A program made the translations under genes and the position numbers. DNA of 33,745 nt from Candidatus Falkowbacteria bacterium RIFOXYD12_FULL_34_57 (GTDB taxonomy: Bacteria > Patescibacteriota > Patescibacteriia > Patescibacteriales > UBA12075), in NCBI GenBank assembly GCA_001780285.1, contig MFGN01000020.1:1-33745 (forward strand), given 5' to 3'. Below are positions 1 through 33,745 of the stretch, piece by piece (positions within the stretch are counted from its first letter, which is position 1; the number at the start of each line of letters is the position of its first letter). A model generated the notes under the pieces. That model was not told where the DNA came from and did not search any database. It saw only the letters and a list, made by a program, of their open reading frames with translations.

Positions 1-166
1 ATTATTTAACCCAAATTATTAATTAATTTGAGTTAGATTTTATATGACTCAACCGATAGTAGCAAAGTTAGAAAATAGATGGCTCAATTCGAATAAATTT
101 ATAAACAACCACCTAATATGTTATAATAAATAAATATTATATTATATTATATTAAACTAAAATATT
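1..166. other. AT-rich leader region upstream of the first gene
   Basis: No convincing reading frame is seen on either strand. A consensus-like -10 hexamer TATAAT lies at 122-127, about 40 bp before the start codon at 167, with only a weak -35 (TTATAA at 99-104). It probably holds the promoter of the phosphorylase-like gene. Confidence 0.4.
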
Positions 167-790
167 ATGAATAAATATGCGGTAATCGGCGGTTCTGGTT
201 TAAAAAATTATCAAAATAAAAACATATTTTTCCTACAAAGACATGAAAACAATGTTCCTCCCCACAAAATTGATCACAAAAAAAACATTAATTTATTAAA
301 AAATAAAAAAATAACTCATGTTGTTGGTGTTTGTTCTGTTGGCTCACTTAAATCAAATATTGTTCCGGGGGATATTATAATTCCTCACGACTATATTAAT
401 CTAAATAATATTATTACTTTTTATAACGAAACGGCTAAACATATAATACCGGAAATTAACAGAGAATTAAGAGAAAAAATTAACAATACCGCAAGTATTA
501 TTAATATGAAAGTTATAAAGAGGGGGATATATTTTCAAACTATGGGACCGAGATTTGAAACCAGGGCAGAGATAAAAATGCTTTCCCATTTTGCAGATAT
601 TGTTGGCATGACCATGTCTCACGAAGCGTCTCTGTCTCAGGAAGCAGGATTAAAGTATGCTGCTATCTGCATGGTGGATAATTTTGCAAATGGAATAAAT
701 AGAATGCTAAAAAAAGAAACTTGGGAACAAGCACAAAAAGAAAATCTACCAAAAATCATCAAACTTTTAGATAATTTGTTTAAAATTTAA
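167..790 (+). CDS. MTA/purine nucleoside phosphorylase-like protein (short form)
   Basis: The 207-residue protein has the PNP/MTAP fold signature. A phosphate-binding IGGSGL lies at residues 7-12, GVCSVGSL at 54-61, GPRFETRAEI at 127-136 and GMTMSHEASL at 147-156, followed by an Asp at 171 where the family keeps a purine-contacting Asp. Members cleave purine nucleosides or 5'-methylthioadenosine with phosphate in nucleobase or methionine salvage. It is clearly shorter than the usual 240-290 residues: the segment between the N-terminal glycine loop and the conserved middle is compressed and the C-terminal helix is short. The family is firm, but the substrate cannot be read from the sequence. 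The start at 167 directly precedes the glycine loop. The gene stands alone and converges on the thioesterase operon across a shared terminator. Confidence 0.8.
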   Translation: MNKYAVIGGSGLKNYQNKNIFFLQRHENNVPPHKIDHKKNINLLKNKKITHVVGVCSVGSLKSNIVPGDIIIPHDYINLNNIITFYNETAKHIIPEINRELREKINNTASIINMKVIKRGIYFQTMGPRFETRAEIKMLSHFADIVGMTMSHEASLSQEAGLKYAAICMVDNFANGINRMLKKETWEQAQKENLPKIIKLLDNLFKI

Positions 791-804
791 AAATATTCTA
801 ATTA

Positions 805-832
805 AAAACTCCCTAAATTTTTAGAGAGTTTT
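805..832. terminator. Bidirectional rho-independent terminator
   Basis: The arms 805-817 and 820-832 form a 13-position hairpin with one mismatch and a very short loop. T-rich sequence follows on the plus side. It sits between two convergent genes and probably serves both. Confidence 0.7.
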
Positions 833-842
833 GTGTTTTATT

Positions 843-1331
843 TTATTTTTTTGTTTTTATTTTCCTGTTAGCTTTTCTATCATCTGATCTTTTTTTTCCT
901 TCTTCATAACGGCGCTTTTCTGTTTTGGTAATCGGAATAATTGGAGGAATGGGAACGGGACGACCATTTTTATCCATGGCCACAAAAGTAAGATAAGCTG
1001 AACTAGTGTGTTTTTTTTCTCCCGTTCTTAGGTTTTCTATCTCTACTCGCACTCCTATTTCCATAGATGTTCGACCAGTATAATTAAGGGATGCTTTCAA
1101 AATTATCAAATCACCTATGTGTGCTGGGGATAAAAATTGCACACTGTCTATTACGGCGGTTGCTACCTGATGAGCATATTCTCCACAATGACGCTGAGCT
1201 ACCACGCCAGCGACCGAATCAATCCATTTTAAAATATCCCCGCCATGTACATTGCCCGACGCATTGGCATTAAGCGGAATAGCTTGTATTCCTGTATCTT
1301 CTTTGCTCTCTTTTACCTTTTTCCCTTTCAT
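843..1331 (-). CDS. Hotdog-fold acyl-CoA thioesterase (YciA/BACH type)
   Basis: This 162-residue single hotdog domain hydrolyses acyl-CoA thioesters in the cytoplasm. The family signature is NANASGNVHGGDILKWID near residues 22-39, with the catalytic-type Asn and the HGG turn. It is followed by SVQFLSPAHIGDLI and GRTSMEIGVRVEIEN, typical of the acyl-CoA hydrolase clade. The C-terminal ~30 residues are very basic and look like an added tail. The start codon overlaps the stop of the upstream gene (ATGA, 1328-1331), so the two are probably translationally coupled. Lipid metabolism in such reduced genomes is usually minimal, so the physiological thioester is unclear. Confidence 0.88.
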   Translation of the reverse strand: MKGKKVKESKEDTGIQAIPLNANASGNVHGGDILKWIDSVAGVVAQRHCGEYAHQVATAVIDSVQFLSPAHIGDLIILKASLNYTGRTSMEIGVRVEIENLRTGEKKHTSSAYLTFVAMDKNGRPVPIPPIIPITKTEKRRYEEGKKRSDDRKANRKIKTKK

Positions 1332-1918
1332 TGATTTGCTCTCCTTCTTAAAATTTCATATATTTCTTTTCTGTTTATATTTATCTTATTAGGCAGATAG
1401 GGAAGAGTTTCTAAATAATTAATGGTTGTTCTACGGCCACTGCTTCGATAATAATAAACCTCAGATAATTCTTCTACAATTTTTAGAGGCAGGGGTTTTA
1501 CTCTGGTGCGAAATGCGCTAGATACTTTACCCATCCATGTGCTACGATCTACCAAGCTTACAAATTTTTTTATTTCCGGAAAATCAGTATAACCTGCATT
1601 ATTAATAATAATTGGTGCTTCATCAAAACAAAACGGAAAGCGGGTAGTGCTCCAGGTTGCTTCACAGACATTCTTATGCTTAACAATACGAATAGGCCAA
1701 GTAATAAACATTAATTTAATAGCCTCTTGTCCGCCTTGCATAAAAACCAATAGGGTGTTTTCTAAGGCCTCTTTATTTTTAGGATGAAGAAGGTTCTTGG
1801 AATGGCATCCCGTAAGCCCAAAGCTGCCGAACTCCCAAAAGGGATCAGTGCGCATATCCTGCAAATCTTTTTTTCTGGGACGACGAAGCATCACCGTACG
1901 CATAATACTATTCTTCAA
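1328..1918 (-). CDS. Conserved-looking unknown protein coupled to the thioesterase
   Basis: I do not recognise this 196-residue protein. The N-terminal part carries DPFWEFGSFGLTGCHSKN with a Cys-His pair, then LLHPKN, then a stretch of β-strand-like segments (LMFITWPIRIVKH, IIINNAGYTDFPEI). The C-terminus is basic. The arrangement of short strands and aromatic residues loosely recalls PUA/EVE-like nucleic acid-binding domains, but this is only an impression. There is no signal peptide or membrane helix. It is upstream of the thioesterase with a 4-bp start-stop overlap, so the two form one operon. No strong Shine-Dalgarno site is visible ahead of its ATG. Confidence 0.75.
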   Translation of the reverse strand: MKNSIMRTVMLRRPRKKDLQDMRTDPFWEFGSFGLTGCHSKNLLHPKNKEALENTLLVFMQGGQEAIKLMFITWPIRIVKHKNVCEATWSTTRFPFCFDEAPIIINNAGYTDFPEIKKFVSLVDRSTWMGKVSSAFRTRVKPLPLKIVEELSEVYYYRSSGRRTTINYLETLPYLPNKININRKEIYEILRRRANQ

Positions 1919-2005
1919 TTTTTATCTCCTTGTTAATGTTCTATATTCAAATTCAAAGGTATCAATATCTTAAAGAATAACAAGAGTTCCGTCAAACAAA
2001 ATTTT

Positions 2006-2028
2006 AAAGCCCCGATTTTAGGGGCTTT
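2006..2028 (-). terminator. Rho-independent terminator after the 71-residue gene
   Basis: A perfect 8-bp stem AAAGCCCC/GGGGCTTT with a 7-nt loop lies just past the stop codon of the minus-strand gene at 2036-2251. It has A/T-rich tails on both sides, so it may work in both directions. Confidence 0.75.
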
Positions 2029-2035
2029 ATTTTTA

Positions 2036-2251
2036 TTATTTATATTTTAAGCGGTTATTTCCCTGATCGTCAAATATAGCGACCGGATGGTCGCCGGCCT
2101 CTGTAAAACATAAATGTTTTGCAATTTCTATATCATAAACATCTTCTCTGATCTGATAAATTTCAGAATCAATTATTACTGCGACTCTAAATTTTCCAGG
2201 TTGTGCAATAAGTTCTGAATCTGACAATACTTTTAAATTTAACTTGTCCAT
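2036..2251 (-). CDS. Small hypothetical protein (71 aa)
   Basis: This small soluble protein has alternating hydrophobic and charged residues (FRVAVIIDSEIYQI, HPVAIFDDQGNN) and is probably a compact α/β domain. It has no recognised motif. A G-rich Shine-Dalgarno site (AAAGGGGG) precedes the ATG, and a terminator follows the stop. A separate terminator at 2347-2373 divides it from the dsrD-like gene upstream, so it is probably its own transcription unit. Confidence 0.6.
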   Translation of the reverse strand: MDKLNLKVLSDSELIAQPGKFRVAVIIDSEIYQIREDVYDIEIAKHLCFTEAGDHPVAIFDDQGNNRLKYK

Positions 2252-2346
2252 CGTTCCCCCTTTAATAATTTTTATTGAAAACGCCTTCTTCTATTAAAAC
2301 CATATTAACACTATTTATAATTTTGTCAATTTTTCTTTTTTACAAG

Positions 2347-2373
2347 AAAAGCCTTTGATTGTTCAAAGGCTTT
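2347..2373. terminator. Rho-independent terminator after the dsrD-like gene
   Basis: The stem AAAAGCCTTTG/CAAAGGCTTTT has 11 pairs and a short AT-rich loop. It starts just past the stop of the minus-strand gene at 2378. The T-run is better on the plus side, so it may be bidirectional. Confidence 0.75.
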
Positions 2374-2377
2374 TTTA

Positions 2378-2617
2378 TTATTCTTCGTTTTCAGCTTTGG
2401 CTTGTTTGCCGGCTCCCTGAAGTCCATACATTGTAGTTGATCCGCTGGACCAATAAACAAGGATGTTTTCACTTACCATTTGATTAATAAACTTTTTTGC
2501 CTCTCGAGGTTTTATTCCCAAAACCTTTACAAGGTCGTTAAAATAAAATTTTGTTTTTATGTCTTTCTTTTTTTCCAAAAATTCTACTATTTTTTGTTTT
2601 GCTTCATTGTAATCCAT
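2378..2617 (-). CDS. dsrD: DsrD-like winged-helix protein
   Basis: This 79-residue protein matches my recollection of Desulfovibrio DsrD along its whole length. EAKQKIVEFL is at the N-terminus, then TKFYFNDL near 22-29, the near-invariant YWSSGSTTMYGL at 55-66, GAGKQA at 68-73, and an acidic tail. DsrD is a small winged-helix protein, normally encoded beside dsrAB in sulfate reducers, where it acts as an activator of dissimilatory sulfite reductase. No dsrAB or other sulfur gene is visible in this window, so the role here must differ or depend on distant genes. A perfect Shine-Dalgarno site (TAAGGAGG) lies seven bases before the ATG, and a terminator follows. The upstream region is divergent with the MFS gene and rich in TATAAT-like elements. 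Confidence 0.85.
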   Translation of the reverse strand: MDYNEAKQKIVEFLEKKKDIKTKFYFNDLVKVLGIKPREAKKFINQMVSENILVYWSSGSTTMYGLQGAGKQAKAENEE

Positions 2618-2733
2618 TTTTTCCTCCTTATTATTATGGATTATCTTGTTAAAAATATTTTAAAAAATATATTCTCATTCCCTTGGCGGCATTATAGTGA
2701 TATAATTATAGTATAATTAATTAATTTAAAAAA

Positions 2734-3345
2734 ATGAAGCCCAACAATACCTGGTTTAATTATCTTACACTAAAAAGTGTTAATAAAATAATTAGAATTT
2801 TAACTGTCTCGGATTTAATAATTTTAAGCGGTTACGGCCTGATTTCTCCAATTTTTGCCATATATATTGCCGACTCCATTAAGGGGGGGACTGTGGAGGT
2901 AATAGGAATAGCGTCAGCAATATATTTACTTTCAAAAAGCTTGGGACAAATTCCCATTGCAACTACAATTGATAAAATCAAAGGAGAAAAAGATGATTTT
3001 TGGTTCTTGTTTTCCGGCTCTATTCTCTTTAGCTTGATTCCTTTGCTTTATTTGATAATAAATGCTCCTTGGCAACTATATATAATTCAGGCGCTTTACG
3101 GCTTTGCCGACGGAATAGTTCTTCCTTCCTGGTATGCAATATTTACCAGACACATTGACAAAGACCACGAGGGCCTGGAATGGGGTATTTATAGAACATT
3201 AACGGATCTGGGAGGCGCCGGCGCTGCCTCGATTGGAGGATTTTTAGCTTTCCGTTTTGGTTTCTCTAATCTTTTTATTGTAATCAGCATACTATCGTTT
3301 ATCGGAACCATGTTTCTCCTTGGGATTCGTAAAAACTTTAAATAA
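2734..3345 (+). CDS. Half-size MFS-type membrane protein (six helices)
   Basis: The 203-residue protein has about six hydrophobic helices in the order of one MFS half: roughly 22-45, 55-78, 88-110, 112-135, 158-172 and 175-196. The loop after helix two carries IDKIKGEKDD, resembling the DRxGRR-type MFS motif A. A full transporter has twelve helices, so this one would need to pair with itself or with another half. A second, related half lies at 33189-33745, sharing PWQL, EGxxWG and RFGF. It is divergent from the dsrD-like gene, with TATAAT at 2712-2717 about 17 bp before the ATG, implying a very short leader. The substrate is unknown. Confidence 0.75.
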   Translation: MKPNNTWFNYLTLKSVNKIIRILTVSDLIILSGYGLISPIFAIYIADSIKGGTVEVIGIASAIYLLSKSLGQIPIATTIDKIKGEKDDFWFLFSGSILFSLIPLLYLIINAPWQLYIIQALYGFADGIVLPSWYAIFTRHIDKDHEGLEWGIYRTLTDLGGAGAASIGGFLAFRFGFSNLFIVISILSFIGTMFLLGIRKNFK

Positions 3346-3351
3346 AAATAA

Positions 3352-3546
3352 TCAACCGTGAATATCTTCTACTCTTCCCACCTCGCCCGTTTCCAACCGA
3401 ACCTTGATTCCGCGCGGATGAAAAGGTTTGTTGGTAAGAATATCTAAAACCACACCCTCTGTTAAAGCGCCCGTAGGCTGATCTTTTTTTTGTACAATAT
3501 AGACATATGATCCGGGATGAATATCAGCTCTTTTTTGTCCGTTCAT
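3352..3546 (-). CDS. ywbE: YwbE family protein
   Basis: This 64-residue protein matches the YwbE/DUF2196 family from end to end: MNGQKRADIHPG at the start, DQPTGALTEGVV, DILTNKPFHPRGIKVRL and GEVGRVEDI at the end. It is probably a small β-barrel; the biochemical role is unknown. I chose the inner ATG at 3546 because family members start with MNGQ. An upstream in-frame ATG at 3558 would add four residues. The gene overlaps the 3' end of the GIY-YIG gene by 23 bp and is likely co-transcribed with it. Confidence 0.85.
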   Translation of the reverse strand: MNGQKRADIHPGSYVYIVQKKDQPTGALTEGVVLDILTNKPFHPRGIKVRLETGEVGRVEDIHG

Positions 3547-3793
3547 ATTTTTTCCCATTAATCAAATTAATTTTTTCTATCCGTGATAATTTCTTTATAC
3601 GATACTCTTCTTTTGTGGCAGTAGACCTGCTTCTTTTTTTTAACAAATAAACCAAACTCACCGGCCTTCTTCCTTTGGTATATTTTGCTCCCAGGTGTGA
3701 AAAATTATGCTCATTAATTCGCTTTTCCAGATTATTTGTAATTCCCGTATATAAGCTTCCGTCAGAACATTTTAAAATATAAACACAATACAT
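3524..3793 (-). CDS. GIY-YIG domain protein (UPF0213/YhbQ type)
   Basis: The 89-residue protein is a single GIY-YIG nuclease domain. VYIL at residues 4-7 and YTGIT at 15-19 form the two paired strands, KRINEHN carries the catalytic-type Arg, and KEEYRIKKLSR carries the candidate metal-binding Glu. Stand-alone domains of this size are thought to act on damaged or branched DNA, but their role is not settled. The basic C-terminus overlaps the start of ywbE in another frame. A short AT-rich leader precedes it. Confidence 0.88.
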   Translation of the reverse strand: MYCVYILKCSDGSLYTGITNNLEKRINEHNFSHLGAKYTKGRRPVSLVYLLKKRSRSTATKEEYRIKKLSRIEKINLINGKKYERTKKS

Positions 3794-3956
3794 AATGATT
3801 TCATGTTTTTTATAGTCTTATTTTAACACTTAATTAAGTTTCATAAAATAGACACAAAAAATGTCTCAAAAATATAAAAATAATTTCTAAATTTTAAAAG
3901 AATAAACCTGTATTTAAAAACAAAATATTTGTTGTGGTTTTATTGATTTTTTATGG

Positions 3957-3962
3957 TATAAT
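3957..3962 (+). promoter_or_regulatory. -10 element implying a leaderless slipin mRNA
   Basis: TATAAT at 3957-3962, preceded by ATGG, is only six bases from the ATG at 3969, with TTGTGG 19 bp upstream. Transcription should start at or within one or two bases of the start codon. No Shine-Dalgarno site is present. Confidence 0.5.
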
Positions 3963-3968
3963 TACAAT

Positions 3969-4910
3969 ATGAAAAACGAAAATAATAAGAAAGAAGTTTT
4001 TAATCTTGAAGACTTAATAAGAGGTTTGAACACAAAAAAAGATCTTAACAAAAAGATAAATTTTGGATTTATAGCTTTTGTTTTTTCTTTTTTATTTTTT
4101 AATATACTCGCCCAAAATGGCGGATTAAAGCTTATTATTAATTATATAAATTCTATGGGATTTTCTTTAATTCCGGTAATCATTATAGTGATTATCCTGA
4201 TCTCTATCAGGCAAATTAATCAATACCAAAGAGGGGTAAAGTTTACCCTGGGAAAATATTCTGGTATTATGCAGCCCGGTTGGCGCTTGATTTTTCCAAT
4301 CATTCAAAGCCATCAAAAAGTCGATATGCGCATCAAGGCTGTTGATGTTCCTGATCAAGAAGCAATTACTAAAGACAATATTTCGGTGACCGTAAATGCG
4401 GTTATCTATTATAAAATAAATGACGCAGAAAAAGCAATTATCGAGGTGGAAGATTTCTTCTTTGCGGTTTCTCAATTGGCCCAAACCACCATGCGAAATG
4501 TGGTTGGTGAGGTTGATTTAGATGAGCTTTTATCTAATCGTGATGCTATTGCAGAAAAAATCAGAAAAATCGTGGATAAGGCGACCGATGCCTGGGGCGT
4601 ACAAGTCAATTCCGTTGAACTTAAAGATGTTACCTTGCCGGAAGAGATGAAGCGGGTTATCGGCAAACAGGCGGAAGCGGAAAGGGAAAAACGGGCGGTT
4701 ATTATAAAATCTGAGGGAGAAGTAATCGCTTCAGCAAATATTGCTAAAGCGGCGGAGGTTTTATCGTCTCAAGCGGGCTCGCTTCATTTACGCACCCTGC
4801 ACACCCTAAATGACTTATCTTCCGATCAATCAAATACTGTTATTTTTGCTCTTCCTCTTGAGGTTTTACGAGCATTTGAAAAATTTAATGGTAAAAATAA
4901 AAACGAATAA
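3969..4910 (+). CDS. Slipin/stomatin-like SPFH membrane protein
   Basis: The 313-residue protein has an N-terminal cytoplasmic stretch, two hydrophobic segments (about 32-52 and 64-80), then an SPFH/Band 7 domain. Signature parts are INQYQRGVKFTLGKYSG, QPGWRLIFPI, DVPDQEAITKDNISVTVNAV and TTMRNVVGEVDLDELL, followed by the alanine- and glutamate-rich KQAEAEREKRA helix that drives oligomerisation. Such proteins organise membrane microdomains and often partner with NfeD proteases; no nfeD gene lies next to it here. It is monocistronic with a strong terminator. Confidence 0.9.
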   Translation: MKNENNKKEVFNLEDLIRGLNTKKDLNKKINFGFIAFVFSFLFFNILAQNGGLKLIINYINSMGFSLIPVIIIVIILISIRQINQYQRGVKFTLGKYSGIMQPGWRLIFPIIQSHQKVDMRIKAVDVPDQEAITKDNISVTVNAVIYYKINDAEKAIIEVEDFFFAVSQLAQTTMRNVVGEVDLDELLSNRDAIAEKIRKIVDKATDAWGVQVNSVELKDVTLPEEMKRVIGKQAEAEREKRAVIIKSEGEVIASANIAKAAEVLSSQAGSLHLRTLHTLNDLSSDQSNTVIFALPLEVLRAFEKFNGKNKNE

Positions 4911-4918
4911 TATAAAAT

Positions 4919-4946
4919 AAAAATACTCCCAACTCGGAGTATTTTT
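4919..4946 (+). terminator. Terminator of the slipin gene
   Basis: An 11-bp stem AAAAATACTCC/GGAGTATTTTT with a 6-nt loop is followed by further T residues, nine bases after the stop codon. Confidence 0.8.
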
Positions 4947-5016
4947 ATTTTGAATCGGTTATTAAATGAGTTGGGAACAATCAATTCATATAAATCTGAA
5001 TTTAATCTTAAAATAC

Positions 5017-5646
5017 TTAACACGTTTTAATTATTTTTTGAGCTATAACACTAATCCACTGTACATTTTTACGTCCTAATCGGTCAGTAATTATTGATGA
5101 TTCAATAATTTTAAAACTACAATCTTTAAGTATTTTTTCAATTTCATACTTATAATAAAAAACAAAATAACGATTTTGGTTATTTGATAATTTTTCTTTC
5201 ACATTTTTTTCTCCACCACCTCGTTTTAAACCAATATGTAAATAACCATCTGGTTTTAATATTTCATAAAACGATTTTATGATTTTTTTTCCATCAGTTT
5301 TTGAAAAATGTAGAAGAACTGCCATTGCCCAAATAGCATCAAAGTTATTATCAGGAAATTTCAAGTTCATTAAATCCATCTTTTTAAATTTTGCTTTTGG
5401 TACATTCTTTTTTGCTTCTTTTAAAAACTCTTCAACTATATCAATTCCTATAACCTGATGTTCTGCTTTGGTAAATATTTTTGCATCTCTGCCACCCGCA
5501 CACCCAACATCTAAGATTAAAGACTTTGGTTTTAATTGATTTAAAAAATCACTAATTGTCTTTGGTTCTCCATTTTTTATATCCTTAAGATATTTTTTTC
5601 CTAGTTGTCTATAAATATTTATAGTATTTATATAATCTTTTTTCAT
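5017..5646 (-). CDS. Class I SAM-dependent methyltransferase
   Basis: The 209-residue Rossmann-fold methyltransferase has motif I LILDVGCAGGRDA (near 43-55), motif II VIGIDIVEEFL and a post-motif DAIWAMAVLLHF. The best general match is the ubiquinone/tellurite-resistance type Methyltransf_11/25 group, which acts on small molecules. The substrate cannot be told. It has no clear Shine-Dalgarno site. It is alone between the slipin gene and a non-coding gap. Confidence 0.85.
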   Translation of the reverse strand: MKKDYINTINIYRQLGKKYLKDIKNGEPKTISDFLNQLKPKSLILDVGCAGGRDAKIFTKAEHQVIGIDIVEEFLKEAKKNVPKAKFKKMDLMNLKFPDNNFDAIWAMAVLLHFSKTDGKKIIKSFYEILKPDGYLHIGLKRGGGEKNVKEKLSNNQNRYFVFYYKYEIEKILKDCSFKIIESSIITDRLGRKNVQWISVIAQKIIKTC

Positions 5647-5881
5647 ATTATAAATATAGCAAATAAATTAAAAGTTTAGAACCAAAAACACTTTCAATAT
5701 TACAAAATAATCGGAAGTGTTTTTAATCTGTCCCTACAGGGGTCACGTAGTGGACGACGTTAGAAACGCTATTATTAAAATGGGTAGGTATATTTATATT
5801 CCTGATTTAAAAGATGCGAGCAAATAAAATTTTAAATCCACACACTTGTTTGACTCACTATTTCTCAATTTTCACTTAACC
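5647..5881. other. Gap with a hairpin and a possible gene fragment
   Basis: A 10-bp hairpin (AAAAACACTT at 5684-5693 with AAGTGTTTTT at 5715-5724) may terminate the minus-strand peptidase gene. From 5711 to 5827 on the plus strand runs an open frame without a proper start, ending in GRYIYIPDLKDASK. It reads like the end of a real protein but is too short to identify. No complete gene is seen. Confidence 0.35.
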
Positions 5882-6481
5882 TCATGATATCCTTCTGGAT
5901 ACAGTTATTGATTGTTTATCTGATAATCTTTTTACCTTACATTTAAATTTAAATTCAAATTTTTTTATTTTTTCTTCCATCTCTTTAATATAATGAGGGT
6001 AGATGATAATATCAGTTAAATTTAAGCCTGTTAAATCTTTTAATTTAACTGCATTTATTTTTTTATCAAAATAATCAACAATATTAATATTCGGCCCTAA
6101 AAAGACACCGCCGCCGCTAACACCGACAATAATAACTCCTCGGTTAGCTAGATCAGTAATTATTTTATCGGCACCAGTTTTTTTGATATGGTATAAAAGA
6201 TAAAATGGATTACCGCCATTTATATAGATAACGTCGAACCTTTTTAAATTATTTGGATTTTCAAATTCAATATCAATAAATTTTACTTGTTTAAAACCTA
6301 AATTATCAAGCGTCTGCTTGGCCAAAATTGCATGTTTGTTTTTTTCTTTCCATTCTTCTGAAGCAGTAGTAATAATACCCACTGATAAATTTTTTGGAGC
6401 TGATGTCAGTAAGCCCAACAATCTCTTTTTTAAATACTTATTTTTTTGAAATCCGTGAGAGGATAAGATAATATTTTTCAT
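5882..6481 (-). CDS. Peptidase E-like (family S51) protein
   Basis: The 199-residue protein follows the peptidase E fold. After an N-terminal strand (MKNIILSSHG) come VGIITTAS, VIYINGGNPFYLL (89-96) and the nucleophile elbow GVSGGG with Ser122 in place of the usual GxSAGA, then an IIIYPHY segment. Family S51 enzymes cleave Asp-Xaa dipeptides or act in cyanophycin breakdown. The catalytic Ser and the GGN loop are present, so activity is plausible. The elbow has Gly where most have Ala. It stands alone on the minus strand. Confidence 0.85.
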   Translation of the reverse strand: MKNIILSSHGFQKNKYLKKRLLGLLTSAPKNLSVGIITTASEEWKEKNKHAILAKQTLDNLGFKQVKFIDIEFENPNNLKRFDVIYINGGNPFYLLYHIKKTGADKIITDLANRGVIIVGVSGGGVFLGPNINIVDYFDKKINAVKLKDLTGLNLTDIIIYPHYIKEMEEKIKKFEFKFKCKVKRLSDKQSITVSRRIS

Positions 6482-6550
6482 AATTTAAGTATAGGAAAAA
6501 ATAGCATAAAAAGCAATTATACATGTATATAATTACGAATAAATAAAAAA

Positions 6551-6582
6551 GGGTAGGTCATTCATGATTGAATTTCCTACCC
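6551..6582 (-). terminator. Terminator of the HAD gene
   Basis: The stem GGGTAGG (6551-6557) pairs with CCTACCC (6576-6582) and is followed on the minus strand by TTTTTTATTT. The TAG stop of the HAD gene lies inside the stem. Confidence 0.8.
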
Positions 6583-7215
6583 CGTTTCACATAATCTTAA
6601 TGGCCAATCTAATCGATTAACCACAAGATCAGCTTTTATTGAAAGAACATTTTGGTATTTCGTATTCGGCCGTTTTATTTCCACGACCGTCGTTTCGGGA
6701 AATTTTGTTTTTATTTCATCGATATTTTTTGGATTGTCATCCAAAAAAATAGTCGGTGTTATCCCTAAAATTTCCAACTGATTCCACTTAACATCTGATG
6801 TGACTATGAAACTGTGACAAAGATCGCTAAGCTTGCTTCCGATAAATTTGGCAAGCTGGAAACCTTGATCGCCATATGTTAAAATTACAACTTTCCAACC
6901 TGATTCAATCGCAGAACTGAGAAAAAGCCTAGAATCGTCAAAAACATACAGATGACCTTTTTCTCTAATATAACTCTGCATTTCTGCTACAACTTTTTCA
7001 ATCATGACTGGTTTAATTTTTCGATTTCTTTGAACCATTAAAAAAAAGTTGAACAGTAGATTGTCTGGAGGTACTAAAGCGAGAGATGGATCAAGAAAAT
7101 CCCTGTCAATTCCATTCACTTTGCACAGTTTGTACAAATCCCGATAAAGCGCATCGGAATCAAAGACGGTTCTGTCGAAGTCAATGACGAGTAGTTCTTG
7201 ACTACTTGTATTCAT
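6577..7215 (-). CDS. HAD-superfamily hydrolase, last gene of the trpS cassette
   Basis: This 212-residue protein has all four HAD motifs: LLVIDFDRTVFDSD with nucleophile Asp12 and acid Asp14, Thr113 in VILTYG, Lys143 in SDVKWNQ, and FLDDNPKNIDE with Asp159/Asp160. It should be a phosphatase with a helical C1-type cap between motifs I and II. I chose the ATG at 7215 because a GGGAGG site lies upstream and DFDRT then sits at the N-terminus as usual. An 80-bp gap holding a terminator separates it from the TrpRS-like gene, so it may be expressed by read-through or on its own. Its base composition resembles the cassette more than the left flank. The substrate is unknown. Confidence 0.82.
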   Translation of the reverse strand: MNTSSQELLVIDFDRTVFDSDALYRDLYKLCKVNGIDRDFLDPSLALVPPDNLLFNFFLMVQRNRKIKPVMIEKVVAEMQSYIREKGHLYVFDDSRLFLSSAIESGWKVVILTYGDQGFQLAKFIGSKLSDLCHSFIVTSDVKWNQLEILGITPTIFLDDNPKNIDEIKTKFPETTVVEIKRPNTKYQNVLSIKADLVVNRLDWPLRLCETG

Positions 7216-7258
7216 TAGTAAAATCCTCCCTTGTGAAACATCAACAATAAAAAAAGTG

Positions 7259-7291
7259 GGGCTCAATCATACATATAGTACAATTGAGCCC
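7259..7291 (-). terminator. Internal terminator after the TrpRS-like gene
   Basis: The stem GGGCTCAAT (7259-7267) pairs with ATTGAGCCC (7283-7291) and is followed on the minus strand by ACTTTTTTTATT. It begins five bases past the stop at 7296, so transcription of the HAD gene would be reduced. Confidence 0.75.
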
Positions 7292-7295
7292 TGTA

Positions 7296-8342
7296 TTACA
7301 ACCTGGATGTCTTGTGGATTTTTTCCACTAATATTGGTATGTGCTTTTTCTTGCACTCACCGCAAAGCGAGGTGCCAGAAACACATTCCTGATACATGCT
7401 CGTTGTTGAGTTGCGAGGTTGCAAAATCTCGGCAATCTTAAAGAAAGAACAAAGATGCGGACTACCACCTTCTCGACGTTGTTCTTCTGAAGTCAAACAA
7501 CCGCCGGAAAAACTCCGTTGCAGTTTGCGATCAATTTGATCGCGATCCTCATCCAGAAGAATGAGCGATTTTGAATTTTTTATGCTCATTCTTTGTTTTG
7601 GTCCCTCCAAGCTTGGGAGAAGCAGTCGATATGAGTAACTCGGCAATGGTAGTTTAAGCTGACGAGCGACGATCTTCGTGGCTTCTGCGTGCGTAATCTG
7701 ATGGACATCCGAGAGGATAAGTGTCGGACGTTTTGGGAAAAGCGTTACCGGCAAAAGAAAAGCTGCGGCTGTGATGGCGGGAACACGAAGTGTTGTAATA
7801 GAAACTCCTTCGTCCCAACCATACAATTGCAAAATTTTCCTCGCCAGCAAACATTTTCCTGCACGATTTTCGAGAACTTGTAACTCCTGACAATCTTGAT
7901 CGGAGAAACTTACCGAAGTATCTGGCAATGAATCGCCAATAAATTTCAGGTATTTCTCTCCAAATCGAGCCATCTCAGCCTTTGCATCATCAGCACTTAG
8001 AAGTCGATCTGCCTCATACCCAGCAAACATAAACATTGGCTGACCACCTTGTTGGACGAGCCAATGCAATTCCCGCATTAGCGTGAGATGGCCAAGGTGA
8101 AACATTGCACCAGGACGCATACCGATGAGCACGGAGAATTGTTTCCCACTCGTCATTACGTTAAAGACGGGTAGTGAATTTTGAAACGCCCAGACACCAA
8201 CCCGAGCAAACCCTTCCCGAATCTCAATAAAGTTATCGACAGGCATCTCTGCTATTGTCTCAAGAGCAAATTGTTTGACCGCATCAGATGTTTCAGTAGT
8301 AGCCAATATTACTCTTTCTTGTATCCAGTTTTCAAGTGCCAT
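7296..8342 (-). CDS. TrpRS-like class I aminoacyl-tRNA synthetase paralog (archaeal/eukaryal type)
   Basis: This 348-residue protein has a class I synthetase core. GMRPGAMFHLGH holds the HIGH motif at 82-85. The second signature is degenerate, RMSIKNSKS at 251-259, in the position of the archaeal KMSxSxPxS loop. After it come FSGGCLTSEEQRREGG and SGTSLCGECKKK, which I recognise as the C-terminal signature of archaeal and eukaryal TrpRS. The gene lies ten bases after the nucleotidyltransferase, with a strong AAGGAGG site. A bacterial-type trpS opens the same operon, so this is not a simple housekeeping copy. It may activate Trp or a Trp-like acid for a tRNA or for a small-molecule product. TrpRS/TyrRS subclass is clear; substrate is open. 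Confidence 0.82.
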   Translation of the reverse strand: MALENWIQERVILATTETSDAVKQFALETIAEMPVDNFIEIREGFARVGVWAFQNSLPVFNVMTSGKQFSVLIGMRPGAMFHLGHLTLMRELHWLVQQGGQPMFMFAGYEADRLLSADDAKAEMARFGEKYLKFIGDSLPDTSVSFSDQDCQELQVLENRAGKCLLARKILQLYGWDEGVSITTLRVPAITAAAFLLPVTLFPKRPTLILSDVHQITHAEATKIVARQLKLPLPSYSYRLLLPSLEGPKQRMSIKNSKSLILLDEDRDQIDRKLQRSFSGGCLTSEEQRREGGSPHLCSFFKIAEILQPRNSTTSMYQECVSGTSLCGECKKKHIPILVEKIHKTSRL

Positions 8343-8352
8343 GAATTCCTCC

Positions 8353-9177
8353 TTAATCTGATTGAACTTGAAGAAAATGAATCATTTCCTCCAAGCGATT
8401 TTCCAGACTATTGTCTTTGACGTACTGCTCAGCTTTCTGCATGTAAAATGCGGGGAAGTCGGGCATGCCGCTGTGAAGACTACTGCCAAGAGACCAAAAA
8501 CGCGCAACTGATGCGAGAGTACTTTCATGTAGCTCCTCATCAGAAAACGTATATTGGTATCGAAACTTATTACCATCTTGAATCACAATCCCTGCCTTTA
8601 AGAAGAACGAGGTCATCACTTCTGTCATTCTTTCCCACAACTGCTGAAAGTTGGAGGATGTGTAGTAACGAAGGAAGTAGCTCCGATACCAGGGGCAGAG
8701 GTGGAAACGAGCGAGTACAGAATCTGCAACAAGATTTGTATCAGTAGCAACAGTTCTTCCTTTTCTTTCTGCCATAGCACCCGAAAACGGGCCGATAAAT
8801 GCCCCGCCGACTTCCGCAATCACATCCATGTCTTTTTGTGAAGCCAAAAACATAACATGAGGATTAAGCACCTTTCCGCCGAAATATCCTCCGAAAATTT
8901 TCTGCCTCCCATCACTCACGAAATCATTTCTGTTAAGCGAATAGATAGTAACTGGATAACCTTCGAAGGACGATTGGATTCTTCGAACAGTAGTTGGTAG
9001 CGTATGGATACAGAGAAGGTCTAGGTCGCTTTCGACAGTTTGTTGATTTAGCACAAAGCTGCCGTAGCATATCCAAAAGTTTTCGTCATCCCCTTTCACA
9101 CCGACTTCATCCACAAGACATGCAACCGCTCGTGCAACAAAGTCGAAATTCCTTTGATTCATCAACGTTCTATACAT
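8353..9177 (-). CDS. Polymerase β-fold nucleotidyltransferase
   Basis: The 274-residue protein carries the nucleotidyltransferase signature: GSF at 39-41 followed by SDLDL at 50-54, with metal-binding Asp51 and Asp53. A third acidic residue is not obvious by eye. The remaining 200 residues are mixed α/β, ending in a helical region. Relatives transfer a nucleotide to an antibiotic, protein or RNA end. I chose the ATG at 9177, which has an AAAGGAG site and an 8-bp overlap with the kinase stop; an open frame runs further upstream but is only a shadow of the kinase gene. With the kinase and phosphatase it suggests handling of a phosphorylated small molecule or RNA end. Confidence 0.78.
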   Translation of the reverse strand: MYRTLMNQRNFDFVARAVACLVDEVGVKGDDENFWICYGSFVLNQQTVESDLDLLCIHTLPTTVRRIQSSFEGYPVTIYSLNRNDFVSDGRQKIFGGYFGGKVLNPHVMFLASQKDMDVIAEVGGAFIGPFSGAMAERKGRTVATDTNLVADSVLARFHLCPWYRSYFLRYYTSSNFQQLWERMTEVMTSFFLKAGIVIQDGNKFRYQYTFSDEELHESTLASVARFWSLGSSLHSGMPDFPAFYMQKAEQYVKDNSLENRLEEMIHFLQVQSD

Positions 9178-10270
9178 GTGCTTGCTCCTTTGGCTGTGGG
9201 AATTGAAACCCGAGATTACTTTCGTTTCGACCAAGTTCATTGGCCGTGATGACTGCCTGCGCGAATATAGAAGCCGCAAAGACTTCACGTCCCCAGAGCT
9301 CAAGAAATCGCAACTCTCCAAAATAGAGAATTGCTAAAAATCTGTTAATGTCATTTACGGTTTCCTCGTCTGGAATTCCGCCGAGCATCATTGAAGCTGC
9401 TGATAACGCGACATCTTTGTAAGGCTGTAAATGGTTGGGAATGAACGCGTCATGTTCGATAACGAGCTGATTTTGAGTCACACGCACAACGGCTTCAGAA
9501 ACCAATACAATACAGCGTGTTGACCACCATCCATACAGATGCGCAAGCATCATCCTCCAGTCGTGGTGTGAACCAGACCACTCCCAATCAACGCAGTACC
9601 ATGAACCATCGTTGTTTACCACAATATTACTGGGTTGAGGATCTCCATGACACACTACGCCTTTTGTTGGTTTTCCGATGGAAGCAACTTTCTCAAACGA
9701 TTCCGAAATGGAAGAGTACTTATTACCGTTTACGACAATTGGTAAATTCCAACAATCTGCTAATTTCACTCCGCCAATTACTGTAGAATTAACGCCACTC
9801 TTGATTCTTTGCAAACGAGAGCAGAAGAATCGCGGACAGAGTGATTCTTTAAATTGATGCTGCGAAGACTTCCACATATTCACAAGTGATTCCACAACGT
9901 CTTTCCAGACGGCGAGTAAACGTCTATGTGGCATGTCGGAGTTCATAATGAGATGATGTAGAGTGTGTACACCCCTGCATTCGGAGATCATAACCTCAAA
10001 TCCGTCCACTACTTGGCACCATAAAACCCGCGGGAGGTAACTCCGAAGATACGGCACCAAAATTTCTCTTTTTCCAATTTCGTCCACGAGCGAAACGCGT
10101 GATCCAATCACGCATTTTACTGCATAGAGAAAGTTGGTGTGAGAATGTCTGAAAATAGACACTCTCGCACCGGAACTACCTGGAAAAGAGATGAGGACGA
10201 GTTCGGGATCGTCTTGTTCTCCGAGCATCATTCTCATTGCTTTCGTGGCAACGCGAACGATCTCAGACAT
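9170..10270 (-). CDS. Aminoglycoside phosphotransferase/choline kinase-fold kinase
   Basis: The 366-residue protein has an APH-type kinase core. A nucleotide-binding strand ends in YAVKCV (Lys52), the catalytic loop is VVCHGDPQPSNIVV (His208, Asp210, Asn215), and the metal-binding VDWEWSG has Asp228. Family members phosphorylate small alcohols such as aminoglycosides, choline, homoserine or methylthioribose. A resistance role is possible, but the residues do not identify the substrate. It lies 12 bp after trpS with a strong AAAGGAGG site and overlaps the next gene by 8 bp, so it is firmly within the operon. Confidence 0.85.
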   Translation of the reverse strand: MSEIVRVATKAMRMMLGEQDDPELVLISFPGSSGARVSIFRHSHTNFLYAVKCVIGSRVSLVDEIGKREILVPYLRSYLPRVLWCQVVDGFEVMISECRGVHTLHHLIMNSDMPHRRLLAVWKDVVESLVNMWKSSQHQFKESLCPRFFCSRLQRIKSGVNSTVIGGVKLADCWNLPIVVNGNKYSSISESFEKVASIGKPTKGVVCHGDPQPSNIVVNNDGSWYCVDWEWSGSHHDWRMMLAHLYGWWSTRCIVLVSEAVVRVTQNQLVIEHDAFIPNHLQPYKDVALSAASMMLGGIPDEETVNDINRFLAILYFGELRFLELWGREVFAASIFAQAVITANELGRNESNLGFQFPQPKEQAHV

Positions 10271-10282
10271 AATATTCCTCCT

Positions 10283-11461
<1,179 letters not shown>

Positions 11462-11483
11462 TCAAGCACTTTCTGCAACCTAT

Positions 11484-11744
11484 TTAATTATTTAAGGGAT
11501 ATTTAAACAAAACACCAGCTCTTCTGTGGCAGATCGGGCACTTAAATCAAAACCGCAATCCATTATAATTGGTCTTAGACGTAGTCAATTCAATTTTTTC
11601 TCCCATAGCTTTTAACTCGCTTTCAATTAAAAGCTTTTTTATTTCTTCTTTATATTTTTTGATAAAGTCTTTTATCTTTATTTTTGGACACTCATCAATT
11701 AAAAATATTTTTCCGAAATTATTTGGAGTCAATAATTTTTTCAT
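11484..11744 (-). pseudogene. Small zinc-knuckle protein interrupted by an in-frame TGA
   Basis: The open part (11547-11744) encodes 65 residues, rich in Lys and Glu, ending in TTSKTNYNGLRF. A TGA follows at 11547-11549. The same frame then continues for 20 codons as FKCPICHRRAGVLFKYPLNN before TAA at 11484. The run NYNGLRF-x-FKCPICHRR resembles a zinc-binding module in mobile-element proteins where Trp stands at the interrupted site, so a TGG to TGA change is likely. The gene starts inside the upstream gene (26-bp overlap) and belongs to the decayed element. Confidence 0.5.
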
Positions 11745-12348
11745 CTTTATTGTCTTTATTTGAGTTAATTTGTTGATTTTGAGAAACAAAAGCAGTTTTT
11801 GCTTTTACTGTTATATCAAAACCAGGCGACTTGATATGCTTTAAGGTGGTTAAAGCGGAAATAAATTGCCGATTAGCTTTATCAACCTCTTTGCTTATCA
11901 TCGTGTAATATCCATTTTTTTCACTGCTTAAATATTCAATCTTTTGACAACTATTAAATGCTCTGGAATAATCCAATACTCTGGCATATGAATTGGCAAT
12001 AACCTCAACCAAGGCAAACTCGCTGGGAGTTTGGCAATTATATTCTTTTTGCAATTGATTACTTAATTCAATAGCCACTGTTCTAACTCCCTCGGGAACG
12101 CTTTCAGCCAGAGGTACGTGCGTTTCAAAACCATACACCCTCATTACTTTCATGGTTTTATCATTTACTTTATCAAGCATCTTATCACGTTCTTTTTTAT
12201 CGCCATCAAGAAATTTTGGAATCATTTCTCCCAACTCTTTTAAAATGGTTTTTGGTACATATTCAAAAGAAGCGGACATTATGAATTTTTTTGTTTGCTC
12301 ATCGGTATAAGGAACAATTTCTTTTTTAGTAGTTTTGTTATTAGTCAT
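11719..12348 (-). CDS. Conserved-type hypothetical protein of the integrative element
   Basis: This 209-residue soluble protein is mostly helical, with a C-terminal region ALTTLKHIKSPGFDITVKAK and a Gln/Asn-rich FVSQNQQINSN tail. I recall similar proteins next to primase/helicase genes in elements of this bacterial group but cannot name a family. It follows the helicase fragment by 34 bp on the same strand and overlaps the zinc-knuckle gene. Of the element's genes it is the only one without visible damage. It is possibly a DNA-binding accessory factor. Confidence 0.6.
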   Translation of the reverse strand: MTNNKTTKKEIVPYTDEQTKKFIMSASFEYVPKTILKELGEMIPKFLDGDKKERDKMLDKVNDKTMKVMRVYGFETHVPLAESVPEGVRTVAIELSNQLQKEYNCQTPSEFALVEVIANSYARVLDYSRAFNSCQKIEYLSSEKNGYYTMISKEVDKANRQFISALTTLKHIKSPGFDITVKAKTAFVSQNQQINSNKDNKDEKIIDSK

Positions 12349-12382
12349 ATATTTTTACCCACCCACTCCACTCACTATATTT

Positions 12383-13510
12383 TTATGTTAAGTCGGTAGT
12401 GGGATAAATTAATATTCTTCGCTTATCATTTTTATCAGGCTCTTGAGTAATAAGCCCTGCTGTTTCAAGTATAGGGATGATCTGCTGTCTTAACCTGAAA
12501 TCCTCGATCATCCTCCCATAAACCTGAAAATGCTTTTTAAATATATCTTGCCTGGTAACGCCGTCTTTTAATCCATTCGGAAATCCATGCTCATCAAGAT
12601 TCTTATCTTTATAAGCTGGCACGATAACCTCCCTGTAAAGATTAAAAATATAGGGCGGTAAATTATACTCTTGGCTTTCTGATATTTTCTCCCAAATTTT
12701 AACCGCATCATTCACGTCATTTCGATTAGCAATTATCGTGTTGTTTTTTCTCTCCCTAAACCATAAATTAAGCAAGGCGAATGATTTTATAAGAGCTATT
12801 AATCTCCCAATATCCCGCTGATGCCTTGGCTTTAATATTTCCCGTTTCTGCATAAAAACATTTTCAATTATTTTGGCATCGGGAATTTTTACGCTATCTA
12901 TATTTTCATTCTTAATCGCCTCTATTCTTTCTTTGAGTAGCAGTCTATCGGGATTGCTATCAAGCCAACTGCTATAGGCATCCTTATCCGCTTCTTTCTT
13001 GATTTTTTCCAAAATACCCTCCCTAATTTTCTCTTGATTAGTTTCAGGCGACAATAGCATAAATCTCGTACCTTCCTGCTCATCAATTTTTAAGCCCGCA
13101 CTGCAGAATATCACTGCCGGAAATCCTTTTATATAAACATTCTTTGTTCTTAATCCGCCTCTTTGCGACTTATCTGTAATTTTCAAATGCATTTCCTTCT
13201 TATCGTGGGAGAGCAATGGCCTTAATCTTTCCAAAAGCATAGCATGGGGCTGATCCATAAAGATTAATATTTTCCTGGACAAATCAATTTCATATCCGCC
13301 CCGCTCTTTATTTAATTTACCAACATCATGAAAAAACGCCGTGGGAGAACAATAACCGATTTCAATCACATCTTTTTCTGGAAATAGCTTGGCAATCTCC
13401 ATGGGGATATAACTTTTACCTGTAGACGACGGGGCATTAAAACTGATATTGAATTGGGCATTCTCAGTATAAGAAGATAACTGGCAAAGAAAAGTGACTA
13501 ATTTATTTTC
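12383..13510 (-). pseudogene. P-loop helicase-type portion of a split primase-helicase
   Basis: The frame is open from just after a TAA at 13511 down to the stop at 12383, about 375 codons. It contains a Walker A-like APSSTGKS (coded near 13417-13440), a likely Walker B ILIFMDQP, and a C-terminal winged-helix-like end. The only good ATG (13402) lies after the Walker A motif, so translation from it would give a dead ATPase. The preceding TOPRIM piece is in the same frame, separated by that single TAA. The original was probably one protein that replicated the element. Confidence 0.6.
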
Positions 13511-13903
13511 TTAATCCTTTTTAATCGTAAGCCCGAGGATATCAACTAATTCTCTTGAATCCAGAGATTTAAATTTGGAAATATCAAACTGCTTTTTGCC
13601 TGCCACCTGCTCTGATAATTCATAAATTAGTTCATCAGGATTGCCGTCATAATTAATAAAATAATCAGTTATATCTTTCCCGTCCGTCATCCTGTCTGGG
13701 AGAGTAATTGTGTAAATGGTCGTATCTGGTAAATTTTCTTCCAATTGCTTTATCAATTTACTTGCCCCTTTTTCACCCGCCTCATCTTTATCAAAACAAA
13801 CATAGATCTTTTTAAGTTCGGATAATTCCTCGATCCATTCTTTCTTAAAGTTCCCTGCTCCCGCTGTTGAAGTAATAGCTGGTATGCCGAAATTTTGAAG
13901 CAT
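13511..13903 (-). pseudogene. TOPRIM-type fragment of the same primase-helicase
   Basis: These 130 codons hold the second half of a TOPRIM domain: ITSTAGAGNF, then KKIYVCFDKDEAGEKGA with the DxD metal site, then ITLPDRMTDGKDITDYF. The first half, with the catalytic Glu, is missing. The frame ends abruptly at about 13900, where a plus-strand recombinase fragment begins, and at its other end a TAA separates it from the helicase portion. It is the remnant of an element replication primase. Confidence 0.65.
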
Positions 13904-14368
13904 AATGAGTTGCTTGAAACCAAATATTCTGATCTACAAAAGCAATTGGATAATCTTACCAAGCTTCGCTTAAAAGATTTATTAAGCGATGAAGAGTTTA
14001 TCAGGGAAAGAACTGATCTGCAGAATGAAATCACTAGAACCAGGGAGAAGCTTGATCAAAATCAAGACAGGGGGCAGAATTGGGTTGACTTGGTTGAGAA
14101 AGCATTTAATTTTGCCACTTATGCTAAAAAGAAATTTGAAAGCACTTTGGATTTGGGAGTGAAGCGGGAAATACTGGCAACAATAGGGCAAACTTTTGTA
14201 TTAAGTAATAAAAAACTTCAAATAGATCCGATTGAATGGCTGGTGCCCATTTCTAACCTAAATAAAACTCTTAAAAAAGAAATAAAAAGGTTAGAACCAA
14301 CAAAAAACAGGCAATGTTCGCAAAAATTACCTGCTTTTGTGCATCAAAATGCTAAATGGGGTGGCTAG
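13895..14368 (+). pseudogene. C-terminal fragment of a large serine recombinase
   Basis: The 157 codons form the coiled-coil and C-terminal part of a large serine integrase: LQKQLDNLTKLRLKDLLSDE, RTREKLDQ, NWVDLVEKAFNFATYAKK and a final IDPIEWLVPI. The catalytic resolvase domain and the zinc-ribbon domain are absent, because the frame stops being recombinase-like just upstream of 13895. The apparent start is a TTG with no ribosome-binding site. The last codons run into the tRNA-His gene, so the C-terminus KWGG and stop are provided by the tRNA. It cannot be active. Confidence 0.75.
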
Positions 14369-14432
14369 AGGGAATCGAACCCTCATCACCGGGACCACAA
14401 CCCGGCGTTCTAACCGTTGAACTATAGCCACC
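14357..14432 (-). tRNA. tRNA-His (GTG), CCA encoded
   Basis: The sequence folds as a complete cloverleaf. The acceptor stem is GTGGCTA/TAGCCAC, the D-arm is GTTCAACGGTTAGAAC, the anticodon stem CCGGG/CCCGG holds loop TTGTGGT with anticodon GTG, and the T-arm is GAGGG/CCCTC. The extra G at -1 faces a C discriminator, the hallmark of tRNA-His. CCA is templated at 14357-14359, unlike in the nearby tRNA-Arg. Its 3' end overlaps the recombinase fragment and is the attachment site of the decayed element. Confidence 0.95.
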
Positions 14433-14481
14433 ATGATTTCATATTTATGGTGATCACAACCTCAGCTTAAAGTTTTACCTT

Positions 14482-14552
14482 TTCTCTCGCCTGTCAGGCG
14501 AGTACCGTTGCCACCCTAACGGGTGAACAGCAAAGCTGAAACTATGGCCACC
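14482..14552 (-). repeat. tRNA-leader element A upstream of tRNA-His
   Basis: On the minus strand this begins with GGTGGCCATAGTTTCAG, a near copy of the first bases of tRNA-His, placed 120 nt ahead of the true tRNA 5' end. Three hairpins follow: CAGC/GCTG, TCACCC/GGGTGG and CTCGC/GCGAG, with AACGGTACTCGCCTG between. A related element sits in the same place before tRNA-Arg. The 50 nt between this element and the tRNA are AT-rich and not conserved. Confidence 0.65.
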
Positions 14553-14574
14553 ATCATTATTAAAATATTATAAT

Positions 14575-15462
14575 TTAATTTCTGTCTCGTGTTAAAATTT
14601 TTTCTGTCTCCTCTTTTATTCTTTGAAACATCTCATCTCTTTTTCCTGTATCTTTTATTTTTACTCTTCTCTCTTTCAATACTTCTTTAATAATTTCATG
14701 AAAATCTTTATATATTTGCACCAACTCTCCCCTGATATCGTGTTCGCTTTTTTTATAATAAGTATCGTTAGGTTGTTTTTCTGTATATTCCGCGAATACT
14801 CTCAATTGCATCTCTATTTCTTCTAAGATTTGAAGCTGTATCGGATGATTTGCAATATCATCTTCTTTCCCCATTGATTTTAACTTTCCTAATTCTTCAA
14901 TTGTTTTTTCTTCAACACCAACAATCACCTTTGGTATGTGGGTCATTTGACCCCTTATTTTTCCTGATTCAAAATATTTCATTTTTCCCAAATCACCCCT
15001 CACTATCTCTCCCCGTATTTTATTAAATTTTCCACATAGTTGATAACTTGGGTTAAATGTTGCGTCCATTACTAAACCCATATACTTTTCAAAACCACCC
15101 TCTTTCCTAAAAATAGTTAAAGTATCAATTCCGTTTTTACAGTCATCAAAAGGGGCGGCTGGTTTAGCATCTGTATTTTCTCCAAACCAAGAACTTTTAC
15201 TAATGTGTTCGGTTACTAAGGATTCTAAAACCGTAGCCAATTTTAAACCTTCCGGAGCCTTGCCATTCTTAAGCATTTGCGCTTTTAGTTTTTTTGCTTC
15301 AGCCTTGTCGGCCATCACCATGTCTCGTCCGTAAATACCCACAAACCTATCTGGATCAATAGCGTTTTTTTCTAAATATCTAACTGCCTGATTAAATATA
15401 TTGTTTTTAGAGCTTATTTCCTCTTGTCTGTTGGAATATAAATTTTCTAAACCCTTCTCCAT
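14575..15462 (-). CDS. Hypothetical protein, possibly a nuclease-fold domain
   Basis: This 295-residue soluble protein has no sure match. Its middle region, AAPFDDCKNGIDTLTIF followed by YMGLVMDATF, has the spacing of acidic residues seen in some PD-(D/E)xK-like domains, and I recall similar proteins in Patescibacteria genomes. The N- and C-terminal thirds are helical and strongly charged. It is flanked by the two tRNA-plus-leader units. No Shine-Dalgarno site is visible and it has no obvious partner gene. The nuclease suggestion is weak. Confidence 0.6.
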   Translation of the reverse strand: MEKGLENLYSNRQEEISSKNNIFNQAVRYLEKNAIDPDRFVGIYGRDMVMADKAEAKKLKAQMLKNGKAPEGLKLATVLESLVTEHISKSSWFGENTDAKPAAPFDDCKNGIDTLTIFRKEGGFEKYMGLVMDATFNPSYQLCGKFNKIRGEIVRGDLGKMKYFESGKIRGQMTHIPKVIVGVEEKTIEELGKLKSMGKEDDIANHPIQLQILEEIEMQLRVFAEYTEKQPNDTYYKKSEHDIRGELVQIYKDFHEIIKEVLKERRVKIKDTGKRDEMFQRIKEETEKILTRDRN

Positions 15463-15497
15463 TTTTTTATACTAAAAAACTAAATTAAGATTTTTTG

Positions 15498-16025
15498 TTA
15501 AAAATTGTAAAAATAAATACTTTCCCCCTTTTCTTGTATTACTTTCTGAGGAGCCACGGTTGGCATTGGAAAAGAACAGCTTACCACTATTGCTCCGTGC
15601 TTGCACTCTTTTTTAAATTTTTCCTCTAATCTCTTCATAGTTTCTAGATTTAAATAACAATAAATCATGTCAGCCCTGCTCAAATCAACCTTAAAAAAAT
15701 TCTTTTTTAAAATAGTGATATTGTTATTTGTTAAACTATCCTGAAGTCCGGCTATAAGAAACGGAAGAAAAGAATATTCAACTCCAAACATTTTTGCTCT
15801 GGGATATTTTCTGCCAATCGCCCGAAGAAAACCGGCTCGGCCGCAGCCCAGCTCGTAAATTATTGAATCTTCTTTTATGTTTAAACTCTCAACAATCTTT
15901 TTTATTACATTTCTTTTTGTAGAAATAAACGGCGCATAACTCCTAAAAACAATATTATAAAACTGTATAACAAAGAATATAAAAAATGTAATTAATAAAA
16001 TCAAAAAGAATAAAAAAATTGCCAT
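15498..16025 (-). CDS. Membrane-anchored class I methyltransferase-like protein
   Basis: The 175-residue protein starts with a hydrophobic helix (about 2-24) and continues with a Rossmann methyltransferase core: SIIYELGCGRAGFLRAIG (motif I), AKMFGVEYS (acidic motif II) and ADMIYCYLNLETMK. It ends early, so the C-terminal strands are reduced. Such short anchored methyltransferases are frequent in small genomes; relatives include protein-lysine methyltransferases of the ATPSCK type, but the substrate is not shown. The gene is 34 bp downstream of tRNA-Arg's 5' side unit and 17 bp from its 3' end. Confidence 0.75.
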   Translation of the reverse strand: MAIFLFFLILLITFFIFFVIQFYNIVFRSYAPFISTKRNVIKKIVESLNIKEDSIIYELGCGRAGFLRAIGRKYPRAKMFGVEYSFLPFLIAGLQDSLTNNNITILKKNFFKVDLSRADMIYCYLNLETMKRLEEKFKKECKHGAIVVSCSFPMPTVAPQKVIQEKGESIYFYNF

Positions 16026-16041
16026 ATTTGTTTTAATTATG

Positions 16042-16113
16042 TGCGCCCAGAGGGAATCGAACCCCCATAACCAGCTTAGAAGGCTGGTGTTCTATCCGTT
16101 GAACTATGGGCGC
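16042..16113 (-). tRNA. tRNA-Arg (TCT)
   Basis: The cloverleaf is complete. The acceptor stem is GCGCCCA/TGGGCGC with an A discriminator, the D-arm is GTTCAACGGATAGAAC, the anticodon stem CCAGC/GCTGG holds loop CTTCTAA with anticodon TCT, and the T-arm is GGGGGTTCGATTCCCTC. CCA is not encoded (CAT follows), so it is added after transcription. Confidence 0.95.
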
Positions 16114-16158
16114 AAAAATATCTATAAATATTCGGGTTGTTAACGCTTCATCATAATC

Positions 16159-16231
16159 TTCTCTCGCTTTCGCAGGCGAGTACCGTTATCCACCCCCAGG
16201 GCGGATCAGTACAACTGAAACTATGGGCGCA
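16159..16231 (-). repeat. tRNA-leader element B upstream of tRNA-Arg
   Basis: On the minus strand this begins with TGCGCCCATAGTTTCAG, an exact copy of the tRNA-Arg 5' end through base 13, placed 117 nt before the true 5' end. It then has hairpins CAGT/ACTG and ATCCGCCC/GGGTGGAT, and the shared block AACGGTACTCGCCTG ending in GCGAGAGAA. Stem sequences differ from element A but pairing is kept, which points to selection on structure. Confidence 0.65.
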
Positions 16232-16328
16232 GTATTAATGCGCAACTATAATCAAACATTTAACTAAATAATCCTATCAAAAAAAAGCAAAAAAGTCAAT
16301 ATAACCCTCCTTAAAAATTTTAAATGTG

Positions 16329-16357
16329 TTGTGTTTTAAAGAAAAAGGTATTATAAT
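16329..16357 (+). promoter_or_regulatory. Promoter of the small membrane peptide
   Basis: TTGTGT (16329-16334) and TATAAT (16352-16357) are 17 bp apart. The predicted start is near 16364, about 26 nt before the ATG. Confidence 0.5.
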
Positions 16358-16389
16358 AAAGAATAATAAATAAAAATAATTCCTGCTTT

Positions 16390-16464
16390 ATGAATTCTAT
16401 TATAATTTTTTTAATATTAGTCGCCACAGTTATTGTTATTATTATTAGCGGAAAGACAGAATAA
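16390..16464 (+). CDS. Putative 24-residue single-helix membrane peptide
   Basis: The short frame encodes MNSIIIFLILVATVIVIII followed by SGKTE: one hydrophobic helix of about 18 residues and a short polar end. The length and design recall KdpF and other tiny membrane subunits, but no kdp gene is nearby. It sits alone between a consensus promoter and a strong terminator, with no other coding capacity in the ~150-nt transcript. No clear Shine-Dalgarno site is seen. It could instead be an sRNA gene with a chance frame. Confidence 0.45.
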   Translation: MNSIIIFLILVATVIVIIISGKTE

Positions 16465-16481
16465 AATTTTATTTTTTATTT

Positions 16482-16515
16482 AAAATCACTGCCAAGTATT
16501 TCTGGCAGTGATTTT
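16482..16515. terminator. Strong bidirectional terminator
   Basis: A perfect 13-bp stem AAAATCACTGCCA/TGGCAGTGATTTT with an 8-nt loop lies between the small plus-strand frame and the convergent MBL gene. T-rich tails occur on both sides. Confidence 0.85.
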
Positions 16516-16529
16516 GTGTTTTACAAATA

Positions 16530-17174
16530 TTAAAAACTTAAAACTAGCAATTCCATGTCTTCTTGCGGTAAATCTTTTTTGGAAATTTTTAATTTATCTT
16601 CGTATGTTGGTTCTATGCCTAGTTCTTTGATAAATTTATCTACTCCATCAATATCAACATTTAAACCTTGAATTTTATAATGCATAGGAATCACTATTCT
16701 TGGCTCTACTTGATTTGTTACTTCTGCTGCTTTTTTTGCATCAATTGTGTATTTTCCGCCAACCGGAACCAACAAAATATCCACCCCCGAAAGCATTTCT
16801 AGTTGCGTCTCTCCTAAAACAGTTCCTAAATCACCGAGGTGAGCAATAGAAATATCATCTACCTCAAAACGAAAAATAGTATTTGCGCCTCTTTCTTTTC
16901 CTTGTTTTTCATCATGAAAAGAGCTGATGCCTTGAATACTGATATTATTAATATCGTATTCTCCGGGGCCATTGATAATTATAGGGTTTCCACGCAAAGC
17001 CTTAACATTGTTATGATCATGATGATCGTGGCTCACAGTAATAATATTTGCTTCAAAATTTGGCAGTTTTAAACCGATGGTCTTGTCAAATGGATCAGTA
17101 ACCAGTGTTACACCCTCCGAACCAATTTTATCCTGAATCTTAAAGCATGATTGGCCACACCAAGTAATATACAT
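16530..17174 (-). CDS. Metallo-β-lactamase-fold hydrolase (UlaG/UPF0173-like)
   Basis: The 214-residue MBL-fold protein starts with MYITWCGQSCFKI. The metal site SHDHHDH is at 48-54, with LGDLG and IVIPMHY supplying later metal ligands. This matches the compact UPF0173/UlaG-like branch, whose members hydrolyse lactones, phosphodiesters or other small esters. The ATG at 17174 is preferred; an upstream TTG at 17207 would add 11 unrelated residues. No strong ribosome-binding site is present, and the next minus-strand feature upstream is a terminator, so it needs its own promoter. Confidence 0.87.
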   Translation of the reverse strand: MYITWCGQSCFKIQDKIGSEGVTLVTDPFDKTIGLKLPNFEANIITVSHDHHDHNNVKALRGNPIIINGPGEYDINNISIQGISSFHDEKQGKERGANTIFRFEVDDISIAHLGDLGTVLGETQLEMLSGVDILLVPVGGKYTIDAKKAAEVTNQVEPRIVIPMHYKIQGLNVDIDGVDKFIKELGIEPTYEDKLKISKKDLPQEDMELLVLSF

Positions 17175-17271
17175 AATATTTTTACTTAATTTTTGCTGAT
17201 TTAGCAATAAATTTATTATTAAATTAGTGTTTTTATTATTTTTAGTATATCAAAAAACACTAGATTGTCAA

Positions 17272-17644
17272 TAAAAAAAGGGGCCCAAACGGGCCCCTTC
17301 TTAATATAAAATTTAATTTATGAGCCTTAAGTTTGAGCCCCACCCCCAAGTTTTGTTTTTTACTCATAAGAACTAAATCTATAAGTAAGAAAATCCCATG
17401 CTCGGGGTTGTTGTGGAGCTTTTTTCTGACTTGAAAAGCGAGTCTTCTACCTATTTTGTGGTAGAAGACTAATAAATTTTTGTGAATTTATTAATACATC
17501 TACCTTTTTTTTGTTTTTGTTTTTAATTTGGTTATGTCAGAGCTAACCGAAGAAAAATAAGTAGAAAAAAAATTTACCCAATTTTTTGATTTTTATTTGA
17601 TAAATTTTTTTATTTAGTTTTTAAAGATATTTTTTATTTTACCT
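17272..17644 (-). ncRNA. Candidate structured ncRNA with own promoter and terminator
   Basis: The minus strand has a consensus promoter (TTGACT at 17674-17679, TATATT at 17651-17656, 17-bp spacer) and a strong terminator (GGGGCCC/GGGCCCC with GTTT loop, then seven T) near 17273-17297. In between there is no long frame, but there are stable hairpins: GGTTA/TAACC, an 11-bp AGTCTTCTACC/GGTAGAAGACT, GCTC/GAGC and TTATGAG/CTCATAA. The size of about 370 nt is in the range of tmRNA or RNase P RNA, but I find no conserved core of either. Confidence 0.5.
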
Positions 17645-17725
17645 ACTATTAATATACCATAAAAAAATAATTAAGTCAACGATTATATACACTCTATATA
17701 TTTATTTATTATTAGCAAAAAATAA

Positions 17726-17827
17726 GTATACACACAAGAGTTATTTATTTTTTAGTCTAGACAACTGTGGACTAAAAATAAAACTTTATACACAAAAAAC
17801 AAAAGTTATCCACTTTTCTGTTGATAA
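17726..17827. other. DnaA-box cluster, possible replication origin
   Basis: Three close matches to TTATNCACA lie within 42 bp: TTATACACA (17786-17794), TTATCCACT (17806-17814) and the reverse TGTTGATAA (17819-17827). Weaker ones are GTATACACA (17726-17734) and TGTGGACTA (17766-17774). Very AT-rich DNA lies on the left. Transcription points away on both sides. No dnaA gene is in the window. Confidence 0.4.
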
Positions 17828-17895
17828 CTTTTTAAAGTCCAAAAAACCTTAGACAAAAAAAGACCCACTATTGATAAAATAATGAGTCCTTGTTT

Positions 17896-18025
17896 GAGAC
17901 TGTCGCCAAATATTGCTTTTATTTTTTAATGTTTTAATGCTTACACCTAAAGGAAAACAAAAACTCTTTGAATGCGCAAGCCATAAATCAAGAACCATAA
18001 AAAAACAATATTTGGCGACAGTCTC
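17896..18025. mobile_element. MITE-like element with 20-bp perfect inverted repeats
   Basis: GAGACTGTCGCCAAATATTG (17896-17915) is repeated in reverse complement at 18006-18025, enclosing 90 bp without a frame. The perfect long termini and small size fit a non-autonomous insertion element. No clear target-site duplication is visible at the borders, and the parent transposase is not in this window (the IS at 27681 has different ends). Confidence 0.55.
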
Positions 18026-18108
18026 ATCACTAGCATCCCTTTCTTATTTTTCTTTCTTCTAATTTAAAAGAAAATAAAATGAAAGTTACTTGTATTATAC
18101 AATAAAGT

Positions 18109-18150
18109 ACATTAAGAAAAGATAAAAAAAATATAAAGAAAAAATAAAAT
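18109..18150. repeat. Dispersed 42-nt A-rich repeat, copy 1
   Basis: This 42-nt purine-rich stretch matches 26956-26997 at 41 of 42 positions in the same orientation. It lies about 55 bp before the infC -35 box. Low complexity makes chance partial matches likely, but not one this long. Confidence 0.6.
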
Positions 18151-18206
18151 ATACCCTTTTTGCTAAAATTAAATAAAAATTTTAATTAAAATTTTTAGAT
18201 TTTCTG

Positions 18207-18235
18207 TTGACATCATTGCTTTTTTAGTGTATATT
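18207..18235 (+). promoter_or_regulatory. Promoter of the infC operon
   Basis: Consensus TTGACA (18207-18212) and TATATT (18230-18235) are 17 bp apart. The start is expected near 18242, a leader of about 29 nt. Confidence 0.75.
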
Positions 18236-18270
18236 TATCTTAGTATTAATTAACATAAGATAATAAAATC

Positions 18271-18828
18271 ATGCGTAGAACATGGAGAAAAGCTAAACCA
18301 AAAGAGGATAAAATGTTTAGGATTAACAACCAAATAAGGTGTGAAAGTGTTTTTTTAATTGACGAATTTGGCGAACAAAAAGGAGACACGCCTACAAAAG
18401 AAGCGCTTAGAATAGCCAATGAGGCGAGCTTAGATTTGGTGGAAGTTAACCCCAAAGCCAATCCTCCGATTGTAAAAATCATGGATTATGGGCAGTTTAA
18501 ATATGAAAAAGAAAAAAAAGCCCACAAACAAAAGGTGCAACAAAAAAAGGTTAACACTAAGGGGGTTAGATTGTCGGTTCGAATTAGTGAACATGACCTG
18601 GATTTAAGATTAAAACAAGCTATAAAATTTCTAGAAAAGGGGCACAAGCTTAAAATTGAATTAATATTAAAGGGGCGGGAAAAAGCTCATCCTGGGAAAG
18701 CAAAAGAAATTATCGAAAACTTTGTAACAAAATTAAAAGAAACAAAAGGACTAAATATTGAAGCCGAACAAGACTTGACAAAAAGAGGAGGAGGGTTTAT
18801 AATGATACTGTTAAACAAAAAAGATTAA
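18271..18828 (+). CDS. infC: Translation initiation factor IF-3
   Basis: The 185-residue factor has both IF-3 domains. The N-terminal domain includes RINNQIRCESVFLID and DLVEVNPKANPPIVKIMDYG; the C-terminal domain has KKVNTKGVRLSVRISEHDL, GHKLKIELILKGREKAH and a GGGFIMILLNKK end. IF-3 binds the 30S subunit and controls start-codon choice. It opens the classic infC-rpmI-rplT order from a consensus promoter. The start is ATG, not the rare AUU used for autoregulation in E. coli; a second ATG at codon 15 would also retain the conserved domain. A weak hairpin with a T-run follows. Confidence 0.95.
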   Translation: MRRTWRKAKPKEDKMFRINNQIRCESVFLIDEFGEQKGDTPTKEALRIANEASLDLVEVNPKANPPIVKIMDYGQFKYEKEKKAHKQKVQQKKVNTKGVRLSVRISEHDLDLRLKQAIKFLEKGHKLKIELILKGREKAHPGKAKEIIENFVTKLKETKGLNIEAEQDLTKRGGGFIMILLNKKD

Positions 18829-18843
18829 ATATACTGCGAAACT

Positions 18844-18870
18844 CAGGTATAGTAACCTGTTTTTTGTTTT
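18844..18870 (+). terminator. Weak terminator or attenuator between infC and rpmI
   Basis: A 5-bp stem CAGGT/ACCTG (18844-18859) with a 6-nt loop is followed by TTTTTTGTTTT. It may partly stop transcription between IF-3 and the ribosomal protein genes. Confidence 0.45.
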
Positions 18871-18914
18871 AGAAACTATTCAAAAGATTAAAAAAACAAT
18901 CTTTAAATATATAT

Positions 18915-19109
18915 ATGCCAAAATTAAAAACACACAAAGCTACAGTTAAAAGATTTAAAATAACCAAAACCGGAAAAATAAAACAAAGAAAATCTGGCCA
19001 AGACCATTTTAATTCTCGAGAATCTGGAAAAACCAAACGCAACAAAAGAAGAGACATTAACACTGATAAAACTTTAAAAAAAACCATTAAATCATTAATA
19101 TCAAAATAA
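18915..19109 (+). CDS. rpmI: 50S ribosomal protein L35
   Basis: The 64-residue basic protein begins PKLKTHKATVKRFKITKTGK and has the conserved RRKSG-like QRKSGQDHF segment; its length is that of L35. It is a structural component of the large subunit. It lies between infC and rplT as in most bacteria. Confidence 0.95.
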   Translation: MPKLKTHKATVKRFKITKTGKIKQRKSGQDHFNSRESGKTKRNKRRDINTDKTLKKTIKSLISK

Positions 19110-19125
19110 TAAAACGCTAATACGC

Positions 19126-19159
19126 ACGAATAATATTAATTGTTAATATTTTAATTCGT
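19126..19159 (+). promoter_or_regulatory. Hairpin in the rpmI-rplT gap, possible L20 control site
   Basis: ACGAAT-AATATTAA (19126-19139) pairs with TTAATATT (19143-19150) and, after a 3-nt bulge, ATTCGT (19154-19159). The hairpin ends 20 nt before the rplT start. In E. coli and Bacillus L20 represses its own mRNA through leader structures; whether this is one is inference. Confidence 0.4.
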
Positions 19160-19179
19160 ATTAATTGGCAATCTTATAT

Positions 19180-19527
19180 ATGACTAGAGTAAAGAGAGGA
19201 ACCTCTCATGTAAAAAAAAGGAAGAGTCTTTTAAAAAGAACTAAGGGGTACAAATGGGGAAGAAAAAATTTAATAAAACAAGCTAAAGAAGCCGTGGTTA
19301 AAGCCGGTGTTCACGCTTATGTTGATAGAAAAAAGAAAAAACGAGTAAACAGGGGGCTTTGGCACATAAAAATAAATGCTTTTGTGCATGAAAAAGGATT
19401 AAACTATTCTCGATTTATTAATCTACTAAAAATCAACAAAATAGAGGTAGATCGTAAAATTTTAGCTGATTTAGCTGTAAACAACAAAAAGGTTTTAACT
19501 AAAATTGTTGAGGAGGTAAAAAAATAA
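19180..19527 (+). CDS. rplT: 50S ribosomal protein L20
   Basis: From the ATG at 19180 the protein is 115 residues and starts TRVKRGTSHVKKRKSLLK, the usual N-terminus; a TTG at 19165 is not needed. It has KGYKWGRKNLIKQAKEAV and the conserved RGLWHIKINAF segment. L20 is an early assembly protein of the large subunit and often an mRNA autorepressor. Confidence 0.95.
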   Translation: MTRVKRGTSHVKKRKSLLKRTKGYKWGRKNLIKQAKEAVVKAGVHAYVDRKKKKRVNRGLWHIKINAFVHEKGLNYSRFINLLKINKIEVDRKILADLAVNNKKVLTKIVEEVKK

Positions 19528-19558
19528 CTTGACCAAATAAAATTTTTATTTCATAATT

Positions 19559-19771
19559 ATGAATATAATTAGAATATTACAACTATTAATTGCTGTTTTT
19601 TTAATAGTAACTATATTGCTTCAAAATCGCGGAGGAGGATTATCCGGCATCTTTGGAGGAGGAGATAATGTATACATGGCCAAACGAGGAATTGAAAAAA
19701 AATTATTTATAGCCACTATAGTTTTATCTGTTTTGTTTTTTGCAATTTCATTGTTTGTTACAATAATATAG
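19559..19771 (+). CDS. secG: Protein translocase subunit SecG
   Basis: The 70-residue protein has two hydrophobic helices (about 3-21 and 48-69) joined by the SecG loop LLQNRGGGLSGIFGG and KRGIEKKLF. It is the small accessory subunit of the SecYEG channel in the inner membrane. It lies 31 bp after rplT and 40 bp before the peptide-binding protein gene, probably in one transcript. Confidence 0.93.
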   Translation: MNIIRILQLLIAVFLIVTILLQNRGGGLSGIFGGGDNVYMAKRGIEKKLFIATIVLSVLFFAISLFVTII

Positions 19772-19811
19772 ATTTATACATACTGTTTAAAAACTTCTTA
19801 AATCTTACATT

Positions 19812-21770
19812 GTGGACTCAATTAATTTAATACTCAAAAAGGTAAAAAAAGTATTGGTAGATGCTTATATAAGCGTGTTTCATTTTTTTTGTAAAAACTT
19901 TCAAACCTTAAACAGGAGGCTTTTTAAAGGGTTTTCTACAGATCAAACCAATTTAGATAAAAAACTTGTTTACTCATTATCTAAGTCCAGAATACCAAAC
20001 CTTAGGCAACTTAAATATTTAAAAAAATATTTAACCCCAAAAGAATTATGGATTATCAGGGTTTGTGTTTTTGTGATATTAATTTCTTTGTCCACCGTAG
20101 GTGTTAGATTTTATTTTACTCACCTGCAAGTTGTGCCGATAGCTGGAGGAAAATACATAGAGGGCTTGATAGGCAGCCCGAAACTTATTAATCCTCTGTA
20201 TTCAAATATTAGAGACACCGATGGTGATATTGGACAATTAGTATATTCGTCTATTTTTAAAAGAGGGGTAAACAGCGAATTGGTTAAAGATTTAATCGCT
20301 GATTATAGCGTTAGTCAGGATGGTACAATTTATGCCTTTACCCTGCGAAAGGATGTTTTGTGGCACGATGATGTGCCACTCACATCCGAAGATATAGTAT
20401 TTACATTTAATGCTATTAAAAATACTGAATATCGATCGCCGTTAAAAAATACTTTTGCCGGAGTTGAAATTCAAAAAACAAATGATTATAAATTTCAGTT
20501 TATATTAACTGATCCTTATGCAGCATTTTTAGAGTTATTAACCTTTGGAATATTACCCCAACATATTTGGTCTCAAATACCGGCAGAATCAGCCGAAAGG
20601 GCGGAATTAAATTTAAAACCAATCGGGTCGGGTCCTTTCAAGTTTAATAATTTTGTAAAAGATAAAATTGGAAACATTTTAGAATATAGCTTAATAGCTA
20701 ATAATGCATATTATTCCAATGTACCATTTATTAATGTCAATTTTAAATTTTTTATAAATTTTGAAGAAGCTATTAATGCTTTAAATAATGGCTTAATAGA
20801 CGGTATAAGCTACCTGCCAAGAGACTTGAAAAATAATTTAATTACGCCAAAAACCATAAATTATCACAAATTATTATTACCACAACTTACTGCTATTTTT
20901 TTAAACAAGGATAATAATGACGCCTTAAAAGAAAAAGGCGTAAGGCAGGCACTAGCTCTGGCAATAGACAAAAATTTTATAGTAAACAAGTTGATAGATG
21001 GAGACGCAAATATTGTTGATGGACCTATTCTTTCTAATAGCTTTGCCTACAACTCCGACATAAAAAAATACAACTATAATACAGAAGAAGCTAATAAATT
21101 ATTAGACGGTGCTGGATGGGAAAACATTGAAATAACAGAAGAAGAAATTGCGGAGCTAAAAGAAAAACTGGAAGAATCAAAAGAAACAGAAAAAGAAAAA
21201 ATACAAAAAAAGTTAGATATGGGCGCGGGTAAATGGCGCTTAAAAAACAACAAATTTTTAATTATTAATCTAAAAACCGTTGAAAGACAAGAAAATAAAG
21301 AAATTATTGAGTCTATTAAAAATTTTTGGGAAGCGGTAGGAGTTAAGGTTAATTCTGAGTTGTTGGCAGTAGGTTCAATTCAAGCAGAGGTAATTCAACC
21401 AAGAAATTTTGATGCTTTATTTTATGGACAAATAGTGGGATCTGATCCTGACCCATATGCATTTTGGCACTCGTCTCAAGCTAAACAGGGAGGGTTCAAT
21501 ATTTCCAATTTCACCAACAAAGAGGTTGATAAATTATTAGAAGATGCCAGGCTAAATGCCGACAAAAACCAACGACAAGAAAATTATAAAAAATTTCAAG
21601 AAATACTAGCAGAAGAAGTACCGGCCATTTTTATATATTCACCTATCTATATATACCCACAAAATAAATCCATTAAAGGTTTTGATGTGGCAAGCATATT
21701 GTTTCCCAGAGATCGTTTTACAAATATCTCTAATTGGTATTTAAAAACAGGCAAAAAGTTAATTTGGTAA
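19812..21770 (+). CDS. Peptide ABC-type substrate-binding protein (SBP_bac_5), membrane-tethered
   Basis: This 652-residue protein has an unusually long cytoplasmic N-terminus of about 80 basic residues, one membrane helix (about 81-103), and then an extracytoplasmic DppA/OppA-type domain. Recognisable parts are GLIGSPKLINPLYSN, TFTLRKDVLWHDDVPLTSED, IGSGPFKFNNF, VRQALALAIDK and SDPDPYAFWHSSQ. Between the two lobes a Glu/Lys-rich helix (about 440-470) is inserted. It lacks a lipobox, so the helix is the anchor. No permease or ATPase genes follow. The start appears to be GTG at 19812. It follows secG closely. Confidence 0.88.
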   Translation: MDSINLILKKVKKVLVDAYISVFHFFCKNFQTLNRRLFKGFSTDQTNLDKKLVYSLSKSRIPNLRQLKYLKKYLTPKELWIIRVCVFVILISLSTVGVRFYFTHLQVVPIAGGKYIEGLIGSPKLINPLYSNIRDTDGDIGQLVYSSIFKRGVNSELVKDLIADYSVSQDGTIYAFTLRKDVLWHDDVPLTSEDIVFTFNAIKNTEYRSPLKNTFAGVEIQKTNDYKFQFILTDPYAAFLELLTFGILPQHIWSQIPAESAERAELNLKPIGSGPFKFNNFVKDKIGNILEYSLIANNAYYSNVPFINVNFKFFINFEEAINALNNGLIDGISYLPRDLKNNLITPKTINYHKLLLPQLTAIFLNKDNNDALKEKGVRQALALAIDKNFIVNKLIDGDANIVDGPILSNSFAYNSDIKKYNYNTEEANKLLDGAGWENIEITEEEIAELKEKLEESKETEKEKIQKKLDMGAGKWRLKNNKFLIINLKTVERQENKEIIESIKNFWEAVGVKVNSELLAVGSIQAEVIQPRNFDALFYGQIVGSDPDPYAFWHSSQAKQGGFNISNFTNKEVDKLLEDARLNADKNQRQENYKKFQEILAEEVPAIFIYSPIYIYPQNKSIKGFDVASILFPRDRFTNISNWYLKTGKKLIW

Positions 21771-22003
21771 ATTTCAAAATATCCAAACTAATAATTTTCA
21801 AAATTCTTAAAATAAATTTAAGGACTCTTTTAATTAAATAACTATTTTTACGCGCTTTTTATAATTTTGAATTTCTAATTTTGAATTTTAAATCAATTTT
21901 TAATGGTTTAATGTTTTAAAATTATAAATTCAAAATTGAAACATATTAATATATAAAACATTATCTGTTTTAAAAAATAGACTGTGCGTAACACAACTAA
22001 AAA
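21771..22003. repeat. AT-rich gap with repeated AATTTTGAATTT motifs
   Basis: AATTTTGAATTT occurs twice in tandem (from about 21863 and 21878) and once inverted (AAATTCAAAATT, 21926-21937), so a long imperfect hairpin can form. No gene or clear promoter is seen. Similar AT-only intergenic repeats are common in such genomes. Confidence 0.4.
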
Positions 22004-23791
22004 ATGATAACAAAATATAAATCAAAATCTTTTTCGTCTAATATTGGTGCTCGAAAAAGAAATACGCGTATTCCACATAGAACAACAAAAGAACAATCAG
22101 CCCCAATTTTTAATCAAGCCGGGTTAAGAGTAATGGTTCTGGGTGGTCTTGAAGAAGTGGGAAGAAACATGGCTTTAATTGAATATAATAAAGAAATTAT
22201 TATTATTGATATGGGTCTTATGTTTCCAGAAGAAGATATGCCGGGAATTGACTATATCATTCCCAATACCAAATACCTAGAAGACAAAAGTGATTGGATT
22301 AAGGGTGTAATTATAACACATGGGCACATGGATCATATTGGCGGAATTCCACACATTGCCGGACCAATAGGCAACCCCCCGATGTTTATGGGCAAGCTTA
22401 CTGCTGGCTTGGTTCAAAAAAGGTGCGAAGAGTTTAATAGATGCCCAAAATTAAATATTTCTGAAATAAACGAGAATTCCAAAATTCAACTTGGTAAATC
22501 GTTTAGAGTAGAATTTTTACGCGTTAACCACTCTATTCCCGATTCTTTTGGAGTAATTATTCATACTCCCATTGGAACCATTATTCATACCGGCGACTTT
22601 AAAATCGATTATTCTCCGGTAAATGATAAACCGGCCGATTTAAATCGGATTGCGCAGATTGGCGGAAGCGGTATTTTGTTGCTTATGTCCGACTCTACAG
22701 ATTCTACTCATCCCGGATATCAGGTTTCTGAATCTTATATCGGAGATGAAATGAATAAAATTTTTGAAAAGATAGAAGGACGAATTATTATCGGTACTTT
22801 TGCTTCTCAATTAAGCAGGTTGCAAAAATTATTTGATCTTGCCAAGCTACACGGTAGAAAAATATATCTTCAGGGAAGATCTATGAATAATAATGTTGAT
22901 ATCGCTCATAAAATAGGGTACTTAAACTTTCATCCAAGTATTTTGATGGGGGATTCAGATATTAAAAGGCTTCCTGATAAAAAAATACTGGTGCTGGGAA
23001 CCGGAGCACAGGCGGAAAGCAATGCTTTTTTGGTGCGCGTAGTAAATGGCGACCATAAAAAAATAAATCTCAAACAGGGGGATACGGTTATTTTTTCTTC
23101 CTCTGTAATCCCCGGAAACGAAAGGAGTATTCAAAATCTAAAAGATATGATAGTCAGACAAGGCGCTAAAATCATTCATTATGAAATGATGGATGTACAT
23201 GCCGGAGGACACGCAAAACAAGAAGATTTAAAATTAATGATGCGGCTTTTGAAACCACAAAACGTCATGCCAATTGAGGGTAATCATTATATGCTTCGAG
23301 CCCATGCTGAACTAGCTGAACAGGTTGGTATTCCTAAAGAAAATATTTTTGTGGCGGACAACGGCCAAGTGGTAAATTTTATAAAAAGAGGAAATCAGGT
23401 TATAGGAAGTCTTACTAAAGAAAAAATAGAAACAAATTATGTAATGGTAGACGGGCTTGGGGTGGGGGATATCTCCAATATTGTTTTGCGCGACAGAAGA
23501 GTAATGAGTGAAGACGGCATGATTGTAATTATCGCCACCGTGGATTCTAAAACCGGAGACTCTATCGGAAACCCGGATATTATCTCGCGCGGATTCGTGT
23601 ATATGAAAGAAAATCGGGAACTGATTGAAAAAACCAGAATGAAAGTAAAAAAACTAGTAAAAGACCATGACCCCCGGACTCCGGCTGATACCGATAACAT
23701 TAAAAATAAAATCAGAAACGAAATTGGTCAATTCTTATTCAGTCAAACAAAAAGAAGGCCAATGGTTCTACCGGTAGTTATAAAAGTATAA
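22004..23791 (+). CDS. rnj: Ribonuclease J
   Basis: The 595-residue enzyme has a basic N-terminal extension (1-38), then the MBL/β-CASP core: VLGGLEEVGRNM, the metal motif HGHMDH at 106-111, HTGDFKID, LLMSDSTDST and GTFASQLSR, and the β-CASP and C-terminal dimerisation domains with DVHAGGHAKQED and IEGNHYMLRAHA. RNase J is a 5'-3' exonuclease and endonuclease for mRNA decay and rRNA maturation in bacteria lacking RNase E. No Shine-Dalgarno site is seen before the ATG. A terminator follows at 23896. Confidence 0.96.
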   Translation: MITKYKSKSFSSNIGARKRNTRIPHRTTKEQSAPIFNQAGLRVMVLGGLEEVGRNMALIEYNKEIIIIDMGLMFPEEDMPGIDYIIPNTKYLEDKSDWIKGVIITHGHMDHIGGIPHIAGPIGNPPMFMGKLTAGLVQKRCEEFNRCPKLNISEINENSKIQLGKSFRVEFLRVNHSIPDSFGVIIHTPIGTIIHTGDFKIDYSPVNDKPADLNRIAQIGGSGILLLMSDSTDSTHPGYQVSESYIGDEMNKIFEKIEGRIIIGTFASQLSRLQKLFDLAKLHGRKIYLQGRSMNNNVDIAHKIGYLNFHPSILMGDSDIKRLPDKKILVLGTGAQAESNAFLVRVVNGDHKKINLKQGDTVIFSSSVIPGNERSIQNLKDMIVRQGAKIIHYEMMDVHAGGHAKQEDLKLMMRLLKPQNVMPIEGNHYMLRAHAELAEQVGIPKENIFVADNGQVVNFIKRGNQVIGSLTKEKIETNYVMVDGLGVGDISNIVLRDRRVMSEDGMIVIIATVDSKTGDSIGNPDIISRGFVYMKENRELIEKTRMKVKKLVKDHDPRTPADTDNIKNKIRNEIGQFLFSQTKRRPMVLPVVIKV

Positions 23792-23895
23792 CCGTCTCTC
23801 TGTTATCCTGAACTTGATTCAGGATCCACCAAGCAACATCGGTAGATATATTATGAATTCTGAATCAGGTTCATAATAACAATATTTAATAAAAT

Positions 23896-23915
23896 ATCCC
23901 GCATTTTTGCGGGAT
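23896..23915. terminator. Terminator shared by rnj and the convergent small gene
   Basis: ATCCCGC/GCGGGAT with a 6-nt loop is followed by GTTTTATTATT on the plus strand and has an AT-rich tail on the minus strand. An additional hairpin TCCTGAA/TTCAGGA lies at about 23808-23831. Confidence 0.75.
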
Positions 23916-23952
23916 GTTTTATTATTATATTTTTTAACAATAAAAAACTATT

Positions 23953-24204
23953 TTAAATAAGTTTGTAAATAAGAAACAAGAATTTTAAATTTATCGCCCT
24001 CTCCGTATTATAAGCAATAACTAGTTTTTTACTTCTAATTTGAGCCCACCAGTTATTTGAACCGTCAAGCTGCCAATCATATCCTTCATCTTTTTTATAC
24101 GGTTCATTCTGATTACCGCTTATAATTTCTTTTAAACGCTGCATTAAAAATTCTTCATCATTGAGCCAAGATGGGTGAACATCAATAATTGCTTCTGTTG
24201 CCAT
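23953..24204 (-). CDS. Small hypothetical protein (83 aa)
   Basis: The protein has no recognised family. It contains HPSWLNDEEFLMQRLKEII, a GYDWQLDGSNNWWAQI segment rich in Trp, and a hydrophobic C-terminal FLFLIYKLI. A strong CAGGAGG site precedes the ATG, so it is likely expressed. It is monocistronic, converging on rnj. Confidence 0.6.
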   Translation of the reverse strand: MATEAIIDVHPSWLNDEEFLMQRLKEIISGNQNEPYKKDEGYDWQLDGSNNWWAQIRSKKLVIAYNTERAINLKFLFLIYKLI

Positions 24205-24289
24205 ATTTTCCTCCTGTTAATTATTAATGATACAGTTTTATGTGTTAAATTTCTATTATAGGTATATATTAATGTCAACTGTTTTATTG

Positions 24290-26809
24290 CTATTTTTTAA
24301 ATTTTAAATATCCAAATCCTATAGTAATAAAAATAAACCCCGAAACCACCAATGCATATTTATACCATTCTGTTTTTTCCCGCCCCTCAATACTCCATTC
24401 TTTTTGCGCCGGCACTTCCCCTATCACTTCATTCTCTGCTGACTTTACTATTATCTCCTGCTTTTCTATGTCTTCCGGGGTGCGGGGCAATATTCTTATC
24501 CCTGTGTTTGTGCTGCTGACGATTCCGATTACCGAAAGCCAGTCTCCGGCTTTTATGCTCTTAAAATCTATACCGGTAGATTCTTTTATATAAACCTTTA
24601 TTTCATCGCTGCCGTCATCTAAAAAAACAGAGCATCCCTTTCTTTCTATAACCTCCCCTCTTATTAAAACCAAGGATCCTATCATTTTAATGTCAATATC
24701 ACCGCAATCTATATCTATTGGCTGAGGCGCCGGAATTTTATCTATAATTATTATATCGTCTTTAGTTTTGGTTTTAATTCGATACTCGTCCCCGATTACA
24801 GACAGCTCTCCGGTTACCTCTATAATATTTCCCGCTTTTAAATCAGGAAAGTCTCTTCTATAATTATAAACCTGTATTCCGTTTTGTTCTGTAATATAAA
24901 AATATTGCGCGCCTAATACGCCTGGTTCTACGGCGACAATGCCGGACACCCGCAGCTTGTCGGAGATATTATAATTTCCAATTTCCGAGATAAGCACAAA
25001 AGGAATTTCTTTTTCGTTGTTGCCGGATTTTAGAAAAACTAAATTATCATTTTCAAACTCTTCTGAAAATTGTATGCTATTTTCTTCTTCCGGCGTAGCT
25101 TCTTCCGTCCAGAACCACCTATTATTCAATCCTCGCGCGTAAGAATTATTTGGAACCACATTTTCATATTTTATCTCTTCCACTAGTTCTTTTTCATTTT
25201 TAAATAAGCGCACCGTGTCTATATCATTGTTCAAGGCTAATTTGCTTACCGGCCTAAAAACAACAAAATACTGATCGGAACCAAGCCATGTGTCTTCTGT
25301 AAATTTATAAGGCGCGCTTCCCCCTTCTTCATCATCCAAAATCCATCCCCGTAAATTAACATCGCCTTCTCCGTTGTTGTATAATTCAATAAATTCATTT
25401 TCAGTATCTTTCCCGTTCGGATCTGGTAATATTTCATTAATAACAACAGGGGTATATTGATCCGCCCAACCCAAAACATCATCCCCTTTTTCTTGCCTCC
25501 CTATTTGAATTTTTTTTACTGCTGAACTGGTTCCAATTCCGTCTGAAACTAATAATTTGATTTCAAACTCTCCTTCGCGCCAAAATGTGTGTTCCGGATT
25601 TGGTAAATTATTTGTGAATCCATCTCCAAAATCCCAAAAAAATCGCAGAGCGTCTCCATCCTTGTCTGATGTGTCCGAACCATCAAAACAAATCGGAGTA
25701 CCAACCCTCATGGCTTCAGAAAAATAAAAATCAACATTCGGCGGAGTGTTTTTGTATTCAAACTTGTTTTTTTCTCCGGGCGTAGGATTGTTATTCCATG
25801 TCCATTTATAATCCAAATAATTATAACTTTCGCCTTCTCCCGCCTTTTCATATTTAATTCTTTGTAAAAATTCATCCTTAAAAGGCTGCCAAATAAATAC
25901 TGTGTCTTCTTTGTTGTTTAAACTGATTCCGCTATTCTTTTTTTCTACCACTAAATATTCCCGAGCTTTGATTGTTTGCTTGGGAAATGTGTACCGTGTT
26001 CCAGACTCATCGCCCATTTGCCATCCATAAAGATTTATAGTCCGCGTTCCCCGATTGTAAATTTCTATCCATTCGCTATCCTGATCCAGGCCCACCGGAT
26101 TGGGAAAAATTTCTGATAAAATAATATCTTGGCTAAAATCAAAAACCTCCAAATCCGGATCAATTTGTGTTTGCGCGTTGGTTTGACCCGTCTTTTCTTG
26201 TTCTTTACTGGTTTCATCTCCCGCAAGAGGGGGCTCATGGCTCATCTCTGTGTTTTGGCTGCCGGGACTAACAGAATCCAAAACAACAAAATCGTCGCTA
26301 TTGTTATTGCTATCTATAAAATTAATCCGCCCGATACTTATCCCTGTATCCGGATTTATGGCCGGATAATTTTCATAATCAGTCGCCTCGCCGTAACCCG
26401 CCTTATCTATTAATTCTTCTGCGTTATTATAAAAAAGTATTGTATTATGATCAGAAATAGAATAAGAGGTGCCGGAATACGCGAGATCGGCATTAAAATC
26501 ATTTTGATAATCAGGATGGCTTATTACAAAATATTCCTGCGGTCCAATACTGCCTATAAATTTAGAGTTGCTAACCAGATTACTTTCTGTTCCGCCTTTT
26601 GTTTTTTTCTTTAAAGAAAAGCCGGATAAATCAATTGTTTCACTTGTGGGATTATATATCTCTATAAATTCCATTTTAGCTGAATCACTTGTTCCTATTA
26701 GTATTTCATTAATAATTATATGATTTTGTGCGGAGGCCCCGGCTCTTAGAAAATAAAAAATAGCACCAAAAAGCGCTAAATATAAACTTGTTTTTTTCCA
26801 CCTCTTCAT
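24290..26809 (-). CDS. Surface protein with three lamin-tail domains, a PKD domain and OB-like C-terminus
   Basis: This 839-residue exported protein has an N-terminal signal helix (about 7-24, ending ASAQ). Lamin-tail domains lie near 28-140, 225-350 and 450-560, each with an INEI or LSEI start, FIEIYN/WIEIYN/FIELYN and a GW or GF turn. A PKD domain (CFDGSDTSDKDGD, WDFGDG, about 355-440) lies between the second and third. The region 600-780 has two OB-fold-like repeats (ISDKLRVSGIVAVEPG; MIGSLVLIRGEV) of the kind found in extracellular nucleases. A C-terminal helix (about 815-835) and basic end anchor it. It is probably on the cell surface, binding DNA or other polymers. An AAGGAGG site precedes the ATG. 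Confidence 0.85.
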   Translation of the reverse strand: MKRWKKTSLYLALFGAIFYFLRAGASAQNHIIINEILIGTSDSAKMEFIEIYNPTSETIDLSGFSLKKKTKGGTESNLVSNSKFIGSIGPQEYFVISHPDYQNDFNADLAYSGTSYSISDHNTILFYNNAEELIDKAGYGEATDYENYPAINPDTGISIGRINFIDSNNNSDDFVVLDSVSPGSQNTEMSHEPPLAGDETSKEQEKTGQTNAQTQIDPDLEVFDFSQDIILSEIFPNPVGLDQDSEWIEIYNRGTRTINLYGWQMGDESGTRYTFPKQTIKAREYLVVEKKNSGISLNNKEDTVFIWQPFKDEFLQRIKYEKAGEGESYNYLDYKWTWNNNPTPGEKNKFEYKNTPPNVDFYFSEAMRVGTPICFDGSDTSDKDGDALRFFWDFGDGFTNNLPNPEHTFWREGEFEIKLLVSDGIGTSSAVKKIQIGRQEKGDDVLGWADQYTPVVINEILPDPNGKDTENEFIELYNNGEGDVNLRGWILDDEEGGSAPYKFTEDTWLGSDQYFVVFRPVSKLALNNDIDTVRLFKNEKELVEEIKYENVVPNNSYARGLNNRWFWTEEATPEEENSIQFSEEFENDNLVFLKSGNNEKEIPFVLISEIGNYNISDKLRVSGIVAVEPGVLGAQYFYITEQNGIQVYNYRRDFPDLKAGNIIEVTGELSVIGDEYRIKTKTKDDIIIIDKIPAPQPIDIDCGDIDIKMIGSLVLIRGEVIERKGCSVFLDDGSDEIKVYIKESTGIDFKSIKAGDWLSVIGIVSSTNTGIRILPRTPEDIEKQEIIVKSAENEVIGEVPAQKEWSIEGREKTEWYKYALVVSGFIFITIGFGYLKFKK

Positions 26810-26955
26810 AAAAAATAAAAATCCTCCTTTTTTATTACTTTCTTATATTTGGTGTTAACCACATTAAAAATCCCTCCTTGTTTATTATCCCAGACCCACG
26901 ATCCGGAGACCAATATAAACCTTAAAATAATTTTAAATATATAATAACATAAACC

Positions 26956-26997
26956 ACATTAAAAAAAGATAAAAAAAATATAAAGAAAAAATAAAAT
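26956..26997. repeat. Dispersed 42-nt A-rich repeat, copy 2
   Basis: It matches 18109-18150 in the same orientation with one difference (A for G at the seventh base). It is intergenic, upstream of the ncRNA candidate. Confidence 0.6.
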
Positions 26998-27232
26998 TAT
27001 AATAAAAATTTGCATTTAATGGTTTTTAATTAATAAACTTTTTTCAAGAAAAGCCTTTCAGGCTTTTTGAAATCTCCGCCTGAAGCGGGGGCGTGGTGAA
27101 TTACAGAATATTTAATATTATTAATCACTTTTATCTTTTCAAATAGTAACAAATAAAAATTCCTATACGATAAAAAATTTATTTTTTTAAAAAAGTTTAA
27201 AAAGAGCCTTTTTATATACTAATATTAGACAC

Positions 27233-27263
27233 TTGACAAAAAATATTGGTATGGTATTATTAT
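27233..27263 (+). promoter_or_regulatory. Promoter of the ncRNA candidate
   Basis: A perfect TTGACA (27233-27238) is followed by overlapping TATTAT copies at 27255-27260 (16-bp spacer) and 27258-27263 (19-bp spacer). Transcription should start at about 27267, where the closing stem of the RNA begins. Confidence 0.65.
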
Positions 27264-27266
27264 TAT

Positions 27267-27496
27267 AAGATTGATAGTAGATAAGAAGTTTAGGGAAACG
27301 AGAATGGGTTGACGGATATAGTCTTAAACCTTTAAGGGTTTAGAACCATATCCATCAACTCTCTCTAAAAAACCCAACAAAAACAACAACCTTTCACACA
27401 AAAAACACACTTAACCAAAAAACAACCTCAAAACACCACACACAACAACAAACCAAACAAACTTCTTCATAAACACACTATCAATCTTTTTCTTTT
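27267..27496 (+). ncRNA. Candidate ~230-nt structured RNA with a G-free loop
   Basis: The first bases AAGATTGATAGT (27267-27278) pair perfectly with ACTATCAATCTT (27477-27488), which is followed by TTTTCTTTT like a terminator. Inside, AAGAAGTTT (27283-27291) pairs with AAACTTCTT (27459-27467). Next comes a long hairpin with TTGACGGATAT/ATATCCATCAA and TCTTAAACC/GGGTTTAGA. From about 27356 to 27496 no G occurs: the strand between the hairpin and the closing stems is made of A and C with few T. A second terminator hairpin lies at 27500-27525. There is no long frame. It fits none of the standard RNAs I know. Confidence 0.65.
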
Positions 27497-27499
27497 GCC

Positions 27500-27525
27500 A
27501 AATATCCCTTTTAAAAGAGATATTT
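27500..27525 (+). terminator. Terminator downstream of the ncRNA candidate
   Basis: AAATATC-c-CTTTT pairs with AAAAG-a-GATATTT with almost no loop beyond the A/T centre, followed by TTTATTTT. Confidence 0.6.
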
Positions 27526-27680
27526 TTTATTTTAAACACATAAAATAATTTGACGATTGTCTAATATTAGTATAAAATTAAAATACAAAATATATTTGTT
27601 TTCGTAACCATATTATGATTACAAATCTAAATAAAAAAATTAACTTATTTTAAATAAAAAACTTCGCACAGCCGCGCACG

Positions 27681-29084
27681 CACTAGTGTCGCGTTAAGCA
27701 ATATTTTGTCCATTAAAATATAACTAATAATAGAATAAATAAAGCACTTTTAGCTTGCGCACGATTTCAATTTTACATTTTTCATATTTACTAAAATTAG
27801 CAAAAAATACTTATAAAATATTTAATACTAATTTTAGCAAATATCATTTTTGTTGTGCTAGAATTATTTTAATTAATAATTAATTGAAATAATTTTATGC
27901 ATCAAGGAAAATATGTTTTTGCATAGATTATCGAATTTATTCCTCGTCATGAATTTGATAAATTTGTTAAACGGCATAATGGTAATAACCGTATTCGTAA
28001 TCTTGATTGCCGTGACCAGTTACTCGCAATGATGTTTGGACAGCTTACAAATTTGCGCAGTTTACGTGGAATCATCTTATGTTTAAATGCTCATTCCAAT
28101 CTATTATATCACCTCGGATTCAAAATCAATAATTTTACGTTATCGACTTTGGCACGTGCCAATGAGAATCGCGATTACAACATTTATCAGGATTTGGCGC
28201 GATTGTTAATTGTCGAGGCGCAAAAACTTTATAACAACGACAATGACTTCAGAATCGAGCTGGACGGAGCAGTTTACGCGCTTGACTCAACGTGATTGAA
28301 CTGTGTTTAGCAACATTCAAATGGGCATATTTCGAACTGAATAAATCCGCTGTGAAAATCCACACGCAACTGGATTTAAGGGGCAATATTCCTGCATTTT
28401 TTCATATTACCAAAGCCAAGGTACATGATATTAATTTCTTGGACATTCTTGAATTCGAGATAGGCGCGTTCTATGTTATGGATCGCGGCTATTTCGACTT
28501 CGAGAGACTGTGGAAGATTAATCAGGCGGAAGCGTACTTTGTTATCCGGGCTAAGAAAAGCATTTCCTATGAGCGGATGTATTCAAACGACGTAGATAAA
28601 ACAATCGGGCTACGCAGCGATCAGACAATCAAGCTAAAGCATTTTTATTCAAAAAAACATTATCCGGAAAAGCTAAGACGCATAAAGTACTATGATGCAG
28701 AAACAAAAAAATATTACGTCTATCTGACAAATAATTTTAAAGTGGACGCGAAGATTATCGCCGACCTTTACAAACAGAGATGGCAGATTGAATTGTTTTT
28801 TAAGTGGATCAAACAGCATCTAAGAATCGAGGTATTCTGGGGCTATTCGCAGAACGCGGTAAAGACACAAATCTGTATTGCGTTATGTACTTTTCTTTTA
28901 GTCGCTATCATGAAAAAGAAATTAGGCATTCAAAGAAATCTTTACGAAATTCTACAGATTTTGTCAGCATCCCAATTTGAGAAAACCCCGATAAACACAC
29001 TACTTTCTGAACTTAATCTACGGATTTTAGAAGACCAGGCTCAAAAACGCTTATTTTCATTGGATTTTTAACGCGACACTAGTG
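27681..29084 (+). mobile_element. IS4-family insertion sequence (1404 bp) with 9-bp target duplication
   Basis: The ends are perfect 17-bp inverted repeats, CACTAGTGTCGCGTTAA (27681-27697) and its complement (29068-29084). They are flanked by direct repeats CCGCGCACG at 27672-27680 and 29085-29093. The element holds one transposase gene, now broken, whose stop lies inside the right repeat. About 200 bp of leader with a hairpin-prone AT-rich stretch precede the gene. IS4-type elements usually make 9-12-bp duplications, which agrees. Confidence 0.92.
27897..29071 (+). pseudogene. IS4-family DDE transposase, inactivated by a stop and a frameshift
   Basis: The original frame starts at the ATG at 27897, but codon 10 is TAG (27924-27926) where CAG (Gln) would continue FAQIIEFIPRHEF. 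The frame then runs on to ALDST at about 28290, where one base appears to be missing; the next frame resumes with IELCLATFKWA. The DDE residues are the Asp in ALDST, the Asp in VMDRGYFDF and the Glu in the YREK motif (Y-KQ-R-WQI-E-LFFKWI-K). The N-terminus matches the DUF4372 domain of this transposase group. With two lesions it cannot make the full enzyme. Confidence 0.9.
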
Positions 29085-29118
29085 CCGCGCACGTTAGCTG
29101 AAATATTCCTTTTCTTTT

Positions 29119-29134
29119 TTGGGCTATCGCCCAA
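29119..29134 (+). terminator. Orphan terminator-like hairpin after the IS
   Basis: TTGGGC/GCCCAA with a TATC loop is followed by TTATTTT. No gene upstream now uses it; it may have belonged to a transcript cut off by the IS. Confidence 0.4.
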
Positions 29135-29222
29135 TTATTTTAAAATTTCTTTTTCATTAATTAAAGAGGGGTAATAAGGTGTTTTCTCCGTTATCACTAC
29201 AAAGACTATTAATTTAAAACAT

Positions 29223-29928
29223 ATGAAAAAACCCCTTTTGTGCCGAAAATATAAAAGACGAAGCTATTAAATGCCGTTATTGCCTTAGTGATTTACCGCA
29301 AAAAAAGGTTGATAGCTTAACCTTGGAAATAAAAAAAGATTCAACTGAAATAACAAGCAACGACAAGAAACAGAAAGAAAAAAGAAGTAATTATAATATC
29401 ATAGCGCTCTTTTCTGTTTTTGGTAGTGTTATTATCCCGATTGCTGTTGCTGAAAATACGGATAAGGATTTTTACATTGGTGCAGCATTAGTGCTTTCTG
29501 TTCTATTAATACTGGTAGGATTATTTTATTTTATCAAAGGCCTCACAATCAAAATACCAAGGTCATTCAGAATGCAGTTACAAACCTACACGCCCGAATA
29601 TAAAATCTTATTGGGAAAAATAAATATATTCAACAAAGAGACTATAACAAGATTGGAATTTTTTGTTTGGACTATTTTAATTCCTATTTTATTTTTTATT
29701 CTATGCACCTTCGTATTATTTAATCTTTCAATAACAGGTGATGATTATGCCACATTGGTTTCTTCGTTAACATTTATCGTTATAATTGTAACCTACATTG
29801 TCGGGGTAACCAAAAGATGCCGAGATATAAATAAACCCAAGATGGTATGGTTTGCTTTTATTCCACCAATAAATTTTTACATTTATCTTTATTTGCTTGT
29901 TAAAGAAGGACGAAAACTTAAATATTAA
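29223..29928 (+). pseudogene. Zinc-ribbon plus DUF805-like membrane protein with a damaged start
   Basis: The in-frame sequence upstream of a TTG at 29323 reads [21 protein letters not shown], with two Cys pairs typical of a short zinc ribbon that normally starts MKKCPFCAE. The ATG at 29223 is out of frame; adding the two bases TG after ATGAAAAAA would restore MKKCPFC. The rest has two helices (about 29400-29540) and a DUF805-like region with EFFVWTILIPILFF, KRCRDINKPKMVWF and a last helix. Translation from TTG 29323 would drop the zinc ribbon (201 residues). The cause is mutation or a sequencing error. Confidence 0.6.
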
Positions 29929-29945
29929 TAAATAGATCAACTAAC

Positions 29946-30650
29946 ATGTATGATAATCTTCAAAAAATTAATCTTACAGAATATTTAAATAAATGTTGCG
30001 GAGGAACTAACTGGGTAAAAGAAAGTTGGTTGGTTTTTTTAGATTCATATGTAGGGTTATTATCAAAGGAAAATACAAATATTTTAAAATTAAAAATTAA
30101 TAACAATTTAAATCATTATCAAATAAATGACATTGTTAACGAAATAATGATTGCTTGTGTTTATCACCCCGAAGCAAATTTTTTTAAAGAAAACAATAAG
30201 AAAACTTTTGATTTATTTGATAAAAATTTAAATCTTAAAATTGAAGTGAAAACGCTAAATGAGGGTGATGATGAAAAAGAAAGACACAAACAGGATAAAT
30301 TTATTTGCATATCAAAGTGCTTAAATGTTTTGGAGGAAAAAAATGAAAAGCAACAAACCAAAAAAATAATCTATAAAAAGTGCACTGATCATCTTACAAA
30401 GGCGTCAAGCCAAATAAATAACAAAGGAAAAATATATTTAATTTATGATTACAATACACTTACTAGCGAAAACATAGGTACTAAAAAAGAACCTAGATTT
30501 ACTAGAACTCATCGTTCTGCATTGTCCAAAGATGACATCAAAAATGAAATAAATAATTTTTTAAATAATTTTTCTAAAAATCATCCCCAAATAACAGTCG
30601 AAGCGATTTATTTTGGTGATTTAAGAGATAAAGTAATAAATTCGAAATAA
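29946..30650 (+). CDS. PD-(D/E)xK-like nuclease candidate
   Basis: The 234-residue soluble protein has a core NEIMIACVYHP, then KTFDLFDKNLNLKIEVKTL, in which Asp, Glu and Lys are spaced as in PD-(D/E)xK nucleases (D-x13-E-x-K). Further strands follow (KIYLIYDYN, VEAIYFGDL). It could be a solitary restriction-like or repair nuclease; no methyltransferase partner is nearby. It starts 17 bp after the zinc-ribbon/DUF805 gene, so the two may be co-transcribed. Confidence 0.6.
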   Translation: MYDNLQKINLTEYLNKCCGGTNWVKESWLVFLDSYVGLLSKENTNILKLKINNNLNHYQINDIVNEIMIACVYHPEANFFKENNKKTFDLFDKNLNLKIEVKTLNEGDDEKERHKQDKFICISKCLNVLEEKNEKQQTKKIIYKKCTDHLTKASSQINNKGKIYLIYDYNTLTSENIGTKKEPRFTRTHRSALSKDDIKNEINNFLNNFSKNHPQITVEAIYFGDLRDKVINSK

Positions 30651-30751
30651 GGAGTTTTAGGGAAGGGTCATTCACTCCTAACCCCCCTACCCCTGTCTCA
30701 AAACAAAAAAATAAAATTAAATTCTTTTTATTAAACAATAAAAACATAGCA

Positions 30752-31423
30752 ATGATTACAATTAACCACATACCAAAAAAAATCAAAATTATCGTTACTG
30801 TTATTATTGCAATAGTACTTATAACATCTATTAAATTTGTTTTTGTTTCAAAAAAACAAACACCAATAGACTACCAATTAAATAAAACTTCAGAAGAAAC
30901 ACAAATAGATAAAAAAACAGACCAATCCAATGAAAAAACAATACGAAGGGGAGTTTTTTTACCCGTTGAAAACCCCGACAAAGATCCGACAGATGAATTT
31001 GGTGATAAGCTTACTTTTGATATTGATGTTGAAAAAAATATTCCCTACGACATCATGTTGTTTCACCACTTTGGAATTAATCCTGTTAGAACTACTCCCT
31101 TTGTAGCCGTTGGTTATGATTATAATACAGGAGAAGAGGACACGACAAAATTTTCTTCTGTTACTTTGCCCAATAACGGAGACGGGATCTTTGATATCTA
31201 TTTATATAATGGCTCAAGCTTTTACCTTGCTCAAAAAGACATTCTTGCTGGAACCACTTACAATTTTAAACCCGGTGGTGTAAGTCGCTTTCGCATACTT
31301 GGCATAACTCCGGATACAAAATTAAACAGTACTAGCTCAAGTAATTTTATAACCAGGCTCACATTTACAGACACTGGCAATTTTAGAGGAATAATGATTC
31401 CGATTATCACCACATATCCTTAA
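30752..31423 (+). CDS. Membrane-anchored surface protein
   Basis: The 223-residue protein has a short basic N-terminus, one membrane helix (about 12-32), a Lys/Thr/Glu-rich linker (35-65) and an extracellular β-rich domain. The domain ends in RFRILGITPDT, FITRLTFTDTGNFRGIMIPI; I recall such endings from exported β-domains in this bacterial group, often beside collagen- or filament-like proteins. The function is not known. It has no clear ribosome-binding site. Confidence 0.65.
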   Translation: MITINHIPKKIKIIVTVIIAIVLITSIKFVFVSKKQTPIDYQLNKTSEETQIDKKTDQSNEKTIRRGVFLPVENPDKDPTDEFGDKLTFDIDVEKNIPYDIMLFHHFGINPVRTTPFVAVGYDYNTGEEDTTKFSSVTLPNNGDGIFDIYLYNGSSFYLAQKDILAGTTYNFKPGGVSRFRILGITPDTKLNSTSSSNFITRLTFTDTGNFRGIMIPIITTYP

Positions 31424-31601
31424 AACTCTCTTAAAAACGCCCGCCAATTGGGCTGGCAAAGAAAGACTCGTGCATCAGCAACGCGATATCCGGTTATACC
31501 CCGTCACCCAACAGAGCTTCACTAAAATTTTTCCCTCATTCCAGAAAAACCTTAGATATAACTATGATTATATAAAATTTATTTTTAACACAAAAAACAA
31601 T

Positions 31602-31940
31602 ATGAGCGCCTTAGAACAATTTCCACAAACAAATAATAAATCAACATTTGAACAAACACAGGAGGAAAAAGAAAAAATAGAAATTAATAATACCGCATCA
31701 TTTCAAGAAGCTATAGAGGCAGGAAACCTCACCGAAGCCGCGTCTTGGTTGGAGAAAGTTAAATCCGACCCCAAATATGATGCCAGATGGCTTGACCATC
31801 GTAGCCGTGAAATTATGAGAGCTTTTTGTGATGCCGGGCAAATTGATGAAGCCGAAAAATATATAGACTACGCTCAAAACGAAAAAGGTCGCCGTGGCCG
31901 TGAAGAAAAAATTAATCGCTTACACAAACAAAATAAATAA
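31602..31940 (+). CDS. TPR-like small soluble protein
   Basis: The 112-residue protein has a disordered N-terminus (Gln/Asn/Thr-rich), then helix pairs SFQEAIEAGNLTEAASWLEKV and AFCDAGQIDEAEKYIDYA with TPR-like AGxxxEA spacing, and a basic end. It probably binds a protein partner. The ATG at 31602 is preferred over a GTG at 31470, since the added 44 codons look non-coding. A terminator follows. Confidence 0.65.
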   Translation: MSALEQFPQTNNKSTFEQTQEEKEKIEINNTASFQEAIEAGNLTEAASWLEKVKSDPKYDARWLDHRSREIMRAFCDAGQIDEAEKYIDYAQNEKGRRGREEKINRLHKQNK

Positions 31941-31963
31941 ATTTTATATTTAAATTAAAAAAC

Positions 31964-31982
31964 AGGGATTTAATAAATCCCT
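31964..31982. terminator. Terminator between convergent genes
   Basis: AGGGATT/AATCCCT with a TAATA loop is flanked by A-rich and T-rich tails on both strands, between the TPR-like gene and the methyltransferase gene. Confidence 0.75.
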
Positions 31983-32010
31983 ATTTTTTAAAAACTAAAA
32001 ACCAAAACAC

Positions 32011-33192
32011 TTATAATTTCTCCAAAACAACTATCTCCCGCCAAACTCTTTGATTATCCCTTCCGTAAATAATTGTATTTCTGTCGGTTAATTTTATACC
32101 TTGGTAATTTTTTAATTTTTCCGGTATCATATTTACTGTTTTAAATCCTTTGCTTTGCGGGCTTAATTGCTTGTCTTGTCTTCCTGTTTTAAATACCGGC
32201 CAGATCATAGCAACTCGTCCGCCCTTTTTTAAAATTTTATAAAATTCGGTGATTGAGGCGGTATACAATTCATTTAACTCCTTCGCCACTTTTTCAATTT
32301 CAATCTTGCCTCGCTGTGGCCCCAGATAAGGCTCGGTAGCTATCGCACCAACTGAATTTACTTTTATTTTCCGCGAAAGGCCGGTAGCGGAAATATTTTT
32401 TATATTCAATTTTACATCTTTTATGCTAAATTTTTCTTTAATCCACTCAATATTCTCCCTGGTATCGCTTACCGCTTTTTCCGAGATGTCCGATCCTAGT
32501 ATGTTTTTATAACCAATTAAAGCCGCTTCCATAACTACCGTACCGGAACCGCAGAAGGGATCGAGTATTACATCTTCAGTCTCGCCGCCGGACAAATTGA
32601 TTAAAATCTGCGCAAGTTTCGGCGGTAGCATGCCGGACTTGCTGTCGCGCGCCGGCCGGTCATAATCTCTAAACGATAAAGCTTTAAAGTCCTGCACGGC
32701 CCCAGTTTTGCCGATTAATATTTTACTTCCTTTTTGAATCAAAACTATTTCTGCGCCCTTTTCTGTAAGCAGTTTATTTGTCTCTACCACTACGCTGGAT
32801 AAAGTTTTTTCACGACTTATAACCCAACGACAACTTATATTAAGCTCTTTTAAATACTTCTTGGTTTCCATGGCAAATCGCTTCACATTGAATTTATGTT
32901 TTCCGTAATAAGAGAATCCAAAAAAGAATTTACTTTTTCCTTCCTGTACAATATTGTTTAATACGCATTGTATCTTATTGTAATTAGCACTGCTTGCCTC
33001 ATCTCGTATTTCGCCAATCTTGATAGTTCCGCCCAGTCGCTGTATTAATTTCGGAATATTAATTTCTTTTTTACTCTCTATTACTAAACAATCCGAATTT
33101 AAAAAATTATAATCTTCTATTTCCGAAACAATAGAAAAAATTTCTGCTATAGAAAGCGTTGGATTGTTTCCTAAAATAAAAAAATATTTCAT
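32011..33192 (-). CDS. THUMP-type RNA methyltransferase (Trm11/UPF0020-like)
   Basis: The 393-residue protein has an N-terminal THUMP-like region (1-165), then a Rossmann methyltransferase domain with motif I DPFCGSGT at 211-218, motif II LGSDIS, and motif IV TEPYLGP in place of the N/D-PP-Y of N6-adenine and N2-guanine methylases. Relatives methylate guanosine in tRNA (position 10 in Trm11). TEP in place of DPP also occurs in other archaeal/CPR-type members as far as I recall. The start overlaps the stop of the MFS gene by 4 bp (ATGA), so the pair is coupled. Confidence 0.85.
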   Translation of the reverse strand: MKYFFILGNNPTLSIAEIFSIVSEIEDYNFLNSDCLVIESKKEINIPKLIQRLGGTIKIGEIRDEASSANYNKIQCVLNNIVQEGKSKFFFGFSYYGKHKFNVKRFAMETKKYLKELNISCRWVISREKTLSSVVVETNKLLTEKGAEIVLIQKGSKILIGKTGAVQDFKALSFRDYDRPARDSKSGMLPPKLAQILINLSGGETEDVILDPFCGSGTVVMEAALIGYKNILGSDISEKAVSDTRENIEWIKEKFSIKDVKLNIKNISATGLSRKIKVNSVGAIATEPYLGPQRGKIEIEKVAKELNELYTASITEFYKILKKGGRVAMIWPVFKTGRQDKQLSPQSKGFKTVNMIPEKLKNYQGIKLTDRNTIIYGRDNQRVWREIVVLEKL

Positions 33193-33745
33193 ATACTATG
33201 TATTGTTTTAGTTGTAAAATATAATTTAATTTGAATTAATACTGCTATCACCTGGACACAAAACATAGAAATAAACAAAACATTAAATCCGAATCGGTCC
33301 ACAATAAATGTTCCTATAAAAACTGCGGCGCTTACAGCAAAATAAGCGCCTCCGCCCTCAAAACCCCATTGTGTCCCTTCTTTTCCTTTTGTAATGTATT
33401 TTGAAAACAAAGCTGTAAGCGGCGCCGATAAACAAGCTGTACCAACAGCAAAAACAATTTGCAAGCCAAAAAGCTGCCAAGGAGATGATATAAAAACATA
33501 TAAAAGGCTGCCAAGAGCATACATTGTATACCCAAATATAGTAATTAATTCTTTATTAAGTTTGTCGGATATTCTGCCAATAATAATCATTAAAAAACCG
33601 GTACACACACTAAAAACCGTTACAGTATATCCCATATCTAAAATACTTCCTCCGATTTTTTCCACAAAAACTGCGTAAAATGGCCCAATTAAATTATCAC
33701 CAAAATTTGCTAATAGGCTGGCGGAAAGCAACATTTTATAATATT
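33189..33745 (-). CDS. Half-size MFS-type protein, 5' end outside the window
   Basis: About 185 codons with six hydrophobic segments are present. The frame is open to the window edge (Tyr-Tyr-Lys before the first Met at 33734), so the true start probably lies beyond. It matches the MFS half at 2734-3345 in order and motifs: PFYAVFVEKIGG, ISDKLNKE after helix two, SSPWQLFGLQ, KEGTQWG and DRFGFNVLF. It would have to dimerise to form a full transporter. The 3' end overlaps the methyltransferase start. Substrate unknown. Confidence 0.75.
   Translation of the reverse strand, partial: YYKMLLSASLLANFGDNLIGPFYAVFVEKIGGSILDMGYTVTVFSVCTGFLMIIIGRISDKLNKELITIFGYTMYALGSLLYVFISSPWQLFGLQIVFAVGTACLSAPLTALFSKYITKGKEGTQWGFEGGGAYFAVSAAVFIGTFIVDRFGFNVLFISMFCVQVIAVLIQIKLYFTTKTIHSI

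Follow-up and report, generated by a model that had tools for sequence, protein, structure and literature searches.

What selects against G along one arm of an RNA? This sharp and testable question is raised by a locus in the window analysed here—a stretch of 33,745 nucleotides that is one contig of a 1.6-Mb Patescibacteria genome (labelled G000)—where a promoter is followed by a predicted rod-like RNA whose 3' arm contains no G at all. Here we describe the locus together with its relatives, a family of small non-coding RNAs (ncRNAs) of ultra-small Patescibacteria that seems not to have been described. Its hallmark is an arm, tens to hundreds of bases long, that remains nearly devoid of one nucleotide although its sequence drifts; among the RNA families known to us, none keeps an arm nearly free of G in this way. 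To our knowledge, the regulatory RNAs of the Candidate Phyla Radiation (CPR) are poorly characterized.

The RNA locus in the window

The features of the window copy are as follows, in window coordinates:

27219-27228, forward strand: palindromic element CTAATATTAG, directly 5' of the -35 box (from sequence; also in homologues)
27233-27260, forward strand: sigma-70 type promoter with extended -10 (TTGACA at 27233-27238, 16-nt spacer, TATTAT at 27255-27260)
27267-27278, forward strand: closing stem P1, 5' strand (from the fold; 12 perfect pairs with 27477-27488)
27280-27291, forward strand: second stem P2, 5' strand GATAAGAAGTTT, which contains GAAGTTT (from the fold)
27300-27366, forward strand: multi-part hairpin at the apex (P3/P4), in which a small bulge of 3 nt lies opposite U (from fold and covariation)
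27344-27496, forward strand: G-free 3' arm, 153 nt without G (from base count)
27374-27458, forward strand: unpaired A/C-rich platform within the G-free arm (fold energy 0)
27459-27470, forward strand: second stem P2, 3' strand AAACTTCTTCAT, AAACTTC (from the fold)
27477-27488, forward strand: closing stem P1, 3' strand (from fold and covariation)
27487-27530, forward strand: U-rich tract TTTTTCTTTTGCC, then a weak hairpin and a T run, the predicted end of the transcript
27542-27577, reverse strand: inverted partial copy of the promoter element (pairs with 27212-27247; 36 nt, 81%)

The TTGACA box reported by the initial annotation of this DNA is present, with TATTAT at the spacing given above; the promoter matches 11 of 12 consensus positions and carries a TG upstream of TATTAT, which makes it near-consensus. 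Both the -35 and the -10 boxes are kept in the homologue alignment. An element resembling (G)CTAATATTAG is likewise present in the order-level homologues of G002, G007, G100, and G058, with variants in G101 and G006. The start point had been placed at a 12-bp closing stem, and 12 perfect pairs do begin at 27267, the first base of that stem, where we infer that transcription of the window RNA starts. At the other end, a T-rich tract adjoins the closing stem and is followed by a further hairpin at about 27500-27525, in agreement with the T-runs and additional terminator noted before; a TTTTTCTTTTNCC-like tail is found again in many homologues.

The segment 27262-27540 folds with a z-score of -7.4, and none of 200 shuffles folds as well; the inner hairpin (27300-27366), already described as multi-part, reaches a z-score of -5.3 by itself. 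A second stem of 9 bp had been claimed: the stem exists, but the fold gives it 11 pairs and a bulge, and its 5' strand is found again in many homologues. The G-free strand also exists, but its limits had been drawn too narrowly—27356-27496 (about 140 nt) rather than the 153 nt listed above. The next-longest G-free run in the 33.7-kb window is 72 nt, and the longest in 1,000 shuffles of local intergenic DNA is 106 nt. The idea that this strand is kept open, unable to pair with itself, agrees with a minimum free energy of 0 and no predicted structure over its middle part (27374-27450).

Two other elements lie downstream. The inverted promoter copy could drive an antisense transcript. An insertion sequence (IS) element occupies 27680-29085 and has 18-bp perfect terminal inverted repeats (GCACTAGTGTCGCGTTAA); its two overlapping, transposase-like ORFs (28029-28295 and 28292-29071) lie in different frames and possibly represent a frameshifted or programmed-frameshift transposase. 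CGCGCAC occurs at both ends of the IS element, a possible target-site duplication.

Homologues and distribution

Covariance-model searches yielded about 28 credible homologous loci in about 25 genomes, all of the same class; none was found outside it. Within the family, blastn found three copies, all in one relative (G002). A first covariance model (R1), in whose training set the window row had its long loop excised, found five copies in G002 and homologues in G006, G007, G019, G058, G098, G100, and G101; a second model (R2), which spans the promoter, the 5' arm, and the apical hairpin, added further members spread across many families of the class. On 380 genomes from the whole phylum, R2 returned nothing beyond the window's own locus and one class member that was already known. 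Weak model matches were left uncounted (G165, G284b, G389, G376, and G011b, plus those at E of about 0.003-0.007), and the near self-complementarity of the hairpin explains why the same loci also gave antisense matches. The predicted RNAs are about 160-380 nt long.

At strong E-values, about 10 of the 111 genomes of the order carry the RNA, a prevalence that is a lower bound because the search filters were strict. The distribution is patchy, and G005—98% complete, from the same family as the window and the same genus as the carriers G006 and G007—gave no match; the RNA is therefore not essential to the lineage. A pattern scan of genome contigs produced six unrelated chance matches and two Falkowbacteria loci, which are the members from G101 and G011. 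Neither blastn searches of plasmid and phage collections nor a pattern search of viral contigs found any copies; the single viral-contig pattern match (L009) was set aside as chance, the rest of the promoter being absent, and three blast matches (L002, L005, and L006) were spurious, being low-complexity or coding.

Some genomes carry more than one copy. The five G002 copies retain everything from promoter through tail and have diverged flanks, and in G101 members lie adjacent to each other. Two full copies in G002 lie on the same strand, 1.2 kb apart, with a 211-aa ORF between them (L032, 6350-7799); in G230 and G284, a second similar hairpin and G-poor strand follow the RNA locus, a partial tandem duplication (L052, about 1250-1665, and L055).

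The flanking ORFs, inspected at 26 loci, differ from member to member—G355 and G361, which have one neighbour in common, are the sole exception—and, judged from their first residues, the neighbours are genes of many unrelated kinds. This lack of conserved neighbours makes action in trans probable; the RNA is not a cis-regulatory element.

Conservation of the fold and of the G-free arm

The initial annotation had named beforehand two signs by which the RNA could be recognized in relatives: compensatory changes in the long-range stem and persistence of the G-free strand. Both were found, across about 25 genomes. For the stem, each of the 12 P1 pairs shows at least one two-sided compensatory change among 20 members; 92% of P1 cells are paired, against a mean of 70% (maximum 79%) when whole 3' strands are dealt among species, in an alignment of the P1 strands made by hand that favours pairing somewhat. 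The apical helix behaves in the same way, with two-sided changes in 16 of 17 pairs. Of its cells, 94.5% are paired; the figure is 72.7% in shuffles and no higher than 53% once the strands are slid, with pairing already lost at a shift of one column. Two-sided changes fill 102 cells against 28.7 in shuffles, and 0 of 500 shuffles do as well. On inspection of the alignment, P3 has in many families the same kind of small internal loop, a YAU-like bulge opposite U.

The arms themselves differ sharply in composition. Beyond the apical strand, the 3' arms of 23 members contain 43 G in 2,236 nt (1.9%), whereas their 5' arms are 30% G and 8% C. Many of the few 3'-arm G come from short insertions local to G302, G315, and G101, members whose loops hold short hairpins and a few G, a point against the reading that we prefer below. 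The sequence and length of the 3' arm vary freely between members, and species do not share a loop sequence; the unpaired loop ranges from 32 nt (G217) to 267 nt (G019), and G019 has a 337-nt G-free run made of AACCAAAC-like repeats.

What is found, then, is a conserved secondary structure with compensatory changes, as expected of a structured ncRNA. Since the fold and the lack of G are both kept in distantly related species, we regard this as a real and unusual RNA; the earlier claim of a new structured ncRNA holds up, supported by the covariation and by the lack of any Rfam match.

DnaA boxes upstream of the promoter

Upstream of the -35 box, most members have the DnaA box TGTGGATAA, complementary to TTATCCACA, either perfect or with one mismatch—a box at a promoter-compatible position, as a member of a DnaA regulon would have. 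The 10-mer TGTGGATAAC is rare, with 2-15 occurrences per genome in 13 carriers, and such a site stands just upstream of the RNA in all 12 scanned carriers other than the window. From box to -35 box, the distances are 16, 25, 26, 36, 46-48, 58-59, 67-70, 78, 82, 85, and 93 bp, phased at about 10.5-11 bp, close to one turn of DNA. For this period, which was noticed prior to its test, the observed phasing was matched by 0 of 5,000 random sets, both with all 21 members and with a reduced set of 17; common descent inflates this signal somewhat, and relatives may have inherited part of their phasing. With the 15 perfect boxes only, p was 0.0016-0.0066; with perfect boxes minus near-duplicates, again 0 of 5,000 sets did so, or p was 0.0024 when the period was fixed at 10.5 bp.

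The protein that would bind these boxes is most likely DnaA, and the phased boxes hint at the cell state that calls up the RNA. The window copy and that of G019 have no DnaA box upstream of the RNA; the claim of regulation therefore rests on the relatives of the window copy. Given the IS element downstream, the inverted promoter copy, and the missing box, the window copy may be regulated differently.

DnaA boxes also occur elsewhere in these genomes. Copies precede a LexA-like gene in G217 and an NrdR-like gene in G101, both named tentatively from their first residues. In G100, three boxes fall within about 40 bp (L099, 2817-2860) and are followed by TAGCTAATGTTAG, which resembles the motif upstream of the RNA promoters; this region is a candidate replication origin. 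DnaA-box-like sequences at a CPR origin have been reported for Peribacteria (PMC4736985).

Proposed function and alternative explanations

Our preferred reading, held tentatively and at a little short of an even chance, is a trans-acting RNA whose A/C loop binds, and probably titrates, a single-strand RNA-binding protein and whose expression is set by DnaA in most members. Comparison among members supplies its groundwork—the fold and the asymmetry of its strands, the promoter with its phased box, and the independence from neighbouring genes—and to this we add what we infer, namely transcription, protein binding by the loop, titration, and DnaA as the protein at the box. Transcription would start at the first base of P1 and end in the U-rich tract 3' of P1. 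The C-poor 5' arm and the G-free 3' arm would then form a rod of P1, P2, P3 with its recurrent small internal loop, and an apical P4; the long stretch of 3' arm between P3 and P2, unable to pair with itself, would be held out as an A/C-rich single-stranded loop. This loop would be the working part: a protein or complex that binds single-stranded RNA, but is neither Rho nor Hfq, would attach to it and probably be titrated by it. Expression would be set in most members by a protein at the upstream box, most probably DnaA, bound always on the same side of the promoter helix, and such control would couple the level of the RNA to the state of replication or growth. Of the initial proposal, a binding platform held open still fits best; Rho or Hfq as its partner is not supported.

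The strongest rival, unlikely in our estimate but a serious contender, holds that the G-free strand is a passive linker selected against misfolding with the structured parts at its two ends, the helices and the P3 internal loop being the working parts. It fits well with helices and a small bulge that are conserved beside a loop that is not, in sequence or in length (about 35 to 270 nt); however, a neutral linker need not be C-rich and has no need to reach 270 nt, as it does in G019. The 19 loops other than that of G019 consist of 50% A, 38% C, 12% U, and 0.6% G, against 33% A, 18% C, 16% G, and 33% T in the window, where U is as common as A. Compared with the genome, the loops are thus poor in U and rich in C, which suggests a preference for A and C, not merely a bias against G. 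The word CAACAA is found in 18 of the 20 loops where shuffles predict 9, a modest excess that could stem from drift of an A/C spacer. A linker accounts for the drift of the loop, but not for its C enrichment, U depletion, or CAACAA excess.

Returning to a loop that binds something, the partner could instead be RNA polymerase holoenzyme, with the rod and its open centre mimicking an open promoter in the manner of 6S RNA. The closing stem, interrupted rod, apical stem, size, and own promoter all suit this role, and the role seems to be vacant—none of the 19 whole genomes tested has a match to Rfam 6S (RF00013) at E up to 0.1. We nevertheless consider it improbable: the window locus itself gives no RF00013 match at E up to 10, and a long G-free strand lies outside the 6S consensus, which has none that we know of. 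Comparably improbable is a base-pairing regulator, whose C-rich strand would pair with G-rich mRNA sites such as Shine-Dalgarno sequences. An open C-rich strand would make a good antisense surface, but anti-Shine-Dalgarno words are not enriched in the loops (CCTCC 2 against 5.5 expected, CTCC 10 against 14), the loop sequence drifts between species, and Hfq (TIGR02383) is absent from 19 carriers, with control genomes positive.

That the locus is a small mobile element of the MITE type strikes us as very improbable, even though an inverted repeat bounds it, G002 holds five copies, and the window has an IS element close downstream of it. The 36-nt repeat was seen at the window copy only, and not downstream of the homologues inspected; the G002 copies share promoter to tail without terminal repeats, so that no terminal inverted repeats are common to the copies; pairing is compensatory at the RNA level; and the viral, plasmid, and phage collections searched hold no copies. 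Least credible of all, to the point of being nearly dismissed, is the earlier suggestion of a decoy for Rho or for the RNA chaperone Hfq—Rho prefers C-rich, G-poor unstructured RNA, and A-rich triplets with a U tail suit Hfq, but Hfq is missing as stated above and no Rho (TIGR00767) scored above cut-off in 12 genomes, 9 of them carriers (no match exceeds 53 bits, the cut-off being 509), which leaves a Rho decoy unsupported. The weak Rho-model matches, found in 11 of the 12 genomes, are ORFs of about 460-530 aa, mostly paired about 3 kb apart, that look like F1-ATPase alpha and beta; the window's genome gave no match of any strength, and it may lack F1-ATPase or have it in an assembly gap.

The trans-acting, protein-binding RNA that we favour can be extended further: it would be a global regulatory RNA of one Patescibacteria class, DnaA-activated, with a G-free strand on a rod, in genomes without detectable 6S, Hfq, or Rho. 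This wider claim is possible, if doubtful. Searches of the tested carriers turned up none of these three, which are common players in bacterial RNA regulation. If the claim is true, the RNA would display an unstructured binding surface in a novel manner and would link the replication state to RNA-based control in genome-reduced, probably symbiotic bacteria.

Comparison with known RNAs

We rate the architecture as new, in the sense that the class is not in Rfam 15 and that a search of the open-licence literature found no description of it. Tested at the gathering thresholds, at E up to 10, and on ten homologue loci, Rfam returned only tRNAs and no match for the RNA itself, in line with the original impression that the RNA does not resemble 6S, tmRNA, SRP, or RNase P RNA. 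A match to MIR842 (E 0.003) was rejected, as it lies on the opposite strand of the hairpin and far below its cut-off. One paper about a cell-cycle ncRNA refers to a DnaA box as well (PMC8959179). The cell-cycle ncRNA CcnA of Caulobacter is a possible parallel in regulation only.

Three known systems come closer in form or in proposed function. Rut sites and other Rho-binding RNAs are, like the G-free strand, long, C-rich, G-poor, and unstructured; in contrast to them, the strand described here sits in a closed, folded RNA, in tested genomes that have no Rho. The protein-titrating small RNAs CsrB and RsmZ offer a functional likeness, in that single-stranded sites are proposed to be shown to an RNA-binding protein. 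However, CsrA recognizes GGA in loops, and repeated exposed GGA is not what these RNAs display—the platform has no G in the window strand and 1.9% G in the 23 members. With 6S RNA, finally, the new RNA shares a stand-alone gene with its own promoter, paired 5' and 3' ends, and an interrupted rod of about 200 nt; it differs in giving no profile match and in having a central opening that is strongly one-sided, G-free, and about 35-270 nt long.
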